This document shows positions 1 through 38,714 of a stretch of 38,714 bases of DNA, piece by piece. The translations under genes were made by a program, and so were the position numbers. Position 1 is the stretch's first letter, and every line of letters begins with the position of its first letter. The stretch spans positions 1 through 38,714 of the forward strand of contig NZ_CALVGO010000009.1 in the NCBI RefSeq assembly GCF_944327125.1. The letters run 5' to 3'. The DNA is from an uncultured Faecalicoccus sp. GTDB taxonomy: Bacteria > Bacillota_I > Bacilli_A > Erysipelotrichales > Erysipelotrichaceae. Below the pieces are notes generated by a model. It saw nothing but the letters and a program-made list of their open reading frames with translations. It was not told the origin of the DNA and ran no database searches.

Positions 1-942
1 GATCATTATACATACGACATCCATCCTGTGGAAAAAGACAAGCTGGATTCCTTTATGAAAGAAAAAGCGTTTAAGGCGATCAATGTTACGATTCCTTATA
101 AAAAAGACGTGATCCCCTACCTTACAGAATTGGACGATGCCTCAAAGAAAATCGGAGCGGTCAATACCATCGTAAATAAAAACGGGAACCTGTATGGATA
201 TAACACAGATTACTATGGTTTTGATTATATGGTCCGAAAACACAAAGTTTCTTTTACCGATAAAAAAGTTCTTGTGTTGGGAAACGGCGGTGCCAGCCAG
301 GCCATTCAAGCCGTAATCAAAGACCATGGTGCTAAGGAAATGCTGGTGACGGATATCGTAATGAATCCAGGCATTCTAAGCATCGAGGAAGTTTATGACA
401 AACATCCCGACATCGATATCGTTGTAAACACTACTCCTTGCGGCATGTATCCCAATGTAGATTCCGCCGCTGTTGATCTGAGTCAGTTTAAGAAGATCGA
501 AGCCGTATTTGACTGTGTATATAATCCAATGGATACAGAGTTTACTTTACAGGCTAAAGAATTAGGCATCAAGGTCGCTGTGACCGGCTTAGAAATGCTG
601 GTAGCTCAGGCAAAACGTGCTTTGGAACATTTTAAAGATATTCAGATTGATGATGAAGAGATCGATCGGATCTACCGTGAGATTCTTTTAGAAACAGCCA
701 ATCTGATCACCACATGTCAAGATATCAACGTACTCAATGAATTAAGTTCGAAGATACAAAAACCTGTTGTTTATTTTCAACAAGATGAACAACAGGCCAT
801 CGAAAACAATCAGATCCTTGTCATTGACAAAAACGATATCATCAAGCATCACAAACGTCTGATTTCAAACGGGTTTATCGTGGATGGGGATTCAACGTCG
901 TTGATCCTGGAACATTTTAAAAAATCAATTCAAAATTATTGA
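1..942 (+). CDS. aroE: AroE-like shikimate dehydrogenase with degenerate kinase-like tail (5' partial)
   Basis: The reading frame is open from the first base of the window, so the N-terminus is missing; the GTG at 28 is internal and not a real start. Visible AroE landmarks are the NVTIPYK segment with the catalytic Lys, GYNTDY with the catalytic Asp, the NADP-binding GNGGASQA loop, NTTPCGM and a GLEMLVAQAK helix. The AroE part ends near base 690. About 85 further residues follow. They resemble the shikimate kinase half of the paralogue at 9934-11196 in order (the start of the domain, an L-S-K-x-x-K segment, then a NGF-I-x-D stretch), but they have no Walker A loop and no GGG motif. The gene ends at a bidirectional terminator. 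The AroE assignment is secure. The kinase-relic reading is my inference from aligning the paralogues by eye. Confidence 0.85.
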   Translation, partial: DHYTYDIHPVEKDKLDSFMKEKAFKAINVTIPYKKDVIPYLTELDDASKKIGAVNTIVNKNGNLYGYNTDYYGFDYMVRKHKVSFTDKKVLVLGNGGASQAIQAVIKDHGAKEMLVTDIVMNPGILSIEEVYDKHPDIDIVVNTTPCGMYPNVDSAAVDLSQFKKIEAVFDCVYNPMDTEFTLQAKELGIKVAVTGLEMLVAQAKRALEHFKDIQIDDEEIDRIYREILLETANLITTCQDINVLNELSSKIQKPVVYFQQDEQQAIENNQILVIDKNDIIKHHKRLISNGFIVDGDSTSLILEHFKKSIQNY

Positions 943-947
943 CAAAA

Positions 948-979
948 AAAACGGTTAGCACTTTGAAGCTAACCGTTTT
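948..979. terminator. Bidirectional terminator between aroE-like gene and aroD
   Basis: A 12-bp perfect stem (948-959 with 968-979, core ACGGTTAGC/GCTAACCGT) with an 8-nt loop is flanked by A-runs on one side and T-runs on the other. It can end transcripts from both convergent genes. Confidence 0.9.
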
Positions 980-982
980 TCA

Positions 983-1744
983 TTAAATAGAGTTGTGTAA
1001 GATTTCCAACACTTTATCCAGATCCGTCACATTGATCTGTCCTGGAGCACTGGCGGCTTTGGCTGCACCAAATGTCAAACAAGAACCAAACACTTCTCCA
1101 GCCAGTCTTGAAATCACGCCGTCGGCTCCCATAGACATGGTAATGATAGGGCGATCGGCATACTTTTCATGCATATCTAAAGTTGCCTTCAACAATGTAA
1201 GCACATCGGATTTCGACTGCGGCATCAGTGCAATCTTAGGAATATCGGCCTCTTTTTCCTGCATCAATCTTAATCGGGATACGATTTCTTCATAATCCGG
1301 CGTTTTATCAAAATCGTGATTGCTCATGACAACATAAACACCATGTTCATGTGCATATGACACGATTTCTTTAACTTCATCATCTCCGGTAAAACATTCT
1401 ACATCGACAAAATCAATCCATTTGGAATCGATCATTTGTTTGTTCAAAGCCACATAATCTGCATTGGAAATGGCCATTTCCCCGCCTTCTTTGCTGGTTC
1501 TAAAAGTCGCCAAAAGAACCGTGTCCTTTAACAGAGAACCCACAAGCTCGATTGCTTTTTGGGCTTCTTTTTGATTCAGGATCTCTTTAAAATGATCCAT
1601 TCGCCATTCAATGATATCGTATTGCAATCCTTGTAAACCTTCGATTTCATTTTTTAAACCATCCAGATCTTTACCCATGATTGGAATACAAATCTTAGGT
1701 TTCCCTTTACCAAATTCTACATTTTTCACTGTAACTGTTTTCAT
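983..1744 (-). CDS. aroD: Type I 3-dehydroquinate dehydratase
   Basis: A 253-residue protein of the class I dehydroquinase family, which interconverts 3-dehydroquinate and 3-dehydroshikimate through a Schiff base. Key residues fall at the classical family positions: Glu46 (IIEWRMD), Glu86 (FRTSKEGGE), His143 (SNHDF) and Schiff-base Lys170 (IPKIAL). I chose the ATG at 1744 because GGAGG lies 5 nt upstream; the in-frame ATG 12 nt earlier contains that SD. It starts 2 nt after the TRAP binding-protein stop and is the last gene of a TRAP-aroD operon. The type I fold and the transporter context suggest a catabolic role (quinate/shikimate use), although a biosynthetic role cannot be excluded. Confidence 0.95.
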   Translation of the reverse strand: MKTVTVKNVEFGKGKPKICIPIMGKDLDGLKNEIEGLQGLQYDIIEWRMDHFKEILNQKEAQKAIELVGSLLKDTVLLATFRTSKEGGEMAISNADYVALNKQMIDSKWIDFVDVECFTGDDEVKEIVSYAHEHGVYVVMSNHDFDKTPDYEEIVSRLRLMQEKEADIPKIALMPQSKSDVLTLLKATLDMHEKYADRPIITMSMGADGVISRLAGEVFGSCLTFGAAKAASAPGQINVTDLDKVLEILHNSI

Positions 1745-1746
1745 GT

Positions 1747-2754
1747 TTACCTCCATTCAGCATTTTTTAAATAAGCATTGTATAAGTCCTCACCGACTTC
1801 ATTTTTGATATCTTCGTAAAGACTCTCGTTCAATTCTCGCATTTGTTCTTTTGTTTCATCATCCAGTTCAAGAATGGTCACGCCATTTTCAACACATTGA
1901 TTGATTCGATCTTCAATACGCTGATCCGATTGTTCTCGGGCGTATTCACTGGCGTTTTCACTGGCCTGATCAATGATCTTCTGATCTTCTTTAGAAAGTG
2001 ACTTATAGAAATCATTGTTTGTGATCAATGACAATAAATGCGGTAAGTGATTGGTTTCCACAATATATTTTTGTTGTTCATACAAGTTGGAAGAAACGAT
2101 GACTTCCACCGGGTTTTCCTGCGCATCGATCGTTTTTTGCTGCAAACCAATATATACCTCACTAAAAGACATTGGCGTAGGATTGGCATGAATATTTTGC
2201 CAGAATTTCAAGTGGTAGGAGTTTTCCATCGTACGGATCTTTTGTCCGGCAAAGTCATCGATGGACTGGATCTCTTTGTTCGTGGTCATCACACGGAAAT
2301 CCTGATCGGCAAAAGACAACAGTTTAAAACCGGCATCTTGATAGATTCCATCGACAATCGAGCGGAAATCAGGATCATCCAGAACTTCACGAACATCATT
2401 GATATCATCATAAGCCATTGGCAAGTCAAAGACGGCAAGCTGTTCCATAAAAGGAACCTGAGGCGCTGTATTCTGTACAATAAATTTTACATCTTTGGTC
2501 AAGCAGCTTTCAATCAGTTCTCTATCTCCGCCAAGTGTTGAGTTGTCATACACTTCGATCTGCATTCGGCCATCGCTCAATCTTTCCACTTCTTCGGCAA
2601 ATTTATCCGCAAAGATACTTGTGATCGTATCCGTAGTCGAAGCATGCGCCAATACCCATGGATACTTTTGAGACTGGGCAACATAATCGACATTTTTTGT
2701 ACAACCGCTAATCAGTAACAAAGTACAAAGAAGAAAGGTCAATAGTTTTTTCAT
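1747..2754 (-). CDS. dctP: TRAP transporter substrate-binding lipoprotein (DctP family)
   Basis: 335 residues with a lipoprotein signal: Lys-Lys, a hydrophobic stretch and the lipobox LISGC at about residues 14-18, so it should be anchored outside the membrane. The body matches the DctP/SBP family (W-x-L-A-H entry, NSTLGGDRELIES, IRTMENSYHLKFW, and PMSFSEVYIGLQQKTIDAQENP). The family binds organic acids and hands them to the DctQM membrane pair, driven by a sodium gradient. It lies 17 nt after dctM and 2 nt before aroD, which points to a cyclic acid such as quinate or shikimate rather than a C4-dicarboxylate; this substrate is inferred from context only. Confidence 0.9.
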   Translation of the reverse strand: MKKLLTFLLCTLLLISGCTKNVDYVAQSQKYPWVLAHASTTDTITSIFADKFAEEVERLSDGRMQIEVYDNSTLGGDRELIESCLTKDVKFIVQNTAPQVPFMEQLAVFDLPMAYDDINDVREVLDDPDFRSIVDGIYQDAGFKLLSFADQDFRVMTTNKEIQSIDDFAGQKIRTMENSYHLKFWQNIHANPTPMSFSEVYIGLQQKTIDAQENPVEVIVSSNLYEQQKYIVETNHLPHLLSLITNNDFYKSLSKEDQKIIDQASENASEYAREQSDQRIEDRINQCVENGVTILELDDETKEQMRELNESLYEDIKNEVGEDLYNAYLKNAEWR

Positions 2755-2771
2755 ATTTGTTTACACCCTTT

Positions 2772-4061
2772 CTATATCAAAGTTAATGAGATCTGTGGGA
2801 AAACACAAATCAAAATCAATGCGATCAACAATAAGATAATTTGCGGAAAGGCCTTTTTCGCAATCGTAAATACCGGAACTTCCGTAAGCCGTGAGGCAAT
2901 AAACAGGTTGACACCAATTGGCGGTGTAACAAAACCGATAGCCAGATTGACTACCATGATCACACCAAACTGGATGGGATCCATGCCGAAGCTTGACATG
3001 ATCGGTGTTAAGATCGGAGCCAAAATGAGAATTGCTGGACTTGTATCCATGACCATCCCTACGATCAGCAACAAGATATTGATTAATACCAGTACCGTAA
3101 AGGCACTTGTGAAATTCTCGGTGATAAAAGAGCCGGCCATCTGCGGTACCTGTAATAAAGTCAAGATTCTTGAGAACGCTACCGCACTTGCCAGAATGAA
3201 CAAGATCGGTGTAAAGGTTTTTAAGGATTCGATCATGATTTCTTTTAAATCTTTGATCTTGATCGTACGATAGACAAACAAAGAAATAAACAAGGCATAG
3301 AAAACCGAGATAACGGCAGCTTCCGTTGGAGAAGCAACGCCGGTATAAATACATCCCAGAATAATGACCGGTGTTAGTAAAGCCCAGAAACCTTCCTTTA
3401 ATATCGAGAAAAATCCGTTGGATCGTAAAGTATCGACTTCTTCCTGGATCCTCTCTTTATCTTCTCCGTGTTTCTTACAATAATACCAGCTATAAGCCAT
3501 CAATAAAGCCGCTATCAAGATTCCCGGAAAAACACCTGCCAAAAACAAATTGGAAACACTGGCACCGGTGGCCATACCAAATAAAATAAACGGAATGCTT
3601 GGAGGAATGATAACGCCTAAACCTCCGGCCACTGCGATCAACGCTGTGGAGAATTTCTTGTCATAGCCTAACTTAAGCATGACCGGCATACTCATGGAAC
3701 CCACCGCGGCCACCGTCGCCGGCGCACTTCCGGAGATGGCCCCATAAAATAAACAAGTCACAACGACCGCACAAGGAATTCCCGCCGTTCTCGATGCCAG
3801 AAAATACGAGAATACATCAAACAAACGTTTGGAAACCCCTCCTCTTGCCATGATGACCCCGCTTAGTACAAACATCGGGATCGCTAGCAAAGGAAAGGAA
3901 TCAATACCGCCAAACATAGAACGAATGATGAATTCCACACTAATATCAAAAGATGGATCGATCAAACTCGGTGCCACAGAGATAATTCCTAAAGCAGCTC
4001 CAATCGGTACCGACAGAAGAAGCAAAACAACAAATAAGATCATTACAATCGACGCTAACAT
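2772..4061 (-). CDS. dctM: TRAP transporter large permease (DctM family)
   Basis: 429 residues, almost wholly hydrophobic with about 12 membrane segments, which is the usual DctM length. Family signatures include GGIDSFPLLAIPMFVLSG, the AISGSAPATVAAVGSM loop, GVIIPPSIPFILFG, SPTEAAVISV and the C-terminal GFVTPPIGVNLF. Its ATG overlaps the dctQ stop (TAATG), so the two are translationally coupled. It forms the transport channel of a tripartite ATP-independent periplasmic transporter together with DctQ and the lipoprotein DctP. Confidence 0.95.
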   Translation of the reverse strand: MLASIVMILFVVLLLLSVPIGAALGIISVAPSLIDPSFDISVEFIIRSMFGGIDSFPLLAIPMFVLSGVIMARGGVSKRLFDVFSYFLASRTAGIPCAVVVTCLFYGAISGSAPATVAAVGSMSMPVMLKLGYDKKFSTALIAVAGGLGVIIPPSIPFILFGMATGASVSNLFLAGVFPGILIAALLMAYSWYYCKKHGEDKERIQEEVDTLRSNGFFSILKEGFWALLTPVIILGCIYTGVASPTEAAVISVFYALFISLFVYRTIKIKDLKEIMIESLKTFTPILFILASAVAFSRILTLLQVPQMAGSFITENFTSAFTVLVLINILLLIVGMVMDTSPAILILAPILTPIMSSFGMDPIQFGVIMVVNLAIGFVTPPIGVNLFIASRLTEVPVFTIAKKAFPQIILLLIALILICVFPQISLTLI

Positions 4062-4564
4062 TATTCAGCTCCCTCCTTTACCCACTTTTTATTCAAAATA
4101 TTATGCATTTCCAAAACGACTTGCTGGAAGGAACGAATCGTTGCCAATCCAAAGCCCAGAAGCGGTGCAAACTGCACATAGTACATCGGCAGCTGTAAAG
4201 CCGGTGACAACTGATCGGACTGAATGCTTTGGATGAGAAAAACATAGGCATGAACGCTTAAATAAAGAAAGAACACGAACAAAATAATATTCAGGATCAG
4301 TTGCAAAAACACATAGCTTTTATTTGAAAACAGATTGATGAACTGATCGATCTTGATAGAGATCCATTTTTTGATACAGTAACTGATTGAAATAAAACAC
4401 ATATAGATAAACAAATACCGGGTCAACTCCTCAGACCATGTCAATGAATTGTTCAATATGTATCGGCAAAACACCTGGATTCCCATAAGGCAAGTAATAC
4501 ATACTAAAAGAATGATCAGGAGAGTTTCTTCAAAATTATCGTCTAACCATTTTAAAATTTTCAT
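4061..4564 (-). CDS. dctQ: TRAP transporter small permease (DctQ family)
   Basis: 167 residues with four predicted membrane helices, typical for DctQ. The segment NNSLTWSEELTRYLFIYMCF is the family hallmark (W-x-E-E-x-x-R-Y). It is the first gene of the dctQ-dctM-dctP-aroD operon. The ATG at 4564 has only a weak SD (GAAGTGAT), and a promoter lies just upstream inside the terminator of the neighbouring operon. Confidence 0.92.
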   Translation of the reverse strand: MKILKWLDDNFEETLLIILLVCITCLMGIQVFCRYILNNSLTWSEELTRYLFIYMCFISISYCIKKWISIKIDQFINLFSNKSYVFLQLILNIILFVFFLYLSVHAYVFLIQSIQSDQLSPALQLPMYYVQFAPLLGFGLATIRSFQQVVLEMHNILNKKWVKEGAE

Positions 4565-4580
4565 ATCATCACTTCTCTTA

Positions 4581-4609
4581 TCTATAGAATAACATTTCTA
4601 AAAAAGCAA
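4581..4609 (-). promoter_or_regulatory. Promoter of the TRAP-aroD operon
   Basis: On the minus strand, a -35 TTGCTT (4604-4609), a 17-nt spacer and a -10 TATAGA (4581-4586) put the start near 4574, about 10 nt before dctQ. The -35 lies in the 3' arm of the upstream terminator. The sequence ATCTATAG at 4580-4587 repeats the arm of the LysR-type palindrome at 8820-8838 and overlaps the -10. Confidence 0.6.
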
Positions 4610-4634
4610 CAGCCTAGATTTTTGACTGTTGCTT
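4604..4634 (-). terminator. Terminator after the MFS gene
   Basis: A 9-bp stem AAGCAACAG/CTGTTGCTT with a 13-nt loop is followed on the minus strand by a T-run. It ends the OYE-ydiB-MFS transcript and separates it from the TRAP operon. Confidence 0.85.
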
Positions 4635-4639
4635 AAAGT

Positions 4640-5836
4640 TTAGTTGTCAGAACCAACCAAACGGGAATATCTCATATTTACAAACAGTGCCAATAAAACT
4701 CCAATTGCTGTGATTACAATATTCATCATCATGATTGAGCTGGAATCCATGGTTCCGGCCAACGTTAAGATCGTATAATTCGATAAAGAAGACATGATCA
4801 TAACGATACTGGTGATCGTTCCCTTGATTTTAGGGAACAAATCGTTACAAGTTGCCGTAACCAACTGTAAAATAACAGCACCGGCAGAATATCCGACAAT
4901 GGCCGCACCGGCAAGACACAATCCTTGTGACGGGAACATCAATACAGCAATCAAAGTAACCAGAGTAATTGCAGGATATACCAGCAAGAAACGTACACCT
5001 TTGATCTTATTGACCAAAATCGCCGTTACAACAATGGCCAGTAAGCTTCCTGAAGAATAATAAGTCTGCATGATACTTGGATCGGCCATTCCTGCCAGAT
5101 CTTTGGCAAATGTTTGGGCACAGTTTAACCAAAGCTGGAATGTTGCCGTACATGTAAAGCCGATAATGATCAATGCGATACTTTCAATTGTAAATTTAGA
5201 ATGTTTGATGTTTTCGATGAGACCTGGCTGTTTTTGACCATCGTTTGATTTTTCCTGTTTAGGAAGCGGTGCAAACAATGTCAGTACGCCAACAACAAGG
5301 ATCGCAATTCCTGTTACGATCAGAATCATATTGTAACTCATATTGTTTGCGGCAATAAATCCCAACATGAATGGAAGCAACAACTGAGCCACCGAGATAA
5401 AGAATTTTGTCCCCATGGTTGCCAGAGAACTTCTAGGTTCCAGGATCTCAACACAGGCAGGAATAACACCTGTATCCAGGAAAGAGTTGGCAGCCCCACC
5501 GAAAATAGCAGCCACATAGGCAAATGTCATATTTGGTGAGAACGCAATTCCAAAGAAGAAGATCGCATAACAAAGGATCCCAATGATCGTAGAAGGTCTT
5601 CTTCCTAATTTATCGGATAAAGGTCCAGAAAATGGCAAAGTGATCAAACGGCCCAATCCCAAAGAAGCACTTACCATTGTAACCGCTCCAATTCCGGCAG
5701 CCAAATCAGAATACCCCCATTGGGCAGCCAGGCTTTCTTTAATGACGGCCTGCCCTAGAACGGAACAACCAATTCCATGAACAAAGTATGTTAAATACAG
5801 TACAAAAGCACTGGGTAAATATTTTTTATTCTTCAT
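4640..5836 (-). CDS. MFS transporter, probable quinate/shikimate-type carrier
   Basis: 398 residues with about 12 hydrophobic helices. The major facilitator loop between helices 2 and 3 reads GPLSDKLGRRPS. A linker with charged residues (about 195-205, KQEKSNDGQKQ) splits the two six-helix halves. The start has GGGAGACGTT just upstream. It lies 18 nt after the ydiB-like gene and is probably its uptake partner; an exporter of an end product is the alternative. Having both an MFS and a TRAP system in one cluster suggests two substrates, or import plus product release. The substrate cannot be read from the sequence. Confidence 0.85.
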   Translation of the reverse strand: MKNKKYLPSAFVLYLTYFVHGIGCSVLGQAVIKESLAAQWGYSDLAAGIGAVTMVSASLGLGRLITLPFSGPLSDKLGRRPSTIIGILCYAIFFFGIAFSPNMTFAYVAAIFGGAANSFLDTGVIPACVEILEPRSSLATMGTKFFISVAQLLLPFMLGFIAANNMSYNMILIVTGIAILVVGVLTLFAPLPKQEKSNDGQKQPGLIENIKHSKFTIESIALIIIGFTCTATFQLWLNCAQTFAKDLAGMADPSIMQTYYSSGSLLAIVVTAILVNKIKGVRFLLVYPAITLVTLIAVLMFPSQGLCLAGAAIVGYSAGAVILQLVTATCNDLFPKIKGTITSIVMIMSSLSNYTILTLAGTMDSSSIMMMNIVITAIGVLLALFVNMRYSRLVGSDN

Positions 5837-5854
5837 AACGTCTCCCTAATCTCA

Positions 5855-6739
5855 TTAAAACTGAATATCCAATACATCTTTGATGTGTTCTACAGGCATA
5901 TCCTGACCTGTCCACATTTTAAAAGCAGCAGCTCCCTGATACAACATCATTCCTTCTCCATTGATGGCTTTGGCGCATCCTACTTCTTTAGCGGTTTCCA
6001 ATAACTTAGTGGTTCTAGGAGAATATACTGTATCAGCTACAATCAAATCTTTTCGAAGATAGGATGCGTCCGGGATAACCATCTGACCCTCTAACGGTTT
6101 CATACCTACGCCAGTAGCGTTGACAAAGATATAAGAGTCTTCAATTTCACGGCGCAGAGATTCATGATCGGCCAAATCATATAATGTGGCTTTACAGCTT
6201 GTTTTTTCGTTGATGTTCTTTACGTTTTGTTCAGCACGAGCCCAGAATTCATCACGGCGGTTAAAGATCGAGATTTCCTTTACTCCGTCCAATGCTGCCT
6301 GGATCTCGATGGCAGTAGCGGCTCCACCCGCTCCGGCAATCGTCATCTTTTTCCCGATCACATCGACACCGCTTTCTTTCAAGCCGGTCATAAATCCGAT
6401 TCCATCTGTGATGTGCCCAGTCAAGACACCATTGTCATTGACAACGGTATTCACTGCACCACAAAGTTCAGCGGCAGGAGACAGATGATCCAGATACTGA
6501 CCAATCACCGTTTTATTAGGCATGGATACGTTCCATCCGCGAACTTTCATAGCACGGAACCCTTTGACCGTATCTTCCAATGTAGAATTATCCACTTCAA
6601 AGGCAAGGTAAGCATAATCCAAACCTAATTTCTTAAAAGCTTCATTGTGCATCGTCGGGCTTTTTGAATGGCGAATCGGATACGCGATCAGCCCAATCAG
6701 CTCTGTATGTCCTGTAATTCGTTCTGTAATTTTACTCAT
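5855..6739 (-). CDS. ydiB: Quinate/shikimate dehydrogenase, YdiB-like
   Basis: 294 residues. Unlike the two AroE paralogues in this window, it carries the full substrate motif (AYPIRHSKSPTMHNEAF, with both Ser residues). It also has NVSMPNK with the catalytic Lys, HITDG with the catalytic Asp, GAGGAATA and FNRRDEFW. The MAYPIRHS-type start, VSMPNK and FNRRDEF are typical of the YdiB branch, which oxidises both quinate and shikimate with NAD. The C-terminus has the MLYQGAAAFKMWTGQDMP motif. The SD GGAGG precedes the ATG, and the gene is 12 nt from the OYE gene. Expected role: quinate to 3-dehydroquinate and shikimate to 3-dehydroshikimate. Confidence 0.93.
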   Translation of the reverse strand: MSKITERITGHTELIGLIAYPIRHSKSPTMHNEAFKKLGLDYAYLAFEVDNSTLEDTVKGFRAMKVRGWNVSMPNKTVIGQYLDHLSPAAELCGAVNTVVNDNGVLTGHITDGIGFMTGLKESGVDVIGKKMTIAGAGGAATAIEIQAALDGVKEISIFNRRDEFWARAEQNVKNINEKTSCKATLYDLADHESLRREIEDSYIFVNATGVGMKPLEGQMVIPDASYLRKDLIVADTVYSPRTTKLLETAKEVGCAKAINGEGMMLYQGAAAFKMWTGQDMPVEHIKDVLDIQF

Positions 6740-6751
6740 GATGATTTCCTC

Positions 6752-8746
6752 CTATAAAAGTTCTCTTTTTCTTAATACACTCAATATATTTCTGCCTTCG
6801 GCAACCCCTTCGATGATTCGACGGGCTCTGACACTGTCACCAATGTTGATGATATCTACATTTTCATCTTTATAATGTTCACACAAAGATGCATAGATTG
6901 GCGAATAACTGCGCATTCCCAGGCAAACAAATCCAAGATCAAAATCAATATTTGAAAGTTCATCGTTTACCTTGACGACAAAGTGATCTTCACAAACTTC
7001 CTGCAATGCCGTATTCACCATCACGTTGACATGATGTTTTTCGATCATTTCTTTAACCTGGGACTTGGTCACTGGATCCAGGTCCTTACCCACTTGAGGC
7101 TGCATTTCAATAATCGTTGTCTTAGCACCGCGATTTGCGAAAAATTCGACAACATCCAATCCAACAGCTCCACCGCCCACTACGGCGATATGCATATTTG
7201 AACAATCTTCCGGATATTTTTCAATGGAATCCATCATTTTCATGATGGAACTTACTTTATTATTGTCTTTATCCAAATTTTCATGAAGGCCTTTGATCGG
7301 CGGCAGCAACGGATGAGAACCTGTCGCATTCACAATGATATCGGGCTTCAGATTTTCAATAAATGGAAGTGTTGCTTCCATGGAGGTGAATGTAATCAGA
7401 TTTCTTAATTTACGCGCACGGTTGATCAAATATTCAGGGAAATAGGCCACACGGTATTTTTCCGGAATTCGGGAGATCTTACTTGCCAGACCGCCTAAAT
7501 GATCTTCTTTTTCGATCAGGAATGTAGTACATCCCACTTCGGCAGCTGTACATGCCGCTTCCAAGCCAGCGGTTCCTCCTCCGATCACTACAACGTTGCA
7601 AGGAGATTTGATTTTTTCTTTATAGTAATCAACATCTGCATTGACGGCAGGATTCACTGTACAGCGAATCGGCCGATTCAAACCAATTCGATGCCCAGCA
7701 CATCCAATGTTACAAGAGATACACTTACGAATCTCGTCTTCTTTTCCATATTTAACTTTGTTTGGCCAGTTCGGATCGGCAATCATCTGACGTCCCATTC
7801 CGATAAAATCGGCATCCCCTTTTTCCAGGATCTCTTCGGCAACCTTTGGATCACGGATATTTCCTGTTGTCATGACCGGTTTATTGAATTTATCCTTGAC
7901 CGCTTTGGCCATATAAGATCTCCATCCATCCGGCAGATAATTGGCATCGATCTGATAATGAATGGAATCCGATAAAGCCGCAGACACATCGATCATATCC
8001 GCTTCTTCCTGGAAGTATTCAAGAAGCTGCAGGGTATCTTCCAGTGTATTTCCGCCTTTCAGCATTTCATCGGCACTGATTCGTAAAATGATTGGATATC
8101 TTGGTCCTACTGCCTGGCGAACCTTCTCCATGACCAGTTTCGCAAAACGAGCGCGATTTTCCGGTGTTCCCCCATACTCATCGGTACGATTATTTGTCAG
8201 CGGGCTTAAGAACTGACTGATCAAATAAGAATGTCCTGCGTGGATCTCAATCATATCAAATCCAATGATCTGAGCTCTTTTGGCAGCGGCTGCATAATCA
8301 TCGGCAATCGATTCGATCTCTTCGACGCTTAATTGTCTTGGGATCGATCCCCCTTTTTTGTTTGGCAGATTGCTTGCACTGACTGGCTGCATACCAATAC
8401 GGCTTTCAACCGCGCTGGCGCCGGAATGATTCAACTGAATCGCAATCTTGGTTCCATGTTTATGGACATTTTCACAAAGTTTAAAAAAGCGAGGAATAAA
8501 ATTATCGTGATCAATTCGAATCTGTGTAGTTCCGTTACTTCCTTCCGGATACTTAACACAAGCGTTTTCTACAATGATCAATCCCGCTCCTCCCTGAGCT
8601 CTTTGTTCGTAATAATTGATATGTAGAAAACTCATTCCTCCATCGGTTTCACCAAAGTTTGTTCCCATGGGCGTCATAACGATTCGATTGTTCATTACGA
8701 CGTCTTTGATTTGAATAGGACTAAACAGTGAATTGTATTTCTGCAT
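6752..8746 (-). CDS. FMN/FAD/[4Fe-4S] NADH:flavin oxidoreductase (OYE, 2-enoate reductase type)
   Basis: 664 residues in three parts. Residues 1 to about 360 form an Old Yellow Enzyme TIM barrel with the EIHAGHSYLISQFLSP active-site stretch and TNNRTDEYGG. An iron-sulfur motif CISCNIGC plus a fourth Cys 13 residues on follows. After it come two dinucleotide folds (VVVIGGGTAGLEAA and IAVVGGGAVGLDVV). This layout is that of 2,4-dienoyl-CoA and 2-enoate reductases, which reduce C=C bonds next to a carbonyl or carboxyl. The ATG at 8746 is chosen because GGAGGAGA precedes it; an ATG 24 nt upstream lacks one. As first gene before ydiB, its substrate could be 3-dehydroshikimate, an enone and enoate; that is inference. 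Confidence 0.9.
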   Translation of the reverse strand: MQKYNSLFSPIQIKDVVMNNRIVMTPMGTNFGETDGGMSFLHINYYEQRAQGGAGLIIVENACVKYPEGSNGTTQIRIDHDNFIPRFFKLCENVHKHGTKIAIQLNHSGASAVESRIGMQPVSASNLPNKKGGSIPRQLSVEEIESIADDYAAAAKRAQIIGFDMIEIHAGHSYLISQFLSPLTNNRTDEYGGTPENRARFAKLVMEKVRQAVGPRYPIILRISADEMLKGGNTLEDTLQLLEYFQEEADMIDVSAALSDSIHYQIDANYLPDGWRSYMAKAVKDKFNKPVMTTGNIRDPKVAEEILEKGDADFIGMGRQMIADPNWPNKVKYGKEDEIRKCISCNIGCAGHRIGLNRPIRCTVNPAVNADVDYYKEKIKSPCNVVVIGGGTAGLEAACTAAEVGCTTFLIEKEDHLGGLASKISRIPEKYRVAYFPEYLINRARKLRNLITFTSMEATLPFIENLKPDIIVNATGSHPLLPPIKGLHENLDKDNNKVSSIMKMMDSIEKYPEDCSNMHIAVVGGGAVGLDVVEFFANRGAKTTIIEMQPQVGKDLDPVTKSQVKEMIEKHHVNVMVNTALQEVCEDHFVVKVNDELSNIDFDLGFVCLGMRSYSPIYASLCEHYKDENVDIINIGDSVRARRIIEGVAEGRNILSVLRKRELL

Positions 8747-8771
8747 AAGTTCTCCTCCATTTCCAAACAAT

Positions 8772-8800
8772 ATTATATGAAAGCGATATCATATGAACAA
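8772..8800 (-). promoter_or_regulatory. Promoter of the OYE-ydiB-MFS operon
   Basis: On the minus strand, a perfect -10 TATAAT (8772-8777), a 17-nt spacer and a poor -35 TTGTTC (8795-8800). A strong -10 with a weak -35 is what an activator-dependent LysR target usually shows. Expected start near 8765. Confidence 0.75.
8775..8794. promoter_or_regulatory. Inverted repeat across the OYE promoter
   Basis: Six-base arms ATATGA and TCATAT, separated by 8 nt, overlap the spacer and the edge of the -10. It may be a second operator or an accidental AT-rich repeat; no known motif was recognised. Confidence 0.35.
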
Positions 8801-8819
8801 TTAATAAAAACAGCTTTTT

Positions 8820-8838
8820 CTATAGATTCTATCTATAG
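8820..8838. promoter_or_regulatory. LysR-type operator, T-N11-A palindrome
   Basis: CTATAGAT-tct-ATCTATAG is a perfect 8-bp inverted repeat with a 3-nt centre. It contains the T-N11-A spacing of LysR recognition sites. Its centre is about 64 nt upstream of the predicted OYE start and overlaps the -35 region of the divergent lysR gene. That is the classical position for activating the target and repressing the regulator. Confidence 0.75.
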
Positions 8839-8845
8839 ATTAAAG

Positions 8846-8851
8846 TATAAT
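8846..8851 (+). promoter_or_regulatory. -10 element of the LysR gene, probably leaderless
   Basis: A perfect TATAAT ends 6 nt before the lysR ATG, so transcription should begin at or very near the start codon. No SD exists upstream of the ATG. The -35 region is weak and covered by the palindrome. Confidence 0.6.
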
Positions 8852-8857
8852 TAAATC

Positions 8858-9760
8858 ATGAACTATAATTACTTAAAATACTTTCGGGTCCTGGCAAAAA
8901 CGGAACATTATACGCACGCTTCAGAAATGCTCAACATCTCCCAACCATCCCTTTCGCATGCGATCAGTGAATTGGAAAATGAATTGGGCGTGACCTTGTT
9001 CGAGAAACAAGGTAGAAACATTCGTCTGACCAAATACGGAAAATTTTACTATGACTATGTCGAACAGGGACTTACAGAAATCGAACATGGAAATAACTTT
9101 ATCAAATCACTGGCCAGTGTTGATTCTGGTACGATCGACCTTGGATTTATTTATACATTGGGAGCTTATTATATTCCCAATGTAATGAAACGATTTTTAA
9201 AGACTCACCCGGGCATCCATTTTAACTTGTATCAAAATACTTCGCCTACGATCATAAAAAACTTACGGGATCAAACTTTTGATGTCGGTTTTTGTTCCAA
9301 AGTTGAAAACACCAACGATATCAACTATATTCCGGTCGTAAAAGAAGAAATTGTACTGGTTGTATCCAAACATCATCCGTTAGCCAAATACGACTCTATT
9401 GATCTCACAAAAATAAAGGACAGTGAAAAATGGATCCTGTACTCCAATCGATCCGGCCTTCGCCCCTATCTGGACCAGGTCTTTAAAACGGTTCGAATCC
9501 AGCCTTCCATCCAGTGTGAGGTGGTTGAAGATTCTGCCGCCCTGGGCCTTGTGGCAATCAATTACGGTATTGCTTTGGTACCGAAAATCGATATGATCAA
9601 GTTATATGATGTGAAAGACATAAAAATCGAAAATAAACTGGAAGATCGAACCATCTACATGGCCACGTTAAAAAATCGGTATTTAACCCCCTCTGTCAAC
9701 AAATTTATCAACTATTTGGTGCATTATACCTTTGACAATCAAAAGCCTGAAAACGAATGA
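8858..9760 (+). CDS. LysR-family regulator, probable quinate/shikimate sensor (QuiR-like)
   Basis: 300 residues. The N-terminal winged helix (NYLKYFRVLAKTEHYTHAS then LNISQPSLSHAISELENELG and LFEKQGRNIRLTKYG) is a textbook LysR DNA-binding domain. Residues about 90-300 form the periplasmic-binding-like effector domain (GTIDLGFIYTLGAYYIPNVM). The start is fixed by the family N-terminus, yet no SD precedes it, and a TATAAT sits 6 nt upstream. It is divergent from the OYE-ydiB-MFS operon and shares the palindromic operator with it. In Listeria a LysR protein, QuiR, activates shikimate/quinate operons in response to shikimate; a similar role here is inferred from context. Confidence 0.92.
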   Translation: MNYNYLKYFRVLAKTEHYTHASEMLNISQPSLSHAISELENELGVTLFEKQGRNIRLTKYGKFYYDYVEQGLTEIEHGNNFIKSLASVDSGTIDLGFIYTLGAYYIPNVMKRFLKTHPGIHFNLYQNTSPTIIKNLRDQTFDVGFCSKVENTNDINYIPVVKEEIVLVVSKHHPLAKYDSIDLTKIKDSEKWILYSNRSGLRPYLDQVFKTVRIQPSIQCEVVEDSAALGLVAINYGIALVPKIDMIKLYDVKDIKIENKLEDRTIYMATLKNRYLTPSVNKFINYLVHYTFDNQKPENE

Positions 9761-9768
9761 AAAAATAA

Positions 9769-9797
9769 TTGATTTTAAATGAAAAAATTGATATTAT
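9769..9797 (+). promoter_or_regulatory. Promoter of the aromatic biosynthesis operon
   Basis: A -35 TTGATT (9769-9774), exactly 17 nt of spacer and a -10 TATTAT (9792-9797). It lies only 8 nt after the lysR stop. The expected start coincides with the ATG of the leader peptide at 9804. Confidence 0.75.
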
Positions 9798-9803
9798 TTT
9801 TAC

Positions 9804-9845
9804 ATGAAAATACTTTCGAATAGTTATTTTTACTTTTTTAACTAA
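9804..9845 (+). CDS. Candidate aromatic leader peptide MKILSNSYFYFFN
   Basis: A 13-codon frame with ATG at 9804 and TAA at 9843-9845. Codons 8-12 are TAT-TTT-TAC-TTT-TTT, that is Tyr-Phe-Tyr-Phe-Phe. It lies between a good promoter and two hairpins, in front of an AroE-AroK and DAHP synthase operon, the layout of Phe/Tyr attenuation leaders such as pheL. Its stop codon abuts the first hairpin. A weak stem (TAGTTA 9821-9826 with TAACTA 9839-9844) encloses the aromatic codons. There is no SD; with the -10 ending 6 nt before the ATG the mRNA would be leaderless. T-rich DNA gives Phe and Tyr codons by chance, so this remains a candidate. Confidence 0.55.
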   Translation: MKILSNSYFYFFN

Positions 9846-9881
9846 AAAGCCCTGCGAAAATTAAAAAAATTCAGGGCTTTT
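9845..9881 (+). promoter_or_regulatory. Leader hairpin A
   Basis: A 10-bp perfect stem AAAAGCCCTG/CAGGGCTTTT with a 17-nt A-rich loop. It starts on the last base of the leader-peptide stop codon, so a ribosome at the stop would block its 5' arm. It may be a terminator (its 3' end is TTTT) or a pause or alternative structure. Confidence 0.7.
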
Positions 9882-9882
9882 C

Positions 9883-9919
9883 AAAGTGTTAGCGTTTCAG
9901 TTAACACTTTTTATTTTTT
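9883..9919 (+). terminator. Leader hairpin B with U-tract, candidate attenuator
   Basis: The 9-bp stem AAAGTGTTA/TAACACTTT has a 10-nt loop and is followed by a T-rich run (TTTATTTTTT) and then the SD of the aroE-aroK gene (AAAGGAG, 9920-9926). The 3' arm could also pair upstream: CTTTTTA (9907-9913) with TAAAAAG (9843-9849), or AGTTAA (9899-9904) with TTAACT (9838-9843). Both alternatives use the leader-peptide end and would be blocked by a ribosome there. Confidence 0.6.
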
Positions 9920-9933
9920 AAAGGAGAAAGATT

Positions 9934-11196
9934 ATGAAAACAGGTTTGATTGGACAGGATCTTAGAGGTAATTTCACCCAGCGCGTATCGAATGCCTTTG
10001 GTCTGTATGATTACGAAATGAAGGAAATGACTCCCGAAGAAACGATACAGTTTGTAAAGGAGAAAAAATTTGAAGGTATCAATATCACCTTCCCTTACAA
10101 GCAGCTGGTTTATGATTACGTAGACATCCCCAGTGAAAACGCAAAGAAAATCGGTGCCGTGGATACGATCGTAATCAAAGATGGAAAGTCTTACGGATAC
10201 AACACCGACTATCAGTCCTTCTACTATTTGATCAAACGCCACAACATAGATTTTAAAGGCAAAAAGATCCTGGTATTAGGTAACGGGGGTTCCAGCGCCG
10301 CGGTCCAGGTTGTTGCTAAAGAAATGGGCGCAAGCGAAATCCATGTCGTGGACATCAATGAAAGTCATGGAAGCATCTCTTATGTCGAATGCTTTGCGAA
10401 ACACCTGAACTCGGATATTGTCATCAACACTTCACCGGTCGGCATGTCTCCGGACATTTCCAACGCTCCTATTGCCATGTCGTTATTTTCTAATTGTGAA
10501 ACCGTCATTGACTTGATCTACAATCCTATATTGACAACGTTAGGTTTTAATGCCCAGGAACTTGGGATCCAGCGTGTGATTGGCATTGAAATGGAAGTAG
10601 CACAAACGAAATATGCCGTTGAACTGATTACAGGAAAGACCATCTGTGATGATAAAATTGATGAAGTGATTCACGATCTTCTCATTGAAAAATGTAACAT
10701 CGTATTAATTGGAATGCCTAGTGCGGGAAAGACCTCTATCGGACAAATCCTTTCAAAACGATTGAATAAACGCTTTATCGACCTGGATGATGTCGTCGTG
10801 GAAAAGGCAAAAATGCCGATTCCCGAGATCTTTGCACAAAGTGGAGAGGCCGGATTCAGAAAATTGGAATCGATGGTTGCCCTGGAACTTTCTACATTAA
10901 ACAATGTCATTATTGCCACGGGCGGCGGAACCATTAAGAATAAAGTCAATATGGATAATCTTAGACTGAACGGGATCGTGATCTTTATCGACCGCGATCT
11001 GGATAAACTGATTTCCAGCGATCCAAACCGTCCTCTGTCTTCCAGTAAGGAAGCCTTAAAGATCATGCACAAGGAAAGATATCCGCTGTATCAGAAATAT
11101 TCCAATGTTGTCGTGCTCAACAATGAAGAAATGGAAAAAACCGTCGATGAGATCATCAAGGCTTACCACGAAACAGCGACAAAAGCCGTTATTTAA
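9934..11196 (+). CDS. aroEK: Bifunctional shikimate dehydrogenase-shikimate kinase fusion
   Basis: 420 residues. Residues 1 to about 245 are AroE-like: NITFPYK (catalytic Lys), YNTDY (catalytic Asp), GNGGSSAA (NADP loop). Residues from about 250 are a complete shikimate kinase: Walker A GMPSAGKTS, IDLDD, GFRKLE, ATGGG, lid DPNRPL and RYPLYQKY. The substrate loop of the dehydrogenase is unusual: after GLIG the normal HSxSP is replaced by GNFTQ, so the two Ser that hold the shikimate carboxylate are absent. The SD AAAGGAG precedes the ATG. DAHP synthase follows 15 nt later. The two domains would catalyse consecutive steps, 3-dehydroshikimate to shikimate to shikimate-3-phosphate. Confidence 0.93.
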   Translation: MKTGLIGQDLRGNFTQRVSNAFGLYDYEMKEMTPEETIQFVKEKKFEGINITFPYKQLVYDYVDIPSENAKKIGAVDTIVIKDGKSYGYNTDYQSFYYLIKRHNIDFKGKKILVLGNGGSSAAVQVVAKEMGASEIHVVDINESHGSISYVECFAKHLNSDIVINTSPVGMSPDISNAPIAMSLFSNCETVIDLIYNPILTTLGFNAQELGIQRVIGIEMEVAQTKYAVELITGKTICDDKIDEVIHDLLIEKCNIVLIGMPSAGKTSIGQILSKRLNKRFIDLDDVVVEKAKMPIPEIFAQSGEAGFRKLESMVALELSTLNNVIIATGGGTIKNKVNMDNLRLNGIVIFIDRDLDKLISSDPNRPLSSSKEALKIMHKERYPLYQKYSNVVVLNNEEMEKTVDEIIKAYHETATKAVI

Positions 11197-11211
11197 ACAG
11201 GGGGAAAATTT

Positions 11212-12225
11212 ATGATTATCACGCTAAAGAAAGACGCTAAACAAGATCAAATCGATCATTTGATACATCGCTTTGAAAATATGGGTCTCCAAGTTACGGT
11301 GATCTATGGTGAAAACTACAACGTATTCGGACTGGTTGGCGATACGACAAAAGTCGATGAAAAAAATGTCATGGCCAACCCTATCGTTGCCAATGTACAG
11401 CGGGTAGACGAGCCATATAAACTGGTCAATCGAAAATTTCATCCTGACAACACCATCGTGGATGTTAACGGAATCCAGATAGGCGGACAGAAGATCGTCA
11501 TGATTGCCGGGCCATGCAGTGTTGAAGGAAAAGAACAGATTACACGGATCGCCAAAGAAGTCAAAGAGTGCGGCGCTGACATGTTAAGAGGCGGTGCCTA
11601 TAAACCAAGAACAAGTCCGTATGCCTTCCAGGGGCTTGGAACCGAAGGAATCAAAGATTTATGTATCGCCCGTAAGCAGACCGGATTGCCTGTCGTCAGC
11701 GAACTGATGGCCGTAGAACATCTGGACGAATTCATCGAGAATGTAGATGTGATACAGATCGGCGCAAGAAATATGCAGAACTTTGATTTATTAAAAGCGG
11801 TGGGAAAAACCAAAAAGCCCGTTTTATTGAAACGTGGGCTTGCCAATACGATCAGTGAATGGATCATGGCTGCCGAATATATCATGTCGGAGGGAAATCC
11901 AAATGTGATCTTCTGCGAAAGAGGAATAAGAACTTTTGAAACCATGACACGAAACACTCTGGATCTGGCCGTGATTCCCATTATAAAAGAAAAGACCCAT
12001 CTGCCTATCATCATTGATCCAAGTCATGCCGCCGGAAACTGGAAGCTTATTGAATCTTTGTCTTTGGCATCCATTGCGGCAGGAGCTGACGGTTTGATCA
12101 TTGAAGTACACGATAATCCTGAGTGTGCCTGGAGCGATGGCGATCAGAGTTTGAAACCGGACAAATATGCCAGTTTGATCCAAAAAGGAAAAAAAATAGC
12201 CGAAGTGGTCGGCCGAAGAATATAA
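11212..12225 (+). CDS. aroF: 3-deoxy-7-phosphoheptulonate synthase with N-terminal regulatory domain
   Basis: 337 residues. The first 70 or so form the small ferredoxin-like domain seen in Thermotoga-type DAHP synthases, which senses Tyr/Phe for feedback inhibition. The barrel follows with MIAGPCSVE, LRGGAYKPRTSPYAFQG, IGARNMQNF, KPVLLKRG, RGIRTFE, IDPSHAAG and EVHDNPECAWSDG. It condenses phosphoenolpyruvate and erythrose-4-phosphate, the entry step of the shikimate pathway. AGGGGGAAAATTT precedes the ATG. Being controlled by Tyr/Phe at the protein level fits the aromatic leader peptide upstream. Confidence 0.96.
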   Translation: MIITLKKDAKQDQIDHLIHRFENMGLQVTVIYGENYNVFGLVGDTTKVDEKNVMANPIVANVQRVDEPYKLVNRKFHPDNTIVDVNGIQIGGQKIVMIAGPCSVEGKEQITRIAKEVKECGADMLRGGAYKPRTSPYAFQGLGTEGIKDLCIARKQTGLPVVSELMAVEHLDEFIENVDVIQIGARNMQNFDLLKAVGKTKKPVLLKRGLANTISEWIMAAEYIMSEGNPNVIFCERGIRTFETMTRNTLDLAVIPIIKEKTHLPIIIDPSHAAGNWKLIESLSLASIAAGADGLIIEVHDNPECAWSDGDQSLKPDKYASLIQKGKKIAEVVGRRI

Positions 12226-12228
12226 AAA

Positions 12229-12258
12229 AAAAACAGTATCACATCAGATACTGTTTTT
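12229..12258. terminator. Bidirectional terminator after aroF
   Basis: The stem AAACAGTATC/GATACTGTTT with a 6-nt loop is flanked by long A- and T-runs. It overlaps the last codons of the convergent metallopeptidase gene. Confidence 0.9.
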
Positions 12259-12907
12259 CATTGCTTGTTTCGATAAGATCGATCCGGCGTTTATAGTCCG
12301 GCATCAATTCAGAAAGAATTGTATAAAAGCGAGTCGAATGGCTGGGTTCGATCAAATGAACAAACTCGTGACAGATCACATACTCAATAAATTCGATAGG
12401 ATAATGAATCAACTCAAAATTCAAAGTGATCTCATTTTTATCCGGATGACAAACACCCCAGCTGGATTTCATCTTTCGAATAGAAATCTTAGGCATTTTC
12501 AAGGAAAAAGACTGAAAACGGAAAAAAATCATTTGCGAAATATCATTTAAAACATCCTGTGCATTTGATTTCAAAAACTGTTCAAATACTTTCTCCATGG
12601 ATCTTTCATCCCTTGCCTGCACGATCAATTCGTTGTCACAGGTCGATACATGATTGGTATTTCCTATCACCTTTCGAATCTGAAAGCTTTTCCCGAAAAG
12701 ACGAACCGATGGCTGTTTCAGTTGGAAATACATTTCATGATAATGGGTTAAGACGTATTTATCTATAATTTCCTGAGAACAAAATGGATTGGCGTGCACA
12801 ACAAGTTGTCCATTAGCACTGACACGCATGCGAATCCCCTTTTGTTTTGTGATCCTTAATGTGTAATCCGGGATATCATGAACGATATCCTTTCGTTTCT
12901 CTGACAT
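12239..12907 (-). CDS. YgjP-type metallopeptidase-like protein (DUF45)
   Basis: 222 residues. The zinc motif is HEFVHLIEPSHSTRFYTIL, i.e. HExxH with a third His further on, in the arrangement of the DUF45/YgjP (M48-like, SprT-related) family. Upstream are a beta-rich half (RITKQKGIRMRVSANGQLVVHANP) and the WGVCHPDKNEITLNFELIHYP segment, also family features. The ATG at 12907 is preceded by AGGAGG, so the longer in-frame start at 12973 is rejected. The function is poorly defined; some homologues have been reported to act on nucleotides. It is an isolated gene between two convergent transcripts. Confidence 0.85.
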   Translation of the reverse strand: MSEKRKDIVHDIPDYTLRITKQKGIRMRVSANGQLVVHANPFCSQEIIDKYVLTHYHEMYFQLKQPSVRLFGKSFQIRKVIGNTNHVSTCDNELIVQARDERSMEKVFEQFLKSNAQDVLNDISQMIFFRFQSFSLKMPKISIRKMKSSWGVCHPDKNEITLNFELIHYPIEFIEYVICHEFVHLIEPSHSTRFYTILSELMPDYKRRIDLIETSNEKQYLM

Positions 12908-13097
12908 AAATGAGCCTCCTAAAACCTTCTCAATATGTCCCCTTAATGCCTGTCTATGATAGCATACCTCCATCCAAATGTGTATATAAAAATTTAAAAA
13001 ATAGGAAACGGCCTTTACCTATCGATGTTTTTCTCATTTATACTTTTTATTTGTTTTAACCTTTTTAGGAATATGATAGGATGATACCGGTGATGTT

Positions 13098-14045
13098 ATG
13101 TACAACAATCCTTATAAAAATTCCTGTGACAATAAAAGATATTATACGATCAGTTACTATTTTAAGAAGAAATACAATCAAAAAGTGGCCAAGGTCCCTT
13201 TGAACGCCGGTTTTACATGCCCAAACAGAGACGGTACAAAAGGAATTGGCGGCTGTACCTTCTGTTCTGAAAAAGGAAGCGGTGACAGTATTTTAAAATT
13301 TGATCAGGATCTGGAAACGCAATATGAACAAGGATTGAAGAGAATGCGAAAGAAATGGCCTAACTGTTTAGGATTTGCCTACTTTCAATCGTATACCAAT
13401 ACTTATGCCGATCTGGAAACAATCAAAAAGATCTATGATCCATTCTATGCCCGAGAAGATGTCTTAGGCATTTGTATCGCAACCAGAGCCGATTGCCTGG
13501 AGGAAGATGTCTTAGAGTATTTTGCGAATAAAGCCAGAGAAAAAGAAACATGGATCGAGATCGGACTGCAAAGCGTTCATGAAAAAACGATCCAAAGATT
13601 GAATCGCTGTCATTCCACAAATGAAGTATGGGAGGCCTTGAAAAAGATCAAAAACACTCAAATCAAGAGCTGTGTCCATATTATCAATTCTTTACCCTAT
13701 GAAACAAAAGAAGAGATGATCGATACTGTCAAAGAACTTTCTAAACATCCTTTTGATGCGATCAAGATCCATATGCTTCATCTGATACAAAACACCGCTT
13801 TGGCCAAAAAATACAAAGAATCTCCTTTCCCTATACTCTCACTGGAAGAATACGTCGATGTCGTTGTAAGGCAGCTCGAATATCTGCCCTATGACTGCAT
13901 TATTGAACGGTTGACCGGAGATGGCATGGCGGATGATTTGATTGAACCAGAATGGACGATCAAGAAAACGATCGTCACCAATGAGATCGATAAAAAAATG
14001 GCAAAAGAAAACACATGGCAAGGAAAAAAGAGTCGGATATCCTAA
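13098..14045 (+). CDS. Radical SAM protein of the YhcC/YtqA family
   Basis: 315 residues. The family motif TCPNRDGTKGIGGCTFCSEKG contains the three cluster Cys residues in the long-spaced pattern that marks this family. Also present are GFAYFQSYTNTYADL, GICIATRADCL, WIEIGLQSVHEKTIQRLNR and IERLTGDGMADDLI. It lies on its own, and its stop overlaps the tyrS stop on the other strand by 3 nt. The SD is weak (GGTGAT). Its substrate is unknown; homologues are often annotated as tRNA-modification-related oxidoreductases on weak grounds. Confidence 0.88.
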   Translation: MYNNPYKNSCDNKRYYTISYYFKKKYNQKVAKVPLNAGFTCPNRDGTKGIGGCTFCSEKGSGDSILKFDQDLETQYEQGLKRMRKKWPNCLGFAYFQSYTNTYADLETIKKIYDPFYAREDVLGICIATRADCLEEDVLEYFANKAREKETWIEIGLQSVHEKTIQRLNRCHSTNEVWEALKKIKNTQIKSCVHIINSLPYETKEEMIDTVKELSKHPFDAIKIHMLHLIQNTALAKKYKESPFPILSLEEYVDVVVRQLEYLPYDCIIERLTGDGMADDLIEPEWTIKKTIVTNEIDKKMAKENTWQGKKSRIS

Positions 14046-15286
14046 TGATCCGACTCTTCTAATTTAACACAGTAATAATTTTTCTTTCCGCGCTTTAAGA
14101 TCATAAAATCTTTGACGCAGCAGTTTTCGATGCAAATCTTTGTCAAAGGATCGGTAACCTTTGTTCCGTTGATCGCAATCGAATTTCCTTTGATCCATTC
14201 TCTGGCCTCACGTTTGCTTGAAGCAATATGCGTTTGAACCAACACATCTTCCAGCAACAAGCCGCAAGGACAATTGATTTGATCCATTTGGGCAACCGCT
14301 TCTAACTTCTGTTCTTCATTCAGTTCTGAAAAAGAGCCTCTAAACAAGGCATTCGTGATCTTTAATGCCGAATCCAATCCTTCTTCTCCGTGAAGATCTT
14401 TTACGACATTGGCTGCCAAGGCTTTTTGCGCTTCACGTTTATGCGGTTCTTCTTTCAAAGACACTTCCAGCGCATTGATCTCATCTACAGATAAGAACGT
14501 TAATTTTTTCAAGTATTCAATCACTTTTGTATCTTCGGTATTGAACAAGAACTGATAGAGCTCGTATGGACTTGTTTTCTTAGGATCCAGCCAAACCGTT
14601 CCCGTTTCGCTTTTCCCAAATTTTGTTCCGTCAGCTTTTGTGATCAACGGCATGGTCAAACCATAACATTTTACATCCGCTCCACACTTTTTACGAATCA
14701 GTTCCAGACCCGATGTAATATTTCCCCACTGATCCTGTCCCCCGATCTGCATTGTACAGTTGCGGGTTTTATACAATGTATAGAAATCTAGCGATTGCAG
14801 GATCATATAAGAGAATTCTGTATAGCTGATTCCCGAATCCAATCGTTTCTTGACCGTCTCTTTGTTGATCATATAATTCACATTGAATAGCTTTCCATAA
14901 TCTCGTAAGAAATCAATGATCGTAATATCTTTGGTCCAGTCCAGGTTATTGACCATATCAAATCCCCAGAGCTTAGAGATCTGTTCATGCAGAGCATCGT
15001 AGTTTTTCTGCAGCACTTCCGGTGTCAGCATATTTCTTTCTCCGGTGGCCTTAGGATCTCCGATAAATCCAGTTGCCCCGCCAACCAGCATAATCGGATG
15101 ATGCCCATGCATCTGAAGACGTTTGGCCATCAATAACGAGCTGTAATGCCCGATATGTAAAGAATCCGCCGTTGGATCGGTTCCAATATAAAATGTCAGC
15201 TGTTCATTGTTGATCGCATCTTCTACTTCCGGGCTTGTGACATTATCGATCAGTCCTCGCCATTTTAATTCATCAAATAGTTTCAT
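14042..15286 (-). CDS. tyrS: Tyrosyl-tRNA synthetase
   Basis: 414 residues, a class I synthetase. The HIGH signature is in DSLHIGHYSS and the KMSKS equivalent in GTKFGKS. The tyrosine pocket shows in SYTEFSYMILQSLDFYTLY and GGQDQWGNITSGLELI. A C-terminal S4 RNA-binding domain (SSKREAREWIKGNSIAINGTKV) completes the bacterial form. GGAGGATATGCG precedes the ATG at 15286; the upstream in-frame start at 15343 would lie inside the T-box. Expression should rise when uncharged tRNA-Tyr accumulates. Confidence 0.97.
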   Translation of the reverse strand: MKLFDELKWRGLIDNVTSPEVEDAINNEQLTFYIGTDPTADSLHIGHYSSLLMAKRLQMHGHHPIMLVGGATGFIGDPKATGERNMLTPEVLQKNYDALHEQISKLWGFDMVNNLDWTKDITIIDFLRDYGKLFNVNYMINKETVKKRLDSGISYTEFSYMILQSLDFYTLYKTRNCTMQIGGQDQWGNITSGLELIRKKCGADVKCYGLTMPLITKADGTKFGKSETGTVWLDPKKTSPYELYQFLFNTEDTKVIEYLKKLTFLSVDEINALEVSLKEEPHKREAQKALAANVVKDLHGEEGLDSALKITNALFRGSFSELNEEQKLEAVAQMDQINCPCGLLLEDVLVQTHIASSKREAREWIKGNSIAINGTKVTDPLTKICIENCCVKDFMILKRGKKNYYCVKLEESDH

Positions 15287-15302
15287 CGCATATCCTCCAT
15301 AA

Positions 15303-15499
15303 AAAAAACGCCCTCCTATAAGGACGTTTGCACGCGGTACCACCTTACTTCATACAAAAAGTATGCACTCCAGTCTTTAACGCAGACTTACGTCAAAAGA
15401 AGCTCCAAGGTGTATTCCACAGATTTTCCTGCAGCTTTTCACCAGCCAGCTGCTCTCTGTAAAGAAAGTATCTGTGTACTCTTTCTTTTCATCGCTGTA
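15303..15499 (-). promoter_or_regulatory. Tyrosine T-box leader of tyrS
   Basis: On the minus strand, from about 15499, a stem I region carries AAAGAGTA and the AG-bulge-like TGGTGAAAAGCTGC. The specifier context GGAATACACC has UAC (Tyr) at 15412-15414. The T-box GGTGGTACCGCG (15333-15344) offers UGGU to pair with the ACCA end of uncharged tRNA-Tyr. A terminator follows: ACGTCCTT pairs with GAGGGCGT across a 4-nt loop, with eight U residues after it. All key parts are in the canonical order. Confidence 0.95.
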
Positions 15500-15505
15500 T
15501 CTAAA

Positions 15506-15533
15506 ATTATACGGATTTATCATCAAAAAGCAA
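15506..15533 (-). promoter_or_regulatory. Promoter of the tyrS leader
   Basis: A perfect -10 TATAAT (15506-15511), a 16-nt spacer and a -35 TTGCTT (15528-15533) give a start near 15499, just ahead of stem I. Confidence 0.8.
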
Positions 15534-15557
15534 GCAGCCGCTTCAAATATCAATCTT

Positions 15558-16058
15558 TTATTTTGTATTCGCCGAAAGTTTTGAATAGAGCTTTCTGCCT
15601 TTTAAACTAGTTACAACAGCTCCTAGAATAAACAGACCAAAAGAAACCCCCATACAGAATCCTTCAATAAATTCCACAATAGGATTGTGATCTAAATCAA
15701 GCCATCGCAAAAGAAAATAGAAACAAAACAGGAAGCATCCCATTAAAAACAAAATATGATAAATTTTTAAACGTTCTTTTTGTTCTTGTGCCGAATAATC
15801 GGCAATTTTCTTTACCGTATCTTCAATATGTTCTTCGTTATCTGAAATAGACCTTTGTCCATTGATCAAATCACGAAGATCAACTTTATAGTAATCAGAA
15901 AGTTCTATCAAAAGATCCAGGTCTGGAAGATTGGATCCCGTTTCCCAGCGGGAAACAGTTCTCCTGGATACATTAAGATATTCCGCCAGCTGTTCTTGTG
16001 TTAACTGTTTCTCTTTTCGCAGTTCTTTTAATAAGTTTCCTATTTTGATTGTGTTCAT
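15558..16058 (-). CDS. XRE-family regulator with two membrane helices
   Basis: 166 residues. Residues 6-65 are a Cro/CI helix-turn-helix (LLKELRKEKQLTQEQLAEYL then SRRTVSRWETGSNLPDLDLL). After a charged linker there are two hydrophobic segments (about 105-120 and 130-150), so the protein is probably membrane-anchored. The SD AAGGAG is good. It ends 25 nt before the tyrS promoter. Proteins of this plan are common in Bacillota; target and signal are unknown. Confidence 0.85.
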   Translation of the reverse strand: MNTIKIGNLLKELRKEKQLTQEQLAEYLNVSRRTVSRWETGSNLPDLDLLIELSDYYKVDLRDLINGQRSISDNEEHIEDTVKKIADYSAQEQKERLKIYHILFLMGCFLFCFYFLLRWLDLDHNPIVEFIEGFCMGVSFGLFILGAVVTSLKGRKLYSKLSANTK

Positions 16059-16141
16059 ACTTTGATCTCCTTACGCTCTTATTTTAACAAATCGTCTTTC
16101 TTTAACCAGGACATAAAACGTCCATAAGTCCAATATATAAA

Positions 16142-16164
16142 AAGAGACGAACATTTCGCCTCTT
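16142..16164 (-). terminator. Terminator of the P-type ATPase gene
   Basis: On the minus strand GAGGCGAA pairs with TTCGTCTC across a 3-nt loop, followed by TTTTT. It overlaps the stop codon. Confidence 0.8.
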
Positions 16165-18748
16165 AGTTATGCATTTTCATTTTGATGATTCGTACGATCT
16201 GAACACAGATAAAAGAACCAAATGCACAAAGTACGATCCAGCCAATATGGCTCAGTGTTAGATCCTGCGCAATCGTAAATAATCCATGAAGACCAGGAAC
16301 CAGTAAGATCAGCATCAACAATCCCGCACCAACAACGAAAGCCAGACAACTATAAACGTTAATGGACAGTTTATAAAGCGGCAATGCCGAACGGCTTGAG
16401 AATCCATGGAACAAACGGGAAAGACACAAAGTCGCAAAGGCCATCGTACTGGCCAGTGCCGGTGAAGTTTGAAGGCCAAGACAATAAGCAGTCATCACAA
16501 ACGCAAAGATGATCAAGCCTTCCAGCCCAATTTGAAGCATTGTCTTGCGATTCAAGATAGAATCATCACTCTTTCTTGGTTTCTGACGGAGGATATCGTC
16601 CGTTCCCTTTTCCATTCCAATCGCAATAGCCGGTAAAGAATCGGTGATCAAATTGATAAACAACAAGTGCACAGCCGTGAATGGTGTCGGTAAAAAGGTG
16701 ACGGAAGTAAATACCACAGCCAGGATCGCGGAGAAGTTCCCAGACAACAAATACGTGATCGCATTCTTTATATTGGCATACACATTTCTTCCGGTGATGA
16801 CCGCTTTAACGATCGTAGAAAAGTTATCGTCCATCAAGATCATACTGGCGGCATCTTTGGAAACTTCTGTTCCTGTGATTCCCATCGCAACACCAATATC
16901 ACTTTGTTTCAAAGCCGGTGCATCGTTAACACCGTCTCCAGTCATCGCAACGATCTCTCCTCGTTTTTGCCAGGCATGAACGATACGGATTTTGTGTTCT
17001 GGTGCCACACGGGCATATACAGAAACCTTTGGCAAAACTTCATCCAGTTCTTCTTCGCTCATCTTTTCCAACTGCGCCCCTTCCAAACAGATATCGCCTT
17101 CCTCAAAGATACCAATCTGCTGGGCAATACTTTGGGCCGTGATCACATGATCTCCTGTGATCATGATCGGTTTGATACCGGCAATACGACATTTATCAAC
17201 GGCATCTTTACTTTCAGGACGAGGAGGGTCCATCTGGGCTACCATACCGACAAAACACAGATCTTGTTCATCGTCAAAAGAGAGTGGTTTCGGTTCCATT
17301 TTCTTATAGGCAAAGCCAAGAACACGAAGACCTCTTCGGGCATATTCTTCGTTTTTCTTTAAGATTGTATCAATATCTTCCTTTGTCAGCGGTCGTTTCA
17401 CATCGTGGATCAAGATCTGCGTGCATCGTTTCAGCAATTCATCAACCGCTCCCTTTGTATAAAGGTGATAATGGGAATTGATCGACATCATCTTTCTTGT
17501 CGAATCAAACGGGATCTCGTCGATACGCTGTGCTTCTACAACATAATCGTCATCTTTCTTTCCGTAATTATGAAACAATTCCAACAAGGCGATCTCTGTT
17601 GGATCCCCAATCTGGGTATCTTCCCGTAAGATCGCATTGGTACAAAGAAGACACTCTTTTAACAGCACATCATGGCAATGATCATTCGCATTCAATTTCT
17701 CAGGAAGAAAAGCTTCCTGATTGGCAAACACTTCCATGACCTTCATCTTGTTCTGTGTTAACGTTCCCGTTTTATCCGAACATATGATGGAAACACAACC
17801 TAAGCTTTCTACCGCATTAAGCTGTTTGATAATGGCATTTTCTTTGACCATTTTCTGTGTGGAAATGGAAAGAACGATGGTAACGATCGATCCCAGCGCT
17901 TCAGGAATGGCCGCCACGGCAAGAGCTACGGCAATCAATAACGCATCCAGAATATTCTCATGCGCCAGAACAACATTGATGGCCAGAATGACTGCACAGA
18001 TCACACAGATACTGATGGTAAGCTTTACGGAAAAATCATCAAGTGATTTTTGAAGCGGTGTTTTTCGCTCTTCGGCATTTTCAATCATGGTGGCAATATG
18101 TCCAATCTCGGTATTCATACCAATGGCGGTTACAATATATTTTCCGGTTCCGTTGGTTACTAAACCGCTGGAGAACGCCATATTTTTCTGGTCAGCCAAC
18201 GGTTGTTCGCCATCTAAACTTTCAATGATTTTTTCCTGCGGTAAAGATTCTCCAGTCAAGGCGCTTTCATTGATTTGAAGATTGGCCGCTTCTATAATAC
18301 GGCCATCGCCTTCAATGATATCTCCAGCCTCTATAGAGACCACGTCTCCCACTGTCAGCTGATCACTGGAGATTTCCTGCATCTGTCCCTCACGGATCAC
18401 TTTGACATGCGGCGTAGACAATTTTGCCAGACTTTCCAGCGACTTTCTTGCTTTCAAAGTTTGTACTGTCCCTAAGATCGCATTGATCGTGATAACGACC
18501 AAAATAACAGCGGTGCTGACATATTCGCCAGAAAGTGCCGAAATCAGGGCGGCACAGATCAAAACGATCACAAGAAGATCTTTATACTGTTCAAAAAAGA
18601 TCACAACCGGACTTTTCGGTTTGGTTTGATTCATCTGGTTGAGACCGTATTGTTCATGTCGTTTTAAAACTTCATCGTTTGACAGTCCATCGATGGAAGT
18701 GTTTAACGTTTCTAAAACCTCACTGGCATTTTGGTTATAATAAGCCAT
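16163..18748 (-). CDS. P2-type cation-transporting ATPase (Mn/Ca type)
   Basis: 861 residues. Domains in order: N-terminal cation domain, TM1-2, actuator with the TGES loop (ALTGESLPQEK), TM3-4 with the ion-site PEAL, the phosphorylation motif CSDKTGTLTQNKM, the nucleotide domain, TGDGVNDAPALKQSDIGVAMG, and six C-terminal helices. TM6 has NLITDSLPA (Asn, Thr, Asp of site II). In TM5 the family position of the site I Glu (N-x-x-E) reads NFSA, so a single ion site is expected, as in secretory-pathway Ca/Mn pumps. GGAGGG precedes the ATG at 18748. The manganese-type riboswitch upstream argues for Mn2+ export. Confidence 0.93.
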   Translation of the reverse strand: MAYYNQNASEVLETLNTSIDGLSNDEVLKRHEQYGLNQMNQTKPKSPVVIFFEQYKDLLVIVLICAALISALSGEYVSTAVILVVITINAILGTVQTLKARKSLESLAKLSTPHVKVIREGQMQEISSDQLTVGDVVSIEAGDIIEGDGRIIEAANLQINESALTGESLPQEKIIESLDGEQPLADQKNMAFSSGLVTNGTGKYIVTAIGMNTEIGHIATMIENAEERKTPLQKSLDDFSVKLTISICVICAVILAINVVLAHENILDALLIAVALAVAAIPEALGSIVTIVLSISTQKMVKENAIIKQLNAVESLGCVSIICSDKTGTLTQNKMKVMEVFANQEAFLPEKLNANDHCHDVLLKECLLCTNAILREDTQIGDPTEIALLELFHNYGKKDDDYVVEAQRIDEIPFDSTRKMMSINSHYHLYTKGAVDELLKRCTQILIHDVKRPLTKEDIDTILKKNEEYARRGLRVLGFAYKKMEPKPLSFDDEQDLCFVGMVAQMDPPRPESKDAVDKCRIAGIKPIMITGDHVITAQSIAQQIGIFEEGDICLEGAQLEKMSEEELDEVLPKVSVYARVAPEHKIRIVHAWQKRGEIVAMTGDGVNDAPALKQSDIGVAMGITGTEVSKDAASMILMDDNFSTIVKAVITGRNVYANIKNAITYLLSGNFSAILAVVFTSVTFLPTPFTAVHLLFINLITDSLPAIAIGMEKGTDDILRQKPRKSDDSILNRKTMLQIGLEGLIIFAFVMTAYCLGLQTSPALASTMAFATLCLSRLFHGFSSRSALPLYKLSINVYSCLAFVVGAGLLMLILLVPGLHGLFTIAQDLTLSHIGWIVLCAFGSFICVQIVRIIKMKMHN

Positions 18749-18764
18749 ATCTGATTCCCTCCTA

Positions 18765-18884
18765 TAAAAATAGACAAGATCCATTAAGGACCTGGTCCTT
18801 AATGAGTCTTGTCTTTAAGATTGTCCAGAATTAAAATTCGGGTATGTTGAACAATCACGCTATGCGAGACTACTCCCTCATCGG
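18765..18884 (-). promoter_or_regulatory. yybP-ykoY manganese riboswitch with terminator platform
   Basis: On the minus strand, P1 is ATGAG (18877-18881) pairing with CTCAT (18802-18806). The 5' side continues as GGGAGTAG, the conserved L1 motif, and the 3' side is preceded by ACAAGA, the L3 motif. A P3-like stem GATTGT/ACAATC encloses TCAACATACC. The strand CAAGACTCAT is also the 5' arm of a terminator hairpin at 18772-18814 (20 of 21 pairs, then ATTTTTAT). Aptamer and terminator therefore exclude each other, predicting an ON switch when metal is bound. Known aptamers of this class bind Mn2+. Confidence 0.9.
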
Positions 18885-18889
18885 AAACA

Positions 18890-18918
18890 ATTTTACTAAA
18901 GTTATACTCAAAAAGCAA
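18890..18918 (-). promoter_or_regulatory. Promoter of the riboswitch-ATPase transcript
   Basis: A -35 TTGCTT (18913-18918), a 17-nt spacer and a -10 TAAAAT (18890-18895) give a start near 18883, right at the aptamer 5' end. It lies between the activase stop and the aptamer. Confidence 0.7.
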
Positions 18919-18927
18919 ATCAAAGAA

Positions 18928-19848
18928 TTAAGATTCAACGATAAGATTATAGATTCCGGCATCGCCTGCGATTTGATAAAACAGCTTCATTTGATCATCG
19001 CTATAAAGTTTCGGATTCTTTTTAAAACAATACTCCATATCCAAATAAGCGTATTTTGACTTTGCCAAAGGATTATAGTTCAGTATTTCGTAGTGCACTT
19101 GAGAATAAATAGAACTTAAAAAGGAAGCAATTTGTTCAATGTTTTCCTTTGTGGCGGTCATACCGGGAATCAGCGGAGTGCGAACAATCACTTGATCTTT
19201 CTTAGCACACGTCAATAAATAACGCAGGTTTTCTAAAATAATGACATTATCTACACCCGTACATTCTTGATGCATGGAGGCATCATATATTTTACAGTCC
19301 GCATAGATCTGGTCCAGATACGGCAAGGCTTTTTCCAGCCATTTTCGATTCACGTAAAGACTTGTCTCAATAGCGGTATGAATCCCCTCTTCTTTGCATG
19401 CCGTCAAAAGCGACAATAAACCTTCCGGCTGTAAGAAAGGCTCCCCGCCAGAGATCGTAACTCCGCCTCCATAACGGAAGAAAGACTCATCTTTTTTGAT
19501 TTCATGCATCAACTCTGAAATCGAATAAGAAACAGAATCAAATTGTAAGGCCGTAGTCGGACAAGCATCAACAATCGTTTCCCAGTCTTCCGAAGCTTTT
19601 CGATCCAGTAAGATCTTTCCATCTTGAAAAAGTACACCCTGATTTTGGCACGCATGAACACAGCTTAAACAATGGATACATTTATTCTCCATATATAAAA
19701 CTTGTCTATTTGGGAACAGCCCTTCGGGATTTTGACACCATTTACAACGCAGAGGACAGCCTTTTAAGAAGACTGTGGTTCGAATCCCGCGTCCATCATG
19801 GGTTGAAAACCGCTTAATATCAAAGACCTGCAGATTAGATATTGTCAT
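18928..19848 (-). CDS. Glycyl radical enzyme activase (radical SAM)
   Basis: 306 residues. The radical SAM motif CPLRCKWCQNPEG (CxxxCxxC) follows the family start STHDGRGIRTTVFLKG. An inserted ferredoxin motif CIHCLSCVHAC comes next. The second cluster motif usual in this group is eroded to a lone DACPTTAL, so one accessory cluster is likely. GGGVTISGGEPFLQPE is also diagnostic. The protein abstracts hydrogen from the Gly of its partner. The ATG at 19848 lies inside the end of the glycyl radical enzyme gene (14-nt overlap), with AGGA just upstream, so translation is coupled. Confidence 0.92.
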   Translation of the reverse strand: MTISNLQVFDIKRFSTHDGRGIRTTVFLKGCPLRCKWCQNPEGLFPNRQVLYMENKCIHCLSCVHACQNQGVLFQDGKILLDRKASEDWETIVDACPTTALQFDSVSYSISELMHEIKKDESFFRYGGGVTISGGEPFLQPEGLLSLLTACKEEGIHTAIETSLYVNRKWLEKALPYLDQIYADCKIYDASMHQECTGVDNVIILENLRYLLTCAKKDQVIVRTPLIPGMTATKENIEQIASFLSSIYSQVHYEILNYNPLAKSKYAYLDMEYCFKKNPKLYSDDQMKLFYQIAGDAGIYNLIVES

Positions 19849-22168
19849 AAGATGTCCTTGCGATGATCTCGTTTTGTAGATCACCGGCCAATTCCGTAAA
19901 ATACGCTGTATACCCGGCAACCCGAACCGTTAAGGAACTGTATTGTTCCGGATGTTTCTGGGCTGCCAGCAGATCTTCTCTACGAACGACATTAAACTGA
20001 ATATGAGGAATTTCCAGGTCGACAAACGTTCTCAAAAAACTACAGAATTTTTGAATTCCAATCTCCGTCTTGAAAAATTCTGGCAAAAACTTCATATTCA
20101 GTAAACCGCCATTGGTGGTGCAATCGTCATTCAATCGAGACACCGACTTCAATACGGCTGTCGGTCCTTTGAGATCACGTCCATATACAGCCGATAATCC
20201 CCCATCTGCCAAAGGCGTCTGTGATAAACGGCCATCGGCACTGGCGCCTACATTGTGTCCCATAGGAACATGGGCGCTTACTGTATACATTCCTGTATGA
20301 TAAGGGCCGCCTCTGTAATTTGTGTAGGAACGTAAGGTGTCTCTAAAAAACTGTGCCCATTTTGCCCCCAGCTGATCGACCCATTCAACATCATTTCCAT
20401 ACTTTGGTACACGATTCAATAACATTTGACGCATAACTTCCTGTCCCTGGAAATTATCTTTAAGAGCCTCTTCAAGGTCTTTGGCACGAATGCGTTTTTG
20501 ATCATAGACCATCATCTTGATAGCAGCCAGCGAATCCGCCAGATTGGCCACCTGGATCATTTGGATCCCGGAAAGATTATAATGAGCCCCACCCTGGGTC
20601 ACATCCATTCCCTTTTCCATACAATCATCGATCACACCGCTTAGAAAAGCCGTGGGAAGAATATCGATATGGGCTTTTTCGACTTCTTCGCAACATGGGA
20701 TCATTTTATCAATAAAAAACAACATCATCCTTTGAAAGGCCTGCTCAAGTTCTTGAAAAGTCTTATAGGTGGTCAAAGAACCCAAATCCGGTCCTAATTG
20801 CGCATTGGTGATCAAACATCGTCCATGATTCAACGTGAGCTCTAAGACTTTGTTCATATTGAACATGGCAGCATCCGACCATCCTAAATTATTCCCCTGG
20901 GTCGTCAGTTCCACACAGCCTACGATCGCATAATCTTTTGCGTCTTTAGAAGAGATGCCCATCTTTTCCATTTCATGGACAATAGCTTTATCATTAAAGA
21001 ATTGAGGCATTCCGCTTCCCTTGGATACGACACGCACCGCATGTTTCAACAGTTCATCGTTTGTATGTTCATGAAGACGGACACTCAAATTCGGCTGCGG
21101 CAAACCAAGGTCTTCCTGTGCCTGTAAAAACAGATGACTGAGTTCATTACAGAAATCATTTCCTTTTTCATCGATACCGCCCACCGCGATATTGAATCCA
21201 ATTGGAAAGCCCGCAAAATATTTTGCGGAGTTTTGATTGCGAAGATAAACGATCTGATTGAACTTTAACCATAAACATTCAATGATTTCCAAAGCTTCCC
21301 GATCGTTGATCCGTAATTCTTCAATGTCTTTTTTATAATAAGGATATAAAGTTTGATCCAGACGTCCTGGTGAGAAGCTGGAAGCATTGCTTTCCATATG
21401 AAGCACGACAAACAAGAACCACAAAGATTGAACGGCTTCATGGAACGTTTGCGCCGGCCTTTGGCTCAAGTTTTTACAGATTTCGGCAACCTTTTTCATG
21501 TCGGATGCATGGTTGGGATTTAAAAGAGATTCATGGATCAAAAGATCATGATAACGCATCATAAAATCTTTTACCCCATCCATCACTAAAACGACCGATC
21601 GATAAAAATCTTTTTGTTCCGGCAAACAAGATTCCAAATGCGATAATGCCTCATTTTTTAGAATGCTGGGGCCTTTTTCCAGCCATTCTTTTACATTGGG
21701 ACAAATATGTCCCTGAGCATGATCTTTTTGATTGATCTTTACAACTTTACTGATCGCATCAATTTCATTTCCAGCTCGCAAGCGCAATACATCTTCCAGG
21801 CTTTTTCCCTTCCAGTAAGGAAGGATGACATTACGGAACGTCTCAATGTCTTTTGGACGGACCAAAAACCGATCCTGGGCCCTGGTAGAGATCGTTTCCA
21901 ATTCATCATTGACCCATGAGATGCCGCTTTCGGGAAAAACTACGCCATAACGAACCCCTTTTGTCCGGTTGCCGACAATCAGTTCTTCGGGCTCGATACC
22001 AATCTCCAGTTCATGAAGAGCGTTATACAAAGAATAAGCACGTTTCATCGGTATAGAATCAGCTTCATGTTCTTTGTACGTCCTTGTGATGATCAAAGCT
22101 TGTTCAATGCTTACATAACGCGGTTGAGAAAGCATTTTATTTTTTAAGGTTTCAATACGGTTATTCAT
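19835..22168 (-). CDS. Glycyl radical enzyme, dehydratase/lyase type, substrate unknown
   Basis: 777 residues. The C-terminal radical loop is VRVAGY with Gly752. The catalytic Cys is in AIVGCVELTTQG; the C-x-E pattern marks dehydratase/C-X lyase members and excludes true pyruvate formate-lyase, which has Cys-Cys. Other landmarks are GNRTKGVRYGVVFPESG near the N-terminus, GGAHYNLSGIQ and NLADSLAAIK. GAGGAGAAC precedes the ATG at 22168, which overlaps the DeoR gene end by 8 nt. The gene order regulator-enzyme-activase suggests substrate-induced fermentation of a polyol-like or hydroxylated compound. I could not match it to choline, glycerol, propanediol, hydroxyproline or isethionate enzymes with confidence. 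Confidence 0.9.
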   Translation of the reverse strand: MNNRIETLKNKMLSQPRYVSIEQALIITRTYKEHEADSIPMKRAYSLYNALHELEIGIEPEELIVGNRTKGVRYGVVFPESGISWVNDELETISTRAQDRFLVRPKDIETFRNVILPYWKGKSLEDVLRLRAGNEIDAISKVVKINQKDHAQGHICPNVKEWLEKGPSILKNEALSHLESCLPEQKDFYRSVVLVMDGVKDFMMRYHDLLIHESLLNPNHASDMKKVAEICKNLSQRPAQTFHEAVQSLWFLFVVLHMESNASSFSPGRLDQTLYPYYKKDIEELRINDREALEIIECLWLKFNQIVYLRNQNSAKYFAGFPIGFNIAVGGIDEKGNDFCNELSHLFLQAQEDLGLPQPNLSVRLHEHTNDELLKHAVRVVSKGSGMPQFFNDKAIVHEMEKMGISSKDAKDYAIVGCVELTTQGNNLGWSDAAMFNMNKVLELTLNHGRCLITNAQLGPDLGSLTTYKTFQELEQAFQRMMLFFIDKMIPCCEEVEKAHIDILPTAFLSGVIDDCMEKGMDVTQGGAHYNLSGIQMIQVANLADSLAAIKMMVYDQKRIRAKDLEEALKDNFQGQEVMRQMLLNRVPKYGNDVEWVDQLGAKWAQFFRDTLRSYTNYRGGPYHTGMYTVSAHVPMGHNVGASADGRLSQTPLADGGLSAVYGRDLKGPTAVLKSVSRLNDDCTTNGGLLNMKFLPEFFKTEIGIQKFCSFLRTFVDLEIPHIQFNVVRREDLLAAQKHPEQYSSLTVRVAGYTAYFTELAGDLQNEIIARTSYDNI

Positions 22169-22940
22169 CTTTGTTCTCCTCATAATAGATTTTGACATCA
22201 TATTTTTGTGCATATTTAAGATTTTGAGCGGATGGCTGTACATCTGTGATGATCCCATCAAAATCACTTACCGCTGCATACTGATAGTTGCCAATTTGAT
22301 TGAATTTATCCAGATCACTCAGTAAAAAAGCCTGTTTTGAATGTGAAAGAACCGTTTGTTTGGTAATGCCATCGGCAGCCATATATGTATAGACCGCATT
22401 GTTCTTCATATCGATGGCCACAACACCCATAAACGCATAGTCAAAGTAGAAATTACTCAACACGGCATCGGCCATGCTCCCGACAAAACCGTCCTTGCCA
22501 TAATCGAACTCACCGCCGATGAAAATGGTATTGATGGAAGTATTCGCAAACAAATTGATAACTTCCAATGCATTGGTCACGACTGTGATCCTTAGATTTT
22601 TGTTGACGATCAAACGAGCCAGTTCTACGACCGTGGTACTGATATCCAAAAAGACAATGCTTCCTTCCTTGATTTGATCCATTGCCGTTTTCGCAATCTT
22701 CTTTTTTGCTTCAATATTCACGGATTTTCGCTGGGCCGCTGTTTTTCGATGGACATTTTCTTTTTCTAAAATAGCGCCTCCATATATTTTTTTACATTTT
22801 CCCTGTTTTTCCAGAGCATTCAAATCTTTTCGAATCAAATCCTCGGTCACAGAAAAGCGCTCGCTTAACTCTTTGACACGAACACTTCCTTTATCCATTA
22901 ATTCTTTTACGATCAATTCTTGTCTTTCTTCCACAAACAT
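22161..22940 (-). CDS. DeoR-family transcriptional regulator
   Basis: 259 residues. The N-terminal helix-turn-helix (RQELIVKELMDKGSVRVKEL, then TEDLIRKDLNALEKQG) and the KKIYGGAIL link are DeoR hallmarks. The C-terminal sensor domain has DISTTVVELARLI and IFIGGEFDYGKDGFVG, the sugar-phosphate-isomerase-like fold that usually binds a phosphorylated metabolite. The ATG at 22940 follows GGTGATATT. It probably controls its own operon with the glycyl radical enzyme and activase, and its stop overlaps the enzyme start. Confidence 0.92.
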   Translation of the reverse strand: MFVEERQELIVKELMDKGSVRVKELSERFSVTEDLIRKDLNALEKQGKCKKIYGGAILEKENVHRKTAAQRKSVNIEAKKKIAKTAMDQIKEGSIVFLDISTTVVELARLIVNKNLRITVVTNALEVINLFANTSINTIFIGGEFDYGKDGFVGSMADAVLSNFYFDYAFMGVVAIDMKNNAVYTYMAADGITKQTVLSHSKQAFLLSDLDKFNQIGNYQYAAVSDFDGIITDVQPSAQNLKYAQKYDVKIYYEENKDE

Positions 22941-23014
22941 AATATCACCACTAAAAGTATAACAGAACACGAAGAAATAATAAAGAACAATAATTCTATC
23001 TTATGCAAAAAAAA

Positions 23015-23032
23015 AGCGAAGATACCTTCGCT
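23015..23032 (-). terminator. Terminator after yneF
   Basis: AGCGAAG pairs with CTTCGCT across a 4-nt loop, followed on the minus strand by nine T residues. It covers the yneF stop codon and ends the parE-parC transcript. Confidence 0.88.
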
Positions 23033-23243
23033 AACGACTTTGATTCACTGATTTCATGATTTGACGAATCTGTGCTTCACTCGGTTTACGTCCCATCTGC
23101 AGGAACATAGCACGAATCATCTTTTCATTGATAGGTGGATTTTCTTTTAACTCTTTTTCAAATTTTCTCTTTGTGAAATAAAACCCTAAGATGAGTCCAA
23201 TCACAACTCCGACTAAAGTAAAAATAATACTTGACCAACCCAT
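23031..23243 (-). CDS. yneF: Small membrane protein, YneF family (UPF0154)
   Basis: 70 residues from the ATG at 23243, after GAGGATGAATTATTT. One N-terminal membrane helix (IIFTLVGVVIGLILGFYFT) is followed by the conserved block NPPINEKMIRAMFLQMGRKPS and a short amphipathic end. It matches the UPF0154 family found across Bacillota. The function is unknown. It is the last gene behind the DMT transporter. Confidence 0.88.
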   Translation of the reverse strand: MGWSSIIFTLVGVVIGLILGFYFTKRKFEKELKENPPINEKMIRAMFLQMGRKPSEAQIRQIMKSVNQSR

Positions 23244-23269
23244 AAATAATTCATCCTCACTATTTCTAA

Positions 23270-24178
23270 TCAATATCTTACTATTTTTTTATCCTTTTGA
23301 CAACCTCTTGAAATCTTGATTTTTTTGAATACGCCCTCTCCTTCTATCATTAAAACCGAAAGGAAGATCAACAAGCCTCCCAACAACATCATCCACGTTT
23401 TTTCTTCATGCAGAAGAAGAAATCCAAAGAGGTTGGCGAACAGCGATTCCGTGCACAAAAGAACGCTGGCGCTGGATGCATCGATATATTTCTGCGCCAA
23501 AGTCTGCAGCTGAAAAGCTAACCAGGTGGCAATAAGAATCATATATAAACAGCTCATAATTGCCGAAGCAGAAACTTCGGCCGGCATCGTTTCCAACAGG
23601 AAACACCCAGGAATCGATAAAATACTTGCCGTGGTCATCTGGATCGCATTGATCAAAGCGACGTTCTGTCCTTTGGTTGAATATTCCAACGATATAAAAT
23701 GACAGGCAAAAAAGAACGCACAAATCAAAGAAAACCCATCCCCTAAAGAGAAATGGAAACTGCCTTTTGTCAAAGATAGAAAACCAATTCCAATCAAGCA
23801 AATAAAACTTGCCAGGATCTGCAAAGATTGGGGCCTTCGGCGAAACAGGAACCAGGCAATGTAAGGTACGATCACAACGTTGACAGCGGTCAAAAAAGCG
23901 TTTTGACCTGTATTTGTCAAATCCAGACCAAAGGTTTGAAACGCAAACGCCAGATATAGGAAGACTCCAGAAAGGGATCCTTTTTTTATAGCGGTCTTAT
24001 TGACAGGAGTTTTTTTAATAAACAAGATGATCCAGGAAACAAGAGCAGCGCCTAAAAAGCGGATCCATAGAACGGTAAACGGATCAAAGGTATCCAGCGC
24101 CGCATCCGTGGCAATAAATCCGCCTCCCCATATGGCGGCAACCAAAAGACAAATAAAGCTTGCGGTGGATCTTGTCAT
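23270..24178 (-). CDS. DMT-superfamily permease (two EamA domains)
   Basis: 302 residues, ten hydrophobic helices in two five-helix repeats. The entry AAIWGGGFIATDAALDTF, NTGQNAFLTAVNVVIVP and the second-repeat CTESLFANLFGFLLLHE are EamA features. The ATG at 24178 is separated from the parC stop by 1 nt (TGATATG) with GAGG upstream, so it is translated with parC. The transported metabolite is unknown. Confidence 0.88.
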   Translation of the reverse strand: MTRSTASFICLLVAAIWGGGFIATDAALDTFDPFTVLWIRFLGAALVSWIILFIKKTPVNKTAIKKGSLSGVFLYLAFAFQTFGLDLTNTGQNAFLTAVNVVIVPYIAWFLFRRRPQSLQILASFICLIGIGFLSLTKGSFHFSLGDGFSLICAFFFACHFISLEYSTKGQNVALINAIQMTTASILSIPGCFLLETMPAEVSASAIMSCLYMILIATWLAFQLQTLAQKYIDASSASVLLCTESLFANLFGFLLLHEEKTWMMLLGGLLIFLSVLMIEGEGVFKKIKISRGCQKDKKIVRY

Positions 24179-24179
24179 A

Positions 24180-26663
24180 TCATACCTCAAACAACGAAAG
24201 TTGTTCGCTTTCCTGATCATGGATCCATTGCCCGTTTTCAATTCGTTTTAATTCAACAGGAACGGAATAATTTTCCAGTTTCCCAAACGGATTGGAGAAG
24301 GTAGATTCACAAGACATCAAAGAGATCTGTACCGGTGTAAAGACAAGACGATCTTTTGATTCAATTACAATCTCTTTTTTCAAATCGCTGACTTCTATGC
24401 CAAAAAGGATCTGACTTGGATTGGATTTTATCCATTTACAAATCCGATTTCCTTTAGCTGGACGCTTGAAGGTGGCAATATTTTCCAGGCGAATTCGTTT
24501 GGCCTGTCCTTCGTCTGTAAATACAAGCAACTGATTTGAAAGATCCCTTACGACCAGTATATCGACAATTTCATCCATTTTTTCAAGATTCATGGATTTG
24601 ACCCCTTTGGAACGGGTCGAAATGCAAGGTACTTGATCGACCGGATAGCTTAACGCAAATCCATGACGGGTCAATAAAACGATTTGATCCGACATTGTCT
24701 CAGTGATCTGTACACGAACCATCTCATCTTTCGACCCAATCTTCATACAGGCCATCGTTTTATTGGCACGGGAAACCTGAAGATCCCTGATACTGCAGCG
24801 TTTGATCATTCCATATTTTGAAGCCAGAACAAGGTCGGTAGCCAGCTCAAAATCGCGCACTAATGCGCAGGAAATGATTTTCTCCGAAGAATCCATGCGC
24901 AGATAATTGCTTAAGTGTTTTCCCAGATCTTTCCATTTAGATTCTTCAATCGTATAGACCGGAAGATACCCATACGTTCCCCGATTGGTAAAGAACAATA
25001 GATTGTCCAATGTACTGGCCTGACCGTACCCAATCAAAATGTCATCGTCTTTTTTTCCTGTCATTGCATCCGATGAAGCATTGTAGGAACGAAGACTGAC
25101 ACGTTTTACGTAGCCATCTCTTGTCAGAGTCACCATCACCGCTTCATCAGGAATCATTGCCTTTTCATCAATAACGATTTCTTCGATATCTTTTTGGATC
25201 TTAGAACGGCGCGGTGTTACAAATTCTTTGTTGACTTCTTCCAGTTCCTGGATCAAAAGGGCATCGCGTTTTTTCGAATCGTGAAGGATCCCATTCAAAT
25301 AAGCAATCTCTTTTTGAAGAAGTTGGTATTCCTCCTTCAATTCTTTGATATCGGTGTGTGTTAAACGATACAGACGCATGACGACAATGGCCTCTGCCTG
25401 ATCCTTAGAAAAACCAAAACGAGAAATGAGATTGTTTTTGGCATCGGCCTTATCTTTGGAAGAGCGGATAATTTGAATGATCTCATCCATGACACTGACC
25501 GCTTTGATCAAACCTTCCAGAATATGCGCTCTGGATTGTTTGGCTTTTAAATCAAAACGGCTTCTTCTTAATACCACATCTTCTCGATGAGAAATAAACG
25601 AATCCAAGGCCATGATCAAAGACATCTGGACCGGTGCTTTATTGACAATGGCGATGACATTGTAGTTATAGGAAATCTGCAGATCGGTGTTTTTATACAG
25701 ATAATTTAAAATCTGTTCATCGGCACTGTCTTTTTTCAAATCGACAACGATCTTTAAACCATTTCTGTCACTTTCATCACGGACATCCAGAATTCCATCG
25801 ATCTTTTTATTGATGCGAATGTCATCGATCTTTTTGACCAGCTGGCTTTTGATGACCTCATAAGGAATTTCCGTAATGATCAGCTGTTTGATCGTTCGGG
25901 TCTGTTCGATATGGACCTTGGAACGAATCATGATCTTGCCTTTTCCATGTTCAAAGGCATCCTTGATTCCCGAGATTCCCATCACGATACCACCGGTAGG
26001 AAAATCAGGCCCTTTTACGATCTTCATAAGATCTTGTAAAGTGCAATCCGGATGCTGGATCCGATAAATGGAAGCCTGAACGACTTCGTTTAGATTGTGT
26101 GGCGGAATATTGGTCGCATAGCCCGCTGCGATTCCCGTGATCCCATTGACCAGAAGATTGGGATAACGGGCCGGCAATACCGTCGGTTCCATTTTCTCGT
26201 CCGAAAAATTGGGAGCCCATTCCACCGTATCTTTTTGAATATCCTGAAGCAGAAAATCGCTGATTTTTGATAAACGGGCTTCTGTATATCGCATGGCCGC
26301 TGCCGGGTCATCATCGATGGAACCGTTGTTTCCCTGCATATCAACCAATGGAGTCGTGATTTTCCAAGGCTGGGATAAACGGACCATCGCATCATAAACA
26401 GAACTGTCTCCATGTGGATGATAGTTACCAATCACGTTCCCAACCGTTTTCGCACTTTTGCGATACGGTTTATTATAAGTGTTTCCATCTTCATACATCG
26501 CATATAGAATACGTCGCTGTACCGGTTTCAGTCCATCACGGGCATCCGGCAGTGCTCTTTCCTGAATGATGTATTTTGAATACCGCGCAAAGCGATCGGC
26601 CATGATCTCTTCCAAAGAGTTTTTTAAGATATGCGATGTTTCCACAGTCTCTTTTTTAGTCAT
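24180..26663 (-). CDS. parC: DNA topoisomerase IV subunit A
   Basis: 827 residues. The breakage-reunion domain has the active Tyr126 in [12 protein letters not shown] and the quinolone pocket [17 protein letters not shown] (Ser87 and Asp91, the unmutated type). The [20 protein letters not shown] start and the pairing with a ParE-like partner place it with ParC rather than GyrA. The C-terminal beta-pinwheel covers about residues 490-810. Together with ParE it unlinks daughter chromosomes. Its start overlaps the parE end by 8 nt. Confidence 0.95.
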
Positions 26664-28587
26664 GGCGCACCTCCTTGATATAATCGTCTTCTAAAGTAAA
26701 GACAACATTATCTTCGATCCAGCTTCGACGCAGTTCCGCCTTGTCCCCCATCAGTTCATGGACCCGACGTTCCGCCATGATCGCATTTTCAATCGTGACG
26801 CAGATCAAAGTTCGAGTTTCAGGATTCATTGTCGTATCCCATAATTGGCTGGCATTCATCTCTCCCAGACCTTTATAACGGGTAATCGTATATCCCGACT
26901 GCAGCTCCTTTTTCTTTTCATCCAGTTCTTCATCCGTATAGAGATAATATTCGTGCTTTCCTTTCGCAATACGATATAAAGGCGGCAAGGCAATATATAA
27001 CATTTCCTTATCGATCAAGTCTCTCATATAACGATAGAAAAAAGTCAAAAGAAGGTTTTGGATGTGAGCCCCATCATCGTCGGCATCGGTCATGATGATC
27101 ACTTTATAATAATTGGAATCTTCGGCATTAAAGTTTTTGCCCACACCGGCTCCCAAGGCATGGATGATCGTATTTAATTCTTCATTTTTTTCGATATTTT
27201 CCAAGCTGGCTTTTTCCGTGTTCAAGACTTTTCCCCGCAAAGGAAGAATCGCCTGATATTTGGAATCTCGGCCCTGTTTGGCACTTCCACCCGCGGAATC
27301 TCCCTCTACCAGATACAGTTCTTTACGGCGGGCATCTTTGCTTTGGGCATTGGCCAGCTTCCCGGACAATACTTTCTCCGCTTTTTGTTTCCCTTTTCCT
27401 TTACGGGCTTCATCGCGAGCTTTTCTGGCGGCATTTCGAGCGTTGGCCGCCTTCACGATCTTGCGAACAAGAACATTGGCAATCTCTTTATTTTCTTCTA
27501 GAAAATAGCGCAGTTTTTCTCCTACGATTGCTTCCGTGGCTGTCTTTGCCTCCGGTGTTCCCAGTTTCTCCTTAGTCTGTCCTTCAAACTGTAGCAGATG
27601 TTCCGGTACCGTCAGATTGATTACCAGCGTTAAGCCTTCACGAATGTCTGCCCCTTCAAAACTTTTATCTTTCTCTTTGAGGAAGCCGTTTTTTCTTGCG
27701 TATTCATTAAAGGCCTTGGTGAAGGCAAGCTTGGCCCCCGTTTCATGAGAACCACCATCACGGGTACGTACCATATTTGTGAAACTAAAGACATTTTCCT
27801 GATAATCATCCGTATATTGAAAACAGCCTTTGATTTTGATCCCGTTGGATTCCCCTTCAAAACTCAATGGGGCATGCATCGGTGTATGATCCTTATCGAT
27901 TTCCTCGATAAATGCCTGCAAGCCATTTTCATACTGATATTTTTCTTCACGTTTTTCTTTTCTCAGATCCGTTACGATCATTTCCAATCCTTCCAATAAG
28001 AAGGCATCTTCCTGTGCTCTTTCACAGATCTTTGAATAAGAAAAACGATTTTGTTTAAAGATGCGTGGATCCGGTAAAAACTGAACCGTACTTCCCGTTC
28101 GATTTGTTTTTCCAACTTTTTGAAGCTTGCCAATCTTTTTGCCGCCATCTTCAAAAAGCATCGTCCAGACATCTTTTCCATCATAAACCGTCACTTTGCA
28201 CCATGAACAAAGGGCATTGACAACACTGGCCCCTACACCATGCAAACCACCGGCACTTTGATACCCGCCGCTGCTGGTAAATTTTCCTCCCGCATGCAAA
28301 ACCGTAAAAATGACTTCCAGGGTACTGACTCCAGACTTATGTTTACCCACCGGCATGCCTCGTCCATGGTCTTCCACTGTTACACTATTATCTTTATTCA
28401 ATGTGATATGGATAGAATTTCCATATCCGTTCAACGCCTCATCAATGGCATTGTCAACGATTTCCCACACTAAATGGTGCAGTCCCCTTGCGTCTGTTGA
28501 TCCAATATACATTCCAGGACGCTTACGGACCGCTTCCAGTCCTTCCAAGATTACGATACTGTTTTCGTCATATGTCTTATTTGGCAT
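26656..28587 (-). CDS. parE: DNA topoisomerase IV subunit B
   Basis: 643 residues. The GHKL ATPase part shows [27 protein letters not shown] and [14 protein letters not shown]. The TOPRIM part shows [16 protein letters not shown] and [11 protein letters not shown] with the metal-binding Asp residues. [14 protein letters not shown] near the C-terminus is also typical. The ATG follows AAAGGATGATCAC. Length and the adjacent parC favour ParE over GyrB. It is divergent from plsY, as in several other Bacillota. Confidence 0.95.
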
Positions 28588-28611
28588 GTGATCATCCTTT
28601 CACGATTTTAT

Positions 28612-28640
28612 ATTATAACAATCAAATCCCCTTTATTCAA
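28612..28640 (-). promoter_or_regulatory. Promoter of the parE-parC operon
   Basis: A -35 TTGAAT (28635-28640), a 17-nt spacer and a perfect -10 TATAAT (28612-28617). Confidence 0.8.
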
Positions 28641-28710
28641 AGAGAAAATACATTCTCCACCTTATTTTTAGGGCACGATTTCAACATGAAGGAAACCCTA
28701 TGATTTTAAA

Positions 28711-28739
28711 TTTACATTTCTGTAAAAAATGTTTAGAAT
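28711..28739 (+). promoter_or_regulatory. Promoter of plsY
   Basis: A -35 TTTACA (28711-28716), a 17-nt spacer and a -10 TAGAAT (28734-28739), about 24 nt before the ATG. Confidence 0.65.
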
Positions 28740-28762
28740 ATTTATGAAAAGGTGATGTGATT

Positions 28763-29386
28763 ATGAATTTTCTTTATCTAATTCTGTCTATTTTATTAGG
28801 ATATCTTTTAGGGTCCATTCCTTTTGCCCTGGTGATAGGAAAAGTCTTCTACAAAACAGATATCCGCAAGTATGGTTCTGGAAATCTTGGCGGTACCAAT
28901 GCCGGACGAGTACTGGGAAAAAAAGCCGGTATCTCTGTCATTGCCTGCGATATTCTAAAGGTCGTGGTTGCGATGGGACTGGCTTCTTTGATTAGCACAT
29001 CGTGCAGTATCTGGTGCGGTGTCAGCTGTTGTATCGGCCATTGTTATCCTGTCTTTGCGCATTTCAGAGGAGGAAAAGCCGTCAGTACGATGTTTGGCTT
29101 TCTTGTTTCTCTATGGTTCTTTACCTTCCATGATGTAAGCTATGCCTTAGTACCGTTTGGATCCTTTATCGTATTGTTGTTTATCTTCAAATATGTTTCT
29201 TTAGCCAGTATCGGTGCTTCGATTACCAGCTGTATGTACATTACCGCACGAATCTTAGCCTTTGATATGGACAGTTTGTTTATCGTATTGGCCGGATGGA
29301 TCATGATGATCTTGATCATCTACCGACATCGATCCAATATTCAGAAAATCTTGACCGCCACCGAAAACAAAATTTCATGGCTTTAA
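28763..29386 (+). CDS. plsY: Acyl-phosphate:glycerol-3-phosphate acyltransferase
   Basis: 207 residues with about seven hydrophobic segments. The PlsY motifs are LLGSIPFALVIGK, the glycine-rich YGSGNLGGTNAGRVLG and CIGHCYPVFAHFRGGKAVST. It transfers the acyl group from acyl-phosphate to glycerol-3-phosphate at the membrane, the first step of phospholipid synthesis. The ATG at 28763 is preferred over the GTG at 28757 because AAAGGTGAT then has normal spacing. A terminator follows. Confidence 0.94.
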   Translation: MNFLYLILSILLGYLLGSIPFALVIGKVFYKTDIRKYGSGNLGGTNAGRVLGKKAGISVIACDILKVVVAMGLASLISTSCSIWCGVSCCIGHCYPVFAHFRGGKAVSTMFGFLVSLWFFTFHDVSYALVPFGSFIVLLFIFKYVSLASIGASITSCMYITARILAFDMDSLFIVLAGWIMMILIIYRHRSNIQKILTATENKISWL

Positions 29387-29400
29387 TTATTCCTTAAGAA

Positions 29401-29431
29401 AATCTCGCTAAAATAAAAGCGAGGTTTTTTT
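29401..29431 (+). terminator. Terminator after plsY, abutting the comK-like start
   Basis: The 9-bp stem AATCTCGCT/AGCGAGGTT (one G-T pair) with an 8-nt loop is followed by a T-run (29425-29431). The base after the run is the A of the next start codon, and the GAGG of the 3' arm is the only SD candidate for that gene. Confidence 0.85.
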
Positions 29432-29848
29432 ATGTCCGCTAACTATATTTATTATAACTACGCAACCAGTCAAGTCTGTACAGTAAAAGAAGAACGATCC
29501 AGCTATATCTGTTCACGAAGTGTGGAGCATTATTTTGATGAACTCTGCATTCTTCATGGTTCTACATTGGAAGGTCGAAAAAAAGCCTTTTCCAAATTAA
29601 TGGAACAAAAAAACTTTATCCCCGTTGTGGTTCAGGTCCATCCCCATGAAATTTATTTCCCGATCAAACCGATGAAAGATCCTCAAAACATCTGGATCTG
29701 TTATGAAGAAATCGAATCGATAGAACAAAAAAATAAGACATGCGTAATCCATTTCAAGGATCAAACATGTCTGGAATGTGAACATCCGCAAAGGATCAAA
29801 AATCAAATGCATCAAATCTTTCGCTTTTTAAAACGAAAAGACATTTAG
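29432..29848 (+). CDS. comK: ComK-family protein
   Basis: 138 residues, shorter than Bacillus ComK (about 190). The shared core reads from SYICSRSVEHYFDELC through HGSTLEGRKKAF, FIPVVVQVHPHEIYFPI and NIWICYEEI to IKNQMHQIF, matching ComK's GSSYAGRKAG, PPIMVDPSNQIFLFP, CGWISHVHV and FENQVY in order. ComK is the master DNA-binding activator of competence genes in Bacillus; the extended C-terminus is missing here. The only SD, GAGG, lies in the hairpin of the plsY terminator. Its stop overlaps the Rid gene stop on the other strand by 3 nt. Family assignment is fairly firm; a role in competence is inferred. Confidence 0.75.
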   Translation: MSANYIYYNYATSQVCTVKEERSSYICSRSVEHYFDELCILHGSTLEGRKKAFSKLMEQKNFIPVVVQVHPHEIYFPIKPMKDPQNIWICYEEIESIEQKNKTCVIHFKDQTCLECEHPQRIKNQMHQIFRFLKRKDI

Positions 29849-30276
29849 TCATGGCAATGCCCTGAGCACTCTTTACAGCCGTTGGAACAGGAACTTTCGG
29901 TATTTCTTTGTTCATAACGAAGTGTATTGACACCCAGTGCTTCAATGGAGACCAACGCATGATCCTCCAAGCCTTGAACTTCAACAATGGAACATGCGGG
30001 AAAAGGCTCTTCCAAAAAGTATTCGAAAGTTTTTAAAAACGCCTCTTTTAATTCGATATCTTTAAGATAAACGGTAAATTTCACCAGATGATGCATTTTT
30101 AAGCCCAGCGAAGAAATCGCATCAATGACCTTGTTGCAGGCCGTCATCGTCTGTTCTTCGATTGTCTCTCCCGAACCGGTCTGAGCACTGACATAAACAA
30201 AGTCACCTAAACTGACCGCTTTTGAAATGCAGTTTGTATTTTCCTGTTTTCCGGTCGAATTCAAAAATATATTCAT
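29845..30276 (-). CDS. Rid/YjgF-family protein with Cys-rich tail
   Basis: 143 residues. The Rid fold is seen in AVSLGDFVYVSAQTG, the DAISSLGLKMHHLVKFTVYL stretch and VSIEALG. The Arg that defines the imine-deaminase RidA group (in P-A-R-S) is replaced: the segment reads FPACSIVEVQGL. A 17-residue tail ESSCSNGCKECSGHCHD adds four Cys and a His pair not usual for the family; it could bind metal. It starts 11 nt after ftsK and is the last gene of the miaB-rnjB-ftsK operon. Deaminase activity is therefore doubtful. Confidence 0.85.
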   Translation of the reverse strand: MNIFLNSTGKQENTNCISKAVSLGDFVYVSAQTGSGETIEEQTMTACNKVIDAISSLGLKMHHLVKFTVYLKDIELKEAFLKTFEYFLEEPFPACSIVEVQGLEDHALVSIEALGVNTLRYEQRNTESSCSNGCKECSGHCHD

Positions 30277-30287
30277 CCTTTATCCTC

Positions 30288-32549
30288 CTACTCTTCTAAT
30301 GGATCTTCCAGCGTATTCTGAACCAGGATCTGACGAGGCTTGGACCCATTGGCCGGTCCAATAACTCCTTGTTCTTCCAAAGCATCGATCAAACGGGCCG
30401 CTCTGGAATACCCCACTGAAAATTTGCGCTGAATCAGTGAAGTGCTGGCTCTACGAGATTGTATCACAAAATTCTTCACTTGTTCATACAAAGGATCCGA
30501 ACATTCGGAAATGACATCTTCTCCCTGATTTTGAAGATCTTTTAACTGAATAAAGGCATCGTCATAATGAGGACTTGCCTGTGATTTAACATAGCGCGCA
30601 ATACGGCTGACTTCATCATCTCGAATAAAGACACCCTGGATTCGTTTAGGCGTGGTTTCTCCATTAGGAAGATACAGCATATCCCCATAACCAAGCAACC
30701 GTTCTGCCCCCGCCTGATCCAAAATCGTTCGCGAGTCCGTACTGGAACTGACCGCAAAGGCAATACGGGAAGGAATATTGGCTTTGATAACCCCCGTGAT
30801 AACATCCACGCTTGGTCGCTGGGTCGCAACGATCAAGTGGATCCCGGCAGCCCGGGCAAGCTGAGTGATTCGCTGAATGCTGGATTCAACTTCTTTGGCC
30901 GCCACCAGCATCAGATCCGCCAATTCATCAATGATGACTACGATACGAGCCAGGGGCTTTAAACTTTCATCCGGATGATCTAGAACATAATCATTATACG
31001 ACTGAATATTGCGGACACCTAAATGACCAAATAGATCGTAGCGGTGTTCCATGATCTGAACAATGACCTTCAAAGCCTTATTAGCCAAATCGCCATCCGT
31101 AATAACAGGAGCCAAAAGATGAGGAACGTCGTTATAAGGTGTAAATTCCACTTTCTTTGGATCGATCAAAACCAGTTTGATTTCATCCGGACGCGTTCGA
31201 AGCAAGAAAGAGGAAATAATGGAATTGACACAAACCGATTTTCCGGATCCCGTTGCCCCGGCAATCAGTAAATGCGGCATTTTATCCAGCTGTCCATAAA
31301 CACAGTTTCCCATCAAATCTTTTCCCAGACAGAACAACAATGTCTTATCCGAGAGATTTTTAGGAACATTGGCCATCAGCTCTTTCATCTGAACCTGTGT
31401 TTTTTCTGCATTTGGAATTTCAATACCTACAGCACTTTTCCCAGGGATCGGAGCTTCGATACGAATATCTTTGGCCGCTAAAGCCATTTTAATATCATAT
31501 TGCAGATTGCTGATGCGGTTGACACGAACCCCCAGTTCCGGCCGAATCTCAAATTTTGTCACACTCGGACCAATATGGATCTGGACCAGCGTCGCATTGA
31601 CGCCAAACTCCTGCAAGATCTCGATCAGCTTTTCGCCCTGTTGTCTTGCGTATTGAGCATTGGGATTGTTGCGGGAACGCTTTGGCATTTCATTCAAGAT
31701 CGTCATTCGCGGCAGCTTATAATTGGCATACGCTTCCTCTTCGTTGGCAATATATTCAGCCGGTTCCCAAGGTTCCTCCACCATTTCCGCTTCTTTTTCT
31801 CTGATTTTTGGTTCGATTGGTTCAGCAACGATAGGAGCCGATGGTTCCTCTATGAAAGTTTGAGAATCATCCGCATCAATAAACATCGACTGTTTCGTTT
31901 TTAATGGCTTCTCATCCGAATACACATTTTTCTTTTGCGTTTTTGGTTTTCTTTCTTTTGGCATAGATTGACGCTCTTTATAGAAAGAAAGCACAAGATC
32001 ATAAAACAAAAGTCCCAGTCCCATGACAAAGGTCAAAACGATCAAAACAATACAGCCGGTCCGATCAAAAAGCATATAGAAAAGACCTGTCAGTATAGCT
32101 CCAAAAAGTCCGCAAGTCGTATTTTGTGATCCCGATAGAATCGGTAAGAAGTTCTTGAAAATGTGCATCAAAGCACTCCAGGCTTCCTGATTTTGAATCG
32201 ACCGCAACCCTTCTACCATCAGCCACGATACCATCAAAACCAAGCATCCGATGAAATAACGGACGGGAATCTTTTTGAAGTCAAACTTAAACAATATCAT
32301 CACACAGACAAGAATCATTAACATAAAAACAATAAAAGTCAGTGATCCTGTCCATAGCGAAACAAACTGATGCAGAAAACCTCCAATGATCCCCAAGTGA
32401 AAAGCTCCTATGATGCCTAAGGCAATGCCACAAAATAGAAGACACACGCGCGCAAGTCTGGATTGTGTCTTGGATGCCTGTGTCTTTCTTTTTGCGGAGG
32501 TTGATTTTTTTCTTGATGCCGTTTTTTTACTTCTTTTGGCGGCTGCCAT
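30288..32549 (-). CDS. ftsK: DNA translocase FtsK/SpoIIIE
   Basis: 753 residues. A basic Lys/Ser/Thr-rich start (about 30 residues), four membrane helices up to about 195, an acidic linker, then the motor: Walker A AGATGSGKSVCVNS, Walker B VVIIDELADLMLVA, QRPSVDVITGVIKANIPSRI. The C-terminal winged-helix gamma domain (RRASTSLIQRKFSVGYSRAARLIDALEEQG) should read KOPS/SRS-type sites. It pumps chromosomal DNA through the division septum. It lies between rnjB and the Rid gene. Confidence 0.96.
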   Translation of the reverse strand: MAAAKRSKKTASRKKSTSAKRKTQASKTQSRLARVCLLFCGIALGIIGAFHLGIIGGFLHQFVSLWTGSLTFIVFMLMILVCVMILFKFDFKKIPVRYFIGCLVLMVSWLMVEGLRSIQNQEAWSALMHIFKNFLPILSGSQNTTCGLFGAILTGLFYMLFDRTGCIVLIVLTFVMGLGLLFYDLVLSFYKERQSMPKERKPKTQKKNVYSDEKPLKTKQSMFIDADDSQTFIEEPSAPIVAEPIEPKIREKEAEMVEEPWEPAEYIANEEEAYANYKLPRMTILNEMPKRSRNNPNAQYARQQGEKLIEILQEFGVNATLVQIHIGPSVTKFEIRPELGVRVNRISNLQYDIKMALAAKDIRIEAPIPGKSAVGIEIPNAEKTQVQMKELMANVPKNLSDKTLLFCLGKDLMGNCVYGQLDKMPHLLIAGATGSGKSVCVNSIISSFLLRTRPDEIKLVLIDPKKVEFTPYNDVPHLLAPVITDGDLANKALKVIVQIMEHRYDLFGHLGVRNIQSYNDYVLDHPDESLKPLARIVVIIDELADLMLVAAKEVESSIQRITQLARAAGIHLIVATQRPSVDVITGVIKANIPSRIAFAVSSSTDSRTILDQAGAERLLGYGDMLYLPNGETTPKRIQGVFIRDDEVSRIARYVKSQASPHYDDAFIQLKDLQNQGEDVISECSDPLYEQVKNFVIQSRRASTSLIQRKFSVGYSRAARLIDALEEQGVIGPANGSKPRQILVQNTLEDPLEE

Positions 32550-32568
32550 TTCATCAACTCCTTTAAAA

Positions 32569-34254
32569 TTACAAATTGATTTCTAAGATAACTGGCAAGA
32601 CCATCGGTCTTTTCGCAGTCTGTTTAAACAAATAGCGTGAGATTTTATCGCGAATCTCGTTACGAACGGTAAGATTATCATACGTTTTATCCTTTACCGC
32701 CTGCTGAATCGTATCTTCCATGATCTTGGCAACATCGGTTGAGATGTATTCGGCGTCCTTGACATAGATCAACCCTCTTGTTTGAATGTCAGGGCCATTG
32801 ATGATCTTCTTGGTCTTGGCGTCCAATCCGATGGCAAGGATCATTACTCCATCGGTTGAAAGGATTTCTCTATCTTTTAATACAACACCGGCCATATCCC
32901 AGTTTTCTTTTCCATCGATCATAACATCGTGAAGATCGAGCTCCATGGAACAGGAACGTAATTTTCCGTTTTCAAACGTTGCGACCTGTCCATTATCCAG
33001 TAAGATGATCTGATTTGGCCGATAACCCATTTCCAAGGCAATCTGTGAGTTCATATATAAATGGCGATACTCTCCTTTGACCGGAATATAATACTTAGGT
33101 TTCATAAGGAAGATCATCATCTTTAAATCTTCCTTGGATGGATGCATACTTAAAACATTTCGGTCCAGAACAATGATCTGCCCTTCTTCTTTGTAAATGT
33201 CATTTTCCATGGATTTGAACACTTTTTCCACACCCGGAATCACAGGCGAAGCAATGACAACAACATCGTTTTGATCAAATTCGATCTCTTCCACTTCATT
33301 ATTGGCAATGTTGGATAACGTCTTGAACAAAGATTTACCCTGACCGCTGATGATCACGACAACGTCTTCTTTGACCTCTGTTACTTTTTTAGGATCCAGG
33401 ATCAGCGAAGACGGGATCTCAAACCCCATTTCTTCCAGATCCGAAACCAATTCCCGAAGTTCTCGGGTATAAAAGATCATCTTTCGTTTGTATTGAATAC
33501 AGGAATCAATGATCTCCTGGACACGATAAACACTTTGCGTATATAAACTGACAAAAACACGTTTATGGTCATTTTGTTCCAGAACCTGACAAAATTTATC
33601 TCCTATACGATGATTCGGAGCCGTATGTCCGGTTCTTTCAGCGCCTTTGCTCTCCTGAAGAAGAACCAGTACCCCTTCATTTCCCAATTTTGAACAAGTG
33701 GTGAAATCACCGCGGTAGGCATCTTCCAGGTCGTCGTAATCCTCAATGAATTCTCCGGAATAAACGATATATCCCTGCGAGCTTTGAATCGCCAAACCAT
33801 AAGCTCCAGGATAGGCATGCGTCACAGGAAAGAAAACAACCTTATGACTTCCAATTTTTTTAGTATCATGACGTTTGATGGTATAGATCTTGGAACCTTT
33901 GATCCGTTCTTTTTTCAATACTCTGTGAATGGCCTTGCTGGTAAACGGTGAAGTATACACATTGGCATTGACATTCTTCAACAAATACGGAAGGGCTCCC
34001 ATAACATCATCGTGCCCATGGGTAATAAATACCCCCTGAATACGGTCTTTATTTTCGATCAGATAAGTAAAGTCCTGCACAATGAATTCGATTCCCAAAG
34101 ATTCTTTTTCTTCAGGAAATTTAATTCCGGCTTCAATGACATAAATATCCTGATCAATTTCGACAATGATCATATTTTTTCCATCTTCGTCCAGACCGCC
34201 AAGGGCAAAAATGCGGATTTTTTCTGTGGATAGATTATTATCTGTTTTTTTCAT
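32569..34254 (-). CDS. rnjB: RNase J family protein, J2-like
   Basis: 561 residues from the ATG at 34254, preceded by GAGGACTT; a longer in-frame start at 34506 would run into miaB and has no SD. The metallo-beta-lactamase/beta-CASP fold is clear (IFALGGLDEDGKNM, VFITHGHDDVMGALPYLL, YTSPFTSKAI, VYSGEF). The metal motif HxHxDH reads HGHDDV, and the later catalytic His of I-x-H-G-E-Y-R reads PVKGEYR. These losses are those of Bacillus RNase J2, the weakly active partner of J1. It is probably a subunit of an RNase J complex with a J1 encoded elsewhere. Confidence 0.9.
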   Translation of the reverse strand: MKKTDNNLSTEKIRIFALGGLDEDGKNMIIVEIDQDIYVIEAGIKFPEEKESLGIEFIVQDFTYLIENKDRIQGVFITHGHDDVMGALPYLLKNVNANVYTSPFTSKAIHRVLKKERIKGSKIYTIKRHDTKKIGSHKVVFFPVTHAYPGAYGLAIQSSQGYIVYSGEFIEDYDDLEDAYRGDFTTCSKLGNEGVLVLLQESKGAERTGHTAPNHRIGDKFCQVLEQNDHKRVFVSLYTQSVYRVQEIIDSCIQYKRKMIFYTRELRELVSDLEEMGFEIPSSLILDPKKVTEVKEDVVVIISGQGKSLFKTLSNIANNEVEEIEFDQNDVVVIASPVIPGVEKVFKSMENDIYKEEGQIIVLDRNVLSMHPSKEDLKMMIFLMKPKYYIPVKGEYRHLYMNSQIALEMGYRPNQIILLDNGQVATFENGKLRSCSMELDLHDVMIDGKENWDMAGVVLKDREILSTDGVMILAIGLDAKTKKIINGPDIQTRGLIYVKDAEYISTDVAKIMEDTIQQAVKDKTYDNLTVRNEIRDKISRYLFKQTAKRPMVLPVILEINL

Positions 34255-34297
34255 AAGTCCTCTTTCTAAATAGAAATTATCATTTGGTATTATTATA

Positions 34298-35731
34298 TCA
34301 TATTGCCTGTCCATCCAGAGAGAATGTTTTTCCCTTTGTGATCTTAACTTTGACAAAATCACCCGGATGAATGTTTTCACCGGTAAAGTTGACAAGCTTA
34401 TTGGTGTCTGTATACCCCGAGTAAACGTGTTTGTCCTTTTTACTGAATCCATCAACCAGCACTTCGACAATACGCCCTTCATAAGCTTTGTTCTTTTCCA
34501 AGGCATATTGGTTCCAGATCTTATTTAAACGTGCAAGACGCTTCGATTTTGTTTCCTGATCAATGGGATCATTCATAGCGGCAGCCGGTGTCCCTGGCCG
34601 AGCTGAAAAAATGAAGGTAAACGCATTGTCAAATTTACACTCTTCCACCAGTTTGATCGTATTTTCGAACTGTTCGTCACTTTCATTAGGGAATCCGACA
34701 ATAATGTCCGTACTGATGGCGACATGAGGAATTCGATCCTGGATCTTTTGGAAAAGCTCCATATACGATTCCCTGGTATACCTTCTTCCCATACGGCGTA
34801 AAATTTCATCATCCCCTGACTGTAAAGGCAGATGAACAAATGGCATGACATTGTCATATTTGGCAATCACATCGATCATATCGTCTGAAAAGTCCCATGG
34901 ATGACTGGTAGTGAATCGAATACGAGGAATGCCGATCTTGGCACATTCTTCCAAAAGTGTCGCAAAATTGATTCCTTCATCCAAATCTTTTCCATAGGCA
35001 TTCACATTTTGTCCCAAAAGCGTAATTTCCTTAAATCCCTGATGTTTAAGTTCCTGCACCTCTTCAAGAATATTTTCCATCGTACGGGAACGCTGTTTTC
35101 CACGTGTATAAGGAACGATACAATACGTACAGAATTTATCGCATCCATACATAATATTGACCCACGCTTTGGTATTGCCAAAACGATGAACCGGAAGATT
35201 TTCATAGACCTCTCCCTCTTTGGAGTAAATCTGAACAACTCTTTTTCCTTCGTGCATCACTTCATAAAGCATCCTAGGAAGATCCTGGATATTATGTGTT
35301 CCAAAGATCAAACGAACCTGGGGATATTTAGCCAAAAGGTTTTCCACAAAACCTTCTTCCTGGGACATGCAGCCGCATACACCGATCACCAGATCTTCAT
35401 TTTCACGGTAAAGTCTTTTGAAGTTTCCTATTTCTCCAAGCACTTTCTCCGTCGCATTTTGACGAATGGCGCAAGTATTGATCAAGATCACATCCACACT
35501 TTCAGGAGAATCGGCTTTTTCAAATCCCAAAGTATCCAAAATTCCGGCCATCGTTTCGCTGTCACGCTCATTGGCCTGACATCCATAAGTAGAAATATAA
35601 TATTTTTTCGACCGCCCGATCCATTTTGCCGATTCAGGAATCACAAAAGAATCGATACGGGCAACTGGGGTCTGGGTGCGCTTACGCGCCTTTTCAAGAT
35701 CTGGCAACAGCCAATCTGGTTGTAGTTTCAT
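34298..35731 (-). CDS. miaB: tRNA-2-methylthio-N6-dimethylallyladenosine synthase
   Basis: 477 residues. The N-terminal methylthiotransferase domain has YISTYGCQANERDSE, NTCAIRQNA and GVCGCMSQ (three Cys). The radical SAM motif is CDKFCTYCIVPYTRG. HLPLQSGDDEILRRMGR and a C-terminal TRAM domain follow. It adds the methylthio group to i6A37 of tRNAs reading UNN codons. The ATG at 35731 follows GGAGG; the ATG 18 nt upstream contains that SD. First gene of the miaB-rnjB-ftsK-Rid operon. Confidence 0.96.
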   Translation of the reverse strand: MKLQPDWLLPDLEKARKRTQTPVARIDSFVIPESAKWIGRSKKYYISTYGCQANERDSETMAGILDTLGFEKADSPESVDVILINTCAIRQNATEKVLGEIGNFKRLYRENEDLVIGVCGCMSQEEGFVENLLAKYPQVRLIFGTHNIQDLPRMLYEVMHEGKRVVQIYSKEGEVYENLPVHRFGNTKAWVNIMYGCDKFCTYCIVPYTRGKQRSRTMENILEEVQELKHQGFKEITLLGQNVNAYGKDLDEGINFATLLEECAKIGIPRIRFTTSHPWDFSDDMIDVIAKYDNVMPFVHLPLQSGDDEILRRMGRRYTRESYMELFQKIQDRIPHVAISTDIIVGFPNESDEQFENTIKLVEECKFDNAFTFIFSARPGTPAAAMNDPIDQETKSKRLARLNKIWNQYALEKNKAYEGRIVEVLVDGFSKKDKHVYSGYTDTNKLVNFTGENIHPGDFVKVKITKGKTFSLDGQAI

Positions 35732-35750
35732 TGTATTTTCCTCCATTAAA

Positions 35751-35776
35751 AAAGCCAAGCACTTTGGCTTGGCTTT
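35751..35776 (-). terminator. Terminator after the ferredoxin gene
   Basis: A 10-bp stem AAAGCCAAGC/GCTTGGCTTT with a 6-nt loop, then T-runs on the minus strand. The miaB SD follows directly. Confidence 0.9.
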
Positions 35777-35792
35777 CCGTCTTGTTCAGTTA

Positions 35793-35966
35793 TTACTGAG
35801 AAATAGCGCCAACTGGGCAAGTTCCTACACAAGAACCACAGTCGATGCAAGTACCTTCATCACAAACAGATTTACCTTCATCGTCCATAGAAAGTGCTCC
35901 AACTGGGCATCCACCAACACATGCAGCACATCCGATGCAAGTGTCTTTATCAATAGTAACAGCCAT
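35793..35966 (-). CDS. 2[4Fe-4S] ferredoxin
   Basis: 57 residues. Two clostridial-type cluster motifs: CIGCAACVGGCPVGAL and CIDCGSCVGTCPVGAI (CxxCxxCxxxCP twice). The repeat shows the internal duplication of this family. It is a small cytoplasmic electron carrier for low-potential reactions. The ATG at 35966 has AGGAGG nine bases upstream; an ATG six bases earlier is too close to it. The gene is monocistronic, with its own strong promoter and terminator, which suggests high expression in an anaerobe. Confidence 0.95.
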   Translation of the reverse strand: MAVTIDKDTCIGCAACVGGCPVGALSMDDEGKSVCDEGTCIDCGSCVGTCPVGAISQ

Positions 35967-35996
35967 TTTCATGTTCCTCCTTATTTAACTATATTT

Positions 35997-36025
35997 AGTA
36001 TAGTCGTTAAATTTGGGGGTTTCAA
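35997..36025 (-). promoter_or_regulatory. Promoter of the ferredoxin gene
   Basis: A -35 TTGAAA (36020-36025), a 17-nt spacer and a -10 TATACT (35997-36002), five of six matches in each box. Confidence 0.82.
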
Positions 36026-36065
36026 GCCAAAGTAGTAAGGGATAACTTACTGTTCAATTATACTT

Positions 36066-36090
36066 ATGACGGACGAGATTCGTCCGTCAT
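36066..36090. terminator. Strong hairpin after rny
   Basis: An 11-bp perfect stem ATGACGGACGA/TCGTCCGTCAT with a 3-nt loop lies 10 nt after the rny stop. On the minus strand no clean T-run follows (AAGTATAATT), so it may end or protect the mRNA rather than act as a classic terminator. Confidence 0.6.
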
Positions 36091-36099
36091 ATTGTTTCC

Positions 36100-37653
36100 T
36101 TATTTTGCCAATTCCTGGGCACGGATCTCACGAATCACATTGACTTTGATCTGACCTGGATATGTCAGTTCTTCCTCAATCTGATCACGAATTTCACGAG
36201 CCAGTTTAATACATGTCAGATCATCCACATTTTCCGGATTGACCATAACACGAATCTCACGTCCGGCCTGGATCGCAAAGGCACTTTGAACACCATCATA
36301 AGACAATGCGATTTTTTCCAGATTTTCCAGACGATCGATATAGGCCTGTGTACTCTCTTTACGGGCACCTGGACGAGCTGCGCTGATCGTATCCGCCGCA
36401 ATCACAAGATGACTGGTCAAATATTTAGGCTCTACATCTCCATGATGCGAAAGGATCGCATTGAGCACAACATCTTTTTCTCCGTGTTTTTTACAGAACT
36501 TATATCCCAGTTCCACATGAGATCCATCTTGTTGTTCAATGTTTAAAGCCTTTCCAATATCGTGTAAAAGCCCGGCGCGTTTTGCCATCTGTTGGTTCAA
36601 GCCAAGTTCGGCAGCCATAGCTCCTGCTAAATAAGCAACTTCCAGCGAGTGCTGCAAAGCGTTCTGTCCATACGAGAATCGATATTTCAGCGTTCCGATC
36701 AGTTTAACGATCTCACGGTCAATTTTACCAATTCCCAGTTTAAAGATCGCATCTTCTCCCGCTTTCACGATTTCCTGATTGATCTCCTGCTGATATTTCT
36801 TGACCACTTCTTCGATACGTCCCGGCTGGATTCGTCCATCGTGGATCAAATGCTCCAATGCCAGTCGTGCGACTTCACGGCGCACCGGATTAAAACATGT
36901 GATCGTAATTAGGTCTGGAGTATCATCAATGTTGAGCTCCACTCCGGTTGCCTGTTCAAAAGCACGGATGTTTCGACCCTCTCGTCCAATGATACGTCCT
37001 TTCATTTCTTCACCAGGAATACTTACAACACTAACAGTTCTTTCCTGGGTCTCTGTTTGCGACATACGTTCAATCGCAAGGGCGATGATATTTTGAGCTT
37101 TTTGCTGAGCCGTACTTTTCGCCTCTTCTTCTTTATCCTTGATATAGGCGATGGTTTCATGTTCCATCTTCTTTTCAACGACCGCAAATAACTCCTTTTT
37201 CGCATCCTGCTGCGACATTTTCGCAACATCTTCCAGAACGACGATTTGATTGTCGATCTGTTCCTGTAATTTTTTCTCTTTATTCTCTAAGGATGATAGT
37301 TTATCAGTAACTTTCTGCATTTTTTCGGTAAGCTGGCGCTCTTTTTGACTCAAAGCTTCATCACGAAAATCCAAGTTATCTTCACGTCGCAATAACTTGT
37401 TTTCTAAATTCTGGATTTCCTGTTTTCTTTCTTTGATGTCTTTTTCTGCTTCGATCTTTAAATCGTGAGCTTGTGTTTTACCGTCTAAAACTGCCTGTTT
37501 CAGTTTAGCCTGTGCTTCTGATTCGGCATCTTTTAAAATTCTTTTTGCTTCTTGCTGACTTTTATTGAATCCTGCTTTATTGTAAACGACCATTCCGCCG
37601 CCGCCAATGCACAGGCCTATAATCCCCGAGATAAGAGCAGTAATTGGATCCAT
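36100..37653 (-). CDS. rny: Ribonuclease Y
   Basis: 517 residues. An N-terminal membrane helix (ALISGIIGLCIGGGGMVVY), a long charged coiled coil (about 25-200), a KH domain (MKGRIIGREGRNIRAFEQ) and an HD domain (HSLEVAYLAGAMAAELG then GLLHDIGKALN). This is the membrane-bound endonuclease that starts mRNA decay in Bacillota. Of two nearby ATGs, the one at 37653 has normal spacing to AGGAGG. A TATAAT at 37698-37703 is the likely -10. Confidence 0.96.
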   Translation of the reverse strand: MDPITALISGIIGLCIGGGGMVVYNKAGFNKSQQEAKRILKDAESEAQAKLKQAVLDGKTQAHDLKIEAEKDIKERKQEIQNLENKLLRREDNLDFRDEALSQKERQLTEKMQKVTDKLSSLENKEKKLQEQIDNQIVVLEDVAKMSQQDAKKELFAVVEKKMEHETIAYIKDKEEEAKSTAQQKAQNIIALAIERMSQTETQERTVSVVSIPGEEMKGRIIGREGRNIRAFEQATGVELNIDDTPDLITITCFNPVRREVARLALEHLIHDGRIQPGRIEEVVKKYQQEINQEIVKAGEDAIFKLGIGKIDREIVKLIGTLKYRFSYGQNALQHSLEVAYLAGAMAAELGLNQQMAKRAGLLHDIGKALNIEQQDGSHVELGYKFCKKHGEKDVVLNAILSHHGDVEPKYLTSHLVIAADTISAARPGARKESTQAYIDRLENLEKIALSYDGVQSAFAIQAGREIRVMVNPENVDDLTCIKLAREIRDQIEEELTYPGQIKVNVIREIRAQELAK

Positions 37654-37809
37654 ACTCATACCTCCTGATTAAGTTTTTATAAAGAAAAACCAAATACATT
37701 ATACATGAAACCCCTTTTAAAGTCTAATGAATCCTGTCATCAAAATTTTGACTTTTTTAAACTTTAAAATCAGAGAACCATCGAAAGTGATTTTCTTTTA
37801 AGTTACAAT

Positions 37810-38550
37810 TTATAATGCCTCTTCGACAACCTCCAGAATGTTTTTATCCCGGGCAACCAGCACCAGGCAAGGTTCACACGTAAAGAAATCTTTCGATATC
37901 CAATAACATCCTTTGCAAGCCTCTAAAAAAATGACACCGCCGGCATAGTCCCAACATTTGGCATGCTCCGAACAATAGAAATCCAGCTTTCCCAAGGCCA
38001 CTTTAATAATGGAAAGACTGGCACACCCATAACAACGATGGCCTCGTGTCTTATGATAGAGTTCCATCAAACCTGGATGTTTATTGAGCGTATATAAACC
38101 AGCATCAAATACACATTCATTTAACGAACGTATAGAAGGAAAATCCTTTACAGGCCGATCATTTACATACGCCTTTTCCTGAAAAGCCCAGTACATCACA
38201 TCCTCATGAACATCGTATACGATTCCCAATACTGGTTTTTCATTCTCATAATAGCCTAACGAAATCGCGTAGTTTTCCTGCAAATTGATAAAATTCGTCG
38301 TTCCATCAATAGGGTCGATGACCCATACATGATCACTGTATTGTACATCGCCCTCTTCTCCGATAAAGGAACAAGAAGGTGTGTACTGCCTCAGCATTTT
38401 TCGTAAAGAAATCTCCGTTTCTTCATCCATTGAAGTAACGAGATCTTTGATTCCATTTTTATTCTTGATCTCATACTCCACGCTTTTGTTCAGTGTTTGT
38501 CCAATGGAACGAACATCAAACAAGATGTCTTTGACTACATTCATATCCAT
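37810..38550 (-). CDS. Inositol monophosphatase family protein
   Basis: 246 residues. The metal and phosphate motifs of the family are in order: FIGEEGD, WVIDPIDGTTNFI, and CWDYAGGVIFLEACKG near the C-terminus. These make it a Mg-dependent sugar/inositol phosphatase; the exact substrate is not readable. The ATG has only a weak AAGAAG upstream. The C-terminal half is richer in Cys than usual. It is a single gene, with repeats in its promoter region. Confidence 0.92.
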   Translation of the reverse strand: MDMNVVKDILFDVRSIGQTLNKSVEYEIKNKNGIKDLVTSMDEETEISLRKMLRQYTPSCSFIGEEGDVQYSDHVWVIDPIDGTTNFINLQENYAISLGYYENEKPVLGIVYDVHEDVMYWAFQEKAYVNDRPVKDFPSIRSLNECVFDAGLYTLNKHPGLMELYHKTRGHRCYGCASLSIIKVALGKLDFYCSEHAKCWDYAGGVIFLEACKGCYWISKDFFTCEPCLVLVARDKNILEVVEEAL

Positions 38551-38573
38551 AAAATCAAACTTCTTTCTCTAAA

Positions 38574-38594
38574 AACAGTATATAAACAGTATAT
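38574..38594. repeat. Tandem operator-like repeat before the phosphatase gene
   Basis: AACAGTATAT occurs at 38574-38583 and again at 38585-38594, one helical turn apart. Each copy contains TATACT on the minus strand, a possible -10 box. It could be a regulator site or a duplicated promoter element. Confidence 0.45.
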
Positions 38595-38610
38595 TAGAAA
38601 AGAAAAAATA

Positions 38611-38637
38611 AAAAAAGCGCTTTATCTAAAGCACTTT
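38611..38637 (-). terminator. Terminator of a gene to the right of the window
   Basis: On the minus strand, AAAGTGCTTT pairs with AAAGCGCTTT (one G-T pair), followed by TTTTATTTTTT. It should end a transcript coming from beyond 38714. Confidence 0.75.
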
Positions 38638-38714
38638 GTAGACATTGGTGGAGCGTAGGGGGACCAAAGAGAATAAAATTTACAATTTATGACCTTTATA
38701 TAAAGGTGTGGAAT
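38638..38714. other. Unassigned window end; tRNA-like 3' sequence on the minus strand
   Basis: No gene is recognised here. On the minus strand, CCCCCTACGCTCCACCA ends about 10 nt before a terminator, as a tRNA or tmRNA 3' end would. However, no standard T-loop (GTTCRA) or matching T-stem precedes it, so it is left unassigned. Confidence 0.3.

Follow-up and report, generated by a model that had tools for sequence, protein, structure and literature searches.

Reciprocal loss of opposite halves in two shikimate dehydrogenase-shikimate kinase fusions as a probable division of labour in Faecalicoccus and its relatives

Introduction

Why would one bacterial genome carry two genes with a shikimate dehydrogenase (AroE) domain, one fused to a shikimate kinase (SK) and the other ending in a short tail at the place where the kinase would begin? 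The question is raised by a 38,714-nucleotide stretch of DNA from an uncultured Faecalicoccus sp. (the window; its genome is G000), in which the tailed gene, here called T, lies at positions 1-942 and the AroE-SK fusion, called A, at 9934-11196. A sequence-only reading of the window had taken the tail for a decayed kinase domain. Throughout, AroE residues carry what we take to be the numbering of the Escherichia coli enzyme and SK residues what we take to be that of the Mycobacterium tuberculosis enzyme; the roles given to Walker A, Arg58 and the lid arginine are likewise our assumption.

The tailed gene retains the dehydrogenase residues

The open reading frame of T (1-942, forward strand) is cut at its 5′ end by the contig edge. 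Its start codon is supplied by contig C29 of the same genome, which shares a 77-base end overlap with the window, and the completed protein has ~336 residues. The AroE part (1..693, forward strand; PF08501 match) has its first 23 residues on C29. It is followed by the tail (694..939, forward strand), annotated here as a putative shrunken, non-catalytic SK domain on the basis of profile alignment with controls, structure prediction and purifying selection, and by the stop codon (940-942, forward strand). The tail measures 82 residues, slightly fewer than the 85 first given. The AroE part is 44% identical to the AroE half of A over 234 residues, in agreement with the homology first noted, and the BLAST alignment ends at the AroE-SK junction.

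A profile of the tail detected T in eight of 272 family genomes at E≤2.2e-25 (next best match: 0.004). The carriers are G000, G001 and G002 (genus code g1), G004, G206, G208 and G209 (g2), and G015 (g13). Faecalicoccus pleomorphus (G003) has no tailed gene; it has an intact fusion.

All substrate, catalytic and cofactor residues of AroE are present in the window's T, two substrate serines being read from the C29 overlap. The substrate serines, the catalytic Lys-Asp pair, the Asn86-type residue and the C-terminal Gln are kept in 8/8 T wherever sequence exists (the N-terminus is missing in T of G209). The AlphaFold (AF2) model of T has a pLDDT of 85.8 and matches the solved AroE structure 3fbt (Z 24.0, 224 residues, 3.0 Å). 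No gene other than T matches PF08501 in G004 and G015.

The second cofactor strand ends in an Asp in T (window 352-354), likewise at the matching place in A, and in the fusions G065, G068, G069 and L046; G003 and L014 have Ser-Arg there. Judging by the residues, the Asp in place of Ser-Arg may be a sign of NAD rather than NADP use.

The fusion has an intact kinase half and an altered dehydrogenase half

The SK half of A (10696..11193, forward strand; PF01202, E 4.9e-40) possesses equivalents of Walker A (GMPSAGKT), the Asp pair, Arg58, GGG, the lid Arg-Pro and Arg136. It is the only strong SK match in the window's genome, and the SK catalytic positions checked are all present in 7/7 A.

The AroE half (9934..10695, forward strand) had been taken as normal, which the residue comparison contradicts at the substrate site: the window's A has Asn13, Thr15 and Asp77 in place of the Ser, Ser and Asn found in 98-99% of 130 comparison AroE sequences. 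It keeps Lys56 and Asp92 (the catalytic pair) and GNGG. As the set of substrate serines and Asn86-type residue is changed in 7/7 A, with the serines lost in all of them, this half was not classed as a normal AroE. Five A (G000, G001, G002, G206, G209) share the same change, with Asn and Thr for the serines and Asp for Asn86; all five carry Asn, Thr, Asp, Phe and Thr at sites with 98-99% conservation across the 130 comparison rows, and none has lost the catalytic Lys or Asp, the last Gln or the cofactor glycines. The catalytic Lys is lost in G004 and G208. Since five of the seven A retain the Lys-Asp pair and the cofactor motifs, loss of activity is not certain there.

The two halves of A were also compared in their rate of change. 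Identities of the AroE half and the SK half are 83-90% vs 87-91% in three Faecalicoccus pairs, 77 vs 87% between G206 and G209, and 37 vs 71% between G004 and G208. In Faecalicoccus the altered half is thus about as conserved as the kinase half and is not junk.

The residue losses are complementary across genomes

In seven of the eight T genomes there is also a fusion A, its SK half intact and its AroE half altered. The eighth, G015, has no fusion. It possesses a bare SK (L243 6775-7293; a 173-residue frame) beside a divergent aroD, on the contig that carries T and ~9 kb away from it. This kinase groups with fusion-type SKs, apart from five Clostridia SKs (99 SH-aLRT), and is a possible end stage of fission. 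A ribosome-binding-like site lies just before its start; a clean excision at the linker was considered and discarded, because the apparent linker residues are read as this site.

Two genomes, G206 and G209, have a third fusion, B, in tandem with A (L064 5412-6749; L067 7015-8289). Its SK half has the motifs, and its AroE half is altered differently from that of A (catalytic Lys to Gln). Counting both kinds (7 A, 2 B), 9/9 fusions in T genomes have the SK motifs and lack the substrate serines, with one lid position of B reading Arg for Pro in the alignment used. Among comparison fusions all six AroE residues are found in 74/76 rows and all seven SK residues in 73/76; of the two AroE exceptions, one row is truncated at its 5′ end and the other is no AroE fusion. 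YdiB-type AroE rows, L027 and rows in which a half is short are not part of these motif counts.

Of the 125 family genomes with a match at E≤1e-25, only seven have more than one, and these are the seven with T and a fusion. An even phylum sample of 392 genomes gave matches in 94, with more than one match in G000 and G015 only. A genome with two intact fusions was seen in neither the family search nor the phylum sample. Contamination or binning was rejected as the source of the two copies, as T and its partner share a contig in five genomes (G000, G002, G004, G208, G209). Each of the two clades, that of A and that of T, looks like the product of one event, so the co-occurrence amounts to few independent cases (at most A, B and the bare SK of G015).

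The complementary loss in the two copies is seen at the residue level only, and from these residue patterns T is likely the shikimate dehydrogenase and A likely the shikimate kinase. The pathway is expected to run, as aroC and two EPSP-synthase-family genes are present in 10/10 genomes checked. A YdiB-like dehydrogenase, a possible supplier of AroE activity, occurs in G000, G001, G206 and G209, which weakens the case for T being essential in these four.

The two genes come from different fusion lineages

A and T both trace back to bifunctional fusions of AroE and SK as found in Erysipelotrichaceae and relatives. They share the order of the halves and the junction with the fusions of F. pleomorphus, Amedibacillus dolichus and Longicatena caecimuris; unlike T and A, the comparison fusions carry both sets of catalytic residues.

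In a tree of 43 AroE parts (without the B rows, and without A of G004 and G208, which are fast rows) T is nested as (G069,(G068,T)), with support of 100/99 for T+G068+G069 and 88/89 for T alone. The A clade (100/100) groups with other intact fusions. A quick tree of 96 rows agrees. A single T+A clade is rejected (p-AU 0.018), and one clade of A with the F. pleomorphus fusion is borderline (p-AU 0.048). T and A therefore come from different fusion lineages and not from a simple local duplication. This removes the view of T as a duplicate of the window's own fusion, and with it a local tandem duplication; two fusion lineages joined by transfer, or by old paralogy with losses, fit better.

Gene neighbourhoods vary. 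In the window T adjoins aroD, a type I dehydroquinase gene (983..1756, reverse strand; PF01487), which also neighbours T in G001, G002, G004 and G208. Directly after A lies a gene (11212..12225, forward strand) that we take from its sequence to encode a DAHP synthase; such a gene follows A or the canonical fusion in many relatives, a synteny shared by the window. The order in G004 and G208 is hpf-T-aroD-A-DAHP synthase. In G015, T stands between DAHP synthase and aroC, like the fusion of G068.

In the window transport and redox genes separate aroD from A. This cluster (1747-8770) contains a TRAP transporter (DctP, DctM, DctQ), an MFS transporter, a YdiB-like dehydrogenase and an FMN/FAD oxidoreductase, and is adjoined by a LysR regulator (8858-9760). 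It looks like a cluster for uptake and use of quinate or shikimate. In G065 the same cluster surrounds an intact fusion.

The tail resembles a kinase without its catalytic motifs

AroE proteins without an SK half stop near the junction: 54 of 55 such rows, mostly from Lachnospiraceae, end at most 17 residues past it. The tail of T is therefore extra. It has no Pfam match. Walker A, Asp34, Arg58, GGG, the lid Arg-Pro and the C-terminal Arg (Arg136) were found in 0/8 tails, so the tail was not classed as a kinase; the motif table confirms the P-loop, GGG and lid as missing, as had been noted, and adds the C-terminal Arg. Asp34, GGG and Arg136 are described as substrate-site residues of SK (PMC7144000).

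When the eight tails were aligned as a profile with 82 SK halves (hhalign), the score was 22.4 (E 0.0027 for one comparison) and the alignment was collinear from the junction. None of 200 column shuffles of the tail profile reached this score (mean 11.4, sd 2.1, max 17.8). The reversed tail scored 11.1, and 33 decoy windows from neighbouring genes and AroE scored at most 18.6 (mean 11.1). That the tail lines up with parts of the kinase half, as the sequence-only reading held, is upheld by a score above all shuffles and decoys. An SK profile gave 0.8-3.7 bits on the eight single tails, which is noise level. The tail profile found no SK among PDB sequences and none in the 272 family genomes, where high scores went to the eight tails only.

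AlphaFold was also run on the tail alone, with an alignment of three tail rows and no kinase sequence. The model (pLDDT 78.9, pTM 0.63) has alternating strands and helices, a beta-alpha fold, and in the full AF2 model of T the tail blocks have pLDDT values of 77-97. Of the 996 chains aligned with VIA-align, those ranked highest by Foldseek, the best for the tail are the shikimate kinases 1e6c and 2pt5 (Z 5.8, 78-81 residues, 2.5-2.6 Å), followed by a gluconokinase (Z 5.4) and the SKs 1kag, 3vaa and 4y0a (Z 5.3-5.0). The Z of the tail against SKs is at most 5.8, and values below 8 can reflect a common arrangement. The aligned range spans the first to the last residues of the SKs, as internal deletions would give. 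Foldseek alone places an XPB/TFIIH helicase first (E 0.08) and the SK 1shk fifth (E 0.24), with E-values that are not significant. A tail fold unrelated to kinases would speak against the sequence-only reading; the VIA-align ranking, led by two SKs, points the other way.

The tail is kept under purifying selection

Conservation of the tail had been proposed as a check, and it is borne out in eight genomes with three genus codes. Its pN/pS is 0.24-0.55 in four pairs, with upper 95% bounds of 0.37-0.76 (uncorrected for saturation; dS is saturated in several compared pairs). In 8/8 genomes it is 80-84 residues long and has no internal stop. When an 82-codon frame was simulated without selection, 2.5% of runs still had it open at 1 substitution per site. 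Identity between tails is 44-78%, vs 74-92% for the AroE parts of the same T (six pairs). Taken with the pN/pS data, the identities suggest constraint on both remnant halves (the tail of T and the altered AroE half of A), though not of equal strength. The earlier choice between a pseudo-kinase that was kept and a relic after duplication can thus be narrowed: conservation under purifying selection fits "kept" better than "mere relic".

From the sequence comparisons, the models and the tree, the tail of T is very probably an SK remnant. Could it instead be new sequence acquired after the kinase was lost? The failure of single-sequence and profile searches to link tail and SK, together with the helicases that lead the Foldseek ranking, is what such an origin would have in its favour. 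It is improbable given the profile-profile score, which exceeds every shuffle and decoy and is collinear from the junction, the SKs as best VIA-align chains, and the position of T, which is nested inside intact fusions and has its tail where they have SK. Less probable still is that the tail and the altered AroE halves are neutral relics that are merely decaying. The tail does change more quickly than the AroE part to which it is attached, as decay would have it, but its pN/pS is clearly below 1, and an unbroken frame of 80-84 residues in all eight genomes is at odds with the few frames left open in the simulation.

A probable history of reciprocal loss

The history that we favour, with a probability of about 0.72, is that two AroE-SK fusions divided the work by reciprocal loss and that the remnants were kept as folded modules. 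The ancestor would have had two fusion genes of different lineages in one genome. In T the kinase half would have shrunk to an 82-residue folded remnant without catalytic motifs, with the dehydrogenase half left intact; in A the kinase half would have stayed intact and the dehydrogenase half would have lost its normal substrate-binding residues. The two proteins could then complement each other, with T making shikimate and A phosphorylating it. Selection would have retained the remnants as folded, non-catalytic modules (altered in Faecalicoccus A), probably with a role in stability or folding, assembly or regulation.

The main rival concerns A in Faecalicoccus, where the AroE half may have gained a new function as a dehydrogenase on another substrate, T being kept since A had lost the old reaction. 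The uniform changes in five A around an otherwise preserved catalytic and cofactor apparatus, and the slow evolution of this half in Faecalicoccus, nearly that of the SK half, make it a possibility to be taken seriously. It is nevertheless doubtful, as the orthologous A of G004 and G208 lack the catalytic Lys and evolve fast (37% identity), so that the activity is dispensable there, and as A in G002 lacks the adjoining transport and redox cluster of the window. T and A might also form a heteromeric complex, with the two remnants as docking surfaces that hold the active halves together as the old fusion did. Selection on both remnants and the high confidence of the tail in the model of T agree with this picture, which is otherwise plain inference; it is rather unlikely, since G015 has T and a bare SK and thus no altered AroE half for docking. 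A bolder extension of reciprocal loss, which we hold only tentatively, is that the fusions met in one genome and split the pathway, after which the kinase stump and the re-tooled dehydrogenase half were recruited to new roles, such as forming a heteromeric channel or letting the former dehydrogenase pocket regulate the kinase. Relatives would then preserve every stage: intact fusion, reciprocal loss, one half far decayed, and full fission (G015).

Parallels and implications

In plants, single-activity paralogues with the complete tri-domain architecture are described as descendants of bifunctional CPS/KS diterpene synthases (PMC10600500). There too a fused enzyme with two activities led to single-activity paralogues. 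Unlike that case, T and A represent a bacterial fusion of primary metabolism with two unrelated folds, one remnant is at half length, the two genes are of separate lineages, and a bare kinase has been reached in G015. RelA is described as retaining an HD domain that is catalytically dead, for which a role in stability or signalling has been proposed, and the synthetase of SpoT as weak (PMC5633626). These are likewise paralogues of a two-activity enzyme; they differ in that RelA and SpoT concern the opposing reactions of one regulator, whereas T and A concern consecutive pathway steps and both copies are altered at the motif level. Reciprocal decay of an AroE-SK fusion was not found in the titles and abstract openings of the literature searched, which does not prove its absence.

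Gene fusions are usually treated as one-way. Here, in the aromatic amino acid pathway, a fusion seems to have been undone by the loss of opposite halves in two copies and not by cutting of the gene. Several stages are alive in related gut bacteria, which makes the retention of dead domains testable. There is also a warning for annotation: T and A both carry AroE domains, and only one of them is likely the enzyme.

Other rearrangements and minor observations

The SK half of G066 appeared to be a natural truncation and was rejected as one, because the frame stops where the contig does. In L255 (969-2345; PF01636, E 6.5e-18) AroE is joined to an APH-type phosphotransferase domain, as it is in L253 and L254 (both assigned by eye); the three belong to genomes of another family (G586, G539, G609). 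These genomes also have an ordinary SK, so the APH-type domain is not a simple replacement. In G137 a fusion (L235 1300-2382) has an SK half that, as assembled, ends before the lid. Farther along the window (19835-22267) lies a gene for a glycyl radical enzyme of the pyruvate formate-lyase type.

Follow-up and report, generated by a model that had tools for sequence, protein, structure and literature searches.

The window analysed here is the whole 38,714 nucleotide stretch of Faecalicoccus sp. DNA. We focus on positions 9769 to 11196, and their neighbours, where a fused aroE-aroK gene is followed by a gene for DAHP synthase. The features are collected in Table 1. Note that a LysR gene upstream of the leader ends at position 9760, and that the first pair of hairpin A includes the last base of the leader TAA stop codon. 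The original prediction described a promoter, a 13-codon frame with five consecutive aromatic codons, a 10 bp hairpin abutting the leader stop and a second hairpin followed by a T-run and the Shine-Dalgarno sequence of the operon. Direct reading recovered each of these elements at the positions given, and a promoter scan also identified the promoter.

Table 1. Features of the aroE-aroK locus, with positions numbered from the start of the window.
Feature	Position	Strand	Basis
Promoter: -35 TTGATT, 17-nt spacer, -10 TATTAT	9769-9774 (-35); 9792-9797 (-10)	+	Direct reading, promoter scan
Leader peptide frame MKILSNSYFYFFN, 13 codons	9804-9845	+	Direct reading; conserved in many genera
Putative regulatory codons TAT TTT TAC TTT TTT (Tyr-Phe-Tyr-Phe-Phe), codons 8-12	9825-9839	+	
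Hairpin A, 10 bp, 9845-9854 paired with 9872-9881	9845-9881	+	Folding, covariation
Intrinsic terminator: hairpin B (9883-9910, 11 bp) plus T-rich tail TTATTTTTTA	9883-9920	+	
Shine-Dalgarno sequence AAGGAG of aroE-aroK	9921-9926	+	Direct reading
Fused aroE-aroK: shikimate dehydrogenase (substrate-binding domain) and shikimate kinase	9934-11196	+	PF08501, PF01202
DAHP synthase, with N-terminal ferredoxin-like regulatory domain	11212-12225	+	Pfam PF00793, PF18152

Besides aroE-aroK, two further shikimate dehydrogenase-like frames are present in the window, at positions 7-711 (+) and 5855-6739 (-). The second adjoins genes for an MFS transporter and a reductase of the old-yellow-enzyme type, as well as a LysR gene in divergent orientation. 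This neighbourhood is possibly a cluster for shikimate or quinate use.

Hairpin B is the sole terminator-like site on either strand of positions 9700-9960, where shuffled sequences gave a mean of 0.0. The fold of positions 9804-9936 has a free energy of -31.6 kcal/mol, compared with -18.6 +/- 3.0 for shuffles (z -4.4). For the leader frame, a qualifying frame was defined as one that begins with ATG, spans 9-22 codons and has four or more aromatic codons among its last 7. Such a frame occurred in 48 of 2000 shuffles of the leader stretch (about 2%), and the leader is the only qualifying frame in the whole window, on both strands. By itself, a chance event at this level makes the frame suggestive. 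A chance origin is ruled out because the frame is conserved across genera.

Upstream of aroE-aroK, two genomes of the same genus (G001 and G002) encode the leader MKVFSSNYFYFFNS. The aroE-aroK leaders of other genera, with only about 38-65% protein identity, include MHTTTYETFYFYFR, MFLIPNHFYFYFQ, MKQFANSYFYFYSK, MNTSRHYYFYFK, MKLHHSFFYYFTFR and MHVAVSFYFIFS. Codon statistics were drawn from 41 leaders of relatives. Within the last eight codons, Tyr is found in every leader (41/41) and Phe in 40/41; Trp is found in none (0/41). Each of positions -2 to -6 before the stop codon encodes an aromatic residue in between 29 and 36 of the 41 leaders, the figure being 33 at both -2 and -3. The frame and its Phe and Tyr codons are kept while flanking sequences, and other residues, vary. 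This is the outcome that the original prediction had proposed to look for by alignment; the opposite pattern, of hairpins kept and frame lost, was not seen among the relatives' leaders. The leader stop codon normally forms the base of hairpin A, and hairpin B with its U-tract comes next in all cases.

In the aroE-aroK leaders, the codon before the last Phe (at -2) mostly ends with C, whatever the amino acid (TAC 11, ACC 5 and ATC 2; TAT 4 and TTT 1; 41 leaders). This C-ending codon suggests a constraint at the nucleotide level. Because C mostly precedes the last Phe codon, we considered pairing between the sequence CUUU and AAAG at the base of hairpin B. This pairing could form; it is short and lacks covariation. 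Separately, the leader end CTTTAAAT has 8-9 nucleotides of complementarity with ATTTAAAG, which lies just after the terminator; this was seen in L007 and L036, of one genus only.

The structure alignment comprised 17 leaders and 17 aligned pairs, 8 from hairpin A and 9 from hairpin B. Compensatory changes were detected for 12 of the 17 pairs, and 97.6% of cells were paired. For hairpin A, these changes affect 7 of the 8 pairs (98.5% of cells paired) and, for hairpin B, 5 of 9. The covariation score was 0.564. Shuffles gave 0.273, with none of 500 reaching the observed value, and sliding the alignment gave no more than 0.135. We considered whether hairpin A might be a second terminator and rejected this, since a T-run follows A in the window's genus and a few others, not in most genera. 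Inspection for a frameshift through hairpin A identified no conserved open frame.

In most genera outside the window's group, a small hairpin, often CCA...TGG, is nested in hairpin A; the window's own hairpin A is without one. In clear cases, the first position of the nested hairpin is +11 or +12, counted from the stop codon. This would coincide with the edge of a ribosome that has the leader stop in its A site, provided that the ribosome footprint extends about 10 nucleotides past the A codon. Toeprints at 15-16 nucleotides, reported for tlrB, are consistent with such a footprint (PMC6851288). A U-run follows the nested hairpin and, in 17 of 27 such leaders, it contains TTNTTT, against an expectation of 2.3. 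In B. subtilis, TTNTTT serves as the pause motif for NusG (PMC9226507, PMC12288461), and it is read there by the N and T of the NusG RNTPG motif (PMC12288461). NusG from the genome studied here carries RNTPG.

Promoters are also arranged distinctively. The best-scoring promoter for each leader was picked irrespective of ATG position, and placement falls in two sharp classes. In the first, comprising 18 leaders and including that of the window, the -10 element ends 6 nucleotides before the ATG and there is no Shine-Dalgarno sequence. The spacer is 17 nucleotides, except in one leader that has a 16-nucleotide spacer and 7 nucleotides from -10 element to ATG. In the second class, with nearly all other leaders, the -10 element ends 17-27 nucleotides before the ATG and a Shine-Dalgarno sequence lies at normal spacing. 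Because the -10 element ends 6-7 nucleotides before an ATG lacking a Shine-Dalgarno sequence, transcripts of the first class, the window's included, look to begin at or next to the AUG. Hence, their translation start is predicted to be leaderless.

A covariance model of the leader had matches in 46 of 273 genomes of the family, representing 25 of 60 genera. In a class-wide sample of 296 genomes, seven had a match and all seven belong to this same family. The model matches L125 and L131-L133 were taken as chance, having no aromatic gene downstream or no leader frame. Leader copies, either second copies or before a first gene, also precede aroB (3-dehydroquinate synthase, by sequence motifs) and separate DAHP synthase genes. 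Examples are MHTSKFYYFYYE, MHNKGYYYYR and MKLTSTFYFYFR for aroB, and MNIQSTYFYFYFR and MNPSKYYRFYN for stand-alone DAHP synthase. Tyr is enriched in several aroB leaders. In loci with aroC ahead of aroE-aroK, the position directly 5' of aroE-aroK is without a leader. Judged from these sequence matches, the Phe/Tyr leader element is a predicted regulon that extends beyond a single operon.

To search for an antiterminator, we scored the complementarity of all segment pairs in 20 leaders, taking dinucleotide shuffles as the reference. Just two pairs exceed the shuffles, A5:A3 (mean z -2.2) and B5:B3 (-3.2), with all other pairs between -0.6 and +0.4. Candidate antiterminators, pairing the 5' UTR, early or late leader, arms of A or downstream tail with B, were rejected, with mean z close to 0 across the 20 leaders. 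Isolated strong pairings in L006 and L008 are not common to others. The identical test was positive for His leaders of a sister family, whose classical 2:3 pairing had z values of -1.9 to -4.0; hence, the method is able to detect an antiterminator. We also folded leaders with a ribosome occupying, in turn, every aromatic codon and the stop codon. Hairpin B folds with a probability of about 0.8 or more throughout, the exceptions being the untranslated states of L006 and L047. Hairpin A is lost only when the ribosome covers the last codons or the stop. The two hairpins, noted in the original prediction as compatible with each other in the window, are mutually compatible in nearly all leaders. 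The suggested switch, in which positions 9843-9849 pair with 9907-9913, did not hold up: it is particular to the window, being found in 0 of 24 other leaders (1/25 overall). We conclude that the Phe/Tyr leaders have no conserved antiterminator, and that the mutually exclusive 2:3 and 3:4 pairings of a classical attenuator are absent.

Our data suggest that the locus is probably a ribosome-mediated attenuator, which controls expression of aroE-aroK and DAHP synthase according to how much charged Phe- and Tyr-tRNA is available. From sequence and comparison, two testable attenuator features are evident: a conserved cluster of end-product codons, and a predicted terminator between the leader and the first gene. 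In the proposed sequence of events, RNA would begin at or next to the AUG of the 13-codon leader. A run of Phe and Tyr codons closes this frame, its stop codon being the predicted base of hairpin A, and the putative terminator B stands between A and the operon; both sequence and comparison support these arrangements. With ample Phe and Tyr, the ribosome would reach the stop codon and be released, and RNA polymerase would terminate at B. With either amino acid short, the ribosome would be held in the aromatic run, beside A, and B would be read through. Hence, the position of the ribosome may govern closing of the lower stem of A, both its occurrence and its timing relative to polymerase at B. 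In genera with the nested hairpin, a NusG-type pause could hold polymerase inside A until the ribosome arrives. The state of A would pass to B without a conserved competing pairing.

Tentatively, we extend this to a family-wide Phe/Tyr regulon, with leaders either leaderless or led by a Shine-Dalgarno sequence, and without antiterminators. A ribosome at the stop codon, or close to it, would directly gate the stop-anchored hairpin A, a NusG-type pause within A would provide timing, and closing of A, rather than a competing pairing, would set termination at B. Note that the sign of the effect of A on B is ambiguous, because an early aromatic stall leaves A free and a late stall opens it. Two versions, with the same sensor, can be distinguished. 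In one, which is possible but doubtful, a ribosome at the final aromatic codons would prevent A from closing, and termination at B would fall; after release, A would close and A plus B would terminate well. The frequent aromatic codons at -2 and -3 favour this version, as does the closest precedent, B. subtilis tlrB, where a stalled ribosome blocks termination (PMC6851288). However, B folds alone, whether A is closed or not, and a complete stall would fall on the first of the hungry codons, a position that leaves A free. The other version, which we consider unlikely, has a closed hairpin A antagonise termination at B. An early stall would let A close before B is made, and polymerase would pass B; a ribosome at the stop would keep A open, and B would terminate. 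The aromatic codons at -4 to -6, which are strongly kept, favour this arrangement. Furthermore, a ribosome at the stop covers about 10 nucleotides, which is exactly the lower arm of A, and the +11/+12 start applies to most leaders possessing a nested hairpin. Even so, A would have to affect B without competing pairs, and the aromatic codons at -2 and -3 would act in opposition.

We also considered readings that depart from codon-supply sensing. The leader could be a TnaC-like arrest peptide that binds free Phe or Tyr, with FxF as an arrest motif rather than as hungry codons. While many aroE-aroK leaders do have the C-terminus F-x-F-[RKQS]-stop, the aromatic runs of aroB leaders are YYYY, YFYYY or FYYFYY, with no fixed motif, and codon runs of both amino acids suffice for the data; this reading is improbable. 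Scarcely credible is an absence of regulation, with A and B two terminators of the upstream lysR transcript beside a chance frame: the T-run after the window's A, the nearby end of lysR and the chance frequency of the frame alone fit such a view, but many genera, with differing upstream genes, retain both the frame and its placement on A, and an aroE-aroK transcript from the only visible promoter must cross both A and B.

Bacillota are usually described as sensing amino acids with T-boxes and with DNA- or RNA-binding proteins. Part of the stated reason is that RNA polymerase outruns the ribosome in these bacteria. In the family described here, candidate leader peptides with Phe and Tyr codons precede as many as three distinct aromatic operons, and T-boxes occur in the same genome as well. 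The system lends itself to testing in two respects: leaders apparently without any 5' UTR, and attenuators without an antiterminator. The nested pause, if real, would show how, outside antibiotic-resistance genes, a fast polymerase is delayed until the leader ribosome arrives.

Among known systems, the enterobacterial pheA and pheST attenuators have a Phe-rich leader, led by a Shine-Dalgarno sequence, mutually exclusive 2:3 and 3:4 hairpins and a terminator. The Phe/Tyr leaders resemble these in their Phe-rich leader, terminator and control of aromatic synthesis. They differ in having no antiterminator, in using Tyr as well as Phe, and often in having no Shine-Dalgarno sequence.

The T-box (RF00230) is the usual Bacillota device for sensing uncharged tRNA, and two are found in the same genome. 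The Phe/Tyr leader differs: in line with the original prediction, positions 9769-9933 contain no T-box, with no RF00230 match at the gathering threshold and none with an E value up to 5, in a search that found the tyrS T-box in the window. More broadly, no Rfam leader family scored above gathering at the locus (best sub-threshold E at least 0.27), and Rfam searches of eight relatives found one unrelated T-box only. The tyrS T-box, at positions 15317-15501 (-), scores 130.8 bits and is directly upstream of tyrS (14042-15343, minus strand). This T-box contrasts with the predicted leader-peptide control of the aromatic operon 5 kb away. Similarly, the second DAHP synthase of the genome, on contig C22, has a T-box (L001, 2534-2765, minus strand) and, inferring from position, its specifier would be UAC (Tyr). 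Hence, paralogous DAHP synthases in the same genome appear to use two different tRNA-sensing devices. In another genus, a T-box of 111.7 bits lies upstream of the aroE-aroK locus (L046, 4275-4476, plus strand).

The expectation that a peptide leader of this kind would be unusual for Bacillota stands in part. No earlier report of a Phe/Tyr leader in Bacillota was found in the literature searched. However, His leader attenuators are predicted in this phylum, and a Leu-rich leader has genetic support. His leader attenuators have been predicted in B. cereus, Peptostreptococcaceae and Erysipelotrichales (PMC9413887, PMC2965389), those of the B. cereus group being at hisZ/hisS* (PMC2965389). We also observed His-rich leaders (HHHH) before his genes in the sister family (L061-L083; for example L062, L065, L080 and L082). 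These have the classical 1:2, 2:3 and 3:4 architecture, and their first hairpin also begins at the leader stop. Judged from these His leaders and from PMC9413887, the family carrying the Phe/Tyr leaders is probably Erysipelotrichaceae. Like the Phe/Tyr leaders, His leaders are short and rich in end-product codons, with the stop codon at a hairpin and a terminator before the operon. Unlike the Phe/Tyr leaders, they have a clear third pairing, 2:3; the codons and operons also differ.

In the Leu-rich leader of S. aureus ilvD, which has genetic support, Bacillota offer a further case of a biosynthetic operon under the control of an amino-acid-rich leader peptide (PMC5794164). There, the codons are for branched-chain amino acids, and an antiterminator pairing with the U-tract has been proposed.

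Finally, the B. subtilis tlrB and vmlR leaders (PMC6851288, PMC9226507) differ from the Phe/Tyr leaders in that an antibiotic is the signal. Furthermore, vmlR has an explicit antiterminator, and the stalled ribosome of tlrB acts on the terminator hairpin itself, whose completion it blocks. The leader of the window is also distinct in being without the nested hairpin. In common are a leader frame, an intrinsic terminator and a TTNTTT NusG-type pause with its pause hairpin, the pause being a candidate one in the Phe/Tyr leaders. The tlrB pause hairpin sits at the top of a larger hairpin, an arrangement shared by the hairpin nested in A, and at tlrB pausing brings polymerase into register with the leader ribosome (PMC6851288).
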